Below, piece by piece: positions 1 through 64,000 of a stretch of DNA of 64,000 bases. Every line of letters starts with the position of its first letter. Within the stretch, counting starts at the first letter, position 1. The notes under the pieces were generated by a model. The model was given only the letters and a program-made list of their open reading frames with translations. It did not search any database and was not told where the DNA came from. The stretch spans positions 3,340,608-3,404,607 of the forward strand of contig OX638345.1 of the NCBI GenBank assembly GCA_951813535.1, in the 5' to 3' direction. Made by a program: the position numbers and the translations under genes. Source of the DNA: an uncultured Dehalococcoidia bacterium (GTDB taxonomy: Bacteria > Chloroflexota > Dehalococcoidia > Lucifugimonadales > UBA3495).

Positions 1-334
1 CCCGCTCGTCAGGGTCGGCCACTTCGCGGACACGCATCGTGTGCACCTCTGTCTCGTCGCGGATTTCGACGTTGGCGTCGACGCGCAGGTTGTACACCCA
101 AACGGGATTGCGCGGGGCGCCACCCTGGGAGCCCACCAGCACGTAGGCATCGCCAACTTTGACGCGCATCAGCGGGGTCTTGCGGACGGCTCCGGTCTTG
201 TTTCCCCGGTTGGTAACGATGATTACGGGCAAACCGGTATCTCGTAGCGTGGTGCCTTCGGTGCCTCCGCTGCTTTCGTATGCCTCCACCTGCTCACGCA
301 CCCAATCCCTGGTCGACGGAATGTATTCGGGCAT
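1..334 (-). CDS. Deazaflavin (F420)-dependent nitroreductase family protein, partial (3' end outside window)
   Basis: Reading from an ATG at 334 the frame stays open to the left edge, giving about 111 residues beginning MPEYIPSTRDWVREQVEAYE. The segments LPVIIVTNRGNKTGAVRKTP and YVLVGSQGGAPRNPVWVYNL match the core of the DUF385/Ddn-type split-barrel family, which reduces substrates with F420H2 and binds the cofactor phosphate through the TGxxRxTPL region. A good Shine-Dalgarno (AGGAGGA, 341-347) lies 6 bases before the ATG. The gene is transcribed away from the lipoprotein gene at 514, so the two share a divergent intergenic region. Family assignment is fairly secure; substrate is unknown. 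Confidence 0.8.
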   Translation of the reverse strand, partial: MPEYIPSTRDWVREQVEAYESSGGTEGTTLRDTGLPVIIVTNRGNKTGAVRKTPLMRVKVGDAYVLVGSQGGAPRNPVWVYNLRVDANVEIRDETEVHTMRVREVADPDER

Positions 335-413
335 TTCAGTTCCTCCTGGCTACAGTGGCTTTCATGATAACGGAAACCGCTGCGGGTAGTAATGGCAAGA
401 ACCGAAACCCCGG

Positions 414-419
414 TATAAT
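414..419 (+). promoter_or_regulatory. Candidate -10 box (TATAAT) upstream of the GLUG lipoprotein
   Basis: A perfect TATAAT lies within GGTATAATGCCGTGGC, about 95 bases before the lipoprotein start. No convincing -35 box is visible at 16-18 bases. Almost the same block (GGTATAATGCCCTGGC) precedes the ThDP enzyme gene at 3051-3066, which favours a real shared promoter type. Confidence 0.4.
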
Positions 420-513
420 GCCGTGGCGGCTGGAAAAGGACGATCCCGGTGAGACGGATCCGTCCGGCGATATCGCGGCAGGAACACGCCGCGTTGCTTA
501 AGCGGCCGAGCAG

Positions 514-3006
514 GTGTGCATGGTGATGAATTCGTCGGTAGGTCGGATGACCCCTGGAACCCATCGGGCATGGCGATCGATTGTATTGGCCGCAGTCGGA
601 GCTCTTGCCCTCGCTACGCTATTGGCGGCCTGCGGTTCCGACCCGGAACCAGAGCGGGAACGAGAGGACGATCGCTCCGATCGGGCGGCGGTAGACGAAG
701 CGACCCCCACTGCGAGCCAACCGACGGTGCTTCCAACCGTATCCAAGTCCGGGCAGGCCCCGTCAAATCAGGCGCCAGCTAGTGGGGCGCCGTCAGCGCC
801 TACACCATCAGGTGCGGCTGAAGCAAGGCCGACCACCGCTCCCGAGATTGCGCCTACACCCGTCCGCGAGCCGGGCGAAACCCCTGCCCCGGTGCCCGCG
901 CCTGCGGCCGTCATTGACGGGGACTACGACGCTGATGACAACGGCCTGATTGAGATCCGCGACCTGGCACAACTGGACGCCATCCGATACGACATGGACG
1001 GCGACGGGATGGCGGACGAAGAGGCCGACCGGCCCCGATACCTGGAGGCTTTCCCGGACCCGGCAGAGGGCATGGGATGCCGCGTGGGCGGGTGCGAAGG
1101 CTATGAGCTCGTCGTCGACCTGGACTTTGATACCAACGGGAATGGGCGAGCTGACCCCGAGGATGCATACTGGAACGGCGGCTCCGGGTGGGAACCAATC
1201 GGCCACTACCGGGGCTCGGACGACCAGCAAGCATTGGAAACCGCGCTCGACGGCGGCGGCCACACCATCTCAAATTTGCACATTTCCAGGCCGGACGAGG
1301 ATTATGTCGGCCTGTTCGGGTTCAGCAGCGGCGGGCAGATCCGCAACGTCGCCTTGAGCCGGACGGAAGTAACCGGCCACGATTACGTTGGCGCTCTGGT
1401 CGGCAACAATGAGGAGGGTGGCCGTGTGATCGACTGCGTTTCCGATGGATTCGTGACCGGGAACGATTTCGTAGGCGGCCTCGTCGGTGACAACAAGGAG
1501 GGCGGGCGCATATCCGGCAGCGCGGCGGCCGGCTCCATCGTCGGCGTCCGGTACGTGGGAGGCCTGGTTGGGCGCGTCGACGGCAACTTCGGTAGCGCCG
1601 CCCGTGATAGCTCAGCCGACGGCGACGTGCACGGACACGACTTTGTGGGCGGCTTGGTCGGATTCAACGACGGCAACATCGACCGGGCCACTGCCACCAG
1701 CCAGGTGTCTGGCAACGTCAACGTGGGCGGCCTCGTGGGAAGAGGCAACGGCGGGAAGGTCAGCAACAGTGTCGCGCACGGCGCAGTCACCGGCAGAACC
1801 GATATTGGAGGCCTGATCGGACGTAACGACGGCGAAATCACCGATAGCAGCGCGCATGGCTCCGTGACCGGCCAGGACAACGTCGGGGGCCTCGCTGGAT
1901 ACAATGGCCAGGGTATGGTCAGCAACAGTTTGGCCTCGGGCGCCGCAACCGGTCACGACAACGTCGGCGGTCTGATTGGCCGCAACGGAGAAGGAACGCT
2001 GGCCAACAACGCTGCGGAGGGCCAGACCGGCGGGAACAACAAAGTCGGTGGACTCGTGGGATACAACGACGGCGACATCAGCCATGGCGCTGCTTCGGGC
2101 GCCGTGACGGGTGCCGACGACGTCGGAGGTCTGGTTGGACGGAACAATGGGGGGACCCTCACATCCTGCGCAGCCGCCGGCGAAGTGACGGGCAACGACA
2201 ACGTGGGCGGACTGGTCGGATACCATGAAGAAGGCGGACAGATCGACGCCAGTTCCGCATCCGGCGCAGTGGTCGGCGAAGACGACATCGGCGGTTTGGT
2301 TGGGGACAGCGAGGGTGACATCAGCAACAGCGCAGCGGATGGCGTCGCCACGGGCAACGGCAACGTCGGAGGACTGGTCGGACGGAACAACGGCGGGACC
2401 ATAACCGCGAGCGCTGCCAACGGATCAGCCACCGGCGGCGAAAACGTGGGTGGTTTGGTTGGCCACAACGACGGCGTGGTGCAGGAAGGGGTCGCGCGAG
2501 GCGACGCGGTTGGCGATTCAAACATCGGCGGGCTGATGGGATACAACGACGCCGACATCAGCGATTGCAGCGCCAGCGGTGACGCCACGGGTGTTCAGAA
2601 CTTTGTCGGCGGACTGATCGGATGGAACTATCGCGGCGACGTAACACGGTGCGACGCCAGCGGCGCCGCTTCCGGCAACAACTACATCGGCGGCCTGATC
2701 GGCTCAAATGATGAGGGATCGATCCGTGGCAGCATGGCGGAAGGAAGCGCAAGCGGCACCGACTGGGTCGGGGGTCTCATCGGACAGAACACGGTGGGCG
2801 TGGTGGACGCGAGCGTCGCGTCTGGAGCCGCGTTGGGCAACGAATACGTTGGCGGCCTGATCGGAGACAACGGTGGCGACATCAGTAACTGCGCGGCCAG
2901 TGGCGACGTGACCGGGCGCCGACAAATCGGGCTTCTTGTTGGCCGGAATTACGGCAGCCCCATCGACAACAGCATGGGCACGGGCCTGCTGACCGAGGCG
3001 AACTGA
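514..3006 (+). CDS. Secreted lipoprotein with about 21 GLUG repeats
   Basis: The protein has 830 residues if GTG 514 is used; ATG 547 (residue 12) gives a more typical signal peptide with a lipobox ending LLAAC, so the mature protein would be lipid-anchored at that Cys. A Pro/Thr/Ala-rich linker follows to about residue 130, then a segment with acidic DxDxDG-like loops (DADDNG, DMDGDG, DTNGNG), probably calcium binding. From about residue 265 to the end there are about 21 tandem repeats of 22-27 residues centred on (V/I)GGL(V/I)G. This is the GLUG motif, found in surface adhesins and protease-like exported proteins. No catalytic domain is visible. It probably acts in adhesion or matrix binding at the cell surface. 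Its upstream neighbour is divergent; the ThDP enzyme follows 88 bases later behind its own -10 box. Confidence 0.85.
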   Translation: MCMVMNSSVGRMTPGTHRAWRSIVLAAVGALALATLLAACGSDPEPEREREDDRSDRAAVDEATPTASQPTVLPTVSKSGQAPSNQAPASGAPSAPTPSGAAEARPTTAPEIAPTPVREPGETPAPVPAPAAVIDGDYDADDNGLIEIRDLAQLDAIRYDMDGDGMADEEADRPRYLEAFPDPAEGMGCRVGGCEGYELVVDLDFDTNGNGRADPEDAYWNGGSGWEPIGHYRGSDDQQALETALDGGGHTISNLHISRPDEDYVGLFGFSSGGQIRNVALSRTEVTGHDYVGALVGNNEEGGRVIDCVSDGFVTGNDFVGGLVGDNKEGGRISGSAAAGSIVGVRYVGGLVGRVDGNFGSAARDSSADGDVHGHDFVGGLVGFNDGNIDRATATSQVSGNVNVGGLVGRGNGGKVSNSVAHGAVTGRTDIGGLIGRNDGEITDSSAHGSVTGQDNVGGLAGYNGQGMVSNSLASGAATGHDNVGGLIGRNGEGTLANNAAEGQTGGNNKVGGLVGYNDGDISHGAASGAVTGADDVGGLVGRNNGGTLTSCAAAGEVTGNDNVGGLVGYHEEGGQIDASSASGAVVGEDDIGGLVGDSEGDISNSAADGVATGNGNVGGLVGRNNGGTITASAANGSATGGENVGGLVGHNDGVVQEGVARGDAVGDSNIGGLMGYNDADISDCSASGDATGVQNFVGGLIGWNYRGDVTRCDASGAASGNNYIGGLIGSNDEGSIRGSMAEGSASGTDWVGGLIGQNTVGVVDASVASGAALGNEYVGGLIGDNGGDISNCAASGDVTGRRQIGLLVGRNYGSPIDNSMGTGLLTEAN

Positions 3007-3052
3007 TTACGCCTGTGGAAAGCGCGCCGACACGATGAGCATCGGATCGCAG

Positions 3053-3058
3053 GTATAA
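3053..3058 (+). promoter_or_regulatory. Candidate -10 box (TATAAT) upstream of the ThDP-dependent enzyme
   Basis: A perfect TATAAT in an AGGTATAATG context lies 36 bases before the ATG at 3095. The best -35-like hexamer (CCGACA, 3027-3032) is 20 bases away, which is too far for a classical pair. Confidence 0.4.
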
Positions 3059-3094
3059 TGCCCTGGCTACTGCGATCCAACGGAGGACAACTGC

Positions 3095-4738
3095 ATGGAC
3101 GGTAAGACCGCGTTCGCCACCATTCTGGCCCGCGAGGGCGTGGACGTCGTTTTCTGCTTTCCCAACAACATCCTGATCGACGCCTGCGCGGCGGCCGGGA
3201 TTCGGCCAATCATCTCCCGCATGGAGCGCACGGCGGTCAACATGGCCGACGCGTACAGCCGGGTCAACAACGGCAACAAGAACGGCGTGGTCATCGTTCA
3301 GGGTGGACCCGGCATCGAAAACGCTTTTTCCGGGGTGGCGCAGGCCTACGCCGACTCTTCGCCGCTGCTGATGGTGCCCAACCACCCGGGAACGCGACGG
3401 CACGGAATGTCGTCCGACTTTGACGCCGCCCGGAATTACCAGGGCGTCACGAAGTGGGCGGACTCCGCCAACTATACCGAACGCATACCCGAGATGATGC
3501 GTCGCGCGTACACCCAGCTCCGTACCGGCCGGCCCTACCCGGTTTTGGTCGAGATGCCCAACGACGTCCTGGCTGGAGAAATCTCCGAGGAGCAATTCCA
3601 CTATCTACCGCAACAAAAGCACCGGTCGGCTGGAGATCCGCGCGACGTTTCCCGCGTCGCCGAGTTGCTGGTGAACGCCCGCCGGCCCGTCATCTACGCC
3701 GGACAGGGCGTGCTGTACGCCGAGGCCACCCCGGAGTTGGTGGAACTGGCCGAGCTGTTGAATGCTCCCGCAATGACCACCACACTGGGCAAGAGCGGTT
3801 TCCCGGAAAACCACCCTCTGGCCCTGGGAACCGGCGGCAACACCGGCACCAGGATGGTCGGCGAGTTCCTGGCAAAGAGCGATGTGGTTTTTGGCATCGG
3901 CACCAGTTTTCAGAAAACCCTGGCGTCCGCCCCGGTTCCGGCCGGCAAAACCGTCATCCAGTCCACCATCGACGAGAAAGACCTCAACGGCGAGTATCCG
4001 TTGGACGAGATCATCGTCGGCGACGCGAAACTGGTTCTCGGCCAACTGGTTGAGGAAGTCAAGGATAGATTGGGTGAGAACGGTCGGCGCGGCGACGAGT
4101 CCGTCGCGGCCGAGATCAGGCAGGTGCGGCAGGAATGGCTGGCCGAGTGGATGCCCCGGCTTTCCAGCAATGATGCTCCCATCAGCCCCTACCGCGTCGT
4201 CTACGAGCTGAATGCGCGGCTGGACAAGGCCAACAGCATCGTCACCCACGACTCCGGAAATCCGCGGGACCAGATCGTGCCGTTCTACGCGGCAACCACT
4301 CCCCGGGGATACATCGGCTGGGGCAACTCCACCCAACTGGGCAGTGGCCTGGGTTACGCCATGGGCGCGAAGGTGGCGTTCCCGGAGAAAACCTGCGTCA
4401 ACCTCATGGGCGACGTTGCGGTTGGCATGGCCGGAACGGACTTCGAAACTGCGGCTCGCGAAAAGCTCGGCATCATCACGGTCATCGTGAACAATGGGGC
4501 CATGGGCGGCTACGAAAAGAACATTCCGGTTGCGACGGAACGGTACGGCACCAAATACGTCACGGGCGAGTACGCCCGCATGGCCGAAGCGCTGGGCGCG
4601 TATTCCGAGCACGTAACGGACCCTGACGAAGTCGGGCCGTCCATCGAGCGGGCGAAGGAAATCTCCTCGACCGGTCAACCCTGCGTGCTGGAAATCATAA
4701 CCCGCGAAGAGCCCGTGTTCTCGCAGTACTATCGCTAG
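3095..4738 (+). CDS. Thiamine diphosphate-dependent enzyme, acetolactate synthase large-subunit-like
   Basis: The 547-residue protein has the three-domain layout of the ThDP decarboxylase superfamily. The N-terminal PYR domain carries the catalytic Glu in SRMERTAVNMADAY (E44) and VVIVQGGPGIENAFSG. The central domain starts near ARRPVIYAGQGV. The C-terminal PP domain carries GDVAVGMAGTDFE followed by VIVNNGAMGG, the GDG-x(24-27)-NN ThDP/Mg site with V in place of the usual third Gly. Such proteins are often annotated as IlvB-like or oxalyl-CoA/benzoylformate decarboxylase-like; there is no adjacent ilvN, so branched-chain synthesis is doubtful. GGAGG at 3081-3085 supports the ATG. The halogenase-like gene begins 82 bases downstream on the same strand. 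Confidence 0.85.
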   Translation: MDGKTAFATILAREGVDVVFCFPNNILIDACAAAGIRPIISRMERTAVNMADAYSRVNNGNKNGVVIVQGGPGIENAFSGVAQAYADSSPLLMVPNHPGTRRHGMSSDFDAARNYQGVTKWADSANYTERIPEMMRRAYTQLRTGRPYPVLVEMPNDVLAGEISEEQFHYLPQQKHRSAGDPRDVSRVAELLVNARRPVIYAGQGVLYAEATPELVELAELLNAPAMTTTLGKSGFPENHPLALGTGGNTGTRMVGEFLAKSDVVFGIGTSFQKTLASAPVPAGKTVIQSTIDEKDLNGEYPLDEIIVGDAKLVLGQLVEEVKDRLGENGRRGDESVAAEIRQVRQEWLAEWMPRLSSNDAPISPYRVVYELNARLDKANSIVTHDSGNPRDQIVPFYAATTPRGYIGWGNSTQLGSGLGYAMGAKVAFPEKTCVNLMGDVAVGMAGTDFETAAREKLGIITVIVNNGAMGGYEKNIPVATERYGTKYVTGEYARMAEALGAYSEHVTDPDEVGPSIERAKEISSTGQPCVLEIITREEPVFSQYYR

Positions 4739-4820
4739 GCTCCCGGTTCGAAGATGACGCGGCGGGCCAGCCGGTTCCGCCCATCATCCGTAGCGCGCCC
4801 CGCCCATCCACCAGCACCGC

Positions 4821-6401
4821 ATGCCTGAAGCGCCCATCGTTGTCATCGGCGGAGGCCCGGCCGGCTCGTGCGTCAGTACCCTCCTGGCGCGTCGCGGATA
4901 CCCGGTTACTCTGCTGGAGCGGGAACGCTTTCCACGAGAGCACGTCGGTGAGTCGTTGCTCCCAGCCAGCATCCCGATCCTGAAGGATCTTGGCGTGCTG
5001 AACACGGTGCGGCAAGCCGGGTTCGTGGTCAAGCAGGGCGCCACGATGATATGGGGGGTGGACCGGGAGCCGTGGAGTTGGTACTTCAGCGAGACCAATT
5101 CCTCCAACCCTCATTCGTACCAGGTGTGGCGGCCGGAGTTTGACGCCATTCTGCTGGATAACGCGCGAAACTCCGGTGTCGAGGTGCGGGAAGGATGTGC
5201 CGCCACTGCGGTGGTGCTCGACGACTCGCAGACCGCGGTCGCGGTACGATGCGGCGACGAAACTCTCCCGGCACGATATGTAGTCGACGCCAGCGGTCAG
5301 GGCGGGCTGTTGTCGCGTCAGCTGGGCCTGCGGCGGTGGGACGATTTCTTCCGGAACCTGGCGGTGTACGCCTATTACCAGGGTGGTGACCGGCTCGAAG
5401 CGCCGGACGATGGCAACATCCTGATCGAGTCTCAATCCAACGGCTGGATGTGGAACATCCCGCTTCGGGAGGGCTGGTCGAGCGTCGGGGCAGTGGTGGA
5501 CTCCGAGACCGGCCAGGAAGGGATCCGGCGACTGGGCGCCCGCGGGTTCCTCGAGGCACAGGTGGCAGCAGCCCCTCAAACCGCGCAGATGCTTAAAAAC
5601 GCGCGCCTGGTCTCCGGCCCGGAAATAGTCAGGGACTGGTCGTACCGTTGCCAATCACTCTACGGCCCCGGCTACATCCTGGTGGGGGACGCCGGCTGCT
5701 TCATCGATCCCCTGTTTTCGTCTGGCGTACACCTGGCGCTGACATCAGCCACCCTGGCGGCGGCAGCGGTTGCTTCCGCGTTGTCCGACCCCGACATGGC
5801 CAGTTCGGTGGGACGGGTGTACCAGCAGTTGTACTACAAGGAGTACGGACATTTTCGAGAACTGGCCCGGTTGTTCTATTCCAGCAATCGCACCGCGGAT
5901 TCCTACTTCTGGGAGGCGCGTCGCCTACTCGATGACGATCCATCTCTAACCCCGCGCCAGTCGTTCATACAGGCGGTGGCCGGCCAACCACCGCGGGGAT
6001 ACGAGCGCGCCGTCTTGTCCCATGGCCTGGCGCCGGCCGCTTTTGCCAAAAGCGTGTCCGGCGTGGAGGCCGAACGGCAGCGGAGACGAGAGCAGCCCCT
6101 GCTGCCGGCATCGCAGCCACGGCTGGCGGAGGGCGTCATTTTACAGCGCCAGCCGGTGCTGGCGGACGGCGACTTCGTGTGGGGCTACGGTTTGGTAACC
6201 GACGGACATCCGGAGGGGCTCCCGTGCAGCGGGCTGGTGGCTCGACTGCTGCACGGGCTGGACGGCAGGACTACGGTCGCTGCAGCCATCGCGAAACTGT
6301 GCCAGGGACTCGAGCCCGCCGCAACGCAACAGGTGGAAAGAGCCGCGCTGGACGCGCTTCAAATCCTGTACGTCGACGGTGCGATCTGCATATCGCCCTG
6401 A
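4821..6401 (+). CDS. Flavin-dependent halogenase-like monooxygenase
   Basis: The 526-residue protein opens with the FAD Rossmann motif VVIGGGPAGS (residues 7-16). It then has HVGESLLP (41-48), which is typical of halogenases and geranylgeranyl-reductase relatives. FVVKQGATMIWG contains Lys71 at the place of the catalytic lysine that carries hypohalous acid or chloramine. NGWMWNIPL contains the WxWxIP signature that blocks monooxygenation in flavin halogenases. GDAGCFIDPLFSSGVH is the second FAD site. Residues from about 400 form a C-terminal extension ending in a PqqD-like winged-helix segment (LVARLLHGLDGRTTVAAAIA). The expected product is a halogenated phenolic or pyrrolic metabolite, possibly carrier-bound. 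No carrier protein or flavin reductase is seen nearby. It converges with the gene ending at 6417. Confidence 0.78.
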   Translation: MPEAPIVVIGGGPAGSCVSTLLARRGYPVTLLERERFPREHVGESLLPASIPILKDLGVLNTVRQAGFVVKQGATMIWGVDREPWSWYFSETNSSNPHSYQVWRPEFDAILLDNARNSGVEVREGCAATAVVLDDSQTAVAVRCGDETLPARYVVDASGQGGLLSRQLGLRRWDDFFRNLAVYAYYQGGDRLEAPDDGNILIESQSNGWMWNIPLREGWSSVGAVVDSETGQEGIRRLGARGFLEAQVAAAPQTAQMLKNARLVSGPEIVRDWSYRCQSLYGPGYILVGDAGCFIDPLFSSGVHLALTSATLAAAAVASALSDPDMASSVGRVYQQLYYKEYGHFRELARLFYSSNRTADSYFWEARRLLDDDPSLTPRQSFIQAVAGQPPRGYERAVLSHGLAPAAFAKSVSGVEAERQRRREQPLLPASQPRLAEGVILQRQPVLADGDFVWGYGLVTDGHPEGLPCSGLVARLLHGLDGRTTVAAAIAKLCQGLEPAATQQVERAALDALQILYVDGAICISP

Positions 6402-6416
6402 GGATCGGGCGAGGCG

Positions 6417-6998
6417 CTAGGGCTTTACCCAGGTCTCCGACCAGGCGCAACACGCCGTGCTGCTCTGCGCCGAGCCGCGCGCTTCCAACGTGACCGCTCC
6501 GCTCAACGCCCGGTCTCCAACCGTGATCTGCGCGCTGCGGGCCGGGAAGAAGCAGCTGTACACGCCATGGGGCCGGCCGGGAGTGCTGCCAGCCGGATTG
6601 TTGAGCATGTATGGCGTCAGGAAATCGTGCCAGCTGAGCACAACTGTCTCAGTGGATGCGACGACGATCTCGTTGTAGGCGCTCTCGATCCCGCCGGACC
6701 TGCTGAATTGGGCCGGGATCACTGTCAGGCTCGGGTCGGCAAATTCCGGAAACAGGATGCTTTCGATCTCCTCCTGGAGGTAGCGGGTCATGGCGATATT
6801 ATCGGAATAGATGCGCACCGGATCGCGCTCCAAATCCGCGCTCTTGAGGAACAGCACGTGGCCGGCGCCGCCCGGCGACCAGAGGACCCGCCAGTGGCTG
6901 GTGCGGGTGGTCTGTTCGCCGCCCGGTTCGGGAGACAGGCGGATGAAGGAGTTTTCGCCGGTCAGGCAAATCTGGTTGGGGTCTACGGGGCTGGTCAT
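6417..6998 (-). CDS. Conserved-looking hypothetical protein, about 193 aa
   Basis: The frame starts MTSPVDPNQICLTGENSFIR with a clear AAGGAG ribosome site 6-7 bases before the ATG. No signal peptide or membrane segment is visible; the composition is that of a soluble beta-rich protein (for example HWRVLWSPGGAGHVLFLKSA and TVIPAQFSRSGGIESAYNEI). It lies 45 bases downstream of the HpcH/HpaI aldolase on the same strand, so the two are probably co-transcribed and it may serve the same small-molecule pathway. I do not recognise a family. Confidence 0.7.
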   Translation of the reverse strand: MTSPVDPNQICLTGENSFIRLSPEPGGEQTTRTSHWRVLWSPGGAGHVLFLKSADLERDPVRIYSDNIAMTRYLQEEIESILFPEFADPSLTVIPAQFSRSGGIESAYNEIVVASTETVVLSWHDFLTPYMLNNPAGSTPGRPHGVYSCFFPARSAQITVGDRALSGAVTLEARGSAQSSTACCAWSETWVKP

Positions 6999-7043
6999 AA
7001 CTTGCTCCTTTCTCGTCAGCGATCAATGTTGTTCGGACTCGGG

Positions 7044-7820
7044 CTAAAGGCCGTCGGCCGCTGCTCGCATGGTGTTCAGGTACTCGGCGCTGGCCGACTG
7101 CAACAGGCGACCCACGGTGTTGTGGAAGTATCGCACCCCCAATTCGAGATAGTGCGGAACCAGAGCGTCCGGACAGCTGCAACCCGCAGTGATACCGGAT
7201 GCCGCGATCTGCTGTACGCCTTTTTCAACCAGAGCCTGGACTTCGGGATGGGTCTGCTGGCCCGGGTAGCCCATGCTCTGGGACAGGTCGCCGGCGCCAA
7301 TGAAATAAACGTCGACCCCCGGCACCGTTACCAGCTCGGGAATGTTCTCGATGGCCTCTACTTCCTCCAGCATGAGGCAGACCAGCGTGTTGCGGTTGGC
7401 GTCCGCCACGTAATCCGGCGTGGCTCCGCTGAAACCGTACTCGGCGGGTCGGCCACCGCTGAACAGGCCGCGATCGCCCTCGGGATAATATTTCACGGCG
7501 GCAACGGCAGCCCGGGCCTCGTCGGCGGTGTTCACATGTGGGACCTGTACTCCCCACGCGCCCCGGTCCAGGAACGGCGAGATGATTTCCGGCCGGTTTC
7601 CGACCGGTCTTACGATGGGAGCGGTGCCCGAGTATTCGGCGGCACGGATCATGTCCTCGGCCAGATCAACGGTGATGTTGCCGTGCTCATTGTCTATGAG
7701 CACCCAGTCGTACCCGAGGTATCCGAGCATCTCGACCACCACTGGAGAGGGGAAGGTGATCATCGAGCCGAACACGGGTTGGCCGCCCTGCAGCTTCTTT
7801 TTCATCGTGTTTTCGCGCAT
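7044..7820 (-). CDS. HpcH/HpaI-family aldolase
   Basis: The 258-residue TIM-barrel class II pyruvate aldolase has MITFPSPVVVEMLGYLGYDW, then VLIDNEHGNITVD, and VRPVGNRPEIISPFLDRGAW with GVQVPHVNTADEARAAV, all characteristic. Metal ligands are predicted as the Glu of CLMLEEVEAIEN and the Asp of VYFIGAGDLSQSMG. The family performs reversible cleavage of 2-keto-3-deoxy or 4-hydroxy-2-oxo acids to pyruvate and an aldehyde; the exact substrate cannot be read here. AGGAG lies about 10 bases before the ATG. It is first in a probable two-gene unit with the 193-aa protein. Confidence 0.87.
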   Translation of the reverse strand: MRENTMKKKLQGGQPVFGSMITFPSPVVVEMLGYLGYDWVLIDNEHGNITVDLAEDMIRAAEYSGTAPIVRPVGNRPEIISPFLDRGAWGVQVPHVNTADEARAAVAAVKYYPEGDRGLFSGGRPAEYGFSGATPDYVADANRNTLVCLMLEEVEAIENIPELVTVPGVDVYFIGAGDLSQSMGYPGQQTHPEVQALVEKGVQQIAASGITAGCSCPDALVPHYLELGVRYFHNTVGRLLQSASAEYLNTMRAAADGL

Positions 7821-8027
7821 GCTGGTCTACTCCTGGTTGGAAGGCGGTCAGCGCCGCCGTCGGTGGCCGAATGCTATGCGTGGGCGATGCCCATCGTCAA
7901 CTGCTCGGTTTTGGGGCACGACCGTCGCCCACAGCCCGGCGTTGGCGGCAGGCGGCGACACCTGTCCCGGATAACCAGGGAGCTGACCGGGGCAGGTGCG
8001 CTGCAATCATGGCGCAGGTGCCGACGG

Positions 8028-8056
8028 TTGGAAAGGGGTTTGGTTGGGGGTACAAT
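8028..8056 (+). promoter_or_regulatory. tRNA promoter: TTGGAA-17 bp-TACAAT
   Basis: A -35 box TTGGAA (8028-8033) and a -10 box TACAAT (8051-8056) are separated by exactly 17 bases. The -10 box ends 9 bases before the mature tRNA 5' end, a normal distance for a tRNA gene with a very short leader. Confidence 0.65.
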
Positions 8057-8065
8057 GAAGCTCGC

Positions 8066-8141
8066 GCCGATGTAGCTCAGCCGGAAGAGCAGCGGTTTCG
8101 TAAACCGCAGGTCAAGGGTTCGAGTCCCTTCATCGGCTCCA
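8066..8141 (+). tRNA. tRNA-Thr (anticodon CGT)
   Basis: The acceptor strands GCCGATG and CATCGGC pair fully. The D arm is GCTC/GAGC, the anticodon stem GCGGT/ACCGC closes loop TTCGTAA with anticodon CGT, and the T arm AAGGG/CCCTT closes TTCGAGT. Discriminator T is followed by an encoded CCA (8139-8141). All canonical positions are present. Confidence 0.95.
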
Positions 8142-8164
8142 AGTCTTTGCAGTTTTGAGTAGAA

Positions 8165-8200
8165 AACCGCCGTCCTACGACGGCGGTTACCACTTTTTTT
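8165..8200 (+). terminator. Rho-independent terminator after tRNA-Thr
   Basis: A perfect 10-bp stem (AACCGCCGTC/GACGGCGGTT, 8165-8174 and 8179-8188) with a CTAC loop is followed after a few bases by seven T residues (8194-8200). Confidence 0.85.
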
Positions 8201-9192
8201 ACCGCTATTGAAACCAGCCGGGCAGCGCACTACCGCTCAGTCATGAGTATTAATTCTGTGATCGTTTCCTAGCCAAATCGGATGGGACCCAGGGCACCCC
8301 TGGTTTTGTAAGAGCTTTTGACGTAGCCCAAACGGTCCCATACCGAGCGGGACTCATCGGAGAAAATCACGCCGAGCCGATTGTGGGTCTGTACCGCCAA
8401 GTTTATCCGTCCTTTGGCATCGCGGACCTAAACCCTACGACTGCTCCACGGCGTCGGCACCCTGCGCCATCCGGGGGCCCGCCAAAGTTTGGTAGGGTTG
8501 TCGGCGTCGTCTCCCAACCGGCGCCGCGGTTCGCTCAACACCGCGCTCGCCGGCCGTACATCGACGCCAGGGCACACGCCAAGCTCGATGCCTCGGCACG
8601 CGTTTTCAAGTATACGGTCGCCGTTCGCCGCCTGCTCTTCCCGCATCCGCCTCCTCTATGGCGGCACGTTAGACTTGTGAAACAATGCGGAGACGGTTCA
8701 GTCGTTCTCCCCTGCACGAAGGCGCGGACGCGCAGACCATTCGGGTTACCGGCGGCCAGGAACACCCTAGCGTAGGCGATGTTCAGGCCGCGCCGCAGCC
8801 GCCAAGCACGGTCCATCCCGTCATGGCGGCCGAGTAACATGCAGAAAATGGAACCACGTGTGATATCCGCCCGACGCTCACGCTTTAGCCGTATCGGAAA
8901 CGTACAGTGTCCGCTCATCAGTCCCTGTCCAGCCTGTGCGGGGAGAGGCATGCAGATCGGGCTCATCCACGGCGGCCAGGGAGAGTATCTGCACCCGCCC
9001 GGGAATCACGCCGCAAGTTCAGGCGGCGCTGCGCAAACCCTGATCACGCGTAAACTTGCCACTGCAAATATGGTTGACTTTATTTACGGGACTATCGTCA
9101 GCATTTCCTGCCTATTTACGCATACCGTCACGTGCCCGTAATCACCGTCTGCCAGCGATCGGTTTGACGTCTGGTACTATCAGGCAATATAT
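8201..9192. other. Gene-poor stretch between tRNA-Thr and the IS5-type element
   Basis: About 1 kb with no open frame that looks like protein, although several short open frames exist in both directions because of the high GC content. The location directly 3' of a tRNA gene is typical for integration and later decay of mobile DNA. I see no duplicated tRNA 3' end or inverted repeats that would prove it. Confidence 0.4.
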
Positions 9193-9194
9193 TA

Positions 9195-10001
9195 GGCTCT
9201 GTTGACATTTGATTACAATGGCCGCATGTCAAACATCAGACTATCACCGGAACAGTGGGTCAGGATTCTCGATTTCTGGCGTGGCCGCACTGGCCTGTAC
9301 GTCGGCCAGGAAGCGGATTGCCGACGGTTTGTCGAGGCCGTCTTATGGATCAACCGCTCTGGGGCGCAATGGCGACTGCTGCCTGCCGAGTACGGGAACT
9401 GGAACACCGTCTACAAACGGTTCGCCCGTTGGACTGACCAAGGCGTCTGGGAACAGATGCATCAATGTTTCTCCGACGACCCTGATCTGGAATACCTGAT
9501 CATTGACAGCACGGTGGTACGGGCGCACCCTTGCGCGGCGGGAGCGCCCCCCAAAAAGGCGGTCAGGCCGCCCAGTCCCTGGGCCGGAGCCGAGGCGGGT
9601 TCAGCACGAAGGTTCACGTGAGCGTGGACGGCTTGGGCAACCCCTTGCGGTTCATCCTGACCGGAGGGCAACAGCACGACATCACCCAGGCGGAGGGGTT
9701 GATCGCGGGTTACGCTGGCGAGCACGTACTGGCCGACAAAGGATATGACGCTCGGGAGTTTCGCCAGCACATCCTGGAACTGGGCATGACCCCGGTCATT
9801 CCGCCCCCCTCGAACCGCAAGGAACCCGCTGATTATGACCGTCATCTGTACCGAGAACGTCATCTGGTGGAATGCTTCATCGGCAAGATGAAACACTATC
9901 GCCGGATATTCTCCCGGTTTGAGAAACTGGACACCAGATACCTGGGCTTCCTGCATTTCACCGCCGCTCTCGTCTGGTTACGGTGAAATGTCAACAGAAC
10001 C
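9195..10001 (+). mobile_element. IS5-family element (IS427-like), copy 1
   Basis: An 807-bp element with terminal repeats GG(C/T)TCTGTTGACATTT, 15 of 16 positions identical, flanked by TA on both sides. It carries a two-frame transposase. A second copy with only a few base differences lies at 28086-28892, indicating recent transposition. Confidence 0.88.
9226..9986 (+). CDS. IS5-family transposase, two overlapping frames joined by programmed frameshift
   Basis: Frame A (ATG 9226 to 9621) starts MSNIRLSPEQWVRILDFW and carries the DUF4096 helix-turn-helix region and the first catalytic Asp in LEYLIIDSTVVRAH. Frame B (to 9986) carries STKVHVSVDGLG, the second Asp in HVLADKGYDAREF, and the Glu region HLVECFIGKMKHYRR. 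The frames overlap around a C6A5 run (9547-9557, CCCCCCAAAAAG), the expected slippage site for a -1 shift giving the full DDE enzyme. The same run is kept in copy 2. Confidence 0.88.
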
Positions 10002-10063
10002 TAGTCTCAAATAACGTGAGGGGGTCGTCCTAACCTACCAAGCCCAAATCGGAACAAGCTAAC

Positions 10064-10258
10064 TTCACCAACCAGGCCACGCCCCAGCGCGCAGGCCGGT
10101 TCTTCACCAACCAGGCCACGCCCCAGCGCGCAGGCCGGTTCTTCACCAACCAGGCCACGCCCCAGCGCGCAGGCCGGTTCTTCACCAACCAGGCCACGCC
10201 CCAGCGCGCAGGCCGGTTCTTCACCAACCAGGCCACGCCCCAGCGCGCAGGCCGGTTC
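10064..10258. repeat. Tandem array of five 39-bp repeats
   Basis: Five consecutive units beginning TTCACCAACCAGGCCACGCC start at 10064, 10103, 10142, 10181 and 10220, with no base difference that I can see. A broken sixth unit starts at 10259. Because 39 is a multiple of 3, long open frames exist across it; on the minus strand they read a 13-residue repeat such as EEPACALGRGLVG. I see no good ribosome site for these frames and treat the array as DNA repeats, possibly iteron-like, next to the AlpA and ParB-like genes. Confidence 0.85.
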
Positions 10259-10389
10259 TTTCCATACCAAACCTGCCATCAGGTACGTCCCAAACCTGCC
10301 TTCAGGTAGGTTCGCCTCCCGCCGCTTTGGGTTGTCGGGGTCTCCGACCTACCGACGACATCAATCAAGACGTTCATGGAGCAGTAACT

Positions 10390-10599
10390 ATGGAAACGAT
10401 GGAAGAGCATCGCCTGATAAAGATCGACGAAGTCCTCAGCATTTGCGGCGTGTCCAAGCCGCACATCTACCGAATGATCTCGAGAGGTCAGTTCCCGGCG
10501 CCGGTCCGTGTCGGACCACGTGCAGCGCGGTGGAGGTTGAGCGAGGTAAAGAAGTGGATCGATGGCTTACCCATCGCCACCGAGGCGAACTGGAACTAA
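10390..10599 (+). CDS. AlpA/excisionase-like small helix-turn-helix protein
   Basis: About 69 residues from ATG 10390. IKIDEVLSICGVSKPHIYRM is the helix-turn-helix, followed by ISRGQFPAPVRVGPRAARWR and EVKKWIDGLP. This order is that of AlpA-family phage regulators, which bind DNA to control excision or integrase expression. GGAG at 10378-10381 supports the start. It stands as the first gene of the accessory island and suggests a phage or integrative-element origin. Confidence 0.78.
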   Translation: METMEEHRLIKIDEVLSICGVSKPHIYRMISRGQFPAPVRVGPRAARWRLSEVKKWIDGLPIATEANWN

Positions 10600-10906
10600 G
10601 GGACTCCGACTACTTCCCGGATACCCGCAGCTCGTATCAGGTTTGCACGTAGCTCCCTAGCGTACATGCGCTGGGGTAAGTTGGTTTCGTTTGCCTCTCG
10701 GCCTTTTTCGTCGGGACACATCGCAACGGACTGGCAAAGCCCAGATTTGCCAACCACCCCCCGATACCGCGGTCAGGAAACAGCGAGAAACCGTTCCCTT
10801 CCTTTGTACATTCAAACGCGCTTTGCCTGTGCCGAAATTGCGAATGGGAAATGTCCATGTTCTTAGCGCTGAACAGTCCCTACGATCGAAAAGACGGAGA
10901 TGACCG

Positions 10907-11971
10907 GTGAGCACACACGGGAATCAAGGAGAGCCTGAGGGAAAGACCCAACCATTGCTCTTCGAAACGCATGGAGCCAACTCCCCATCCGGTTCAAACG
11001 GCGTATCAAAACAGGCCCGTCCGACAGCGGACGCGTCGAGCGATCGTTTGGAACCCCACCCCTATAGCACTCTGCTGGGTGTGAGGTCGCCGGACGAATT
11101 TCGGGCACTGGCCGAGAGTATGCGGCAGTCCGGTGACGCCGGAGAGGCGGTGTTGTACGAGGGCAAAGTATTGTGGGATCCGGACCGTTACCGAGCGGCC
11201 CAAATGCTGGGTCTCAAGATCCGAACGAAGCCTTATAGAGGCGACGACCCGGTCGCGTTGCTGTGCTCCTACCACTGCCACGACCTTCACCTCGACGCAG
11301 GCACCCGCGCGGTCACCGTAGTGGACTTGTACCCGTGGGCGGACAGGGGACGGCCAAAAAAACTCACAGTGACTGTGGATTTTTCGCCCCGAGAATTGGA
11401 GCCCAAAACGAATGAACAGATGGCCGCGCTCGCCGGCGTCGGGACGACTCTAATCTCTCAAGCCAAGGAAGTTTGCATGGTCGGCCTGGCCGGTGCCGTA
11501 AAGGGTAAAGACATCTCATTCGCCGAGGCGCTCCGCCGGGTCAGATTGGTGCGCGCAGCTGGGTTTGAAGATCAGGTGCGATCCGGAGATGTTGATTTCG
11601 ACACGGCTTATGAACAGGCTCATTCAACCCCGGAAAACCAGGCCGGCGACGCTGCCAATAAGAGGCCTTCGAGGACGCAGCTCATCCAACGCATTGAGAA
11701 ACTCGAAACCGAAAACGATGAACTACGGCAACGGCTCGCCTCCAGTTTCCATTCAGAAACCCCCGAGCCGCGTGAAATGGCGGATACACTGCCTGACATC
11801 GGTTCAAGCACGTCCTATTGGCAGCGTTGGCTAGAGTCGAAGCCTACATCTTCATGTCCGTCTTGCCAGGAGTTGGCTTCCGAATGCGTAGCATCTGACG
11901 AGGAAACCGTTCGGCTGCTTCAAATCTTGCGAGATGTTGGGCTCGACCGATGGGGCAATCCCGTTGAGTGA
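10907..11971 (+). CDS. ParB/RepB-like partition or regulator protein
   Basis: The 354-residue protein starts at GTG 10907, 8 bases after GGAG. After a polar N-terminal tail, residues about 50-140 resemble the ParB N-terminal nuclease-like domain (HPYSTLLGVRSPDEFRALAE, VLWDPDRYRAAQMLGLKIRT). The helix-turn-helix follows (NEQMAALAGVGTTLISQAKE). Residues about 255-280 form a short coiled coil (LIQRIEKLETENDELRQRLA). The C-terminus has a CPSCQEL motif. Family members bind centromere-like sites or act as CTP-dependent clamps. The GxxRxxA-type box is not well conserved and there is no parA beside it, so a plasmid or ICE regulator is as likely as a true ParB. Confidence 0.65.
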   Translation: MSTHGNQGEPEGKTQPLLFETHGANSPSGSNGVSKQARPTADASSDRLEPHPYSTLLGVRSPDEFRALAESMRQSGDAGEAVLYEGKVLWDPDRYRAAQMLGLKIRTKPYRGDDPVALLCSYHCHDLHLDAGTRAVTVVDLYPWADRGRPKKLTVTVDFSPRELEPKTNEQMAALAGVGTTLISQAKEVCMVGLAGAVKGKDISFAEALRRVRLVRAAGFEDQVRSGDVDFDTAYEQAHSTPENQAGDAANKRPSRTQLIQRIEKLETENDELRQRLASSFHSETPEPREMADTLPDIGSSTSYWQRWLESKPTSSCPSCQELASECVASDEETVRLLQILRDVGLDRWGNPVE

Positions 11972-12376
11972 GACGTGCCACTAATTGCCTTGCCGAAAGG
12001 CAAGACCTGCTATCGATGGTGGGCGAACTGACGACTCAGCCCACGTCATATTGGCTGCCGACTCACGCTCCACCTGAACCGTCGCGGCGGAGGCATAGCG
12101 TTACCTCCGGGCACACGTTCAGCGCCTCGACGATAGCCGCCATGGCTCTCAACGGATAAAACGGTTGATCACCGGACCCGTTAGACACCACGAAAAAAGG
12201 CACCTCTGCAACCCAATTCGTCAGACGAATGGACCCGCGAGCTGTTGCGGCTCCCTGAGGCCATTGGGAAGCTGTTTCAGGTGGCCGAATAGTTGATTCC
12301 TACCCGAGACCCTATTACAATCCGACGCCCTTAACACTGACGTGGCTGGTGCAAAGACGCGCCAGTACCTCGAGAG
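11972..12376. other. No convincing gene
   Basis: A 63-codon frame starting with GTG at 11968 overlaps the ParB-like stop codon (GTGA), but its sequence is low in protein-like character. I see no other support. Confidence 0.3.
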
Positions 12377-12562
12377 ATGCGACATGACGGCCACCAGATA
12401 GAGCGGCTCGTCCAAGATACAAGGCACCATATCCTGGTCGATCAATCCTTCGCCGCCAGGTTCGTAACACCAATCATCAAACGCCACAAAGCACAGGCCG
12501 CACAGGCCCGCGATAAACTACGGCGCGCTTGGCTACAACGAATGGAAGGAGCCAAAACCTAG
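12377..12562 (+). CDS. Possible small protein, 61 aa
   Basis: The frame starts MRHDGHQIERLVQDTRHHIL and has a balanced, helix-prone and charged composition up to LRRAWLQRMEGAKT. Ribosome-site support is weak (GAG only). It lies between the ParB-like gene and the DUF2283 genes on the same strand. I recognise no family. Confidence 0.25.
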   Translation: MRHDGHQIERLVQDTRHHILVDQSFAARFVTPIIKRHKAQAAQARDKLRRAWLQRMEGAKT

Positions 12563-12740
12563 CCACTGGAATTCAACGAGCCATCCCCGGGTCGGACCAG
12601 CCTAACGGCGATTGCGCCAACTCCTGACGTCCACTCGCGCAACCTTGGCTAGACACCACAGGGATTCCCCCGGGGTTTCACCCTGAAAACCACGCGGACG
12701 TCACCATCACGACGACCCCGCCCACCCGACGAGGTTGACT

Positions 12741-12995
12741 ATGGAAATCACGTTGTACCCCGACGCCGACGCCGCCCGCATCCGCATTAACCAAGGCAAA
12801 CCCCACCACACCAATACCATCGACGATGCAACCTACGTGGATGTGGACGACCAGGGAACCCCCATGGCCATCGAGTTCCTCTACGTCAGCGACGGCGTGA
12901 AACACCGACCGGTCCCAAGCCTTACCGACCAGGAGAACCAAGCGGTCTATTCCCTCCTGCAAGAATCGGGCATCGAGGTAGCGTCCGTGGAGTAG
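12741..12995 (+). CDS. DUF2283-family small protein, paralogue 1
   Basis: About 84 residues starting MEITLYPDADAARIRINQGK, then TYVDVDDQGTPMAIEFLYVS. This is the DUF2283 pattern: an N-terminal strand with (Y)(D/P)xxADAxxIR and a later VDxDxxGxxxxIEFLxVS. The function of DUF2283 is not established. GAGG at 12731-12734 sets ATG 12741 as the start. A paralogue 260 bases downstream has the same leader and the same C-terminal motif (LTDQEN..V..LLQESG(I/V)EV). Confidence 0.75.
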   Translation: MEITLYPDADAARIRINQGKPHHTNTIDDATYVDVDDQGTPMAIEFLYVSDGVKHRPVPSLTDQENQAVYSLLQESGIEVASVE

Positions 12996-13255
12996 CCGCA
13001 CAATCGACAGCCGCCCTCTACAGCGCCCTGCATCGGGACTACCGGGCGATGTGCACCAATTGATCCCTGAATTCAAACCGCCGTTCTACAATCGGAGCTC
13101 ACCACTAACCGCCCACGTAAAACATGAGCGGAACGACGCAAATGCCTCCCTAAGCTGACCTCTACACCACAGGACCCCGAGTGGGCTAACAAGAAACAAA
13201 GAAAGACCCGACCCGTCGAAGATAGCCGAACACTCCTATACCTCAGAGGTTGACC

Positions 13256-13510
13256 ATGGGCATCACCCTGTATCCGGACGCCGACGCCCCCCTCATCGAC
13301 ATCCGCGACACGAAATACAAGCGCACACAGGAAATCGACCTCTCCACCCATCTGGACCTGGACACCGACGGCAACGCCAAGTCCATCCAGTTCCTCAATG
13401 TCAGCGACGGCGTGAAACGCCAACACATCGCCGGCTTAACCGACCAGGAGAACCTGCAAGTGTTCACCCTCCTGCAAGAGTCCGGCGTCGAGGTTACACC
13501 ATCCGCGTGA
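13256..13510 (+). CDS. DUF2283-family small protein, paralogue 2
   Basis: 84 residues starting MGITLYPDADAPLIDIRDTK, then LDLDTDGNAKSIQFLNVSDG and LTDQENLQVFTLLQESGVEV. It is clearly a duplicate of the gene at 12741, conserved at both ends and diverged in the middle. The bases before the ATG (GAGGTTGACCATGG) differ by one from those of paralogue 1. Divergence with retained frame suggests both are under selection. Confidence 0.75.
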   Translation: MGITLYPDADAPLIDIRDTKYKRTQEIDLSTHLDLDTDGNAKSIQFLNVSDGVKRQHIAGLTDQENLQVFTLLQESGVEVTPSA

Positions 13511-13576
13511 ACTCCCAATCAAAAACCTCCAGAGCACACGGCAAAGGGCTCGCACAACAGAGATCGTCCGCCGGGG

Positions 13577-13598
13577 ATTTGCTGACAGCCGGCCGTAG
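13577..13598 (+). repeat. 22-bp block shared with 17243-17264
   Basis: The block ending GCTGACAGCCGGCCGTAG is identical at 13577-13598 and 17243-17264. Each copy precedes a Cas4/RecB-like nuclease gene (decayed at 13656, largely intact at 17331), so it marks the left part of a segmental duplication. Confidence 0.7.
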
Positions 13599-13655
13599 GC
13601 CATCCAAGCCCACCACCGGAAACGTCGGAGAAAACCTTACGCTTCGCGTCTCACC

Positions 13656-14223
13656 TTGACCCTCCCCCGCGAATATTCCTACATCTGGACGACCCTGTTA
13701 CCTCGTCTGCTCTCTGGCGAATACTCCCGCGAGTGCGCTTTCTGGGTCAAGGCGCATTACCAGCACTGATCCTGGGTCCACTTCGACTCAGAGTAGATCC
13801 AGGGGAGGCTGGACTACACCGAACTGCTCTACGACCAGGAAGCGCAACGAGAAGCCATTGGACACGAGGTGCGCGTCGAGTGCCAGAATGGCTTCTGGCT
13901 ACGAGGCCGCGCCGCCACCCTTGCCAGCCAGCCGGACTAATCGTAGACCGCGTCAACGAGTCACTCACCATCGACGTGAAGTCCGGTCAAGAACATCCCC
14001 GGCACACCGTCCAGGATCGAATCTACCAGCACGCCATGACCAAAGCATTGCCACGATACAAGCACGCCAGGATCGCTGGACTAGTGGGATACCCCAACCA
14101 ATCGCACGCGTACCAAACGACGCCCTCCCGACCCGGTTCATCAACAATCTTGCTTCAATAATCCGGCTGTCGACCGCCGAACTCACCAGGCGAGTGCATT
14201 GCCTCCCGGATTTCCATGTCTGA
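13656..14223 (+). pseudogene. Decayed copy of the Cas4/RecB-like nuclease
   Basis: Joining three frames recovers homology to the gene at 17331. YSYIWTTLLPRLLSGEYSRE and CAFWVKAHYQH match its N-terminus; LTIDVKSG with ALPRYKHARIAGLVGYPNQS matches its catalytic core; a later segment FINNLASIIR matches its FMHRFITLIHR. Stops and frameshifts separate the parts. The probable start is TTG 13656, as at 17331. The conserved IDVKSG motif shows that decay is recent. Confidence 0.75.
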
Positions 14224-14341
14224 GGCGTCAGGGCCGCCGAGTGGCCGGAACGCGTGGTCGGAGACCAGCAGCCAGCGAGCGCAACTGTTTTGGACTTCCT
14301 AACGAGCGACCCCACTGAGGGTGCTCACCACCAGAGCAAAC

Positions 14342-14361
14342 ACATTTGACAGGTTTTAGCC
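14342..14361 (+). repeat. Direct repeat flanking the methyltransferase gene, left copy
   Basis: ACATTTGACAGGTTTTAGCC at 14342-14361 recurs with one substitution and one deletion (ACATTTGGCAGGTTTAGCC) at 15154-15172. The two copies bracket the methyltransferase gene closely on both sides. Confidence 0.5.
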
Positions 14362-14475
14362 GTTGTTAGAACTGGCTGCTTCGGGCATTTTCGGTCGGTA
14401 GGATTGTGACGGTTTTTTTCGAACACCGAGTCGGAGGGTTCTGATCCAGCGCTGGCCGGAGAGTGGCCGCTGCCT

Positions 14476-15138
14476 TTGAACCAACCCAATGTCTACGACG
14501 GGTTTGACCTCCTGGCATCTTTGGAGCCCGAAACGATACCCATGTGCGTCTTTGACCCGCAGTACCGGGGTGTTTTGGACAAAATGCGGTATGGCAACGA
14601 ATGGGTCAATCGTGGGCGGGCCCGGACGCAGCTGCCCCAGATGGATGATGAGACTATCATCAAATTCATCGCCGGCATCGAGGCGGCACTAATCCCGTCT
14701 GGTCACCTGATTCTGTGGGTGGACAAGTTCCACCTGTGCAGCGGAATCGGCCCTTGGTGTCGCGGTTTGAGGCTGGAGACCGTCGATGTCATCACTTGGG
14801 ACAAACGAAGGATGGGGATGGGATACCGGACACGGCGAAGCAGTGAGTACGCGTTGATTTTGCAAAAGCATCCCGAACGAGTGAAGGGGGTTTGGCGACG
14901 CCACGACATCCCCGACGTATGGACCGAATCGGCGGTGAGACTGGGGGCCGTGCATCCCAAACCGGTGGGTCTGCAGGCCGCGCTGATACAGGCGGTCACG
15001 TGCCCGGGAGACTTGGTCGTTGACCCCGCAGCCGGCAGTTATTCCGTGTTGGCCGCAGCGAAGAAAACCGGCAGGCATTTCCTGGGCTGCGATATGGTTG
15101 ATGCCACATCAAGGTTGCCAGCCGACCAAACCCGTTGA
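14476..15138 (+). CDS. Beta-class N4/N6 DNA methyltransferase (orphan)
   Basis: 220 residues from TTG 14476. Motif IV is DPQY (27-30), a variant of DPPY. The C-terminal half has [20 protein letters not shown], then [16 protein letters not shown] as motif I, and GRHFLGCD as motif II/III. The order (IV before I) is that of beta-class methyltransferases acting on adenine N6 or cytosine N4. No downstream ATG could be used without losing motif IV. There is no recognised restriction enzyme partner, though a PD-(D/E)XK-like gene follows at 15390. Phage or island origin is likely. Target sequence unknown. Confidence 0.75.
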
Positions 15139-15153
15139 TGTGCCGGGGTAACT

Positions 15154-15172
15154 ACATTTGGCAGGTTTAGCC
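15154..15172 (+). repeat. Direct repeat flanking the methyltransferase gene, right copy
   Basis: ACATTTGGCAGGTTTAGCC, near-identical to 14342-14361. The pair could be transposition or recombination footprints, or two copies of a promoter-like element. Confidence 0.5.
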
Positions 15173-15389
15173 CCTGTCTTCAGTTGTACGCATTTCGGGG
15201 AAGCGCGGACCCGGAATGCGAAGTAACCAGTTTCGTCGCGGATGGAGACCCTTTATGACCACCGCATGTCTGGCACCAGTCGGCGCGCTGCACGGGTAAA
15301 TTAGAAACAGGACTGCCCTGTGCTCACCGCCACGAGGTTTGCCACGTCCAGTGGTGACGGCCATAATGCGCCGCCACCGGGAGGCGACC

Positions 15390-16289
15390 ATGTTCCAGCG
15401 CATCAACCCAGACGACCTCAACGGCAGGCAGAAGGAAATCTACAACTTCCAGAAGTCTGCCGCCCTGCTGGCCGACTACGGGTTCAACTGCATCAAACTC
15501 ACCGACGACTGGCAGGGCGCCGACTTCCTGGCCCACAACTTCGACGGCGCCACCACCCTCAAGGTTCAGCTGAAAGCCCGCCTGACCATCGACCGCAAAT
15601 ACGCCGGGCAGGACCTGTGGATGAACTTCCCCTGCCGCGGCTCATGGTACTTGGTTCCCCACGACCATCTTGTTGAGCTGATTGGACAGACCACCAACTG
15701 GCTGAACACGTCGTCCTGGCAGGACAACGGGGGTTACTCCAGCACCAACCCCGCGACCGCGCTGCTGGAACAGCTGCGACCGTACTCCATAGATAAACCG
15801 ACGAAGCCCGCGCCCGAACCAAAAAGGGAAACCAACGAAGCGCCCGTGTCCCCACTACGGACCAGGACCACCACCGGACCAAGACCGGAACGGCGTACGG
15901 CAGAGTCCGGATTCTGGCGGCATCCCAACCTGGCCGAAGCCCAGCGGGCGCTCACAGGGGCCGGCTACTCGTGCTCACCACCTCCCGCCGAGTGGCGGGG
16001 CAACTTCCTCACCGCACGATCGAGAGACGGGGCTACGAGCATCGTTGTACGCTGCCCCGGGCGGCCGTCAATCCAGAAAGACCACGTCGGGATGAACCTG
16101 TACGTGGCGTTTCCTGACCAGGACGGCATCTGGTACCTTGTCGAGCATGATGAACTGATCCATCTGGTGGAGGCCAACACCCCTTGGTTGGAGTCCGACT
16201 CGTGGCGCTTGAACGGCGGGTACAGCTCAGCCAAGCCATCGCGTCAATTACGCGCGGCGCTCCGCAAATTCGCCCTCAACGCAACGTGA
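15390..16289 (+). CDS. Protein with two tandem PD-(D/E)XK-like domains, second copy lacking the catalytic residues
   Basis: 299 residues from ATG 15390, preceded by GGGAGG. Residues 1-135 contain E16, D45 (QGADFLAHNF) and Q60-L-K62 (TTLKVQLKAR), the pattern of a restriction-like nuclease fold. Residues 171-299 repeat the same layout: DGATS matches DGATT, GIWYLVEHDELIHLVEANTP matches GSWYLVPHDHLVELIGQTTN, and SWRLNGGYSS matches SWQDNGGYSS. In the second copy D45 is N205 and QLK is VRC, so the site is lost. A Pro/Arg-rich linker joins the two. Function unknown; a nuclease with a degenerate DNA-binding half is a reasonable guess. It follows the methyltransferase on the same strand. Confidence 0.65.
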   Translation: MFQRINPDDLNGRQKEIYNFQKSAALLADYGFNCIKLTDDWQGADFLAHNFDGATTLKVQLKARLTIDRKYAGQDLWMNFPCRGSWYLVPHDHLVELIGQTTNWLNTSSWQDNGGYSSTNPATALLEQLRPYSIDKPTKPAPEPKRETNEAPVSPLRTRTTTGPRPERRTAESGFWRHPNLAEAQRALTGAGYSCSPPPAEWRGNFLTARSRDGATSIVVRCPGRPSIQKDHVGMNLYVAFPDQDGIWYLVEHDELIHLVEANTPWLESDSWRLNGGYSSAKPSRQLRAALRKFALNAT

Positions 16290-16554
16290 GCTCAGTCGAC
16301 ATCATGACCTGAGTGACATCGACCGGTGGCGAGACCATTCCCACCTCTGGCACAATGGAGATGTCGCCGACCAACGACGACGGGCCGACCGCCACCGACC
16401 AACGGGGCGGCCGGTTTCGCGTCAACTGGTCACGTGCGGCCAATTGTCACGGCCTCGTACCCTCTACCTCGCTTGCGCGGCGTTGCCGGTTCCGAAGCCA
16501 CACGGCACAGTGTCCGCTGGTGTCGCAAACATCTCACCGACTTCGAGCCACGCA

Positions 16555-17079
16555 ATGAACATCGCCCGGTACCCCGAGGAATTTGGACCATACCGCTATC
16601 GGCTCACGGTAGAAATCTCCGACCCAAGCCGGGAGCCCAACGCCGGCCACCTGGCGGTGGTCATGCTCAACCCCGCCACCATCCACGAGGACCAGGACCT
16701 TGTTGTCAAGCGCCAAGGTACCAGAGCCAACCTCATCCGGCTGGCCCAGCGACACGGCTACCACACCCTCACCGAGCTGGACCTGTTCGCCTACCGGTCT
16801 CCTGACAGAAAAAGCTTAACCCGAACAATCCGCGAACAGCGCATCGACCCGGTCGGCCCGGAGAACGACGCCGCCATCGTCCAAACCATCCAGGGGGCCG
16901 ACACAATCATCGTCGCCTGGGGCAAGGTCGCCAACAATCCCGCATTCGCCAAACGTGCTGCCGAAGTGGAACAAGTGCTGAAAGCGTCCGGTAAGCCACT
17001 GCACTGCCTCGGCAAGAACTCAGACGGCGCGCCCAAGCACCCGGCCCGGGGAACCAACGTTATCCAGTCGTGGCCCTGA
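16555..17079 (+). CDS. DUF1643-family protein
   Basis: About 174 residues from ATG 16555. The open frame extends upstream to 16444, but that part is not protein-like. HLAVVMLNPATIHEDQDLVV is the DUF1643 signature, followed by LAQRHGYHTLTELDLFAYRS, then VGPENDAAIVQTIQGADTII and VAWGKVANNP. The family is widespread on phages and mobile elements and its biochemical role is not established. It sits between the duplicated-domain protein and the Cas4/RecB-like nuclease on the same strand. Confidence 0.8.
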   Translation: MNIARYPEEFGPYRYRLTVEISDPSREPNAGHLAVVMLNPATIHEDQDLVVKRQGTRANLIRLAQRHGYHTLTELDLFAYRSPDRKSLTRTIREQRIDPVGPENDAAIVQTIQGADTIIVAWGKVANNPAFAKRAAEVEQVLKASGKPLHCLGKNSDGAPKHPARGTNVIQSWP

Positions 17080-17118
17080 ATCACTGCTGCGCCACCCCGC
17101 ACCGACCGGAGCGCACGC

Positions 17119-17313
17119 GTGGCTCGAGTTCCTGTTCAACACCGTCAGCCGCAACGCAACCATTACGGGTTCGAGCTGGGCTTCACATCCAACCTGCGCC
17201 GCAGATTCGTCGTGTGGTTACCCGCCGTGGTCACCAACGACCATTTGCTGACAGCCGGCCGTAGCGCCAAAATCCCCGGCATCGATAGACTCGTGACAAT
17301 CCCCAGCGACTGA
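17119..17313 (+). CDS. Possible small protein, 64 aa
   Basis: GTG 17119 opens a frame with YGFELGFTSNLRRRFVVWLP and AVVTNDHLLTAGRSAKIPG, which looks protein-like. It ends 17 bases before the nuclease start. Its 3' part lies within the segment duplicated at 13577-13598. An adjacent frame (AWLEFLFNTVSRN) may be its true N-terminus, implying a frameshift. No family recognised. Confidence 0.3.
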   Translation: MARVPVQHRQPQRNHYGFELGFTSNLRRRFVVWLPAVVTNDHLLTAGRSAKIPGIDRLVTIPSD

Positions 17314-17330
17314 CGCCGCGAGTTTCTCCC

Positions 17331-18221
17331 TTGCCTGCTACACCGCGCCCCTTCCCCTACATCTGGACCACCTGGCTAACCAAGCTACTTACCGGCGAAA
17401 GCTCCTGCGAATGGGCCGCATGGTTCAAGGCACACCACCAGGGCTACGAGAAGCAGCCTTCCGACTCGAACCTTGCTCAGTGGCAGATTGAGCATACTGC
17501 CCTGCTGGCCGAAACCAGGCACAAGTTCCTGGGCAGCGGTTACACCGTCCACGTCGAGGCCCAGAACGCGTTCCGCCTACACGGGCGCTCCGCCGTCCTC
17601 GCCGGGCAGCCCGACCTCATCATCGAGTCCAGCAGCGACAACATCCTGGTCATCGACGTCAAGACCGGCGCCGAACGCGCTTCACACGTCGCCCAGGTAA
17701 TGGTCTACATGTACGCCCTGCCTCGGGCTCTGGACCAATACAAAGGTGCTCGCATCGCAGGCGAGATTCACTATCCCAACCGCATCCAGCGGGTTCCCCG
17801 CGGTGGCTTGGACCAGGGATTCATGCACCGGTTCATCACACTCATCCACCGCGTAGCCGCGCCTGAACCACCTCAACCAGCACCCAGCGCCGCAGAATGC
17901 CGGTTCTGCGACATCACAATCGCCGACTGTCCCCGAACGGGTGGAGCAAGGGGCTCCGCCCAGCGGTGGGACTACGGACGACTTCTGATACCGATCCTCA
18001 CGCTCACGCGTACCCGGTTTGGTGTGGGTGGATGGCGAAGAGGTGGTGGGGCGGGTCGGGGGTGGCCAGGTAGTATTCGTAACCCAGGTTCAGGACACCC
18101 AGCTTGCCTCGGGAGCAGACCTGGCGTCGGAAAGTTGGCGATGCCCGTATGCCCAGCAGGATCAGCAGGCAACAGGCCAGCAGCAGTCCGACCAGCAATC
18201 GCTGCAGTCGGTCAGTGGTAG
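17331..18221 (+). CDS. Cas4/RecB-like PD-(D/E)XK nuclease with four-cysteine cluster, 3' end overwritten by IS4
   Basis: Starts at TTG 17331. SCEWAAWFKAHH contains Cys26; AGQPDLII contains the catalytic Asp95; VIDVKTG gives D109-x-K111; QVMVYMY gives the RecB-type QxxxY motif (122-126). Near the C-terminus Cys190, Cys193 and Cys200 (AECRFCDITIADCP) complete a four-cysteine set like the Fe-S cluster of Cas4, AddB and Dna2. Residues after about 224 are encoded by the inserted IS4 element (from 18003), so the last native residues are lost, but all recognisable motifs precede the insertion. There is no CRISPR array or cas1/cas2 here. A decayed paralogue lies at 13656. Confidence 0.72.
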   Translation: MPATPRPFPYIWTTWLTKLLTGESSCEWAAWFKAHHQGYEKQPSDSNLAQWQIEHTALLAETRHKFLGSGYTVHVEAQNAFRLHGRSAVLAGQPDLIIESSSDNILVIDVKTGAERASHVAQVMVYMYALPRALDQYKGARIAGEIHYPNRIQRVPRGGLDQGFMHRFITLIHRVAAPEPPQPAPSAAECRFCDITIADCPRTGGARGSAQRWDYGRLLIPILTLTRTRFGVGGWRRGGGAGRGWPGSIRNPGSGHPACLGSRPGVGKLAMPVCPAGSAGNRPAAVRPAIAAVGQW

Positions 18222-19183
18222 TTACGGTGCTGCGGTTGAGCCCGAAGCGTTGTTTGCCGTCCCTGAAATACTGCTCCGGCTGCATCCGCTTGCGATACAT
18301 CCGCACCGCCTGGCGATGGTCGGAGAGAGACGTGGCCAGATACCAAGGCTCCCGATGTCCGCGGGCCCAATAGAGCACCAGATTGATGACCACCGCTCCG
18401 TCGGACCGGTAAAGGGTTTGCGGCCAGAACAGGATCCGGCCTTTGCGCAGGGGATAGTCCCGCAGCCGACCGCGAAAGTCTGCGTTCGGTACCACCACGT
18501 CGCCCCGGAGGCGGATCACGTAGTCCACGGGGTAGCCGGTATGGCGGGGCATCTGTTGCACCAAACGGATCAGGCTGGCCCGGCCAAACCCACGGTCGGC
18601 CAACAGCAAAGGCCGGATGTTGGTGGGCAGGTGGCGCAACAGCCGGCCGATAAAGAACTCCTCCACTCGGTTCTGGGATGGGTCCAACTCTTCCGGCGTG
18701 GACACCCAACTCAGCAGGGGCAGCCCCCGACCTCGGAAACATACCGCGGCGAACAGGCCGTTGCGCCCCTGTCCCAGATCAGACCAGTCAATCATGATCG
18801 GGGTCAGCCCCCGCAGCTTGGCCGCCTGGCAGATGAGAGCTAGCAGCGCCGTCTGCACCGCGACGGTGTCAAAGCCGGTGTTGGACAGAAAGCGAAAGAG
18901 CCGCTTCTTACGGTGATGGTGGGAATAGGGCAGTTGAACCCGCCAGGCCCGCACCAACACCGATATGGCCAAAGAACGACGCTCCAGAATGGCCACGGTG
19001 AGTAATGCCAGATTAGTGCGACGGGTCGCCCGCAGCTGAGGCAGAGAATAGTTCAGAAACGTGGCGATGCGCTGATACCATGGCATGGTCGACCTCCCAG
19101 GTGGAAACGTGCTTGCTAACCCGTTCCTTACCCGGAGAGGCCGACCTTTTTCAACCCCTCAACTCAAAGTGGGTACGCGTGAG
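18003..19183 (-). mobile_element. IS4-family element, copy 1
   Basis: 1,181 bp bounded by CTCACGCGTACCC inverted repeats (18003-18015 and 19171-19183) with a 9-bp target duplication ATCCTCACG on both sides (17994-18002 and 19184-19192). It is apparently identical to the copy at 37528-38708, so transposition is recent. It splits the end of the Cas4/RecB-like gene and the end of an antisense decayed gene. Confidence 0.92.
18004..19086 (-). CDS. IS4-family transposase
   Basis: 360 residues starting MPWYQRIATFLNYSLPQLRA, behind GGGAGG. The DDE residues are expected in LTPIMIDWSDLGQG, in LLLADRGFGRASLI, and at the Glu of the Y-(2)-R-(3)-E-(6)-K signature, here YRKRMQPEQYFRDGKQRFG. The encoded protein is the same as that of the second copy. 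Length and motifs are normal, so it is probably active. Confidence 0.92.
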   Translation of the reverse strand: MPWYQRIATFLNYSLPQLRATRRTNLALLTVAILERRSLAISVLVRAWRVQLPYSHHHRKKRLFRFLSNTGFDTVAVQTALLALICQAAKLRGLTPIMIDWSDLGQGRNGLFAAVCFRGRGLPLLSWVSTPEELDPSQNRVEEFFIGRLLRHLPTNIRPLLLADRGFGRASLIRLVQQMPRHTGYPVDYVIRLRGDVVVPNADFRGRLRDYPLRKGRILFWPQTLYRSDGAVVINLVLYWARGHREPWYLATSLSDHRQAVRMYRKRMQPEQYFRDGKQRFGLNRSTVTTTDRLQRLLVGLLLACCLLILLGIRASPTFRRQVCSRGKLGVLNLGYEYYLATPDPPHHLFAIHPHQTGYA

Positions 19184-19838
19184 ATCCTCACGTCATTGCC
19201 GGCCCGCGGGACTCGTGGGACAATCCGCACCGTTTGCGCGCCGGGGCCCGCGCAAATGCGGAAGACGCCCATGAATGTGCTGCAGGGAATTGCCATGAGG
19301 GTTGCCGGGACCATCGCCGCTATCACCGCCGCCCCATGTGGCCTGCGCGGCAGAACCCGCTCGACATCCGACGCTCTCACCAGCAGCGTGTGGCCGGGAA
19401 CGTTGGTGATACCGGAACGCTGCAGCAGGCGCGATACCCGCTCCAGTCTCGGCGGCTGGTTGCGCGTCGCCACCACCGCACTCAACAACACCGGTTCCTC
19501 GTGGGCCCGGGCCTTGGCCGTCAGGAGCTAGTCTTCTCGAAGTTCCCGCAGCCAGTCGGTTTCCGCACGGGTGGGGACGTGGTCCAACGTGTGGTTCATG
19601 GGAGAGATGCCTTCCGGCGGCCAACACTGCGGGAAGGTCATCATCGGGCACGTAGGATTCCTCGCGCCAACCTCGCCAGGACTTGCATGATGCCCCGCTG
19701 GGTGAACTCGGGACGTTCGGCGGCCCGGGCCGCCAAGTCAACCATCCGGGCGAGGCCGCTCCCGTGGGCGTCCCTGCACCCAGGGTGGCTGGTGCGAAAC
19801 CAACCGGCGCCTCGGCCGCAATATCGACATTTGCTCAT
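19184..19838 (-). pseudogene. Decayed zinc-ribbon protein gene with frameshift, amber stop and IS insertion
   Basis: From ATG 19838 the frame reads MSKCRYCGRGAGWFRTSHPG with a C-x2-C pair and a third Cys, then LARMVDLAARAAERPEFTQR. Homology-like sequence continues in a second frame (SYVPDDDLPAVLAAG) and a third (LDHVPTRAETDWLRELRED), which meets an in-frame TAG and continues LLTAKARAHEEPVLLSAVVA. The pattern resembles bacterial proteins with an N-terminal zinc ribbon and repeated LxxEE..L..FRxRLxL modules. The 3' end lies across the IS4 insertion at 17972-18002. The assignment is by pattern memory only. Confidence 0.4.
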
Positions 19839-20055
19839 GCTCGTCTCACGGGTAAGACTGGGGCCATGATATGACGTCACGTAAGTTCCTGCCCTGCGGT
19901 GGGGCCGGGCGGCCGATGGCGCGTTCGGGGCCACCCGGGACACACTATCGAAACGATCTATCCCCGCGTATACCCGCACACGCGCAGCGTGGGTTATAGT
20001 CAAAGGCGCGAAGTAGACGGTGGCCAATCCGTCGCCGTCGGGTCAGCGCCGCTGA

Positions 20056-20607
20056 GTGAGCAGCATGGTAAGGGTTCAACTGGAACTGGACGCCGAGGTC
20101 GCCGACGTGATTTGCGCGCTGCGCCGGGTCAGCGGCGTGGCGCCCGACGTCGCTCGGAGCCCTGCCGGTCTGCAAACCGTCGGAGCGGAACGAAAGTCGG
20201 ACGAGCCCCCCACTGTTCCCGAGGGGCAGACGGTTACCACGAGCGCAGAGTTGACGCCCGCTCGGTGGACGGAGGAGTTGTCTGGCGACTTCATGGCGGG
20301 TCTTGATCCAGTGGCAAGGCGGATGATGCTCCACGTCTGGCGGGCTGGCGAAAGCGGCATCCACCGAAGCGCCCTGTGCCAGCGTACGGAGTTGACGCCG
20401 GCGGAGCTGCGCTCGTTGCTGATGCGGGTGGGGCACGCGCTGCAGCGGTTCCAGCGGGAACGGGGGATGACGCTGCCTCGGCCGGTGGTGGGCAACAGCC
20501 CGCTGCAAAGATATTTCGTTGATCCCGACTTCGCCGCAGTGGCGGCATCCTGGATGTTTGGCGAGAGGATTCCAGACCAGCTGGCCGATTTCCAGGAACG
20601 CCCTTGA
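20056..20607 (+). CDS. Hypothetical protein with possible winged-helix C-terminal half
   Basis: 183 residues from GTG 20056 (ATG 20065 is an alternative). The N-terminal strand MVRVQLELDAEVADVICALR is followed by a Pro/Thr-rich spacer. Residues about 85-165 have helix-turn-helix character (ARRMMLHVWRAGESGIHRSA, LTPAELRSLLMRVGHALQRF). Such proteins are common near mobile regions as regulators. I recognise no named family. Confidence 0.55.
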   Translation: MSSMVRVQLELDAEVADVICALRRVSGVAPDVARSPAGLQTVGAERKSDEPPTVPEGQTVTTSAELTPARWTEELSGDFMAGLDPVARRMMLHVWRAGESGIHRSALCQRTELTPAELRSLLMRVGHALQRFQRERGMTLPRPVVGNSPLQRYFVDPDFAAVAASWMFGERIPDQLADFQERP

Positions 20608-20667
20608 AGGATCCTCGTCGTTTGCCGTTTGGGAGAGCCAACTGTGCATGGGTTGTGGAATACGCGG

Positions 20668-20910
20668 ATGATGACGGTCGGCCTGTGGACCCTGCTGGCC
20701 TGCGAGGTGGACGCCGACGACCGGATGGTGCGTCGTCACGCCGGATGCCTGGCGGACCCCACCACCACGCTGCATCGGCTGAGCGTGCCCAGCGCCGGCG
20801 GGACTGTTGCGTTGCGCGCCGAGGCGGCGGAGGAACAGTTGCGTGGTCAATTGGAGTGCCACAGAGGTCACCATCAGAAAGATCACGGCCGACTAGGCCC
20901 GCTACTGTAA
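20668..20910 (+). CDS. Possible small protein, about 80 aa
   Basis: The frame begins MMTVGLWTLLACEVDADDRM and continues with VPSAGGTVALRAEAAEEQLR. No clear ribosome site is seen and a competing frame overlaps. It follows the 20056 gene by 60 bases. Confidence 0.25.
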   Translation: MMTVGLWTLLACEVDADDRMVRRHAGCLADPTTTLHRLSVPSAGGTVALRAEAAEEQLRGQLECHRGHHQKDHGRLGPLL

Positions 20911-21156
20911 ACAGGTGCGGACGCGGAGTGGATGGTTGGGGCACCGACCAGAGAGCGGATGATGTGGCATTTCCGCAATCGAGAAGATCTAAAACTGGCC
21001 GACGAAATCCGCCGTGAGCCTGGCAGGAGAGATCTCCGCACGGGGTAATTTACGTAATGACTATTGCGCGAATCATAGCGGTATCGATAAGGTGGAGCAC
21101 GCCGGAAGGGCTGGAAGGCGCATTGCCTCAATAAAAACGTTACTTTTATGAAGTGA
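20911..21156. other. No recognisable gene
   Basis: A short intergenic stretch with AT-richer bases around 21050-21150 before the IS630 remnant. No structure was found. Confidence 0.3.
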
Positions 21157-21620
21157 TTGCCGTCGCAAACAGTCATCGCCTCCTCCGACTGGAACTGGCA
21201 GGCGGTGGGCCGGTATGTGCAGGACCGCTTCGGGTTGGTGCTGAGCCGGAGTAGTTGTCTGAACTACCCGCACCGCTTGGGATTTGTGCTGAAACGGTCT
21301 AACAAGCGTTTGCGCAAGGCGGACCCAGTGTGGCGGTAAGCCTTTGCGGCGGAGTAGGTGGCTCTGACGGTCGCTGCTCGATGAACCGGGGGCAGGATAT
21401 TCTTCGCCGACGAGGCCCATTTCCGAGCGATGGCGACTTGAGGGGCCAATAGGTACTCAAGGGGGAACCCGCCCTGGCGGACTCCGCCCGCACCGCCATC
21501 GTAAGGCTGAAGATGGACAGCCGATGCAACAGCCACGCCAATGACTGCCCCCGTCTTCGCCCTCTTGGACATTGGCCTCAAGGACTGGCGCCAGATCATC
21601 GCAGTAGATGACGCACTCTC
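21157..21620 (+). pseudogene. IS630-family transposase remnant
   Basis: The frames read SDWNWQAVGRYVQDRFGLVL, then RSNKRLRKADPVWR, a stop, ALTVAAR, a stop, GGRIFFADEAHFRAMA (with the first DDE Asp region) and, after frame changes, TAPVFALLDIGLKDWRQII. These match successive parts of an IS630 transposase. Several stops and frameshifts make it inactive, and no terminal repeats are seen. Confidence 0.7.
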
Positions 21621-22066
21621 AAACCATTCACAGGACGCTGCCGCGCCGACTATTTCCTACGTAAATACAACGTTAGGCCCATTGGAATAGCGCCGTGGGT
21701 CAGTAACAATAGATACACAACGGCAGCGGGTGGTCGTCAGGGTGTTTGACGAAGGGAAAGGCGGCGACTCCTCGGTATGCCTATCAGCGCGCTTCTTGGG
21801 GCCACCAGCATGATCGAGGGCCCAGCCTCGAAGCGCCCAGGGATCTGAATTCCCCCGAGTGCTCCGACGTGGCGCGCCGGGAGTTTCACCCAGCACTGAT
21901 GATCCACAAGAGCTCCAGGCAAGGTGCCGCGAAAGGTTCAGGTTTTTACGCCACTGACCGCGCCCGTAAGCAGTAGCCCCATCGGTACAGGATGCCCAGG
22001 TCCGTCCACCAACCAACAAAACTTACCGACCACTAACCACAACATTCCAGACTAGGGAGGCACCCA
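21621..22066. other. Leader region of groES-groEL
   Basis: No protein-like frame. I looked for a CIRCE operator (TTAGCACTC-N9-GAGTGCTAA) and did not see one, so HrcA control cannot be claimed. Confidence 0.35.
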
Positions 22067-24053
<1,987 letters not shown>

Positions 24054-24186
24054 TCCCACTGAATCCAGCGGGAATTGCAGCCGGGGCGGTCACCGCGACT
24101 GCCTCGGCGTTGCGGCCCTGATCGCCGACCGTGTCCGTAACGCTTCAGGTTCTAAGGAAACCGGATAATTGAAGACACTGGAAGAG

Positions 24187-24323
24187 CTCGCGCGCACCCG
24201 TTTTCACCCGAACTGTCATTGCGAGCGCAGCGTGGCAATCTCGTTGCCGATTGAGTCGTTACGCAGGCAGCGAGATTGCCACGTCATTTCGCTGCTCGCG
24301 ATGACAAACTGGGTACGCGTGAG
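24187..24323. mobile_element. MITE with IS4-type terminal repeats
   Basis: 137 bp between CTCGCGCGCACCC (24187-24199) and GGGTACGCGTGAG (24311-24323). The right end is identical to the terminal 13 bp of the IS4 copies here and the left end differs from it at two positions. Imperfect 10-bp flanks (ACTGGAAGAG and ACGGGAAGAG) look like a target duplication. The interior is one large palindrome (TGTCATTGCGAGCGCAGC, TGGCAATCTCG against CGAGATTGCCA, GCTCGCGATGACA). It has no coding capacity and is probably mobilised by the IS4 transposase. Confidence 0.7.
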
Positions 24324-24573
24324 ACGGGAAGAGTGATTGAAACGACACTCCTGTCGCCCGGGGCAGCGTTTATTCAAGAGTTCTCTCAGGTCCAGTCACC
24401 AAGGCGCGCAGTCGAATTGCGCCGCGTCGCACATACTCGACACCGCTTGCTTCCTTGCCGATGGGCTGCGCCCGGCAGGATCGGCAGGAATGGACATCAC
24501 ACCCAAGCTGTCAGGACAGCAGCAGTCGTCCGCACCGACCGCGATCAACGCCAATCCAATAAGGAGGAAGGTC

Positions 24574-24780
24574 ATGTTCAGTGGTATCCCGATCATCAGA
24601 TTCGGTGCGACCGACGGCCGGAAGGCCAATGTTTTTATCAATAACCGACCCGCCGGAGCGATCCGGCGCTATGAAGGGACAATCTGGACCTATGAGCACA
24701 GTGGCCTCAGCCTGGTGGGTTCGCAGTTGGAGATCAGGCGGGCCATAGTGCGTCACCATCGGCCAGCGGTGGTTTCATGA
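24574..24780 (+). CDS. Small protein, 68 aa, unknown function
   Basis: ATG 24574 follows a strong AGGAGG-type site (AAGGAGGAAGG). The protein starts MFSGIPIIRFGATDGRKANV and continues FINNRPAGAIRRYEGTIWTY. The composition suggests a small beta-rich protein with a basic C-terminus (RRAIVRHHRP). No family recognised. The strong ribosome site argues that it is real. Confidence 0.6.
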   Translation: MFSGIPIIRFGATDGRKANVFINNRPAGAIRRYEGTIWTYEHSGLSLVGSQLEIRRAIVRHHRPAVVS

Positions 24781-24888
24781 TCGAGGCACTGGCCGCTGAG
24801 ATTATCGTCTGCGCTGCGCGGCGCTACATCGTCATGGGATCTTAAGACAACTGATCGACCGGCACTGGTCGGATCCATGGAGGCAAAA

Positions 24889-25428
24889 ATGGCGACTCCA
24901 GACGAACACGTACCAACACTGGGCCAGTCGGCCACCCCGGCCAGCAAGTCGCAGCAACAGTCCTGGGCCCAGGACCTGCTGGATACCATCAAAACCAACC
25001 GCTTGGACACGATCAGGACCAACCGCCGCCCCACAGCGTGGCTATCCCGACCACACTCCCAAAACGAAGCTGAGTTTCCGACGCTGGCCGCCGAGCTCAT
25101 GGCCAACGTCCATTCTGAACAGTACACGCCGGGAACCGGCGCAAATCACAGTGGTGGCCACCGCAGCAGCCGCGAAATCGCCATCGCCGCCCAGCAAGTC
25201 ATGGGCGACGCCCCGCCCAACATCCGCCACCAAATGGCGGCCGCGTTCGCCGTTCTGATCGTCGAGCCGGCCCGCGCCGCGGCCGAACGTCGGAAAGACC
25301 GCGACGTTCGCGTCAGGATCGCGGCCATGCAGGAGTTCATACGACTCCATCTGTTCAAAGGCGACGCCCAAGTCTACCTCTCCCGCCCCTTTGCCCAATT
25401 GGCCTGCATCGCCGAGCCAGACCGCTAG
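24889..25428 (+). CDS. Hypothetical protein, 179 aa
   Basis: GGAGG (24879-24883) places the start at ATG 24889 rather than the in-frame ATG 24877. The N-terminal 60 residues are polar and low complexity (ATPASKSQQQSWAQDLLDTI, then TNRLDTIRTNRRP). Residues about 90-170 are helical (SSREIAIAAQQVMGDAPPNI, AAERRKDRDVRVRIAAMQEF). No family recognised; same strand as the 68-aa gene 108 bases upstream. Confidence 0.6.
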   Translation: MATPDEHVPTLGQSATPASKSQQQSWAQDLLDTIKTNRLDTIRTNRRPTAWLSRPHSQNEAEFPTLAAELMANVHSEQYTPGTGANHSGGHRSSREIAIAAQQVMGDAPPNIRHQMAAAFAVLIVEPARAAAERRKDRDVRVRIAAMQEFIRLHLFKGDAQVYLSRPFAQLACIAEPDR

Positions 25429-25743
25429 ACGCCGCTGCACCGATCGGTCGGGGTCGCCAACGATTCATCAGGGTGGCGTGCTTGGGATACCACGCCCTCA
25501 CGGCTTCCGGCAGGAACGTCGCGGAATACGCGCGTAGGATCCCGCCGGTCCGGTTCACCAAGTCGGGTTACCTGCGCTCCAACGCGACGCGTACTTCTAC
25601 CGCGGCATACATGTAGAGATCGGCCGTGAGGGTTTTTTCATCGACATCGGTTTCCCCGGACCAACCACTCCCGGTGCAGGGTCAGCGTGGGCAGTTGAAA
25701 CGTCGGAGAAGGTCCATCGAACTGCATCGGCGACACCCTGGTC
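25429..25743. other. Degraded 5' part of the resolvase region
   Basis: No intact gene. The final 20 or so bases (reading CIGDTLV) continue the resolvase homology upstream of 25744; the catalytic N-terminus expected before it is absent or scrambled. Confidence 0.4.
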
Positions 25744-26127
25744 GTGCCCAAACTCGACCGCCTCGCCAGGTCCGTCCCGGATGTCCGCGCCATCGCCGAC
25801 CTGCTCCGGGAACGCGGCGTGAAACTGGCCCTTGGCCGGACCCTCTACGACCCGGACGATCCCATGGGCAAGATGTTCTTCAATATCCTCGCCACCTTCG
25901 CCGAGTTCGAAGCCGATCTCATCCGCATGCGCACCCGCGAGGGCATGGCCATCGCCCGCGACAAGGGGAAATTGCGCGGCAAGCAGCCCAAACTGTCCGA
26001 CCGTCAGCAGCGGGAACTCTGCCGCATGCACGCCACCGGCGAGTATTCCATCAGCGATCTCGCCGAGCTCTTCTCCGTCTCAAGACCAACCGTCTATCGC
26101 ACACTCAACCGACGCCACTCCCCTTAG
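25744..26127 (+). pseudogene. Serine recombinase (resolvase/invertase) fragment lacking the catalytic serine region
   Basis: The frame reads VPKLDRLARSVPDVRAIADL, then RGVKLALGRTLYDPDDPMGK and FNILATFAEFEADLIRMRTR, and ends with a helix-turn-helix (YSISDLAELFSVSRPTVYRT). These are the middle and C-terminal parts of a Tn3-resolvase-type small serine recombinase. The first 55-60 residues with the YxRVS active site are missing, so it is probably inactive. Remnant of a transposon or plasmid. Confidence 0.8.
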
Positions 26128-26172
26128 CGTACGATTCTGCCCCCTACCGGAATCGACCCGTACAGTGGATTC

Positions 26173-26976
26173 TCAATTGCTACTCGGGTGAGCGTCGAGC
26201 ATCTCGACTCGTACCTGCATTGCTCTGGGATACAGCGCCGGGCCAAACTGGTTGAACATCGCCACGTCCGCCGCATCGCGCCCATAAGCGACGGCAACTC
26301 GCCCTCCACGTGGAACGGCCTGCGTTGCATCGAAGGTGTACCAACGGCCACCTACGTACGCCTCGAACCAGGCGTGAAAATCCATCGGTTCGAGTTCGTG
26401 CAGATAGCCGACAACGATACGCGCTGGGATACAGAGACTGCGGGATAACGCGATGCCCAAATGAGTGAGCTCGCGGCATACGCCCTCGCGCTGCTGGTTG
26501 ACCTCGACTGCCGACATCTGAAAATTGCTGGAATCTGGATTGAAACGCACGGAGCTGCGGATCCACGCGACAATTCTAGCCACTTGATCGTAGCCGGGCT
26601 CGACGCCGTCTACGAGTTCCCTACCGAGGTCTGTAAACCGGTCGGACTCGCAATAACGGCTGGGAAGAAGATAGGTTAGAACCTCGTACGGCAGATTGTG
26701 CACCTCCTCAAATGGCGCGCCAGGCGACACGTCAATGCCGTCTGCGGTTGAAACGTCGGCAGATCTGCGGATAGAAAACTCACCTGGGGGTGCTATCAGC
26801 CGCTCGCACAGGTTGCCGTAACTGTCCGCATGCTCTGTGATCGGTACGCTTGGCGTCGACGTGCAGTCCTCATGCGCCACCCACTGTTGTGCTCCACTTC
26901 GAGGGCGGAGCATCAGGATAAAAGGCGTAGGGACGCTCACATCAAAGGTGATATCGCAACTTGTACGAAGCCACAT
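26173..26976 (-). CDS. Transglutaminase-like cysteine protease family protein
   Basis: 267 residues from ATG 26976, preceded by AAAGGAG. The N-terminal beta region starts MWLRTSCDITFDVSVPTPFI. The catalytic triad is visible: Cys167 in REGVCRELTHLGIALSRSLC, His201 in PMDFHAWFEAYV, Asp216 in RWYTFDATQ. VGYLHELEP between them is typical of bacterial transglutaminase-core proteins. These act as peptidases or amide-modifying enzymes, often linked to peptide ligases; no such partner is seen. Full length. Confidence 0.85.
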   Translation of the reverse strand: MWLRTSCDITFDVSVPTPFILMLRPRSGAQQWVAHEDCTSTPSVPITEHADSYGNLCERLIAPPGEFSIRRSADVSTADGIDVSPGAPFEEVHNLPYEVLTYLLPSRYCESDRFTDLGRELVDGVEPGYDQVARIVAWIRSSVRFNPDSSNFQMSAVEVNQQREGVCRELTHLGIALSRSLCIPARIVVGYLHELEPMDFHAWFEAYVGGRWYTFDATQAVPRGGRVAVAYGRDAADVAMFNQFGPALYPRAMQVRVEMLDAHPSSN

Positions 26977-27359
26977 TTCGACTCCTTTACTTGTCCAAAC
27001 CACGTCATCAGTTGGCTATGGTCCGGTGTTACAGGACGCCTTGTCAAGGACAGCGGCAAGATGTAACACTGCGCTGTCGATGGCCAGCGAAAAGCAACTG
27101 TGTTTGATATGGATCGACCGTCGCGTTCCAATTGCCGCCAGTCAGGAAAGGGGTCAGTGGCCATCCGGCGCAAATGTGGAACCATCCACTTACGGATTAC
27201 GGACGGTGGCGTCGATTAAACAGCGTTGAGGAACAGTTCACCAATGCCCTAAGCGGCACGGAGATTGTGGCCATTGCGGCCTTCGAGACCGGAGTTCACT
27301 ACATGGAATATACCGCCGCGACGGGCCAGACAATCCATCTGCCCCTTTAGGCCCGCGGG
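26977..27359. other. No convincing gene
   Basis: One plus-strand frame (27132-27350, with GTEIVAIAAFETGVHYMEYT near its end) has some protein character but no ribosome site. Nothing else was seen. Confidence 0.3.
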
Positions 27360-27506
27360 TCAACCCCACAATTGCCGGGATGCCAATGCTGCTCCTTCGG
27401 ACAGCGCCTCCAATTCGGCCCACATGATGGTGGGGTGAACCCGAGGATTGAACGCGCCCTGCGAAAACCCGCAGTCAGTGCCGGCCATCACGTTCTCCCG
27501 GCCCAC
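27360..27506 (-). pseudogene. C-terminal fragment of a MetE-like (cobalamin-independent methionine synthase II) protein
   Basis: The last 48 codons read ENVMAGTDCGFSQGAFNPRV followed by HPTIMWAELEALSEGAALAS and end RQLWG. This is the zinc-binding C-terminus (the Cys of GTDCGF is a metal ligand) of the MetE/epoxyalkane:coenzyme M transferase superfamily. The rest of the gene is cut off by an IS1182-type transposase fragment. Confidence 0.65.
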
Positions 27507-28085
27507 CAGGAAGGCATGCCGGTCGACAGCCAGGAGCGGCAGGCGATAGTTGACGCGGCGGATTTGCTGGGGCAGTTGCTGCTCCAGGACGTGGAGCGCG
27601 GCGGGACCGGGGACGACGCTGGCGATGATGCCAATGCTGACGCTGACGGCGAGGTGAGCCGCAAAGATGGGGTGAGCAAGGACCGGATGGTGTCGGTGTA
27701 TGATCCCCAGATGCGCCACGGCCACAAGAGCAAAAGCCGGCGCTTTAACGGACACAAGGCCGCGGTGGTGGACACCGACACCCAGTTGATCACGGCGGTG
27801 GACGTGCTGCCGGGGAACGGTCCGGACAATCTGGGCGCGTTGGAGTTGGTGGAGCAGAGCGAGGCCAGAGCCGGTGTGCCGGTGGTAGAGTCCATAGGGG
27901 ACAGGCAGCACCCGTCAGGCCATTGTCGCCGCCGGGCGCAAGCTGGTGGCGCGAGTGCCGGGACAGGCCACCCGCAAGCACTTCCCCAAGGAAGACTTCG
28001 TCATCGATCTGATGGGGGGAAGCTGCACCTGTCCGGCGGGCCAGGCCACCGGTGCCATCGTCCCAGCAGGTAAACGAACCGACTA
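27507..28085 (+). pseudogene. IS1182-family transposase fragment
   Basis: The frame reads QLLLQDVERGGTGDD, then RMVSVYDPQMRHGHKSKSRR and FNGHKAAVVDTDTQLITAVD, typical of the IS1182 DDE core. A frameshift follows near 27895, and the next frame gives AIVAAGRKLVARVPGQ and HFPKEDFVIDLMGGSCTCPA. The 5' end is missing and the 3' end is cut by IS5 copy 2. Confidence 0.78.
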
Positions 28086-28892
28086 GGCTCTGTTGACATT
28101 TGATTACAATGGCCGCATGTCAAACATCAGACTATCACCGGAACAGTGGGTCAGGATTCTCGATTTCTGGCGTGGCTGCACTGGCGTGTACGTCGGCCAG
28201 GAAGCGGATTGCCGACGGTTTGTCGAGGCCGTCTTATGGATCAACCGCTCTGGGGCGCAATGGCGACTGCTGCCTGCCGAGTACGGGAACTGGAACACCG
28301 TCTACAAACGGTTCGCCCGTTGGAGTGACCAAGGCGTCTGGGAGCAGATGCATCAATGTTTCTCCGACGACCCTGATCTGGAATACCTGATCATTGACAG
28401 CACGGTGGTACGGGCGCACCCTTGCGCGGCGGGAGCGCCCCCCAAAAAGGCGGTCAGGCCGCCCAGTCCCTGGGCCGGAGCCGAGGCGGGTTCAGCACGA
28501 AGGTTCACGTGAGCGTGGACGGCTTGGGCAACCCCTTGCGGTTCATCCTGACCGGAGGGCAACAGCACGACATCACCCAGGCGGAGGGGTTGATCGCGGG
28601 TTACGCTGGCGAGCACGTACTGGCCGACAAAGGATATGACGCTCGGGAGTTTCGCCAGCACATCCTGGAACTGGGCATGACCCCGGTCATTCCGCCTCGC
28701 TCGAACCGCAAGGAACCCGCTGATTATGACCGTCATCTGTACCGAGAACGTCATCTGGTGGAATGCTTCATCGGCAAGATGAAACACTATCGCCGGATAT
28801 TCTCCCGGTTTGAGAAACTGGACACCAGATACCTGGGCTTCCTGCATTTCACCGCCGCTCTCGTCTGGTTACGGTGAAATGTCAACAGAACC
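28086..28892 (+). mobile_element. IS5-family element (IS427-like), copy 2
   Basis: 807 bp, with the same ends and TA flanks as the copy at 9195-10001 and about seven base differences, two of them adjacent. It interrupts the IS1182-type fragment. Confidence 0.88.
28117..28877 (+). CDS. IS5-family transposase, frameshifted two-frame gene
   Basis: Same organisation as at 9226: frame A with DUF4096 and LEYLIIDSTVVRAH, and frame B with HVLADKGYDAREF and HLVECFIGKMKHYRR. They join at the C6A5 run 28438-28448. Substitutions relative to copy 1 include R to C in the FWRG(R/C)TG segment and PPS to PRS in frame B. Both copies keep the slippage run, so it is part of normal expression. Confidence 0.88.
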
Positions 28893-29147
28893 TAATTGTC
28901 GTCAAGCACGAGTTACCAATGAACTCTGCCATCCCGAGCGAAGTGTCAACGGGGGCGAGTTGGCCGGCATTACGTAACGGCTGTTTGGCGAACCACATTG
29001 GGTGTCAATAAGCCGGTATGACGAACGCCCAGAACGGGTTCGGCGATGCATTGCGGTGGATCTTGCCGACGACGCTGGCCAGCCCTCGAATTTCGTGGCT
29101 GGATCTGCCAGGAGACTTTGTGCGGTTGAAGTTCAGTGACATTTGAT

Positions 29148-29176
29148 TTGACAGCGTGCCGACGGAATAGTACCTT
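29148..29176 (+). promoter_or_regulatory. Promoter before the Abi gene: TTGACA-17 bp-TACCTT
   Basis: A perfect -35 box TTGACA (29148-29153) and, 17 bases later, TACCTT (29171-29176; three of six consensus bases including the first TA and last T). Predicted start is near 29183, just before the hairpin at 29190. Confidence 0.45.
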
Positions 29177-29189
29177 GAAATTGACGATA

Positions 29190-29234
29190 CCCCCCACGCC
29201 TCTCGTTGGAACGGCGCACCAGGGGGGTTTTGCT
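29190..29234 (+). ncRNA. GC-rich hairpin with T-run between promoter and Abi gene; candidate attenuator or small structured RNA
   Basis: CCCCCC (29190-29195) pairs with GGGGGG (29222-29227); inside it CGCC (29197-29200) pairs with GGCG (29213-29216) around TCTCGTTGGAAC. TTTT follows at 29228-29231. It lies between a good promoter and the start of an Abi_2 gene. Some Abi genes are known to have adjacent structured RNAs, so this could be a regulatory RNA; a plain terminator or attenuator is equally possible. Confidence 0.45.
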
Positions 29235-29251
29235 ATTTTGCGCAGCTGACG

Positions 29252-30163
29252 ATGACCGTTCCCCAACCGAGTTCGCAACCACCGGTTCCAGGAGCGTCTG
29301 TCCAGAGCCAAATCGACGAGCTGTGGCGGCGTGGCATGGCAATCCCACATCGTGGGGAAGCCTCCCGTTTTCTCACTCATGTCGGGTCCTATCGGTTGCG
29401 CGGCTATTGGCAACCCTTCGAGGATCGCTCGCAGGATGGCGATCCGCCGCCCTTCCGGACAGGAACTAATTTCGCTGCGGTAATGTACCGTTACAACTTT
29501 GACCGGGAACTGCGCGCGTTGTTGCTGGACGCTTTTGGCCACATCGAGGTGTCCATACGCAACGTGTGGGCGCTCCACCTGGGCGAGAATGCGGAAGGCG
29601 GACCGGATGCGCACCTGAACAGCCGCCTGTTCCTGGATCGGTACTATGCAAACCTGTCGGAACTGCATCGAGCCTATGACCGTCACGGCAAGCGGGCTCA
29701 CCGTTATGATTTTGCCGACTGTCCTATTTGGGCAATCGCTGAGGTGATGTCGTTCGGCCAACTCTCACGTTGGTACGGGGATACCAACCGGGCGACGCGG
29801 CAGCTGATGGCGCGCCGGTATGGTATGGACGAGCGGATACTGCAGGGGGTGCTCCGCCACCTGGTGCCCATCAGAAATATCTGTGCCCATCACGAACGCC
29901 TATGGGATAGAGAATTCATCACCAGGATGCCGGTGCCCAATAGGCTCGGCGAATACCCGCGGCCGCGGCGGTTTTTCAATCAGGTGGACAATGGCCGGCT
30001 TTACAATGCGCTGGTGATGATCGCCCATTTGACCCGAGTTATTGAGGGCAGGGTGCAATGGGCTGAGCAGCTGCGAGCTCTGATGAATCGATACCCCCGT
30101 ATTCCGCAGGATCGGATGGGCTTCCCTGCTAACTGGAAAAGCTTTGACGTCTGGCGGGCCTGA
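29252..30163 (+). CDS. Abi_2 (AbiD/AbiF-like) abortive infection protein with HEPN motif
   Basis: 303 residues. The N-terminal half has EASRFLTHVGSYRLRGYWQP and AAVMYRYNFDRELRALLLDA with FGHIEVSIRNVWALHL. The C-terminal half has IWAIAEVMSFGQLSRWYGDT and LVPIRNICAHHERLWDREF. R208-N-I-C-A-H213 is the Rx4-6H motif of HEPN ribonucleases. Abi_2 proteins block phage growth by killing or arresting the host, probably by RNA cleavage. No partner gene is obvious; the 30354 gene follows after about 190 bases. The ribosome site is weak. Confidence 0.88.
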   Translation: MTVPQPSSQPPVPGASVQSQIDELWRRGMAIPHRGEASRFLTHVGSYRLRGYWQPFEDRSQDGDPPPFRTGTNFAAVMYRYNFDRELRALLLDAFGHIEVSIRNVWALHLGENAEGGPDAHLNSRLFLDRYYANLSELHRAYDRHGKRAHRYDFADCPIWAIAEVMSFGQLSRWYGDTNRATRQLMARRYGMDERILQGVLRHLVPIRNICAHHERLWDREFITRMPVPNRLGEYPRPRRFFNQVDNGRLYNALVMIAHLTRVIEGRVQWAEQLRALMNRYPRIPQDRMGFPANWKSFDVWRA

Positions 30164-30353
30164 CTTCCGGCGCGTCGGAGACAGTTCCTGATTGATCGCG
30201 TGGCTGCGGTGACCGGTGCCAACCATCCTGCCATCCCAACCGAGTTGGCTCGATTCATTTCTGGACCGTTTGTAGGTTGCCTGGCCGAGGCGTATGACAA
30301 AAAAGGTCGGCCAAATAAGCCCGCCCATTCGCAGTATGATGGGAGAAAATCAT

Positions 30354-30971
30354 TTGAGCGTCCGTGAGCCTGCGAATCCTCGTGTGTTGGCCCTGCATTA
30401 CAGGGTGGCCAACAACGATGACGTGATCTATCGAACCGCAGAACGGAGCGTGCACCGCCGGGACGGGTTTGACGTGGTGATGGACGATGGGCGGGTCGTC
30501 TTTGAGTTCCATGATCACTACCCGAGTGAGGAATCGGCGCGGGCGGGCGTTCGCGATTTCATCGATGAGTGGGATTTCCAGGCCGACCTGGCTGTTGGAG
30601 CCCGAAAATTCCGCTTGGAATTCGTACGGGCCGAGATCGTGGATCGCCACCCTGTGCTGGGAGATCGGCACGTGCCATCTTGGGTGACGTTGGCGTCGCT
30701 GCGCCCGCCGGCGATACCGCTTCCGGTAGATTACCCAAGGCCGCCCGAAAGGATGACCATTGATCCGGAGGATGTTCTCTTTGTGGCGATGCGACAGCGG
30801 TATGAGGTGTACTCACGAGATCCGACAACCCTGACAGCAGTGGCGTATTTTTGCCTGACCTGTCTTGAAGGAACGGTTCCAAAGAAGGGGCGCAGGAAGG
30901 CGGTGGCTGAGTTATACGGCATTTCTTACCGTGATCTCCAGAGGGTAGGCGCCCTTGCCGATCAGAAATGA
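30354..30971 (+). CDS. Hypothetical protein, about 205-225 aa
   Basis: TTG 30354 has GGGAG 7 bases before it and gives a start LSVREPANPRVLALHYRVAN; ATG 30294 is an in-frame alternative adding 20 residues. The N-terminal half looks beta-rich (DGFDVVMDDGRVVFEFHDHY). The C-terminal half is helical (AVAYFCLTCLEGTVPKKGRR, KAVAELYGISYRDLQRVGAL), the last part resembling a DNA- or substrate-binding helix pair. No family recognised. Being next to the Abi gene it may belong to the same accessory module. Confidence 0.65.
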   Translation: MSVREPANPRVLALHYRVANNDDVIYRTAERSVHRRDGFDVVMDDGRVVFEFHDHYPSEESARAGVRDFIDEWDFQADLAVGARKFRLEFVRAEIVDRHPVLGDRHVPSWVTLASLRPPAIPLPVDYPRPPERMTIDPEDVLFVAMRQRYEVYSRDPTTLTAVAYFCLTCLEGTVPKKGRRKAVAELYGISYRDLQRVGALADQK

Positions 30972-31119
30972 GGACGTCAGGGTTCGCGGAAGGCGAAGGC
31001 TTTGGAGAGCGAACTCACAGAGCAGGAAACGACTTTTCTGGCTGATATGGTCAGGTTGATGATACGGAAACAGGGTGAGTTGGCGGCTGGTTGCGTGACG
31101 TGAATACGGTTCAGATCTA

Positions 31120-31551
31120 AACCCGAATCCACCGAAGAGATGAATGTGGCGGCGTGATGAGGGGATGAGAAAGTGCTCCTGGCTTCGGGGATAATGGTTT
31201 TTGAAACAGAAAACCACCCTGAAACAAGGAGCACCCAACGGATGCTACCACGCAACGACCCCGACCGCATCCAAGTCGCCTTTGCCGACCACCGTCTGGT
31301 GGCCAATGCTGGGCGGCTCCTTCCGGTCACCCGGGCCCAGCGCCTGGGTCTGCGTGAACTCGTCGACAGCCACGTTGACCTGGGAGATCCGCCGGGGCGA
31401 GCCAACGCCGCCGACAAGATGCTGACCCTGGTGGCGTCGGCGCTGGCCGGTGGCGACTGCATAGACGATGCCGACGCGCTGCGCGCTGGTGGAACTGATC
31501 GGGTGCTGGGTTGTGTGATCAAGGCACCATCCACGCTGGGAACCTTTCCTT
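31120..31551 (+). pseudogene. IS1380-family fragment C (left end and transposase N-terminus)
   Basis: The terminal repeat AACCCGAATCCACCGAAGAG at 31120 is followed by ATG 31242 of a transposase reading MLPRNDPDRIQVAFADHRLV and onward to IKAPSTLGTF. It is cut exactly where IS1380 copy A begins (31552). The remaining part of the gene is not found on the other side. Confidence 0.8.
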
Positions 31552-33263
31552 AGCCCGAATCCACCGAAGGGTGGCGGTGGCGGCGGTCAGACGAGGGATG
31601 AGGTGTCAGGAAACAGGCTGGCGAGGACCTGATGCCGCTGAAATGGACGATGCGGAGTGCGGCCACCAGGCCAGGGGGATTTTGGCGGCCCGTGGTAGCG
31701 GCGCTGGGAGTGATTTTGAGAGCCGACCGGAGGGGGAGTGCGTCAGGGGCCCAGCCTGACGCAGGTCGGCCAGGCGGTGGGTAATCCGGTGGAGGGGTCG
31801 GACGCCATGAATGGCGTCAGGATGGAAGGGGCAGGGCGCTCAGTTTGGCGAGAGCGCTGCTGAACTGGTTTTGCCAGGGCCAGCCCTGTGGCAGATGCAA
31901 AGTGAGGCGGCGGGCCTTGCGGGTGATGCGTCCGGGGAGGGAGAAGAAGCGTCGTCGGAGGGTCTTGGTGGTCATCACCGGCTCGCCCAGGCCGATGCGT
32001 GTGGTCCAGCGAGCCAGGTTGTGGGCCAGCACTTGGATGGCCAGCCAGGCGGCGTTGGCGGGGAAGCGTCCTGAGGGGAGATGGTTGAGGCCCACGCCGT
32101 ATTTCAGGTCGCGGATGGCGTTCTCGATCTCGGCGTGGCGGCGATGATCGGCCTCGAGATCCAGAGTGTCGCCCTCGCGGTCGGTGATGAAGGCGTGATA
32201 GCTGTAGCTGGTAAACAGCGCCAGTTGGAACCCGGGCGTGGGCTTGACCCTACGACGATGAGCCGCACGGTCGCGGCGTCGGGTTTGCTCTCGAAGGGTA
32301 CATACGTGGTCTCGGCCACGTCGGCGGCGCCCTCCATCCAGTATGGGATGGGCGTCCACTCTGCCTCGGGTATGGCCTCGATGATATTGCGCAGACGGGG
32401 GTGCTGTCGGGCGGTGATGGAGAAGCGGACCTTCGCCTTGCGGCAGACGGCGACGATGGCGTGGTTGTAGAAGCCACTGTCGGCCCGCACGGTGAGTTGA
32501 CCGGTGGCGCCGGCGTGGCGCACGCGGCTCACCGTCTCGCGCAGGAAATTGGTGGCGCCCCGCGCCGTGTTGGCTCGGCCCTGGCGCAGTCGGGCCATCA
32601 GCACCTCTCCGGTGCCAGCGGCGACGGCGAAGAGCGGGTGATAGCCCCGCTGACCGGCGTAGTTGTGGCGCTGCGCGCCCTCCTTGGCCAGCCCAAAGGT
32701 CTCGCAGGCGGTGGAGTCCAGGTCGATGGTCAACGGATCATCGCCCGGCCCGGCGCCAGCCGCCCAGGCTCGAGCCAGCGCCTCCCGGTTCACCCGATCC
32801 AACTGGCGCACGTGGCCCCACCGGAAGCTGCGCAGGAAGGTCCCCAGCGTGGACGGCGCCTTGACCACGCAGCCCAGCACCCGCCCAACCCCGCCAGCGC
32901 GCAGCGCGTCGGCATCGTCAATGCAGTCGCCACCGGCCAGCGCCGATGCCACCAGGGTCAGCATCTTGTCGCCGGCATTGGGCCGACCGGGCGCATCTCC
33001 CAGGTTAACGTGGTTGTCTACCAACTCGCCCAGTCCCAGATGATGGGCCAAAGTGACCGGCAGGATCAGCCCAGCATTGGCCACCAGACGGTGGTCATCA
33101 AAGGCGATTTGGATGCGGTCGGGGTCATTGCGTGGTAGCATCCGATGGGTGCTCCTTGTTTCAGGGTGGTTTTGTGTTTCAAAAACCATTATCCCCGAAG
33201 CCGGGAGCACTTTCTCATCCCATCACCACGGCGCCGCACTCATCCTTTCGGTGGATTGGGGCT
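31552..33263 (-). mobile_element. IS1380-family element, copy A (defective)
   Basis: About 1.7 kb between AGCCCGAATCCACCGAAGGG (from 31552) and its inverted partner ending CGGTGGATTGGGGCT (to 33263). It resembles copy B at 47481-49194 throughout but has a frameshifted transposase. It is inserted in or joined to fragment C. Confidence 0.85.
31817..33141 (-). pseudogene. IS1380-family transposase with one-base deletion
   Basis: Starts at ATG 33141 (MLPRNDPDRIQIAFDDHRLV). Catalytic regions are present: LTIDLDSTACETFGL with the first Asp, and LTVRADSGFYNHAIVAV with the second. Near 32250 one base is missing relative to copy B (ACGACGATGAG against GCGGACGATGAG in plus-strand reading), throwing the Glu-bearing C-terminal part (AEIENAIRDLKYGVGLNHLP) into another frame. 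Confidence 0.85.
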
Positions 33264-33400
33264 TAGGAAGCGTACCGTGTGGCCTGCAGATGCTATCCTG
33301 ATGCATGGCGTTCCCAGCGACGCGAGTCTCGGGTGCGTCAATATCATGAGTGACGCCAGAATCGCAGTAACAGGAACAGTATCATCAAGGAGGTTCCCCA

Positions 33401-34111
33401 ATGGTCATGGATCGCCTGCCTTCGGGCTTGGTTCTGAGCGGCGGGTCGCTCTTCTTCACGGAGGGAACGATGCCGGATTCCCTCCGGCGGGAGCACGCGC
33501 TGCCCGCTCAGCATTGGGCCGTGTTGCACGCCTTCGAGGGGAGCGTCACCTTCGTGGATCTGCAGGCGAATGCTGATCGGATCATCCCGGCGCCGGACCA
33601 CATAATCATCCATCCGGAAGTGCCCCATCTGCTGACCGGAGAAGGATCCTTCCGTTGCCGGATGGACTTTTTCAGGGAACCGGACCCCGACCTGCACATG
33701 AGAACACCCGGAGCACATGCGGAAGAGGCCGTGCGCGATAGCCTGGAGCGCTGCGATGCAAACGGTAGCTTTGCGGAGGCCTTCTACAACACCTTCCTGA
33801 ACGCCTCTGCGGAGATCGCGCCGTACTTTGCCTCGACCGACTTCGAAAGGCAGAGGACGTTGCTGCGGGACTCGGTGTACACGATGTTGTCTCACCATGT
33901 CACGGAGCCGGAGATGCGGGAGTTGCTGGAGAGGTTGGGGAAGGCGCACAACCGGAACAACCGGAATGTGCTGCCGATCCTCTATGAGCTGTGGCTGGAC
34001 AGCATTTGTGAAACCGCCCAGGCGCTGGACCCGGCATGGAGTGAAGATCTTGATCGGCAGTGGCGGGCCCGCCTGAGGCCCGGGATGCAGATCATAATGG
34101 CAGCCTATTAG
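33401..34111 (+). CDS. DUF1971 (TehB/YeaR-like cupin) fused to a globin domain
   Basis: 236 residues from ATG 33401 with AGGAGG in front. Residues 1-93 match DUF1971: LPSGLVLSGGSLFFTEGTMP, WAVLHAFEGSVTFVDLQ, and IIIHPEVPHLL with His76, then FRCRMDFFREP. Residues about 120-236 are globin-like: FYNTFLNASAEIAPYFASTD, QRTLLRDSVYTMLSHHVTEP and LERLGKAHNRNN with His183 as the predicted proximal haem ligand, ending in a terminal helix. DUF1971 proteins are linked to nitrite/NO and tellurite stress, and globins bind NO or O2, so a role in NO or oxygen response is plausible. No close neighbours in an operon. Confidence 0.75.
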   Translation: MVMDRLPSGLVLSGGSLFFTEGTMPDSLRREHALPAQHWAVLHAFEGSVTFVDLQANADRIIPAPDHIIIHPEVPHLLTGEGSFRCRMDFFREPDPDLHMRTPGAHAEEAVRDSLERCDANGSFAEAFYNTFLNASAEIAPYFASTDFERQRTLLRDSVYTMLSHHVTEPEMRELLERLGKAHNRNNRNVLPILYELWLDSICETAQALDPAWSEDLDRQWRARLRPGMQIIMAAY

Positions 34112-34336
34112 CTCGACCGGTTGTCCGATCCGCAGCGCATTGCCTCAACAAAGACGTTACCGAAATGTCGGCCTTGGAATCAGACTGGGACTGTCGGCAT
34201 TTCTAATTGTCGCCTATCAGCACTGATACGCAGGAACTCCCTGCCACCCTGTACCACCGAATGGTGGATTCCCTCGCCTATGCCGCTTGAATTGCGCAAA
34301 GTCCAGTTACGGGATTGGGCGGAGCGGGTAGGCAGA

Positions 34337-34741
34337 TCAGGGCTGGATTTTGTCGATGGTCACGTCGCCGTCGGGTTGGGCATCCAGGCAAAGCCGATTG
34401 CCCCAGAGCAGGGCCATTCCCAGCAGTGGCTCACCAGACGCTTCGTGAACCACTGCCGTGCGCATCTCACCGTCCCATAAGACGCGCGCCGCGTAGGTAT
34501 CGGTCATTGTGACCTCGCCGGTGGCTAACTCTGCGGGCCGTTCGCCGATATAGTGAAAATCCAATGTCCGCACAGTTTCCGGCGGCAGGGTCAGGAAAGT
34601 CGTAGCCCCGGTGTCAACCACGGCATCGACGGTTACGGTTCGATCGTCGTCGGTCATGTGACCTACGGTTACCGAAACAATTGCCTTGCCGGTGACTAGG
34701 CGCGGCGGCTCACCCTGAGCGTGTACTTTGCCGCTAATCAT
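34337..34741 (-). CDS. Retropepsin-like (clan AA) aspartic protease
   Basis: 134 residues from ATG 34741. DAVVDTGATTFLTLP contains the catalytic DTGA (43-46). PLLGMALLWGNRLCLDAQPD is the hydrophobic-Gly segment seen near the end of single-domain retropepsins, which work as dimers. The ATG overlaps the stop of the upstream small gene as ATGA, so the two are translationally coupled. A second, only distantly similar unit with the same layout is at 50391-51106. Confidence 0.78.
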   Translation of the reverse strand: MISGKVHAQGEPPRLVTGKAIVSVTVGHMTDDDRTVTVDAVVDTGATTFLTLPPETVRTLDFHYIGERPAELATGEVTMTDTYAARVLWDGEMRTAVVHEASGEPLLGMALLWGNRLCLDAQPDGDVTIDKIQP

Positions 34742-34935
34742 GGGGCACGGACGGACGGTACTATGCGGTGCTCCGCCCGATGCACTGTTGGGTAACCCAC
34801 CCGTTCCGCCCAAGTGATTGCATCGGGACAACGCTCCAGGAGACGCAGCGTAGCGGTGGCTTCGTCGCCTGCAACTTCCCATGCCCTGCTTTTGAAGTCT
34901 ATAATCACTACTGGCCCTTTTTCGGCGTTTATCAA
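34738..34935 (-). CDS. Small partner protein of the retropepsin, about 65 aa
   Basis: The reading from TTG 34935 gives MINAEKGPVVIIDFKSRAWE, then VAGDEATATLRLLERCPDAI. The frame is open further upstream (RDLYHNRIRDL) without a standard start codon, so the true start may lie there. Its stop overlaps the protease start. Small genes placed like this are often antitoxins or regulators, but no known antitoxin fold is visible. Confidence 0.55.
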   Translation of the reverse strand: MINAEKGPVVIIDFKSRAWEVAGDEATATLRLLERCPDAITWAERVGYPTVHRAEHRIVPSVRAP

Positions 34936-35211
34936 GTCGCGGATCCGGTTGTGATAGAGGTCTCTACCCCTAGTAATCGAACATCTTTGAAATGACGGTT
35001 AGTCGAGGTTAGCCTGATTGCACAGCAATATTCGGGAATCGCTGCTCTCCCGTCAGGCTGCCAATTACTCATCCATCAATTCAAAGATGCTGGGTTACTA
35101 GCCCGGGACTACCAGGGAGAGGCCACAGCCCAATTCGTGCCCCGCCCGCCGCCGGTAACCACCACCATTCCTTGCGGCGACGGGTGTTTGGCCAAGACAG
35201 GAGGGCCGTAC

Positions 35212-36348
35212 ATGAGCACCTTGAAGGACAAATGCGCTATCGTTGGCGTGGGAGAGACGGTCTACAACCGGGACTCCGGCAGGACCGAGTTGAACATGGC
35301 CGTGGAGGCGGCCAACCGCGCCATCGCCGACGCGGGTCTTGTTCCCCAGGATATTGACGGCATCGTGAAGTTTACCGCCGACTCCACACCCCAGGGGGAA
35401 TTGGCCGCCTGCCTGGGTATTCCCTACCTGCGGTACTACGGCGAATTGGGGCCGCTGGGCGGGGCCGCCTGCGGCCTGGTCATACAGTCGGCGATGGCTG
35501 TTGCCCAGGGCGTGGTCAACAACGTGCTGGTGTATCGTTCGGTCAACGGCCGCTCCGGGCAACGCTACGGCTCCGGCACCGTCACCACCCGCCGGGGCCT
35601 GGGCAGCTCCGCATTCACCGAGCCTTACGGCCTGTTGGTGCCGGGGCAATCCAGCGCACTGCGGGCGCGTCGCCACATGCACGAGTTCGGCACCAAGATG
35701 GAACATTTTGGCGCGGTGGCGGTGGCCTTCCGAAATAACGCCTGTCTCAACCCCAAGGCCATCATGCACGGGCGGCCCATCACCATGGAGGACTACCTGA
35801 CCTCCAGAATGTTCTTCGACCCCCTGCACATACTGGACTGCGCGCTGGAGGCCGACGGGGCCAACGCTTTCGTCATCACCTCGGCGGAAAGGGCGGCCAA
35901 CCTGAAACAGCCGCCGGTGTACATAACCAGCGCTGCCCAAACGCTGCTGGCCGGTATGGACGGGCACGGGCGTTCCTGGGACGAAAGCGGCGGAGCCCTG
36001 CTGGCCCCCGAGTTGTTCGGTGAGGCCGGGGTCACCCCGCAGGACATTGACGTGGTCGGCTTCTACGACCATTTCAGCCCGGTGATTATCACCAAGCTGG
36101 AGGACTACGGTTTCTGCCAGCGCGGCGAGGGCGGGCCCTTCGTCGAGGGGGGCAGGATTGAAGTGGGCGGAGAACTGCCGGTCAACACTTCCGGCGGGCA
36201 TCTATCCGAGGCCTACCTTCAGGGCATGAACCAGATCATCGAAGTGGTGCGTCAGTTGCGGGGACAGTCGCCGGCCCAGGTGGAGGGCGCGGAGTTGGGT
36301 CTGGTTGACAGTGGCGACGGCTCGGGTGCCCTGATACTGAGGAGGTGA
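35212..36348 (+). CDS. Thiolase-like / lipid-transfer-type protein
   Basis: 378 residues from ATG 35212, behind AGGAGGG. CAIVGVGETVYNRDSGRTEL and AANRAIADAGLVPQDIDGIV are the start of the SCP2-thiolase-like family; GLVIQSAMAVAQGVVNNVLV and VGFYDHFSPVIITKLEDYGF follow; VNTSGGHLSEAYLQGMNQII contains the conserved SGGHLSEAY of this group. These proteins usually work with a DUF35 OB-fold partner in sterol or aromatic side-chain cleavage or acyl-CoA metabolism. The partner follows directly: the stop lies inside its GGAGGTGA ribosome site. Confidence 0.87.
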   Translation: MSTLKDKCAIVGVGETVYNRDSGRTELNMAVEAANRAIADAGLVPQDIDGIVKFTADSTPQGELAACLGIPYLRYYGELGPLGGAACGLVIQSAMAVAQGVVNNVLVYRSVNGRSGQRYGSGTVTTRRGLGSSAFTEPYGLLVPGQSSALRARRHMHEFGTKMEHFGAVAVAFRNNACLNPKAIMHGRPITMEDYLTSRMFFDPLHILDCALEADGANAFVITSAERAANLKQPPVYITSAAQTLLAGMDGHGRSWDESGGALLAPELFGEAGVTPQDIDVVGFYDHFSPVIITKLEDYGFCQRGEGGPFVEGGRIEVGGELPVNTSGGHLSEAYLQGMNQIIEVVRQLRGQSPAQVEGAELGLVDSGDGSGALILRR

Positions 36349-36355
36349 GTCAGCT

Positions 36356-36769
36356 GTGACTACCGCTAATTTTCCCCTGCCGGTGCCCAACCTGGACAAC
36401 CAGGAATTCTGGGACCAGTGCCGGCGGCACCGGCTGGTGCTGCGGCGTTGCCTGGACTGCCGTTCCTTCTGCCATCCGCCAAGACCCAACTGCCCGGAGT
36501 GCGCTTCGTCCAACCTGGAATGGGTGGAGTCGCCGGGGAAGGGTAAGGTCTACACCTACGTCATAACCCGCCAGCCGGTCAACCCGGCCTTCCGGGAGCG
36601 TCTCCCCTGGGGCGTGGTGGAAGTTGAGCTGGAGGAGGGGGTCCACCTTATCAGCAATCTGGTGGACTGTGACGCGGACGACATCGAGATCGGCATGGAA
36701 GTGGAGGTAGTCTTTGAGGCGGTCAACGACGAGATAACCCTGCCCAAGTTCAGGAGAGTCGGACAGTAG
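36356..36769 (+). CDS. Zinc-ribbon OB-fold (DUF35) acyl-CoA-associated protein
   Basis: 137 residues from GTG 36356. The zinc ribbon is RRCLDCRSFCHPPRPNCPEC with two C-x2-C pairs; the OB fold follows (VYTYVITRQPVNPAF, GVVEVELEEGVHLISNLVDC). These subunits stabilise thiolase-like partners and bind CoA substrates. Spacing of 7 bases from the thiolase-like gene shows an operon. Confidence 0.88.
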   Translation: MTTANFPLPVPNLDNQEFWDQCRRHRLVLRRCLDCRSFCHPPRPNCPECASSNLEWVESPGKGKVYTYVITRQPVNPAFRERLPWGVVEVELEEGVHLISNLVDCDADDIEIGMEVEVVFEAVNDEITLPKFRRVGQ

Positions 36770-36944
36770 CCATGTCCCCGTGGGGTTGCCCTGACTTTCT
36801 CTCCGTCACAGTGTCAGTTCGGCGGGAATCAGGCGGCGGTTCTTGGCGTCGGCAGCTAGTGGTCCGAAATCTTTGAAATGATGAGTTGCTGGCATCGTCC
36901 TGGTTCCCCAGGGAAGTCGGTCTAAAGCAAGGCGTGAAGACGGA

Positions 36945-37140
36945 TTCCCATCATTATAACCAGCAATCGGGCCGTCGAAGAATGGCTCAGCCTCTTCGAC
37001 GATCCCATCCTGGGGAACAGCGCCCTGGACCGGTTGGCCAACGCCAGCTATCAGATAGTCATCGAGGGCACCAGCTACCGTGAACGTCTGTCCCCGCACC
37101 GCGCCCTGCTCAGCTCAGAAAGTGACATCGAGAGCCTGTT
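36945..37140 (+). pseudogene. IS21 istB C-terminal remnant
   Basis: The frame reads IITSNRAVEEWLSLFDDPIL, then GNSALDRLANASYQIVIEGT and SYRERLSPHRALL, nearly the same as the C-terminus of the istB at 53657. The rest of the element is absent. Confidence 0.82.
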
Positions 37141-37350
37141 TTCCCGGTCGTCGTCGCACGTAGAATGCTACCGAAAAATCGGGAGGCGTTGGTGTGGCAG
37201 GAGGCATGAGCAAGATGGCGAAACAAGAGCTGCAGCAGCAACGGCGCCCAACGGGACGCTGGGAATGGGCCTGGTGGGACCGGGTCCCCGGTGCTAAAGT
37301 TTCGGTAACATTCTCCGGTGAGGCAACAGGACCCCCTGCAACCCAGCCTT

Positions 37351-37519
37351 GGCGCCCCAGGGCCTTTTCAAAGTTATTGCGAGGAGCGTAGCGACGCGGC
37401 AATCTCGGGGGAGGTAGGATGGTTTCGTCTGTACGGACCCTGCTTCCGGCGCGTGATTGCCAACCGCCAGAGGCGGACTCGCAATGACAAAAGCGACTTT
37501 GAAAAGGCCCTGTTGGCGC
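37351..37519. repeat. Palindromic repeat element (MITE/REP-like), about 165 bp
   Basis: CAGGGCCTTTTCAAAGT (37358-37374) is inverted as ACTTTGAAAAGGCCCTG (37496-37512), with GGCGCC outside both. Inner parts also pair (TTATTGCGAG near CAATCTC against GATTGCC and CTCGCAATGACAA). The inner motif resembles the palindrome inside the MITE at 24187. It sits directly left of IS4 copy 2. No coding capacity. Confidence 0.65.
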
Positions 37520-37527
37520 CCGCAACC

Positions 37528-38708
37528 CTCACGCGTACCCACTTTGAGTTGAGGGGTTGAAAAAGGTCGGCCTCTCCGGGTAAGGAACGGGTTAGCAAGC
37601 ACGTTTCCACCTGGGAGGTCGACCATGCCATGGTATCAGCGCATCGCCACGTTTCTGAACTATTCTCTGCCTCAGCTGCGGGCGACCCGTCGCACTAATC
37701 TGGCATTACTCACCGTGGCCATTCTGGAGCGTCGTTCTTTGGCCATATCGGTGTTGGTGCGGGCCTGGCGGGTTCAACTGCCCTATTCCCACCATCACCG
37801 TAAGAAGCGGCTCTTTCGCTTTCTGTCCAACACCGGCTTTGACACCGTCGCGGTGCAGACGGCGCTGCTAGCTCTCATCTGCCAGGCGGCCAAGCTGCGG
37901 GGGCTGACCCCGATCATGATTGACTGGTCTGATCTGGGACAGGGGCGCAACGGCCTGTTCGCCGCGGTATGTTTCCGAGGTCGGGGGCTGCCCCTGCTGA
38001 GTTGGGTGTCCACGCCGGAAGAGTTGGACCCATCCCAGAACCGAGTGGAGGAGTTCTTTATCGGCCGGCTGTTGCGCCACCTGCCCACCAACATCCGGCC
38101 TTTGCTGTTGGCCGACCGTGGGTTTGGCCGGGCCAGCCTGATCCGTTTGGTGCAACAGATGCCCCGCCATACCGGCTACCCCGTGGACTACGTGATCCGC
38201 CTCCGGGGCGACGTGGTGGTACCGAACGCAGACTTTCGCGGTCGGCTGCGGGACTATCCCCTGCGCAAAGGCCGGATCCTGTTCTGGCCGCAAACCCTTT
38301 ACCGGTCCGACGGAGCGGTGGTCATCAATCTGGTGCTCTATTGGGCCCGCGGACATCGGGAGCCTTGGTATCTGGCCACGTCTCTCTCCGACCATCGCCA
38401 GGCGGTGCGGATGTATCGCAAGCGGATGCAGCCGGAGCAGTATTTCAGGGACGGCAAACAACGCTTCGGGCTCAACCGCAGCACCGTAACTACCACTGAC
38501 CGACTGCAGCGATTGCTGGTCGGACTGCTGCTGGCCTGTTGCCTGCTGATCCTGCTGGGCATACGGGCATCGCCAACTTTCCGACGCCAGGTCTGCTCCC
38601 GAGGCAAGCTGGGTGTCCTGAACCTGGGTTACGAATACTACCTGGCCACCCCCGACCCGCCCCACCACCTCTTCGCCATCCACCCACACCAAACCGGGTA
38701 CGCGTGAG
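37528..38708 (+). mobile_element. IS4-family element, copy 2
   Basis: 1,181 bp with the same CTCACGCGTACCC ends as copy 1 and a 9-bp target duplication CCCGCAACC (37519-37527 and 38709-38717). Confidence 0.92.
37625..38707 (+). CDS. IS4-family transposase
   Basis: Encodes the same 360 residues as the copy at 18004-19086, with the same GGGAGG site before ATG and the same DDE-type motifs (LTPIMIDWSDLGQG, LLLADRGFGRASLI, YRKRMQPEQYFRDGKQRFG). The copy is intact. Confidence 0.92.
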   Translation: MPWYQRIATFLNYSLPQLRATRRTNLALLTVAILERRSLAISVLVRAWRVQLPYSHHHRKKRLFRFLSNTGFDTVAVQTALLALICQAAKLRGLTPIMIDWSDLGQGRNGLFAAVCFRGRGLPLLSWVSTPEELDPSQNRVEEFFIGRLLRHLPTNIRPLLLADRGFGRASLIRLVQQMPRHTGYPVDYVIRLRGDVVVPNADFRGRLRDYPLRKGRILFWPQTLYRSDGAVVINLVLYWARGHREPWYLATSLSDHRQAVRMYRKRMQPEQYFRDGKQRFGLNRSTVTTTDRLQRLLVGLLLACCLLILLGIRASPTFRRQVCSRGKLGVLNLGYEYYLATPDPPHHLFAIHPHQTGYA

Positions 38709-39265
38709 CCCGCAACCCCCTTGACATCCAAGACAGTTGCTGAGCTTGTCGAAGGGTTGGGACGCCGCGGTGGGCTCTGGCGGCGGTAACCGGGTGGTGC
38801 CGAATAGGCCGGCATCTTGCACACCGTGTCCTGGTGCAGGCCGAACCCCCGCGAGACCTCCCGAACGCTTATTCCCTACGCCAGGCAGGCCCGGCGAACA
38901 CGCGCGTACAACCCCACTTGATACATACATTTCACCCTCCGAGGCTGCTGATCAACCTTACGGAGGACGCCGGACGGCACGGTTTTCCTCCGCCACAAGC
39001 CGATGATGGAACCGCCCACTCGGCCCAATTTACCGCCGCCGTTTATACCTGTGTTGGGCGACGCCAAGTTGTCCTGATTCCCGCTGCCAGGGAGCGAATT
39101 CATCATAAAAAAACGCATATTATTAGGGTAATCATCATAAAAACCACACATCAACGCGTTACAATTTAAATTGCTCACGGGCATTACCGTTGAGCGCGAT
39201 AAATCGCGGAAGGCCGGCACATAACGCGGCCAGGCTGCCCCGTATCTGGGGCAAGGAGCATAAAG
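38709..39265. other. Leader region of the surface protein gene
   Basis: No gene. Contains the short interspersed motif GCTGAGCTTGTCGAAGGG (about 38741-38758), a repeat familiar from many GC-rich genomes, and an AT-rich stretch (39100-39175) with TACAAT at 39160-39165 that may be the -10 box for the gene at 39266; the -35 region is not clear. Confidence 0.4.
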
Positions 39266-42200
39266 GTGGATAACCGGATAAACGATTACGCATCCATACA
39301 GACGAACGGGAGTACCAAAAATAACCTAACCAGCCACCGAACACCGAAACGCCTATCGCCAACCCGGGCGGCAGCTAGACCAATCATGGGCCGTATCAGA
39401 CCGGTTGCGACTCTGTCAGCCGCAGCGCTGACAGTAATTGCCGTGATCACCATGATGTGGAGTTTACCGGCCTTCGCCCGTGATATGGACCCCCTCACCA
39501 ACAGCTTCGTTGCCGGCGTGGCGCCGGCGGAGCAGACCACTCCGGCAGACCTGGTTCCCACCAGCCTCACCGCCACGGAGGACGACAACGGCGTGTCGCT
39601 GAGCTGGGCAGCGCCCGCCGAGAGGGCCAATGAGGTGACGGGCTACGCCGTCCAGCGGGCCGAGGGCACGGCAGCGTTCGGCCCGCTGACCAGCGACACC
39701 GGATCGGCGGCCACCAACTACGCAGACACCACCATCGAGGCGGCCAAGACCTACCGCTACCGGGTGGCCGCGCGCCGGGGAACCATTCAGAGCGAGTGGT
39801 CTGGCGAGACCCCCATCACCACGCTGGGACCACCCGGCCGGCCCGCCGGCATAACCACAACATCGGTGACCAGCGAGGCAGTGGCCGTCGCGTGGGACGA
39901 CCCCTCCGACGGGACCGTCACCGGTTACGAGATCCTGCGGCGGGACCGACGCCGGCATGATTTCGGCCACTTCATAACCCTGGTGGATAACACGGGAACC
40001 AGTACGGCCAGCTACGAGGACCAGTCGGTCAGGCCTGGCGAGTCATACGTCTACCGGGTCAAGGCCATCAACCGGGTCGGCCGGAGCCAGTGGTCCACCT
40101 ACGTCAGGGCCGACGTGCCGGCGACCACAACCCACCTCGCGCCCGGCGGCATCACCGCGGTCGCTGCCGACGACGGGGTTGCGTTGGCATGGGATGCCCC
40201 GGAAGCCCATGACTACTTGGTGACCGGATATCGGATCCAGCGGGCCCAAGGGGAAGGAGCATTCTCCCCGCTGGTGGGCAACACCGGATCGGCTGCGCGT
40301 ACCTACAACGATAGGACGGCCGATGTGCAACAGACCTACCGTTACCGAGTGGCTGCCCTGCGCGGCGCTGACCAAAGCGATTGGTCGAGCGAGGCGACCG
40401 TAGAACCCGAGCTGTCCGCAAAATCCTCCCGCTCCCCGGTAGTGTTCTTGGACCAGGAGCCGCCACCGCCGACCGACATCACCATCGATTTCGACCAGAG
40501 CAGCTTCACCGTCGTGGAGGGCCAGACCGCCAGCTACAAGGTGGCGCTCACGGTAGAGCCGTCGTCCGATGTGACCATCACGCCGTCCGGTACCGGCCTG
40601 TCGTTCCGGCCGACCAGCCTGACCTTCACATCCGTGACCTGGGACACGGAACAGACCATCACGGTCGCCGCGTCGGAGGACAACGACATCGCCAACGGCT
40701 CGGCCACCATCGCCCACGCGGCCACCGGCGCCAGCGAGTTCGCGAGTGCGACGCTATCCCGCCTGTCGGTTACCATCACCGACGACGACCCAGTGGTGTC
40801 CATATCGGTGGCGGCAGAGGTCGCCGAAGGCGGCGCCGTGACGTTCAATCTGAGTCGTACCGGGTACATCAACGAGGAACGCCTGGTGCGCGTCGAGGTG
40901 ACGGAGGACGTGGGAGACGGACACTGGAGCTACCTCCCGCCATCTCCGCCCGCCTCGGCGACCTTCCCCAACGGGTCGAGTGCGACAAGTTTCACGGTGT
41001 CCATTGCCGAGAACAAAGTGGTCAGCGACACCGGAACGGTGACCGCAACCGTGCTGGCCCCTGGGACAACCGCAGAGTACTACGGGACGGCTTCGGACCC
41101 GGAGGCAGCGACGACGTCGGTCATCGACGACGACCAGGAGAGCGACGCGCAGTGGGAGTTGAGCCTCAATCCAACCGCCATAACCGAGGGTGATGATGGT
41201 ACGGTCGCCACTTTGTCAATCAACAACGGCTACACCTTCGCCGAAGACCGCACCGTTTCACTGTATGGCCAGAGGCTCAAATGGGCCCCCCACAACACCC
41301 TGCACGGTCGGAACGAAAAAGGAGAGACCATTGACGCGACCTTTACGATTGCCGCCGGCCAGTCCGGCGGAGAAATCAGGCTGGTCGCCCTGGACACTGA
41401 GTACTTTTCGGGGATGGTGACCCAAAACGTCCCACTGAACGCCCAGTTCAACACCGCCGAGGAGCTCGATGAAAACCTGCCGGTGTTGGCGTCGGCGGTG
41501 CTGCCCTTGACGGAGGACGAGCCGATCCCCCAGTACACCATATCGTGGACTCCATCTTCAGTCACCGAGGGTGAAACCTTCACGGTGACCTTCAGGCGCA
41601 CGCCAATCGCCGCGGCTTCCAGCGCGGTGAACCTGTCGATGAGCGACCCGGAAGGAGTGGTCACCACGCCGTTCACCTCTGGCAATAAGAGGCTGGCAGC
41701 GTCGGAAGGTTCCCGGTCGTACCAACTGTCGACTGTTGACGACCTGGTTGATGAGCCCAACGACGTCAGTCCGGTCACGTTCACCCTGTCCAATCCACAG
41801 GCGCCGGAACTCCTGGGCAACCCCCACCAGATCGTCGTGAACGTCCTGGACGACGACGTCAAACCGGGAGCGCCTCAGAGCCTCTCCGTCTCGGCCAACC
41901 ACGACACCGCGGATCTGAGTTGGACCACCGGAGATCCCGGCAGCCAGCCCATCACCAAGTACCAGTACCGGGTCAGCGACGACAGCCGGGACACCTGGAA
42001 CCCGGACTGGACCGACATCCCGGGCAGCGATGCATCCACCACGTCTCACACGGTGTCGTCGATAGAGGTGGACGAGCCCTATGTGTTCGAGGTGCGCGCC
42101 GTCAACGCCGTCGGCGAAGGAGAAGAAGCATGGGTAGGCATCGGAGCCTACAGCCTTTTGCTGGAAGGATCCGAGGTGCGCGAGGCAAGACTGGGCATGC

Positions 42201-42634
42201 ATCGCAAGAACGGTCGGCCCTGGCGGGTGGAGTACTACTATTTCGCCTTCGAATGGCCTCCAGGAGTAGTCTACGACCATGCCAACGGCGATCCTCTATC
42301 GTCGTGCGATGGCTCCAAGGGCACCGGCTGGGAATGCTGGGACAGCTACTCACCAGGGCAGGGATTCAGCCACTTCGAACTGTGGAAGCGCAAGCGTTCG
42401 CAGGGCGAAGAGTATCCGGGCTGGATCCGAGTCGAAGATGTGGAATCACGGATTATGGTTCCTTACGAGAGCAACGTGGAAACGAGGATCGAGATCGACA
42501 AGGACGACCTGCCCAAGCGCTGCCAGGCTGCCCAGTTTCGGGTGAGGGCCCGTTACGACAACCGGACCCCGATTTCTCACAGCCGCTGGGTGATGGTGGA
42601 GTACGACCGCACCACACGCGGGCGTTGCGGGTGA
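39266..42634 (+). CDS. Large secreted protein with fibronectin type III and Calx-beta domains
   Basis: 1,122 residues from GTG 39266, with AAGGAG 7 bases before it. A long positively charged N-terminus precedes a membrane/signal segment (VATLSAAALTVIAVITMMWS, cleavage near AFA-RD). Three FN3 domains follow to about residue 380 (for example GVSLSWAAPAERANEVTGYA, ending in YRYRVAARRG). Calx-beta-like repeats occupy about 400-860 (TDITIDFDQSSFTVVEGQTA, VTITDDDPVVSISVAAEVAE, YTISWTPSSVTEGETFTVTF). A fourth FN3 domain lies at about 870-950. The final 170 residues form an unrecognised domain with four Cys (SSCDGSKGTGWECWDSYSPG, KRCQAAQFRVRARYDN, ending RGRCG). No cell-wall anchor is seen, so it is exported or surface-held by the N-terminus. 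Confidence 0.82.
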   Translation: MDNRINDYASIQTNGSTKNNLTSHRTPKRLSPTRAAARPIMGRIRPVATLSAAALTVIAVITMMWSLPAFARDMDPLTNSFVAGVAPAEQTTPADLVPTSLTATEDDNGVSLSWAAPAERANEVTGYAVQRAEGTAAFGPLTSDTGSAATNYADTTIEAAKTYRYRVAARRGTIQSEWSGETPITTLGPPGRPAGITTTSVTSEAVAVAWDDPSDGTVTGYEILRRDRRRHDFGHFITLVDNTGTSTASYEDQSVRPGESYVYRVKAINRVGRSQWSTYVRADVPATTTHLAPGGITAVAADDGVALAWDAPEAHDYLVTGYRIQRAQGEGAFSPLVGNTGSAARTYNDRTADVQQTYRYRVAALRGADQSDWSSEATVEPELSAKSSRSPVVFLDQEPPPPTDITIDFDQSSFTVVEGQTASYKVALTVEPSSDVTITPSGTGLSFRPTSLTFTSVTWDTEQTITVAASEDNDIANGSATIAHAATGASEFASATLSRLSVTITDDDPVVSISVAAEVAEGGAVTFNLSRTGYINEERLVRVEVTEDVGDGHWSYLPPSPPASATFPNGSSATSFTVSIAENKVVSDTGTVTATVLAPGTTAEYYGTASDPEAATTSVIDDDQESDAQWELSLNPTAITEGDDGTVATLSINNGYTFAEDRTVSLYGQRLKWAPHNTLHGRNEKGETIDATFTIAAGQSGGEIRLVALDTEYFSGMVTQNVPLNAQFNTAEELDENLPVLASAVLPLTEDEPIPQYTISWTPSSVTEGETFTVTFRRTPIAAASSAVNLSMSDPEGVVTTPFTSGNKRLAASEGSRSYQLSTVDDLVDEPNDVSPVTFTLSNPQAPELLGNPHQIVVNVLDDDVKPGAPQSLSVSANHDTADLSWTTGDPGSQPITKYQYRVSDDSRDTWNPDWTDIPGSDASTTSHTVSSIEVDEPYVFEVRAVNAVGEGEEAWVGIGAYSLLLEGSEVREARLGMHRKNGRPWRVEYYYFAFEWPPGVVYDHANGDPLSSCDGSKGTGWECWDSYSPGQGFSHFELWKRKRSQGEEYPGWIRVEDVESRIMVPYESNVETRIEIDKDDLPKRCQAAQFRVRARYDNRTPISHSRWVMVEYDRTTRGRCG

Positions 42635-42784
42635 AGTCCGGGCGGCCGGATATGGCGGTAGACATTCAGGGAGCCGCCCGTTGGACCAACGCACTAACGG
42701 AAGGCGACCGAAGCAAGGCTACCGAGATTCGGGCGTGCTTTACGCATGACACCAACTTTTGGTGAAGAACCGTATCCTATCGAC

Positions 42785-42808
42785 GGGGCGTCCTGGAATG
42801 GACGCCCC
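42785..42808. terminator. Candidate bidirectional terminator between convergent genes
   Basis: Perfect 9-bp stem GGGGCGTCC/GGACGCCCC with loop TGGAAT. The following T-run is poor (GGTCGGTCTTTCC). It lies in the 385-base gap between the surface protein (ends 42634) and the kinase (ends 43020); nothing else is visible in that gap. Confidence 0.5.
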
Positions 42809-43019
42809 GGTCGGTCTTTCCAGCGGGAAACTGTGGCTGCCTAGCCCAGCAAGGTGATGGCAGCGCGCAGACAGCTACATACATCGCCGGGCTTCGATGG
42901 GCGATGAGTACGGCTTCAACCGGAGCGTCTGGCAGAGGCGCGAGCAATCGCGCACCCGGGCCAGTGGTGATCAGCCGGTACGGTCGCGACGCATTGGGCA
43001 AGGCACACACCCGCGAGCG

Positions 43020-45413
43020 TCAGCCCAAGTTGGGATCACCGGGCTCGGGTCGGGCCATGCGGTAGCCAACCCGGGGTTGGGTGAAGATGTACCTGGGGTT
43101 GCTGGCGCCCTCGCCCAGCTTGCGCCGGATGTTTTTCACCACCGTGCGCACCAGCCTTGGGTCGGCCTCGGGGTCCGCTCCCCAGACCTGTTCCAACAGG
43201 TGGCCGTAGGTCAGGACCCGGCCGCCGCTGGAGGCAAGCTCCACCAGCAGCCGGTACTCGGTCGGGGTCAACGCGATCCGTTGCCCGGCCAGCGTGGCCC
43301 GGCGCAGATGGTAGTCCACCACCAGTTCGCCGGCCACGTAGGGCTCCACGGGCTCGGGCCTGGAGGTACGGCGCAGCGCCGACCGGATGCGGGCCGCCAA
43401 CTCGGTGGGCGCAAAGGGTTTCACCACGTAGTCGACGGCGCCCATGTCGAAGGCCCGGGCAACCACCTCCTCCTGCCCGTACGCGGAGAGGAAGATGACC
43501 GGGACGTCGTGGGTCTGGAGGATGCCCTGCATGAGTTCGATGCCGTCGGCGCCGGGGAGCATGAGGTCCAGCAGGACCAACTGGGGACGTTGGGTGGCCA
43601 GGAGTTGGTGCACCTCGCTGGGGTCTCCGGTCACCACCGGCGCGTAACCCGCCCTGGTGAGGGCGTCGCGGATGTAACGGAGCGCCTGGGGGTCATCGTC
43701 CACCGCCAGGACGCGGGCCGGCTCGGGCCCTGCTTCCAATGATGGACCCGCCCGGAGCGCGTCCCCGCCGGCGTTACCCAGGCCGGTCTCCTCGGCCACT
43801 GGCAACGTGAAGGTGAAACGGCTGCCTCGGCCGGGTCCCTCGCTCTCGGCCCAGATGCGCCCGCCGTGGGCCTCCACCATGCCCTTGCAGATGGCGAGGC
43901 CCAGCCCGGTATCATCAACGCCGGAGCCCCACTCCGCTCCAACGCCGCGTGAGAATTTCCGGAACAGTTGCGACAAGCGGTCCGCGGGGATGCCTCGGCC
44001 CTGGTCGCTCACCGAGATCGCCACGTGGACCCCGTCCCGCGTCGCCGCCACGGTGATCGGCGACCCCAAGGGCGAGTACCGGGCTGCGTTGTTCAGCAGG
44101 TTGCAAAGCACCTGCACGATGCGCCTCCGGTCCGCCAGGACGCGGGGGAGACCCGTCGGCAGGTTGAAACTGAGGTTCCCGCGGCCGCCTCCGTTGAGAA
44201 AGACGTTACGGGCCTCGTCCACCAGGTCGGCCGCTGACATCGGCCCGGGCTCCACCGGCAAACCGCCCGCCTCCAGGCGGGCCACGTCCAGCAGGTCGTT
44301 GATCAGGCTTCGCATCCGGTCCGCCTGGTCCACGATGATGCGGAAGAACTGCCGCATCTCCGCGGGGTCCGCGGCGTAGGCGTCATCCAGCACCGTGGTG
44401 GCGGAACCCCTGATGGCCACCAGTGGCGCGCGCAGCTCATGGCTGACCATCGCCAGGAAGTCCGTCCGCGACCGCTCCAACTCCTCCACCGGCGTCATGT
44501 CCTGCACCGTGGCCACGATCGACACCGCCTCGCCGTCGGCGGAATACATCGGCGTCGCGTTCATCAGGACAGTGGCCGGCGGGCCCTCGCGCCGGACTAC
44601 CATCATCTCCTCGCCCTGTAGCCTCTGCCCTCCGCCCATGACCAGCGCTAGGGCCAGCGCGCTGAGGGAAACCTCGATCCCGCTGGGACGGCGTACGGAA
44701 AGATTGCTCAGGATGTTGAGCGCCCGGTCATCGGCAAATCCCCGCGTCCCGCCGATGCGCCTGGCTTCTCCGTTGGCCATTTCCAGCAGTCCGGTCTTGG
44801 CGTCGAATACCAGCACCCCCACCGGGGACATGTCCACCAGCGCTTCCAGGTCTGCCCGGGCCCTCTGCTCTTCCCGGTGCCGCCGCGCGTTGGCGATGAC
44901 CAGGGCGGCCTGGGCGGCGAACATCACCAGGGTCTCCTCGTCTTCGCCGCTGAACTCCCGACCATCGCGTTCCTTGGCCAGGTGGATATAGCCGATGCTC
45001 TCCCCGGCCTGGCGGATCGGCGCGGACAGGAAAGGCCCCACCGGCAGGAGGTTGAACTCGGGTAGTCCCAACGCGCTGGCGTAACTGGTGACGTCCTCCA
45101 ATCGCAATGGCCCGGCTAGTTGCCTGAAGTGGGAGAAAAGATCCCAACGTCCAGGCATTTCCTGTAGCAGTTCGTGGTCCTCAGCGGATATGCCAGAGGT
45201 GAGGAAGACCTCCAGCTCGCTGGCGCCATCCACAGTGATGAAGATGCCGTAGTGGGCATCGGTGAGAGAGCGGGCGTTATCGACCACCTGTTGCAGGACG
45301 CTGTCGAAGTCCAGGCTTTCATTGATGCGGAGAGTGGCTTCGCAGAGCCGTGACAGCCGGTCCTGAAACGCCGCGTCGTCACGGACGGGTTCCCCGCCAA
45401 GCTGCATTTCCAT
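43020..45413 (-). CDS. Hybrid GAF-PAS sensor histidine kinase fused to an OmpR-type response regulator
   Basis: 797 residues. GAF domain about 15-180; PAS about 185-310; HisKA with the phosphorylated His325 in FLAMVSHELRAPLVAIRG; HATPase with NLLNNAARYSP, DQGRGIP, DTGLGLAICKGMVEAHGG. A receiver follows at 567-680 with acidic VDDD, phospho-Asp616 in LVLLDLMLPGADG and Lys665 in VVKPF. A winged-helix DNA-binding domain closes it (LTPTEYRLLVELASSGGRVL, VRTVVKNIRRKLG, QPRVGYRM). Kinase, receiver and DNA-binding output are thus on one chain, with no membrane segment, so it should sense a cytosolic or diffusible signal and act directly on promoters. Its targets are unknown. Confidence 0.92.
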   Translation of the reverse strand: MEMQLGGEPVRDDAAFQDRLSRLCEATLRINESLDFDSVLQQVVDNARSLTDAHYGIFITVDGASELEVFLTSGISAEDHELLQEMPGRWDLFSHFRQLAGPLRLEDVTSYASALGLPEFNLLPVGPFLSAPIRQAGESIGYIHLAKERDGREFSGEDEETLVMFAAQAALVIANARRHREEQRARADLEALVDMSPVGVLVFDAKTGLLEMANGEARRIGGTRGFADDRALNILSNLSVRRPSGIEVSLSALALALVMGGGQRLQGEEMMVVRREGPPATVLMNATPMYSADGEAVSIVATVQDMTPVEELERSRTDFLAMVSHELRAPLVAIRGSATTVLDDAYAADPAEMRQFFRIIVDQADRMRSLINDLLDVARLEAGGLPVEPGPMSAADLVDEARNVFLNGGGRGNLSFNLPTGLPRVLADRRRIVQVLCNLLNNAARYSPLGSPITVAATRDGVHVAISVSDQGRGIPADRLSQLFRKFSRGVGAEWGSGVDDTGLGLAICKGMVEAHGGRIWAESEGPGRGSRFTFTLPVAEETGLGNAGGDALRAGPSLEAGPEPARVLAVDDDPQALRYIRDALTRAGYAPVVTGDPSEVHQLLATQRPQLVLLDLMLPGADGIELMQGILQTHDVPVIFLSAYGQEEVVARAFDMGAVDYVVKPFAPTELAARIRSALRRTSRPEPVEPYVAGELVVDYHLRRATLAGQRIALTPTEYRLLVELASSGGRVLTYGHLLEQVWGADPEADPRLVRTVVKNIRRKLGEGASNPRYIFTQPRVGYRMARPEPGDPNLG

Positions 45414-46388
45414 TCTTCCCTAAAACGTTGCCCCGGACCGATTGCAATCTCCACAATCATACACGAGGTGGAGGTCGAAAATCGCACCCCTTTCCCAACC
45501 TGGCGAGCGTGTTCGATGTGTCGGGGCTGGCATGGGGCTGGTCAGAGACGGGCGCCCCGTCGTGCTCGAGGTTCACCTAACCCCCGGGAAAGGCGGCAAT
45601 GGCTCGGCAACACGGGTAGGTCCGACCCAAACCGGTACATCTGACACGACCCGCTGCGTCAGCGGTCGCAGGGCTTGCCGGCATGCTCCTGACTGCGCCC
45701 AGTCTCATCGCCGCTTGGTGGTGACTCCCGACAGTATTAGAAAATTGGGCATGGGCAAAATGCCATAAAACGTCACGCCATTCTGGACATTTACTCACAA
45801 AATATCTACATAACAATGTTATGGTATCAGGCTGGTCTTCTAATCGCCGGAAGGGGGATCTTCTCCAACGCTGCGACACGCTACGAGGTCGTTTCTCGAC
45901 CCGGACCCGGCGCGACCCACGCTGATAGGCAGCAGGGAAGATTAAGCGAGGACGCATCGCACCGGGAAATATCCACTCGGCACTCGCGGATGGCAGGCGC
46001 CGGCTCCAGGGTCAGTGACAAGGCCCGTGAATGCCCAAAGAAGAGATGCCCACATGCCGGCCAATGAAATGCCTGGCGTAACCGACCCTGCTCAGAGAGG
46101 GATTTGCGTGGTATTCGATATGCGACAACTCGGGACCCGGACCGCGAGCGAGGATGGCATGGCGCTTACCGCCGTGCCATCCGCTGCTCCTGCCGCTCGT
46201 CTACGCGACGAATGGCACATCTATACCTACCCTTGGATTCTCCGGCGCCCGCACCCCTCTCGCAGCGCCTCTTTACCTCCACACGTCTCCACTCACGCCC
46301 CGCACGGAGCTGTTCCGCTTATGCTCGCCAACGCCGCCGGTGAGGCCGTCCTGTCCCGGATGCAGCCTACGGTAGAGGAGGGCGAGAC
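45414..46388. other. Long intergenic region with an operator-like palindrome
   Basis: No convincing gene; a plus-strand frame at 46015-46398 overlaps the next start and has poor protein character. An AT-rich patch (45785-45830) contains the perfect palindrome CATAACA-A-TGTTATG (45809-45823), which could be a regulator site for the divergent kinase gene or the downstream secreted protein. Confidence 0.4.
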
Positions 46389-47480
46389 ATGGGCATGAAG
46401 ACGACAAGGCTCACGCTGACCTCCGCCCGGCTGGCCGGGCTGCTGTTGGTCATCGCCGCCATCGCCGTGCTGCTGATCATGCCCACGGCCCCCACGGCCC
46501 AGGCGGTGGAGGTGACCCTCGTCAGCAACCTGGCCCGGACCGTCGTCGACACATCTTCGAACATCAACAATGGCCACACCGTTGCCCAGTCGGTCGTTAC
46601 CGGTTCGAGCCATTACACGCTCGGCTCGGTCGACGTCGATATCGGCGCGTTACCCACGGCGACCGGTGGGATCAGCGTCAAGATATACTCCGCCACCAGT
46701 GGCGGCGATCCGGACTCGTCCCTCTATACGTTGTCCAATCCGAGCTCGCTGAGCACAGGCGTCAACTCGTTCACGGCTCCCGACAACGCGACCCTCTCGG
46801 CGAGCACCACGTACTTCGTCGTCGTCGCCAACACCGCCGGCGCCAACGGATTCAAGGTGAAGCTGACGTCATCGACCGCTCAGACCGGGGAGACGGGCTG
46901 GGGTATCGGCGATAAGCGGCACACCTACCAGTCCGGGCCGTCCTGGAGAACCTTCAACAACGTGGCCCTGATCGCCGTCAAGGGCGAGGCGGTGACCAAC
47001 AACGTCTCCAGCGGCGCGCCCACGATCTCGGGGACCGTCGCCCTGGGCGGGGCCCTGACCGCCGATACCTCCGGGATCAGCGACACCGACGGCAAGCCCT
47101 CGACCGCGCAGGGCTTCCAGTACCAGTGGTTCCGCGGCAGCACCGCCATCACCGGCGCGACCGCCCCGAGCTACTACCCCTCCGACGCCGACGTCGGCCA
47201 GACGCTGAAGGTCGAGGTCAGCTTCCCAGACAACCTGAACTTCCAGGAAGGCCCGCACACCAGCGCCGCCACAATCGCCGTCCCCGCCTCCACCACGATC
47301 AAGGTGCCATGGTCGGCGACGATGACGGCGGAGTTCGCCGAGACGGACGTCGAGACCGGCTACGACGATGGGAGCTACCTCACGGGAGGACTTGGTTCGC
47401 TGTCCGCGTTGACCTTCACTATTGGCGGGACTACGTACACCGTTCATGGTTACCATTTCGTCCGTGACACTTCTAATCTT
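46389..47480 (+). pseudogene. Secreted choice-of-anchor/Ig-like protein truncated by IS1380
   Basis: Starts MGMKTTRLTLTSARLAGLLL, a signal peptide ending near TAQA. Residues about 40-205 form a beta-sandwich domain of the choice-of-anchor type (TVAQSVVTGSSHYTLGSVDV, GISVKIYSATSGGDPDSSLY, TYFVVVANTAGANGFKVKL). Residues 210-305 form an Ig-like repeat (GTVALGGALTADTSGISDTD, FQYQWFRGSTAITGATAP). A third domain begins and is cut at GYHFVRDTSNLS by the IS1380 end at 47481; the frame then runs into the element and stops at 47570. The remaining 3' part is not found after the element. Confidence 0.8.
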
Positions 47481-49194
47481 AGCCCGAATCCACCGAGGGG
47501 ATACCGCGGCGGCGATCAGACGAGGGATGCGGGGTCAGGGCATGGGTTGGCGAGGACCGGATGCCGGTGAAATGGACGATGGGTAGTGTGGCTGCTACGC
47601 CAGGGGATGTTTGCGGCCCGTGGTAGCGGCGTTGGGAGCGATTTTCAGCGCAGACCGCCGGCGGAGACCGTGAGGGGCCCAGCCTGAGGCGCTGATCGTC
47701 CAGGCGTGGGGCGTTATTGTGTATAAGTCAAAGGCCGAGGGCGGCGTCAGGAAGGCAGTGGCAGGGCGCGCAGTCTCGCCAGGGCACCAGCGAACTGGTT
47801 CTGCCAGGGCCAGCCCCGGGGAAGATGCAAAGTGAGACGGCGTGCCTTGCGAGTGATGCGTCCGGGGAGGGAGAAGAAGCGTCGTCGGAGGGTCTTGGTG
47901 GTGATCAGTTGCTCTCCCATGCCGATGCGGGCGGTCCAGCGGGCGAGGTTATGCGCCATCACCTGTACTGCCAGCCAGGCGGCGTTGGCGGGGAAGCGCC
48001 CCGAGGGCAGGTGATTGAGCCCCACGCCGTACTTGAGATCGCGGATGGCGTTCTCGATCTCGGCGTGGCGGCGATGGTTGGCCTCCAGTTCCAGGGTGTC
48101 GCCGTCTCTATCGGTGATGAAAGCGTGATAGCTGTGGGTGGCAAGCAGCGCGAGTTGGGAGCCGGGCGTGGGTTTCACTCTGCGGACGATGAGTCGGACC
48201 GATACGGCGTCGGGCTCATGCTGAAACGGAGTGTAGGTGGTCTCCGCCACGTCGGCGGCTCCCTCCATCCAGTAAGGGATGGGCGTCCACTCTGCTTCGG
48301 GTATGGCCTCGATGAGATTGCGCACGCTTTGGTACTGGCGTACGGTGATGGAGAAGCGGACCTTGGTCTTCCGGCAGACGGCGACGATGTCGTGGTTGTA
48401 GAAGCCACTGTCGGCCCGCATGGTCAGTGGCCCGGTGGCCCCCGCGTAGCGCACTCGGCTGATGGTCTCACGCAGGAAGTGGGCGGCCCCTCGAGCGGTG
48501 TTGGCCCGGCCCTGGCGCAGCCGTGCCATCAGCACGTCGCCGGTTCCGGCGGCAACGGCGAGGAGCGGGTGATAGCCCCGCTGTCCCGCGTAGTTGTGGC
48601 GCTGCGCGCCTTCCTTATCCAACCCAAAGGTCTCGCAGACAGTGGAATCAAGATCAATGGTCAGCGGCTCATCGCCGGGTCCGGCACCAGCCGCCCAGGC
48701 CCTCGCCAGCGCCTCTCGGCTCACCCGGTCCAGCTGCCGCACGTGGCCCCATCGGAAACTCCGCAGGAAGGTCCCCAGCGTGGAAGGCGCCTTGACTGCG
48801 CAGCCCAGCACGTGCTCGGTCCCCCCAGCGCGTAGCGCGTCGGCATCATCAATGCAGTCGCCACCGGCCAATGCCGATGCCACCAACGTCAGTATCTTGT
48901 CGCCAGCGTTGGCCCGTCCCGGCGCATCTCCCAAGTCAACGTGGCGGTCAACCAACTCGCCCAGCCCCAGATGATGGGCCAGGGTAACCGGCAAAAGCAG
49001 CCCGGCGTTGGCCACCAAGCGGTGATCGTCAAAGGCGACATGGATGCGGTCAGGACGCTCAGGTGGTAGCATCCGTTGGGTGCTCCTTGTGAGGGATTGG
49101 TTTTCGTTGTCAAAAACCATTATCCCCGAAGCCGGGAGCACTTTCTTATCCCATCACCATGCCGCCACACCCATCCTTTCGGTGGATTGGGGCT
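47481..49194 (-). mobile_element. IS1380-family element, copy B (intact)
   Basis: 1,714 bp between AGCCCGAATCCACCGAGGGG and the inverted CCTTTCGGTGGATTGGGGCT. It carries a complete transposase and disrupts a secreted-protein gene. Related copies: A (31552-33263), fragment C (31120-31551) and fragment D (56149-56480); D is almost identical to B. Confidence 0.88.
47747..49072 (-). CDS. IS1380-family transposase
   Basis: 441 residues from ATG 49072, with AAGGAG about 13 bases before it. The DDE regions are LTIDLDSTVCETFGLDKEGA, LTMRADSGFYNHDIVAVC and ELEANHRRHAEIENAIRDLK with the Glu, followed by GVGLNHLPSGRFPANAAWLA. The open frame extends upstream to 49141, but that part overlaps the terminal region of the element and is unlikely to be translated. 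Confidence 0.9.
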   Translation of the reverse strand: MLPPERPDRIHVAFDDHRLVANAGLLLPVTLAHHLGLGELVDRHVDLGDAPGRANAGDKILTLVASALAGGDCIDDADALRAGGTEHVLGCAVKAPSTLGTFLRSFRWGHVRQLDRVSREALARAWAAGAGPGDEPLTIDLDSTVCETFGLDKEGAQRHNYAGQRGYHPLLAVAAGTGDVLMARLRQGRANTARGAAHFLRETISRVRYAGATGPLTMRADSGFYNHDIVAVCRKTKVRFSITVRQYQSVRNLIEAIPEAEWTPIPYWMEGAADVAETTYTPFQHEPDAVSVRLIVRRVKPTPGSQLALLATHSYHAFITDRDGDTLELEANHRRHAEIENAIRDLKYGVGLNHLPSGRFPANAAWLAVQVMAHNLARWTARIGMGEQLITTKTLRRRFFSLPGRITRKARRLTLHLPRGWPWQNQFAGALARLRALPLPS

Positions 49195-50390
49195 AAGGGA
49201 GCAACACGCCGATGATCCGCCTTTCGTAGGGGTTTAACAAGGCGGCAAACCCGACGAGTAAGCGCCACAATCACGCTAGCCCCGGGCGGACCGCCACACC
49301 GATAGTGAGAACGTCAGCTTCCCTTGGTGCGGGGGAGCAGTCGGACAACCGCGCGTTCGGGGTAGCAAAGATCCGGACCGCGACTACCCCAAATGGATGG
49401 TTCCCAGCGCACGAGACGGCTACGGCATCGCGTGCGAAGGATAGTGCCGTCGAGCGTAACGTGATGGTTCGCAACTGAACATCAGCGAGCGGTGGTCTGC
49501 TGGCTTCGACGCATCTGTTGGTAGTAGACCACGGTAGGTAAACTACCTCGGACGACACGGCGGCGCTCAACATCGAACACTACCAACACCCCGGTCTGAC
49601 ACCGCTGAGAAATCGCCGTAATGGGCACAAACACGGGCTGTGGTCCCATTTTCGGGTCCTCAACGACTTGGGATCATTTCGGTCGACCAAACGGCCTGAG
49701 AACGCGTCTCACAGCTACGGGATTTCCACGAGCCGCTTATCCTGTACGCGACTCCGCGGGAATACGCTGCAGAAGAACTGAATCTCTGGAGTGCCGACGC
49801 CATCGATCCCTGCAGTAACGGATCATCCGGCCTGGATGCAGTTCCTGCACAGCGCCCCTTCTCCGGTTCCTTCGAACGGGATCCTTGAGCAAACCCCAGG
49901 CCACGTTGGGAGAGTTTGTGTCCGGTAGCTTGTGGGCTGTGCTCGGCGTTCTACTCGCCTGACTGGGCCCGTACATCATCCACGCGGCTGCGTGATAAAC
50001 TCACCGGGGCTGGCGCGGGGCAATGTTGCGCGGGTAGATGACGGATAGGCCGGCGGTGTCCCTGAATTACAGCGGTCCGGCCGACTGGTGGCAACCCCCT
50101 GCTAGGAAGCCGGACCGTTGTGATGGGGTGCGTACCGGCCTTGCACAAAAATGAGGGTTTTGGATAGTTCGCACCGCCGTGTTGAACAAAAACCTGCAGT
50201 CAACAACTCGGAATCCTCCGCAGTTTCACCATGACGCAGCTCAGTTGAGCCTCCTCTAATCTCGCCAATACCATCTAACTCCAAAACCACGGCAGGAAGC
50301 AGGAAGACTGTACAGCCACAGTAACCCGTTGCGACCCGAATTGCCTTCAGATACCCTGAAACCGACCCCCATCCTTCCCGGAGGAGCGAA
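49195..50390. other. Gene-poor region right of IS1380 copy B
   Basis: About 1.2 kb with only short frames of poor protein character on both strands. It does not continue the interrupted secreted-protein gene. Probably decayed DNA; I see no inverted repeats or recognisable remnants. Confidence 0.35.
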
Positions 50391-50669
50391 ATGGGCAACC
50401 ACCCAGCATCAGACCACGACGCCATTGAAGACGCCCGCGAAACCATCGCCGGCATTCGGGAACTCGAACGAGTCTCCGCTGCATTCAGGAAAGCATTGCA
50501 GACCTTGGACAATCCTCGCTCCGGCCTGTGGGCCGGCATGACCTCCGACCTGGTACTGAGGTTCGCCCCGGACCAGGAAACCTTGGCTAGGGACCTTCGC
50601 GCCATCTCGCCCAAAGGACCCGCCAGGACCAAGTTCCTAGACCCCCACTCCAAGGTCATGGTCCTATGA
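50391..50669 (+). CDS. Small partner protein of retropepsin unit 2, 92 aa
   Basis: ATG 50391 follows GGAGGAGCGAA. The protein starts MGNHPASDHDAIEDARETIA and is helical, with GIRELERVSAAFRKALQTLD, then LWAGMTSDLVLRFAPDQETL. Its stop overlaps the next start (ATGA). I recognise no family. Its position relative to the protease is the same as that of the 34738 gene, although their sequences are not obviously related. Confidence 0.65.
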   Translation: MGNHPASDHDAIEDARETIAGIRELERVSAAFRKALQTLDNPRSGLWAGMTSDLVLRFAPDQETLARDLRAISPKGPARTKFLDPHSKVMVL

Positions 50670-51106
50670 TCCAAGGCTGGTTTGAAGACGCACAACCCAC
50701 CATTATGGCGCGGGTCCTCATCACCAGGCTCATGGTCAACGCCTACGCCACATTCTTGGTCGACACCGGTTCCGACTCCACCGGAATCCATCCCGACCCC
50801 ACCGTCTTTGCCGACCTGCCCTACGCGCAACTCGAAAACCCCTTCGTCATCACCGGCGCAACCGGCAGCTCAAGGCGCTTCACCGAACCCGCGACCATCG
50901 CCATTGCCAGCGCCGACGGCGCCTCCGTTTACCACTACGACGTAGACATCTGGATAGCGACGCCCCAAGATGTCCCCGCCGGCTTGCCCTGCATACTTGG
51001 TCAGGACATCCTCAAAGACCTGCGGATGACCCACGACCCCACGGACGACATCCTTACTTTCCATGTACGCAGAGCCGACCGCACCATCACACTGTCAGGC
51101 CACTGA
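50666..51106 (+). CDS. Retropepsin-like (clan AA) aspartic protease, unit 2
   Basis: 146 residues from ATG 50666. ATFLVDTGSDSTGIHPD contains DTGS (33-36). VITGATGSSRRFTEPATIAI resembles the flap region. LPCILGQDILKDLRMTHDPT is the LG.D.L segment that closes the retropepsin fold. One active-site Asp per chain means it should act as a dimer. It is translationally coupled to the 92-aa gene. Confidence 0.8.
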   Translation: MIQGWFEDAQPTIMARVLITRLMVNAYATFLVDTGSDSTGIHPDPTVFADLPYAQLENPFVITGATGSSRRFTEPATIAIASADGASVYHYDVDIWIATPQDVPAGLPCILGQDILKDLRMTHDPTDDILTFHVRRADRTITLSGH

Positions 51107-51300
51107 CCGACCCGGTGCCAACCCCAGACACAAGACAAGCCGTAGCACATCGCGACGCTCACACCGGTCAGGTCGCGGTAGCGCCCCCACGCCTCGCCGA
51201 CTACACCGGGACGAGTGCGCCGGTCGGCATTGACACCACACCGACCACCCTCACGTTCCACGTGAAGAGTGAGCGTAAAACGATCGTTTTGGGTCTAACC

Positions 51301-51337
51301 TGCACAAATAATCGCCTCAAAACCGATTATTTGTGCA
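51301..51337. promoter_or_regulatory. Perfect 14-bp inverted repeat, operator- or terminator-like
   Basis: TGCACAAATAATCG (51301-51314) is exactly inverted as CGATTATTTGTGCA (51324-51337) around nine bases (CCTCAAAAC). It is AT-rich in a GC-rich setting and ends 22 bases before the start of the HExxH gene. No T-run follows, so an operator or mRNA hairpin is favoured over a terminator. Confidence 0.6.
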
Positions 51338-51359
51338 AAGCCGGTGCGTACCCAAACCT

Positions 51360-51920
51360 ATGAACCTACCTGATACGGATCCAGTGAATGACCCCGCCGG
51401 CTTGTGGGCGTTGCAGTGGCAACTGATTGAAATCGCCGAGCGTGAATTGGGACCCAGAGACAGGTCGATAACGGTGTATCAACCGACGTTTGCCGACGAT
51501 GGGCCGTTCCGGAGAAATACTCCCAATTTCGACGGAGCCTTTGTCGAGCTGAGCAGGAACGCCGAGCATTACTGGCCCACGGCGGCCTTCGAGATGGCGC
51601 ATGAAACGGTGCACCTGCTCAATCCGGTGGTCCGTGATGCAGGCAATATGCTCGAAGAAGGCGTGGCCGCAGCATTTTCGCTCCACGTTCAACCAATGTA
51701 CGGCTTCACCATGCCGGTAACGATGCCTTCGTACGCTGACGCCATGCAACTAGCTGAGTCTCTTCCCGGGGGAGCCTTGCCGGCGGGGAGGATTATCCGA
51801 GGATCGGCAGTCGCCCTGAGTTCTGCCACCGAAGAATTGCTGGGGCGATTGTTCCCTGGGCTCGACCGAGGAACCCGCGCACGCTTGGCGGGCCGATTCA
51901 ATCGCGATCCAGTTGATTAG
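51360..51920 (+). CDS. Putative zinc metalloprotease-like protein (HExxH)
   Basis: 186 residues from ATG 51360. FEMAHETVHLLNPV contains HETVH (81-85), and NMLEEGVAAAFS gives Glu99/Glu100 about 15 residues later, as in small gluzincin-like domains. There is no signal peptide. The NYN-domain gene starts 24 bases downstream, so they form an operon. A proteolytic or regulatory partner for the NYN protein is possible. No named family recognised. Confidence 0.6.
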   Translation: MNLPDTDPVNDPAGLWALQWQLIEIAERELGPRDRSITVYQPTFADDGPFRRNTPNFDGAFVELSRNAEHYWPTAAFEMAHETVHLLNPVVRDAGNMLEEGVAAAFSLHVQPMYGFTMPVTMPSYADAMQLAESLPGGALPAGRIIRGSAVALSSATEELLGRLFPGLDRGTRARLAGRFNRDPVD

Positions 51921-51944
51921 AAGCCGCCAAGCTCTGACGGAGAC

Positions 51945-52820
51945 ATGAACGAGAACACCACCGGTGCGATGATCGCCATCGACTGGGAGAACATCAGACG
52001 CGGTGCCCAACTCTATCAACGCAGGGTCAGGCCGTCTGAACTGTGCTTGGCCATCCGGAATGTGGCTTGCATATTCGGCGAGGTCTTGGGCGGGAAGGCA
52101 TTCGGCGACTGGTCGCTCCGGCCTGATGATGGTCGGGAGTTCGCCGAGCACGGCATCACGCCGTACCACGCTCCCCGCTCCAGCGCGGGCAAGGACCGAT
52201 CCGGCCATCCTGCTGGAGGTCTACGAGTGGGTTCGGACCGCGACGACTGCGGGACCGTGATCCTGAGGTCCGAAGACGCCGACTACCAGGTGCTGGTGGA
52301 CCAGGCTAGGACCTACGGGAAGCGCATCGTGCTGTGCGCCTTCAGCGCGTCGGTTTCGCGGGACATGCTGGCCACCGCCCCGCTGTTTCCGCTGGAGGCC
52401 GAACTGGGCATCCAGACGGCGGAGCACGGAGACGTCAAGCTGGATCTCGCCGCGGCGTCGGAGAGCGACGATGCGGAAAGCAACGATGTCCTGGCGAGGT
52501 TCGTGCGGCAGATGTACAACCTGGAAAGCTGCATGAACTTCGTGGGCTACGGCATGCTGTGCAACCGGTGGATGCTGGACTGGGGGTTGGCCTGGAACGA
52601 GTACGAGTGTCGCAAGCTGATCGACGAGTACCAGGAAGCGGGGATTGTGGAGCACCACGACGTGTTCAACCCCAACAACCCCGATTGGCCCACGGGGGCG
52701 GTGCGGTTGGTCCTGACCGACGAGCGAGTGCGGCGTGCCTTGGGGTTCAGCGACGGGCCGGCCTCAAACCCGGTGCTGTCCAATGACGCAGCTCCTGTGC
52801 AGCATGGCTCCGCTGGGTAG
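51945..52820 (+). CDS. NYN-domain (LabA/DUF88-like) putative ribonuclease with apparent double frameshift
   Basis: 291 residues as read from ATG 51945 (GGAG just before). MIAIDWENIRRGAQLYQ carries the first acidic site; VILRSEDADYQVLVDQARTY and GKRIVLCAFSASVSRDMLAT are the C-terminal half of the NYN/PIN-like fold. Between about 52190 and 52245 the annotated frame is unlike the family, but the +1 frame reads TDPAILLEVYEWVRTAT, a typical NYN helix, so two compensating indels seem to have occurred. The 100-residue C-terminal domain is helical (LIDEYQEAGIVEHHDVFNPN). NYN proteins cleave RNA or regulate its turnover. Confidence 0.72.
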   Translation: MNENTTGAMIAIDWENIRRGAQLYQRRVRPSELCLAIRNVACIFGEVLGGKAFGDWSLRPDDGREFAEHGITPYHAPRSSAGKDRSGHPAGGLRVGSDRDDCGTVILRSEDADYQVLVDQARTYGKRIVLCAFSASVSRDMLATAPLFPLEAELGIQTAEHGDVKLDLAAASESDDAESNDVLARFVRQMYNLESCMNFVGYGMLCNRWMLDWGLAWNEYECRKLIDEYQEAGIVEHHDVFNPNNPDWPTGAVRLVLTDERVRRALGFSDGPASNPVLSNDAAPVQHGSAG

Positions 52821-53083
52821 ACCGGCCTGCGATTCCACCGCGAAACGGTATCAACAGGCTGCGCGGAACATGGTGCAGGCCGGCGCCCTCGCAAATTGCG
52901 GAAATCATCGCGCAGCCTATGCGGCTCCGTGGTACGCGCGACGAAAAGCCGTTACCCAGGCAGACGAATATCGTAATCACACCCGGCGGACCCACGGTTG
53001 ACGATTTTCGACGTCAGTCTGACGGCGCGAGCTCCCGAATAAAGCGGTTTACGTAACAAATCTTGTAGGAACCAAACTTAGTA

Positions 53084-53383
53084 TCAAAATCCGTCAGGGA
53101 TACCGTTCTGGTCGCCCAATTTCAGCTCAATCTCGGGGAACCAATTGGGTGATACTATCCGACGCAAACACGATCGGGCGCATAGGTCCACGGCTCGTAG
53201 GCTCTCGCTCGTTGGTGGGTTGTCTTCTATGATCCCGTCGGGGTTGGCCAAGCCCGTCAATATGAAGAAATCCCGCTCGGCACTCGCGATATTGGCTTCG
53301 ACTTCGCTGTTGTCGTGACGCCGGAGAAAGGCAACCGCGGCATCACGGTAGCGTGGATCGTTGACGTCGACATGGGAGTTCAT
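53084..53383 (-). CDS. Hypothetical protein, 99 aa
   Basis: The frame starts MNSHVDVNDPRYRDAAVAFL, continues RRHDNSEVEANIASAERDFF, and ends with CLRRIVSPNWFPEIELKLGD. The composition is protein-like and acidic. A ribosome site is weakly present (GGATAGG). No family recognised. It is the last gene before IS21. Confidence 0.5.
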   Translation of the reverse strand: MNSHVDVNDPRYRDAAVAFLRRHDNSEVEANIASAERDFFILTGLANPDGIIEDNPPTSESLRAVDLCARSCLRRIVSPNWFPEIELKLGDQNGIPDGF

Positions 53384-53656
53384 GTGCCTATCCGGTCAGT
53401 GGTTTCCGCGGGTTCTGACCGGAAACCGGTCGCTTATTGTTGACGATCAGGTTCATCAACTGATTTCAAACCGAGCCCGATGCTTTTATCCGGCTGTTTT
53501 GCGTTGGACTGGCTCAAGGCCATTTGCGGAGATCAACGAGATGATTGCGGTTCAAAACTCTGTCAATTTTCGCGGTGATTAGGCCGGCATTTTCACGGAC
53601 ATCAGTCCACTCTGGAAGCGCGGTAGTCTGAGAAATATCAGGTTGTTGTGTGCCGG

Positions 53657-54424
53657 TCAATCACCCCCTTCGTTGTTGAGCAGGGCGCGGTGCGGGGACA
53701 GACGTTCCCGGTAGCTGGCGCCCTCGATGACGATCTGATAGCTGGCGTTGGCCAACCGGTCCAGGGCGCTGTTCCCCAGGATGGGATCGTCGAAGAGGCT
53801 GAGCCATTCTTCGACGGCCCGATTGCTGGTGATGATGAAGCTGGAGGACCGGTGGCGGTTGAGGATGAGTTCGTAGAGATCGGCGGACTGTTGAGCGGTG
53901 AGCCGGTGCAGGCCCAGGTCATCGAGGATGAGCAGGTCGGGGGTGATGAAGGACCGGAAGGCGCGGTCCAGCGAGTTGTCCACTCTGGCCTGGGCCATGG
54001 CTCTGAAGAAGTCGTCGGCGTGGCTGAAGCGCACGGTGTGTCCGGCGCGGACGGCGGAGTAGCCCAGGGCCTGAGCCAGGAAGCTCTTGCCGACGCCGGC
54101 TGGTCCTACCAGCAGCACGTGCTCGTGCTTGTCCAGAAACTCCAGGGAGAAGACGGCGTCCAGCAATCGGCGATCCAGGGTGATGGACGCCGTCCAGTCG
54201 AAGTCCTCCAGCCGGCAGGTCTCCTCGAAACCGGCGCCATTGAGGCGCACTTCGATGCGGCGGTGGGCGCGGCGATTGACCTCGTCGCTGAGGACGATCT
54301 CCAGGAATGAGGCGTAGTCCAGCTGTTCACGGCGAGCCAGGGCGATGCGCTCGGGCAGCGTGGCGGCCATGGCCCCCAGTTTGAGGTTCTTGAGTAGAGG
54401 GGTGAGTTCGGTGATGCGTGTCAT
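53657..54424 (-). CDS. istB: IS21 helper ATPase IstB
   Basis: 255 residues. Walker A in LLVGPAGVGKSFLAQALG, Walker B in DLLILDDLGLHRLTAQQ, sensor region SSSFIITSNRAVEEWLSLFD. It is an AAA+ DnaC-like ATPase that assists IstA. It starts 13 bases after the istA stop. Confidence 0.93.
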   Translation of the reverse strand: MTRITELTPLLKNLKLGAMAATLPERIALARREQLDYASFLEIVLSDEVNRRAHRRIEVRLNGAGFEETCRLEDFDWTASITLDRRLLDAVFSLEFLDKHEHVLLVGPAGVGKSFLAQALGYSAVRAGHTVRFSHADDFFRAMAQARVDNSLDRAFRSFITPDLLILDDLGLHRLTAQQSADLYELILNRHRSSSFIITSNRAVEEWLSLFDDPILGNSALDRLANASYQIVIEGASYRERLSPHRALLNNEGGD

Positions 54425-54437
54425 GGGTATAATCTCC

Positions 54438-56009
54438 TCAGGCCGACTTCCGGCGGTACGGGTCGCTTTGGGCGAAGACGCATCCGGGCCGGGCGAAGCG
54501 GCCGGGTGGCAGGGGCAGCGGCAGTTGGGGCGTGGTCTCCTCTTCCAGAGCCTGGACCAGGATGCGCTCCACGCGGTGCACGTCGATGAGGTCGACGTCC
54601 AGGGCCCGCTGACAGGCGGCGTCCAGGCGCTGGGCGGTGTAACGGTCGCCCAGGCGCAGCAGTTTGTGTCCCTGCCTGATCTTGGACCAGGGGTGGTCCC
54701 CGTCGAAGAGGCGTTCGGCGAATTCGCCCACTGCGGGACCCAGTTTGGCGGCGTCGTGCTTGAGCCCGTCGGGAGCCCTGGTGGTGTAGGGGGCGATCTT
54801 GGGTGGATAGTCGGCGACGTCGGTGGAGCGGCCGCCCACCGGCTGACGCGGATGGGTCTTGATGAGCTGACCGCGGTGGTAGATGCGCACCAGCTTGCTG
54901 TCCACTTTGACCTCCACCTTCCGGCCGGGCCGGCAGAGGTGGTAGGGCACCGAGTAGAGCGCGTCCAGGCACTTGACGTGATGGTCCCGGTGGACGGTGT
55001 TGGTGCGCCAGTTGGCGATCTCGTAGGGTACGCCGTCCCAGGGGATCAGGGTGTGGCGTTCCTCGTCCTGGAATACCACCAGGGGCTGCTTGCGGGTGGT
55101 GCCGTGGATGCGCATGCCGGCCACCTCCAGGCACCATTTGGGCGCGGCGGCGCGGACGTGGGTGAAGTCGTCGAAATCGGCGCCCTTGTAGAAACGCTCT
55201 CTGGCGTAGGGCACCTTGCGTTCCACCTTGGGTTTGTCCTGGGGGTGGGCCTTGCGGGCCGGGTCGGTGATGAAGCCCCGATGCTGGGCATATTCCAGAA
55301 AGCCCCTGGTGAGAATGGGGTGCAGGGGATCCGTGCCCACCACGGCGGCGGGGAAGTTGTCGATGACCAGATACTTGGGCATCCCGCCGAAGAAAGCCCA
55401 CGCCGCCTCCAGGCCGGAGATCACGTCCGGAAGCTTCTGCTGCTGCATGGGCCAAACGAAGCAGTGGCGGGAGTGGCACAGTACGATGACCATGGCCCAA
55501 ACCGCCTTGCGCTTGCCGGTGGCCGGGTCGGTGATCATGCCCAGCCGGCCGAAATCAGCCTCAGCCACCTCACCGGGCGGCGTGTCCGCCATCCGCACCG
55601 TGGTCTTGCTGCGTCGCCGCCAGTTGCGGTTGATGACGAAACGGCGCAGCGACTGATACGACAACTGGCACCCCCGCATGGCCAGCAACTCGTGGATGCG
55701 GGTCATCTGCAGCCGGTCGTTGGTGATCCACTGGTAGATCTGGTCCGACCACGGCTCCAGCAGGTCCTGCCGGGGTGTCTTTGCTGCACGTGGCCCCAGC
55801 CAACTGATCGTCGCCAGTCGGCTCAGCTGATCCTCGGTGGGAGCCGGCCCGTCCTGGGCGATGCCCTCAGCCTGCGCCGCCGCCAGATACTTCCGTACCG
55901 TGTCCCGCGACAACCCGGTGCTCGCCGCGATCCGCCGCTGACTGTTTCCCGCCTGCCAACGGCGGATGATCTCTTTTATCTCCATCCTCGGAACCTCTCG
56001 ATACGCCAT
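54438..56009 (-). CDS. istA: IS21 transposase IstA
   Basis: 523 residues. The N-terminal helix-turn-helix is IRRWQAGNSQRRIAASTGLS with RDTVRKYLAAA. The rve/DDE core has EADFGRLGMITDPATGKRKA, then PKYLVIDNFPAAVVGTDPLH and KVERKVPYARERFYKGADF for the Glu. ATG 55985 (residue 9) is a possible alternative start. The gene is full length. Confidence 0.93.
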   Translation of the reverse strand: MAYREVPRMEIKEIIRRWQAGNSQRRIAASTGLSRDTVRKYLAAAQAEGIAQDGPAPTEDQLSRLATISWLGPRAAKTPRQDLLEPWSDQIYQWITNDRLQMTRIHELLAMRGCQLSYQSLRRFVINRNWRRRSKTTVRMADTPPGEVAEADFGRLGMITDPATGKRKAVWAMVIVLCHSRHCFVWPMQQQKLPDVISGLEAAWAFFGGMPKYLVIDNFPAAVVGTDPLHPILTRGFLEYAQHRGFITDPARKAHPQDKPKVERKVPYARERFYKGADFDDFTHVRAAAPKWCLEVAGMRIHGTTRKQPLVVFQDEERHTLIPWDGVPYEIANWRTNTVHRDHHVKCLDALYSVPYHLCRPGRKVEVKVDSKLVRIYHRGQLIKTHPRQPVGGRSTDVADYPPKIAPYTTRAPDGLKHDAAKLGPAVGEFAERLFDGDHPWSKIRQGHKLLRLGDRYTAQRLDAACQRALDVDLIDVHRVERILVQALEEETTPQLPLPLPPGRFARPGCVFAQSDPYRRKSA

Positions 56010-56148
56010 CGCTGCACCTCAATATCGAAGTGAGCCAATGGTCGCCGATGTGGCTCCCAAAGTGGCCTAATGGCCTTGAAAATCCGGCCGGCCTATAGTC
56101 CTTGAAAATTTTCGCGATTTACCGGACTAAAGATCCTGAAAAATGACA

Positions 56149-56480
56149 ACCGGCCAATGCCGATGCCACCAACGTCAGTATCTTGTCGCCAGCGTTGGCC
56201 CGTCCCGGCGCATCTCCCAAGTCAACGTGGCGGTCAACCAACTCGCCCAGCCCCAGATGATGGGCCAGGGTAACCGGCAAAAGCAGCCCGGCGTTGGCCA
56301 CCAAGCGGTGATCGTCGAAGGCGACATGGATGCGGTCAGGACGCTCAGGTGGTAGCATCCGTTGGGTGCTCCTTGTGAGGGATTGGTTTTCGTTGTCAAA
56401 AACCATTATCCCCGAAGCCGGGAGCACTTTCTTATCCCATCACCATGCCGCCACACCCATCCTTTCGGTGGATTGGGGCT
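56149..56480 (-). pseudogene. IS1380-family fragment D (transposase N-terminus and terminal repeat)
   Basis: The transposase start (ATG 56358, MLPPERPDRIHVAFDDHRLV) continues to LTLVASALAG and is cut by the IS21 end. The terminal repeat ends at 56480. It matches copy B 48863-49194 almost base for base. Confidence 0.85.
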
Positions 56481-59046
56481 TAACCATAAAAGCGAATGGT
56501 TCCCGCCGCCCATGGATATTGACTACGCCTTCGGGTTGAGTATTGATTCTGCGTTTGAGCTATTTCCGCAGAGCGCGCTGCATGGTCCGTTTTTGCCTTT
56601 GCTGAGATGGCATCCCGAGGTTGGCATTCAGCTGTTGCTCAACCTTATTAACCATGCGGCCGAATGGTACGGCGAAAGGAGAGCCGCCCCAGACCACCTA
56701 GAATCTGCCTTCCGTCTCACCCTCTCGGTGCCAGGGCACGGCGAGGTCGTACAGTGGGCGAATGATCGGCTATGGATGGCTTACCGGGGTACGTCGGTCC
56801 TCCCAAACGTAGTCCACTGTGCGTTGATGGCCTTGGAGACGTGGTTGCTCGAATTGTGCGAGAACGGCACCCCCATCGAATCTTGGCTAACGAAGTTAAT
56901 CGTGGATAGCAACAGTGTGATGACCACCGCGGTGGTCGCCAGCGTATGCAATGCTTACCCTACGTCCGGTGGTACAACAGCCCTTGCCTTGCTGACTGCT
57001 CGGGAGATTTTCCCGATGGATCTCCGGAGGATGGTCAAGGAACGAGATGCGGCCATCCTATCCGCCCTTCCCAGTTTTGATCCAATGCACAAACTTTATG
57101 GCAACGAACGTGAGCAATCAAACGCGTTGGAACACCGAAAGCACACCGTCGAAACTCTAGCTTGCAGATTGCAATTCGCAGACAAGCGTCAAGAAGTGTA
57201 TGAAATTCTAGACAGCCACTATACGGGAATGCCAAATGCGGATGAGAGATCCGAAGATGATCGGCATCTCCTATTAGCGTTGCACCGAATGGATACTCGG
57301 AGGTGGGAACTCGGTGAGGAGATTCCTGTTTCAGTTCAGTCATCGCCACCAAGCGAAACTGACGAATGGGTGGGGTACAGCATCCGAATCAAAGATATGG
57401 ATGAGGACCTACAGAACTACTTGGACGATGGTGCTCAAGAGCAGGAGCAAGTCCGCATCTCCCTGCAGCTGCTTGGTTGGGCGCGCGCAGAGTGGGAACG
57501 GCGTCACGAGGACAGCGATGGTGCTGAGTGGCGGACTTTTTTCGCGCAAGCCAAATATCTTCAACGGCGCCACCAGCCAGCTACTATTTTTGACGACGAT
57601 GCTGTGGGGTACATGGCCGCCCTCTGCATACGAGATCACTGGGATGAAATGGCGAAGGACGATCGTCAGTGGTGTTTGGACACCGCCATTTTGCAACTTG
57701 AACGAGAGAACGACAGCAGCGATCCCATGGTCCGAATGTCGGTTCACGCTGGCAAAGCCGATCGCCCTGCAGCCTATGTTCTACCCAAGATTCTCGCATC
57801 TGAACCCGACAATCCCGACGCTCTCGCCGCAGTAGCGACGGCTCTGACGCACACTTCAGAACAGGTAGTGCTTTGGTGCGCCGACGGCGTGGGGAATTAC
57901 CTGGCATCGGATCATCGAGGTTTATTGTTCCGCTGCGCCGGCGCCCTTACCATGCGAGCACGCCTTCTCATTGAGCATGAGCTTCGAGAACGAACCGCAT
58001 TTCTTGAACGGCAAAAGCGCGCAGGCCAAGCTAGAGGTCGCTTAAATCACCGGATTGGCAAACTAATCGCAGGAGTCAAACGGCTGTTTGGAGACAGGAA
58101 CACCGAAGTCCCGCGGACATTTTCAGCCACGGTCAGAGAGGCCTTCCTAAACCTTACGATAGATCCTCAAGTGGAGATCGCTTCACTGGACCTCGGGACT
58201 GGGCCGGCCAGGTCCATAGTAATCTCGGTCTCATCAATTTTGGCCAGTGTATCCGATTCGACTCTTGCCAGAGATTTCCATTTGAGCATGTCTCAAGCGG
58301 TAGTCGAATCCAAGACGTCGCGACGTCAGGACCGGAATGTGGACTGGCACTTCGAAACGAATCCGGCAATGGTGAAACGGGTTTGCGAGTTCATCCTGAC
58401 GCTGCCCCGTGCTGAGGCATTGATTTGCTGCCAGCCTTTTCTCGAGGCTGTGGCATCGCATCCTGCCGACGTTGAGGATTTCGCCACATACCTGATTGCG
58501 CAGGAAGACTTGGCGAATGATGACCAGTCCTGCTTCTGGGATATCTGGAAGGCGCTAGGCGACCGGATTATTGATGCAACATGGTCATCCTCGATCGCCG
58601 ATAGGCATTCCAAGGGTATGTCGTTGACCGATAAAATCCTGTTCGGCATCCCATGGGAAGAAGGAGTACGTCATTGGAACCGGCTGGAGGGTCATGCGGG
58701 GGATGTCGATGAGCTAATAGCTCGACTCCCGGCTGCACCACCAATCCTGATGGCATACACCCGATACCTAGATGGAATTGGAAGAAGGTCATTACCTGGT
58801 GGATTTACGAACGTGGCGCATATCCTTCGTGAGGGTGTGCCAGAAGATTTGCTCAGCAACGGGAATACCGTGTTTTACTTGGAGTCTGGGCTCGGGCGAC
58901 ACGTGCACGGTGAACCGTCACGCCTCAAATCCGATCCGTCGTTGCGTCGCGACGTCCTGTACATATTGGACCGGCTCGTTGAAGCCGGCTCTTCCGCTGC
59001 CTTCACTATGCGTGATGACTTCGTTACGCCCGCGCTCTCGTCCTGA
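56481..59046 (+). pseudogene. 5'-truncated C-terminal part of a giant defence-type (STAND/Avs-like?) protein
   Basis: About 855 native codons remain, starting NHKSEWFPPPMDIDYAFGLS; ATG 56512 could start a product. Upstream sequence was replaced by IS1380 fragment D. FELFPQSALHGPFLPLLRWH and PEVGIQLLLNLINHAAEWYG resemble the C-terminal regions of very large bacterial ATP-binding proteins of defence islands. The rest is helical-repeat-like with no catalytic motif (LTALALLTAREIFPMDLRRM-like helices). Base composition is less GC-rich than its neighbours, suggesting transfer. It converges with the integrase remnant and Avs-like gene. The family call is an inference; no ATPase motif remains. Confidence 0.55.
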
Positions 59047-59440
59047 AAACACCAACCGAAGTCGCTGAATCTTCTCGACACCAAGAATAAAGGTACTGCA
59101 GCGCCGACCCGTCACTCTCGCCGCGGGTGTAGCGGCCGACCATGCCGCCGCCCTGCTCCCAGCGGCCCTGGCGTTCGATCTCGTGGGTGGGGGCGCCGTT
59201 CTGGGCCATGCGCCGGGCCATGCCGACCCGCCCACTGTGACCGCTGAAGAACTCCCAATCCACCAGCCCCGCGGCCTTGGCGATGGCCTTGACCCTGCGG
59301 GCGATCTGGGACTCCGACAGCCTGAACACCTTCACCTCGCCAACGACGCCGGCCGGATGGCGGAAAGCGCGGCTATGGCGACGGTCAGCGTCTTGGGCCT
59401 CGGCGTCGGTCTTGGAGCGACGTCGTTTCTCATCATGTGA
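59024..59440 (-). pseudogene. Tyrosine recombinase (phage integrase) remnant
   Basis: The frame immediately after the Avs-like stop reads EKRRRSKTDAEAQDADRRHS, then VKVFRLSESQIARRVKAIAK and FFSGHSGRVGMARRMAQNGA, then GRWEQGGGMVGRYTRGESDG. HSGR supplies the second catalytic Arg box and GRY the nucleophile Tyr. The first Arg region and most of the N-terminal domain are missing, and an internal deletion is likely between RRSKTD and LSESQ. A remnant of the element that brought in the locus. Confidence 0.7.
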
Positions 59441-62400
59441 TCATGGTTCCCTCGGATTATGAACGAAATGATCGTTGGTTACCCCGATTGCTGTACCGTC
59501 CCGGTACACGTACGCACCCTGGAACTTGAGCCAGCCGTAGGGTTGCCCAGTGGTACCGATCGTCTGTTTTTCTCCGATGATGGCCCAACAGAGCTCAAGC
59601 TTGTGTTCAATGAGGTAACGATCCAGAATGTCCGAACGCAATAGCAATGCGCTGGGCCCCGGCTCGTGAGCCGAGGGATCTAACACCGCTATCTTCGTGC
59701 GTTCGTCCACATAGTCGGCGGCAATGCCAGTCCAACTCAGGGTGCAGTCCCGGATGATCGAGTAACTCGGCAGGTAATAGGATGGGCCGACATCCTCATC
59801 TGTCGAACAGTCGTACCCATTGGCAGTCGTTGAACAGGAGGCAGCGACTCGGTACGCAGAGGCTGGATCGGATCCGATTGGAAAACACCACTCAATTGCG
59901 CCGAGTGGCTGACCGTCGGTGGCTCGCTGAAAACCCGGGCTCCAGCCATATTCCCCGAAAAATATGCCGTCGGCATCGTCAAAGTCGCCGCTGCCCATCT
60001 GCCCTTCCCCTTCCCAATACTGCCCGGACAGCACCCACTCGGTGAATTGGTCAGAAGATCCCTCTTGGACCAGGAAAGCCACAGTCCGGTACCATATCTC
60101 CCGCCGTTCACCGTCGTTCTCCCGGACGTCCGGTGAAAGTGGTTGCCGCCGTGCCTGAAAGCAGTAGGCGTTGATCCACATGATTTCTTGGTCTGATGGA
60201 TCGGTGACAACCAATCCACGTTCCAGGTTGGGGAGATCGTCATCGTTTGCAACCCAATGCCCGATTGGCGCATCCAACTGCCAGTTGTCAAATTCCATAG
60301 GAGCCCACCAACACGGTCGGTACGCCTCACGCCACCCCTCCTTCCCGGGATTGGGGAACAAGACGGTGGACGGGTCGATATCGCGGCGGCCTAATTGACC
60401 AGGGCCTGTGTAGACGGTTTCTCCCCACCGGGGGTGGTATTGATGGCGGTCGGCGATAAAGGCGAGAATCTCGTGGTAAGCGATCCACTGGTATTTTTTG
60501 CCGATCCTTTCGGCTTTGCGCGACTCCCGCCCAGTCCGGTCCCGCAGGCGCAGCATCCGGTCGAAATCCCCAAATCGCTCGCCCGTCCATCCCAACGAGG
60601 CCACTCGGGCAAGGATATAACGCTGGATGATGCTCAACTCAAGACCCGGACGCTTTTCCTCGAGCGATTCCCACTCACATAGGTGCTCGCTCGACATCGA
60701 CGCCACGAAACGACAGTAGGCGTCGTCCAACTCGCTGTTGTCAGGCGGACCGACCGTCACGGCACCATCGTCGAGTCCAAACAGCGTGTCAAAGGAAATC
60801 TGGAAGTTGGGCATGCTCGGTGTCATTTCGGCGTATTCTTCCCATGCAATCCGTTCCATATGATTGAACCGCGTGATCAGGTTTTGCTTCCGCTCCAAGG
60901 GAGGTATCCACGCATCATCCACCAGAGTTAATGATAGCCAGTCGTCGGACACCTCGGCGAAATTCGTTCCGATCACATAACGGGCAAAGTCCCAACCTGT
61001 CACGGAGAATTTAATGCTCAGCCATTCGTTGTCATTTCGTTCTTCATCACTGTCCGCCCCGAACATCCACCGTTCCAACTCTTGAACGGCGTCCTCATCG
61101 GGAATCCCCGGCCAGGTGCTCGTGTAGGGCGGCCGGATAAGCTCTAAGTTCAGATCGGCTTCCAACTCCGGACGGAGATAAACCGCGCGCTCTATCACGC
61201 CACGAGCATAGTCGCGTAGGAGGATGTGCGCAGGTGGTGTTCCATCGGCGAAAACCAAGCTGTATGTCCGCCGCGCCAGTCTCTCGACTCCGACCGCATC
61301 ATTGCTCCTCATCACGACCCCATACGCCACCGCGTATATGCGCTCGGCGGCGTACGCGTCATCAATATCTGCGAAACGTTCCACCAATCGCTGCATGAAT
61401 TCGACCCTGCCCGTCAGCAGCGCCACCAGGGCCTTGGTGGCGCGGTCGCGCAGGAAACGATTCGATGTGGTCAGCATCCAAGCCAGGCAAATCGCGGCGA
61501 GATCCACCACGTCAGTTTCTACAGAGGTGTCCGGGACGATCCCGGAGGCCCAATCTATGAGCCGGCGCGCCGGGCCTTCAGTGCTCCATGTGCCGTCCAG
61601 GTAGGTGCTCCACCACGCGTCCCGAACGGGCATCGTGTCCCGGCGCAATCTCAGGTCCAGGTACAGAGCATTATAGGGGTGTCCCGGAATCGTCGAAACT
61701 ATCAGTAGCGAATCGCGAAGATCGATAAAGCTATTGCCCCGGGCGGCAACCTCCTGGAGAACTTCCTTCGTATCATAGGTGAATGCGTCCAGCCGGCGCC
61801 AGACAATACTTTCCAGGATCGCGTCGCCAACTCCCCAAACGTTCCAGTACTTGGGAGCGATCCGCACCAACTCTCTACCGGTTTGCTCGGGGGCCTGGAT
61901 GCACAATGCCTCCAGGACTCCAGTTGGAACGCCGCGTCCTCTTCCAAACAATAGCGACCAGTCGCTGACGTCGCTCGCGGCTCCAGTCCTGCGTCGAGGC
62001 ATGACACGCTGGACAAGACCGGTGGCTTCCCGGGACAGAGAACGCAACCAACGCGAAATCAGCGGACGCGCGCTGTCTCTCACATACTCTTGGAGCAGTG
62101 CTCCCGCCACGACGTGGTCTGCCAAGCGTTCGTACGCGAGGAACACCACTTCTTTCTGGTTCGAATCGACACTCCAACCCCGGTCCACTACCAGGACACC
62201 CGAGGTGACAAGCCCATGATAGAGAGAATTCCCGAACGGCCTCCCGGGAAGAAACTGGTTCGCCACCTGCTCGGCTCGACCCCGAGCCAACCAACCATCG
62301 CCGACTTTGGCGAGCTCTTCGGTAAAGGCGCTAACAGCCAGTTTGACCAGATTATCCGCCGGGTTATAGTTGAGGCTCCTCGCCAATTCACCGTTGATGA

Positions 62401-64000
62401 CGCTCCAATAGAGATCGAAGGCGGCCGTGATCCCTTGTAGACCTCTCGGCACCCGTGTAGCCCCGCTGCGGCTCAGCGCTTCGCAAACGGTTTTCAAATA
62501 GAGCGGGTTGCCATACTCGGAATGCAGAAGCGGTGTTGAGGGGAACTCGAGGCCATAGTAGCCGAAGAACGTCTGCACGGCCTCGTATTCGTGGCCTGCG
62601 AAACCGGCGTGGGTCAAGGAGGCCGCACGGTCCCGGAGTTCCTGCGGAATGATGTCATCTTGGTAGGTAGTGCGCACGGACATCACTATCCCGATCCAGG
62701 GAGATGACTCGAGACGAGCCAGGAACGGGGACAGATGGCTCGGCCAGATATCCAAGCCACGGCCCTCATTTAGCGCATCGATTATCACGAGGGCCAGGGA
62801 GTTTGACACCTGTGCAGCGGCTTCCAGCGCACCAACGAACTCATCGAACTCCGAAGCGTGCATACCAAGGTGCTGTCGTGCCTGGTTCCAGGGTTCGGAC
62901 ACATCGGTGAACCGCTGCCCCATCAGCAGGACGGTAGGAGCCCCGGCATCGAGACGCCGGCGGGCAAAATCGCACAGCAGGTGTGTCTTCCCCGTTCCCG
63001 GCGCGCCCGTCAGTACCAGAGCTTGGCGGTTGATGAACTTCTCAGCGCTCTCCAATTGCGAGGACACACGAACGATCTCCCGCCCGAACCTGGCGATATC
63101 CCGCGCGACCTGCACATGAGGATTGACCAGGTAACGAACGTTCTCGCCGGTAGGATCCTGTTGCGCCGCATATTCCTCGCCCAGTTCTGCTACCTCCCTG
63201 TGCGATTCCTCCACCAGTGGTTGGATCTCCGCAATCCGATCCACGATCCTGCCCAGGAGGACGTCGCCTGCCGGTCCAATTTCCAGGTTGGCGAACTCGT
63301 CCAGGACGCGATTGCCCGCCGCAACCAGTTCACCAAGGTCATACTCTGGGGTTCCGCGCATTTCAGCATAGGCGGGATATCGCAACATTCGCAGTGAGTC
63401 TCGTATATCGACCGCGTAGGACCGGAGGCCATCGACGGCGGAATCGGTGCGGGCGAAGAGGTCGAGGCGCTTTGCGATGTCCAATTCGACGTGGACCTCC
63501 GGCGTGTAACGCGGGCCCGCAACGCGACGGGCTTCTTCCCACCGGTCAGAAAACCAAGACTGATCGAAACCCTGTTGCCCGAACCAATAGTAGAGGCGGC
63601 CTATGTGCTGTCGCCGGGAGAGACGGTCCAGTAACTCAGAGGAACCCCACCACACGAACTCAACCTGCATACCACGGTTTTGCGCCCAGCCTTCCCACTT
63701 TCGTACATGCCGGTCCCAAGTCTCCATAGCATACTGTTGGCCTTGGATACGCGGGTCAGACCGGTCCCTCGGGATGCACACGAGATAGCGCACCAGGTTG
63801 GGATGCTTTTCCAGCGCGGTCCTGACGGATCGGTCGAGCTGGGTCCATTGAGGCCCGCCGAGCGAGTCTACAAAATACTTCGCCTGCCAACCCCACTCGT
63901 TCCCGTCCGGAAAGGTGCAGTAGCACTCAACGCCGGCGTCAGGATCGCCCGTGCGGTTGAACTTGGCATCGACCGGGGTCTCTGTCCTTGCAAGCTGGGC
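59441..64000 (-). CDS. Avs-like STAND NTPase with N-terminal nuclease-like segment, 5' end outside window
   Basis: 1,519 codons are visible and the frame is still open at the right edge. The first visible part (AGVECYCTFPDGNEWGWQAK) has the D/E...QxK look of a PD-(D/E)XK nuclease, followed by RYLVCIPRDRSDPR. A helical linker leads to the P-loop ALVLTGAPGTGKTHLLCDFA and Walker B LALVIIDALNEGRG, with IGIVMSVRTTYQD as sensor; this set is typical of STAND/NACHT-like Avs proteins. About 1,000 C-terminal residues without known motifs would be the sensor. Avs proteins recognise conserved phage proteins and then activate nuclease effectors. No signal or membrane segment. ATG 63793 is internal to homology, so the true start lies further right. 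Confidence 0.78.
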   Translation of the reverse strand, partial: AQLARTETPVDAKFNRTGDPDAGVECYCTFPDGNEWGWQAKYFVDSLGGPQWTQLDRSVRTALEKHPNLVRYLVCIPRDRSDPRIQGQQYAMETWDRHVRKWEGWAQNRGMQVEFVWWGSSELLDRLSRRQHIGRLYYWFGQQGFDQSWFSDRWEEARRVAGPRYTPEVHVELDIAKRLDLFARTDSAVDGLRSYAVDIRDSLRMLRYPAYAEMRGTPEYDLGELVAAGNRVLDEFANLEIGPAGDVLLGRIVDRIAEIQPLVEESHREVAELGEEYAAQQDPTGENVRYLVNPHVQVARDIARFGREIVRVSSQLESAEKFINRQALVLTGAPGTGKTHLLCDFARRRLDAGAPTVLLMGQRFTDVSEPWNQARQHLGMHASEFDEFVGALEAAAQVSNSLALVIIDALNEGRGLDIWPSHLSPFLARLESSPWIGIVMSVRTTYQDDIIPQELRDRAASLTHAGFAGHEYEAVQTFFGYYGLEFPSTPLLHSEYGNPLYLKTVCEALSRSGATRVPRGLQGITAAFDLYWSVINGELARSLNYNPADNLVKLAVSAFTEELAKVGDGWLARGRAEQVANQFLPGRPFGNSLYHGLVTSGVLVVDRGWSVDSNQKEVVFLAYERLADHVVAGALLQEYVRDSARPLISRWLRSLSREATGLVQRVMPRRRTGAASDVSDWSLLFGRGRGVPTGVLEALCIQAPEQTGRELVRIAPKYWNVWGVGDAILESIVWRRLDAFTYDTKEVLQEVAARGNSFIDLRDSLLIVSTIPGHPYNALYLDLRLRRDTMPVRDAWWSTYLDGTWSTEGPARRLIDWASGIVPDTSVETDVVDLAAICLAWMLTTSNRFLRDRATKALVALLTGRVEFMQRLVERFADIDDAYAAERIYAVAYGVVMRSNDAVGVERLARRTYSLVFADGTPPAHILLRDYARGVIERAVYLRPELEADLNLELIRPPYTSTWPGIPDEDAVQELERWMFGADSDEERNDNEWLSIKFSVTGWDFARYVIGTNFAEVSDDWLSLTLVDDAWIPPLERKQNLITRFNHMERIAWEEYAEMTPSMPNFQISFDTLFGLDDGAVTVGPPDNSELDDAYCRFVASMSSEHLCEWESLEEKRPGLELSIIQRYILARVASLGWTGERFGDFDRMLRLRDRTGRESRKAERIGKKYQWIAYHEILAFIADRHQYHPRWGETVYTGPGQLGRRDIDPSTVLFPNPGKEGWREAYRPCWWAPMEFDNWQLDAPIGHWVANDDDLPNLERGLVVTDPSDQEIMWINAYCFQARRQPLSPDVRENDGERREIWYRTVAFLVQEGSSDQFTEWVLSGQYWEGEGQMGSGDFDDADGIFFGEYGWSPGFQRATDGQPLGAIEWCFPIGSDPASAYRVAASCSTTANGYDCSTDEDVGPSYYLPSYSIIRDCTLSWTGIAADYVDERTKIAVLDPSAHEPGPSALLLRSDILDRYLIEHKLELCWAIIGEKQTIGTTGQPYGWLKFQGAYVYRDGTAIGVTNDHFVHNPREP

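Follow-up and report, generated by a model that had tools for sequence, protein, structure and literature searches.

In two families of prokaryotic retropepsins, enzymes of the HIV-protease-like kind, the protease gene (hereafter P) is almost always preceded, directly and on the same strand, by a gene for a small protein (hereafter S), and the two genes often overlap by exactly four nucleotides. The pair comes in two types, A and B, each with its own S and P families, and both types are represented in the window (i.e., the whole 64,000-nt stretch of DNA analysed here; Table 1). We consider it about evenly balanced whether this pair is a mobile toxin-antitoxin (TA)-like two-gene module in which the retropepsin P is the candidate toxin. 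More tentatively, at somewhat below even chances, it may represent a new TA class, in which a retropepsin-type toxin would be curbed by a small alpha-beta-beta-alpha-beta S protein, with DUF5678-type (type A) and unnamed type B families in Chloroflexota, Cyanobacteria and Armatimonadota.

Table 1. Features of the two S-P units, in positions of the window.
Feature	Position	Strand	Description
Unit 1 P, retropepsin (type B, TIGR03698-like)	34337..34741	-	start ATG, 134 aa; VVDTGATTF, DTGA motif
Unit 1 S gene (type B)	34738..34935	-	ORF read from TTG, 65 aa
In-frame stretch upstream of unit 1 S, GRDLYHNRIRD	34936..34968	-	homologous to the family N-terminus
Inverted repeat bounding the unit 2 cassette, left arm	50126..50160	+	35 nt, 77% complementary to the right arm
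Conserved unit 2 cassette, ~1.07 kb	50265..51331	+	95% identical block in G005, flanks non-homologous (blastn and whole-genome DNA search)
Shine-Dalgarno-like GGAGGAG before unit 2 S	50380..50386	+	read from the sequence
Unit 2 S gene (type A, DUF5678-related)	50391..50669	+	ORF, start ATG, 92 aa
Stop-start overlap of unit 2 S and P, ATGA	50666..50669	+	read from the sequence
Unit 2 P, retropepsin (type A)	50666..51106	+	start ATG, 146 aa; LVDTGSDST, DTGS catalytic motif
Perfect 14-bp hairpin with 9-nt loop, cassette 3' end	51301..51337	+	overlaps the right repeat arm
Inverted repeat bounding the unit 2 cassette, right arm	51319..51353	-	pairs with the left arm

The first-pass annotation had recognised both units as a small ORF followed by a retropepsin gene, and they are confirmed, each with its ATGA overlap, where it had placed them; it had also described the sequences of the two units as quite different, which they are (their P proteins cannot be aligned by BLASTP; best E 0.13). 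At the level of family profiles, the two P types do align over the whole domain (profile-profile comparison, E 7.9e-5), as would be expected of two branches of clan AA. In unit 2, the S protein is matched by the type A profile (SA; E 1.8e-18 in the genome profile search) and has no match to DUF5678 (PF18929) in a Pfam scan, a model that its type A relatives do match (12 of the 19; best E 2e-8, above the gathering cut-off). Its P partner stays under the cut-offs of PF13975 (E 1.9e-4) and PF00077 (E 0.003) as well as under that of the NCBIfam model TIGR03698 (12.3 bits; curated cut-off 57.35), and is not preceded by any Shine-Dalgarno-like stretch as strong as that of S. On the 3' side of unit 2, a 195-aa frame (51333-51920) precedes the gene of a NYN-domain protein (PF01936; 51945-52820). 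In unit 1, P scores 52.9 bits against TIGR03698 (E 3.8e-14), again below the curated cut-off, while S is matched by the type B profile (SB; E 3.3e-22, at G000:C1:3375369-3375581 in genome coordinates). The position of this small ORF had been given correctly, but residues homologous to the family N-terminus continue upstream of its TTG, in a stretch without any in-frame ATG, GTG or TTG, which could reflect an N-terminal truncation or lost start, a non-standard start or an assembly error. The window also contains a pair of closely related transposase-like genes (32104-33210 and 47747-49141), one of them shortened, and each lies about 1.1-1.3 kb from one of the two units.

The type A S family was found by reading the DNA 5' of homologues of unit 2 P in related genomes, nearly all of which have a member of it directly in front, whereas relatives of unit 1 P follow a gene of the second family, type B S. 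The alignment of type A S displays the conserved pattern YPDQWVA ... ELxxxLxxxG ... FLDxxP, and that of type B S the pattern GKYVxIDVxSGDYEI ... RRPDA. In Pfam scans, type B S corresponds to no model, and no known DNA-binding domain was detected in S; in some cyanobacteria S carries a fused Unstab_antitox domain (see below). The grouping of type A and type B S into one family by sequence was rejected, the profile-profile comparison being not significant. Structural models suggest that both S families may share a fold: the type B model is arranged as helix-strand-strand-helix-strand-strand and that of unit 2 S (pLDDT 76.5) as helix-strand-strand-helix-strand, with a spacing like that of type B S. 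For type A S, neither the PDB fold search nor sequence comparison returned a match. The P proteins are predicted to adopt the retropepsin fold (clan AA), since the type B model is closest to ApRick 5c9f (Z 12.6, rmsd 3.0, 117 residues aligned) and the type A P profile (A3) matches the FIV, EIAV and ApRick proteases (FIV protease: E 8e-7). The DTG motif is intact in 100 of 102 full-length type B P and present in both P of the window. For a locus in which S and P lie in frame on either side of a stop codon, the model of the read-through chain has both domains confidently folded (pLDDT 88.7), their mutual placement being unsure (pTM 0.60).

The first-pass annotation had proposed that the arrangement itself is conserved, and the sequence searches support this well beyond the two units: homologous proteases do not mostly occur alone, and S is conserved across species and phyla. 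For type A, S lies directly upstream of 50 of the 51 full-length P (99 relatives), with the exact four-nucleotide overlap in 25 of these 50 pairs, and the lone exception is a P with only part of its N-terminus, near a contig start. For type B, a protease-centred search of 50 genomes, all chosen for holding an S, found 101 of 102 full-length P directly behind an S, the one without S being at a contig end; the exact overlap is seen in 82 of the 101 pairs. In the phylum sample (about 200 genomes), 16 genomes carry type B S and 20/21 strong P have an S, while a scan of named genomes retrieved 338 type B S relatives, of which the best 80 come mainly from Cyanobacteria, with some from Chthonomonadaceae/Armatimonadota and Chloroflexi. 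On cyanobacterial plasmids, every full-length P (8/8) lies directly behind an S. Two adjacent and co-oriented genes, the small one usually first and often overlapping the second, are also the layout of type II TA modules.

At face value, such a pair might be no more than an incidental operon of unrelated genes, or the small frames might be spurious, all the more so as ATGA overlaps are common among prokaryotes (PMC6728339). This explanation is already contradicted by the linkage counts, which are near total over Chloroflexota, Cyanobacteria and Armatimonadota in two separate S-P families, as well as by the purifying selection on S and the co-divergence of S and P (see below), and we regard it as extremely improbable. 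Between unit 2 S and its relative in another genome (G005), there are 10 synonymous and six non-synonymous changes (pS 0.146, pN 0.029), a comparison that indicates purifying selection on S; given this excess of pS over pN and the existence of two conserved protein families, the small frames are not a product of chance.

Two units turned out to be too low a count. Searches of this 4.38-Mb genome with the S profiles (E < 1e-11) yielded four type A and 13 type B S matches, and all of them (17/17) lie directly 5' of a retropepsin. Two type A partners are damaged, the P at 3549885 being shortened and the P at 405200-405611 being split over two frames. The latter pair belongs to a cluster (G000:C1:403500-417000) where about 12 kb hold at least five S-P units, with both types represented and three units in tandem. 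About eight further retropepsins of this genome belong to a third type (MGTF..., LLGATTLE) and have no small partner, so the S-P linkage is a property of two subfamilies, not of retropepsins generally. Three of these third-type genes stand in a row at 4195.6-4196.8 kb (e.g., 4195610, 4196046).

S and P also diverged together, as their distances correlate over 139 pairs (r 0.77). In this genome only, the correlation is found among 13 paralogous pairs (r 0.56, p 5e-4), where it does not stem from species history, since all these pairs reside in one genome. Such co-divergence, together with the tight coupling and the protease fold of P, would suit a dedicated substrate or precursor, i.e., an S protein that P cleaves to free an active peptide or to turn S off, and a precedent exists in the type II antitoxin cleaved by MaOC1 (PMC7935541). 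Yet the S alignments show no conspicuous invariant protease-like site, a lone S frequently persists without P while under selection (see below), and mobility is not required of substrate pairs; we therefore hold a substrate role of S to be improbable.

Mobility is indeed a property of the pair, which is patchy and multi-copy, as evidenced by the 17 units of this genome, the 16 positive genomes out of 201 in the phylum sample, the plasmid-borne copies and the cassette that unit 2 shares with G005 (Table 1). The 5' neighbour of the block in G005 is an HNH endonuclease-like gene, whose closest relative here lies elsewhere (77%). Inside the block, divergence amounts to 5.7% for S and 2.1% for P, compared with 10.3% and 6.6% for the flanking DNA. 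The inverted repeat that bounds the cassette has a 23-nt core present only at these two sites in the genome, and it is absent from the G005 copy. A phage origin of type B was considered and rejected, there being no S or P match in phage records and no S match in viral contigs.

When one partner is lost, it is nearly always P. Seen from the S side, type A loci have an intact P in 50 of 62 cases and not in the other 12, while among 80 type B S loci, P is intact at 45 (47 minus two with an early frameshift, L147 and L176) and broken or missing at 35. The asymmetry between P without S and S without P yields Fisher p-values of 4e-14 (type B) and 0.006 (type A), which overstate the independence of the data, because the genomes of the type B P were chosen for an S and the sequences are related; all three samples agree in its direction. 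In other words, the toxin-like gene is not kept without the antitoxin-like gene, while the reverse occurs, just as solitary antitoxin-like genes are frequent in type II TA modules and solitary toxin-like genes are not. An S acting as cofactor, adaptor or substrate would produce the same asymmetry. According to the omega values, both genes are under purifying selection (omega of P: 0.22), the median omega of S being 0.16 in pairs, and 0.20 and 0.22 beside a broken or absent P. These low values beside a broken or absent P imply that a lone S does not decay freely, at least initially. Moreover, two genomes (G340 and G342) hold an S without any P above threshold and, given such P-less genomes and the selection on lone S, this protein may do a job of its own. 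At two loci (L084 and L092), a type B S without protease lies just 3' of a gene reading like a PIN-type protein, possibly another partner.

These data bear on the main rival interpretation, in which P would serve in housekeeping or under stress as a regulated protease, with S as an obligate partner (an adaptor, a folding helper or a switch of dimerisation or activity), the pair not being addictive and P alone being useless instead of toxic. Such a partnership accounts for P being hardly ever found without S and for the purifying selection on both genes, a selected lone S fits a protein with additional roles, and partnered retropepsins are known from bacteria, where RimB binds and regulates RimK (PMC12239564). 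However, it leaves unexplained the patchy multi-copy spread (16/201 genomes of the phylum vs. 13 copies here), the mobility of the cassette, the antitoxin-domain fusion and the TA arrays (see below), and it gives no account of the frequent breakage of P while S stays open. Overall, we deem an obligate partnership possible, albeit rather unlikely.

The first-pass annotation had suggested either a toxin-antitoxin-like or a substrate-protease pair, an idea that is partly borne out: it is the TA-like side that gains support, from the one-sided loss and the mobility as well as from an antitoxin-domain fusion, TA arrays and a BREX locus. At six Oscillatoriales loci, type B S is fused N-terminally to an Unstab_antitox-like domain (PF09720, putative addiction module component), and Pfam scans of the fused S at four of these loci recovered it (E 7.6e-9 to 3.5e-4; three above the cut-off). 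The fused-S loci sit in arrays with HicA, ParE, DUF433 and UPF0150 genes and one such genome has the fused gene flanked by a UPF0150-HicA pair on one side and a ParE toxin gene on the other, with DUF433 near. This fusion is found in one cyanobacterial group only and could have arisen by chance recombination within a TA array. Pairs on plasmids adjoin ParD and RelE/ParE genes. In Planktothrix rubescens (L192, 4235-5816), UPF0150/HicB-like, DUF433 and DUF5615 genes separate P from S, and in Nostoc sp. MS1 (plasmid pNSMS101, 250823-251460), an S-P pair lies inside a BREX locus, with pglX and pglZ on either side and on the opposite strand. Against control regions, the flanks show weak enrichment in defence or TA genes (Uma2 14/288 near pairs, HicA 3, DUF5615 3; Uma2 did not recur as a family in the 105 control ORFs), so these TA and BREX neighbours are to be read as examples, not as statistics. 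PADLOC was too noisy for the flanks; on the pair itself, its only matches were weak ones, between one type B P and models of aspartyl proteases, among them a Sulfolobales type III operon model.

Among known systems, the type II TA modules (ParDE/RelBE with Unstab_antitox antitoxins, HicBA, DUF433-DUF5615) resemble the S-P pair in several respects: a small upstream gene overlaps an enzyme gene, the modules are multi-copy, patchy and plasmid-borne, the pair stands in arrays with them, and S is fused to their Unstab_antitox domain in some genomes. Their toxins, however, are nucleases or gyrase poisons, whereas the candidate toxin here is a retropepsin-type protease, and S, unlike type II antitoxins, has no recognised DNA-binding domain. 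Protease-containing TA-like pairs have also been predicted for the ImmA/IrrE-type (COG2856) protease-Xre pairs (PMC2701414), but these combine a Zn metalloprotease and an HTH repressor, with folds unrelated to those of S and P; in the excerpts of that TA census, no aspartic protease pair was found. With the single-domain prokaryotic peptidases of clan AA (COG5550/TIGR03698, TIGR02281; ApRick/APRc of Rickettsia), P has the DTG motif and the retropepsin fold in common, and differs from them in almost always occurring with S. Excerpts of a review (PMC2642776) present these peptidases as little known and do not name a partner. RimB-type bacterial retropepsins are, like P, encoded beside functional partners (PMC12239564), yet their partners are ATP-grasp or transmembrane proteins, these systems are secreted or ribosome-linked, and they are not a mobile two-gene cassette. 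As for DUF5678, which the relatives of type A S match, it has no function or partner on record, and the single paper found in the literature was irrelevant. In the literature searched, mostly without subscription papers and preprints, no description of the S-P pair was found; the pair thus seems undescribed, with uncertain priority, and a protease toxin of such a kind would be new.

If the pair does act as a TA-like module, translation would begin with S, at its own ribosome-binding site, and would reach P through re-initiation at the overlapping ATGA, so that no P would be made without S. The small alpha-beta-beta-alpha-beta S protein would then bind and restrain a cytosolic, DTG-active P, or keep it unassembled, whereas after the loss or degradation of S, P would cleave cellular or foreign proteins, and the cell would be harmed or arrested. 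Such a module might serve addiction, plasmid stability or defence.

Single-domain retropepsins occur widely among prokaryotes, almost none of them has a known role, and the origin of the retroviral proteases is debated. Through the linkage described here, hundreds of these retropepsins acquire a single partner that can be tested, along with a concrete hypothesis. Should P prove to be a toxin, the pair would form a proteolytic, retropepsin-based TA system of relevance to plasmid stability and to defence in Cyanobacteria; otherwise, S would still represent a dedicated natural regulator of such an enzyme. A function for DUF5678 would follow.
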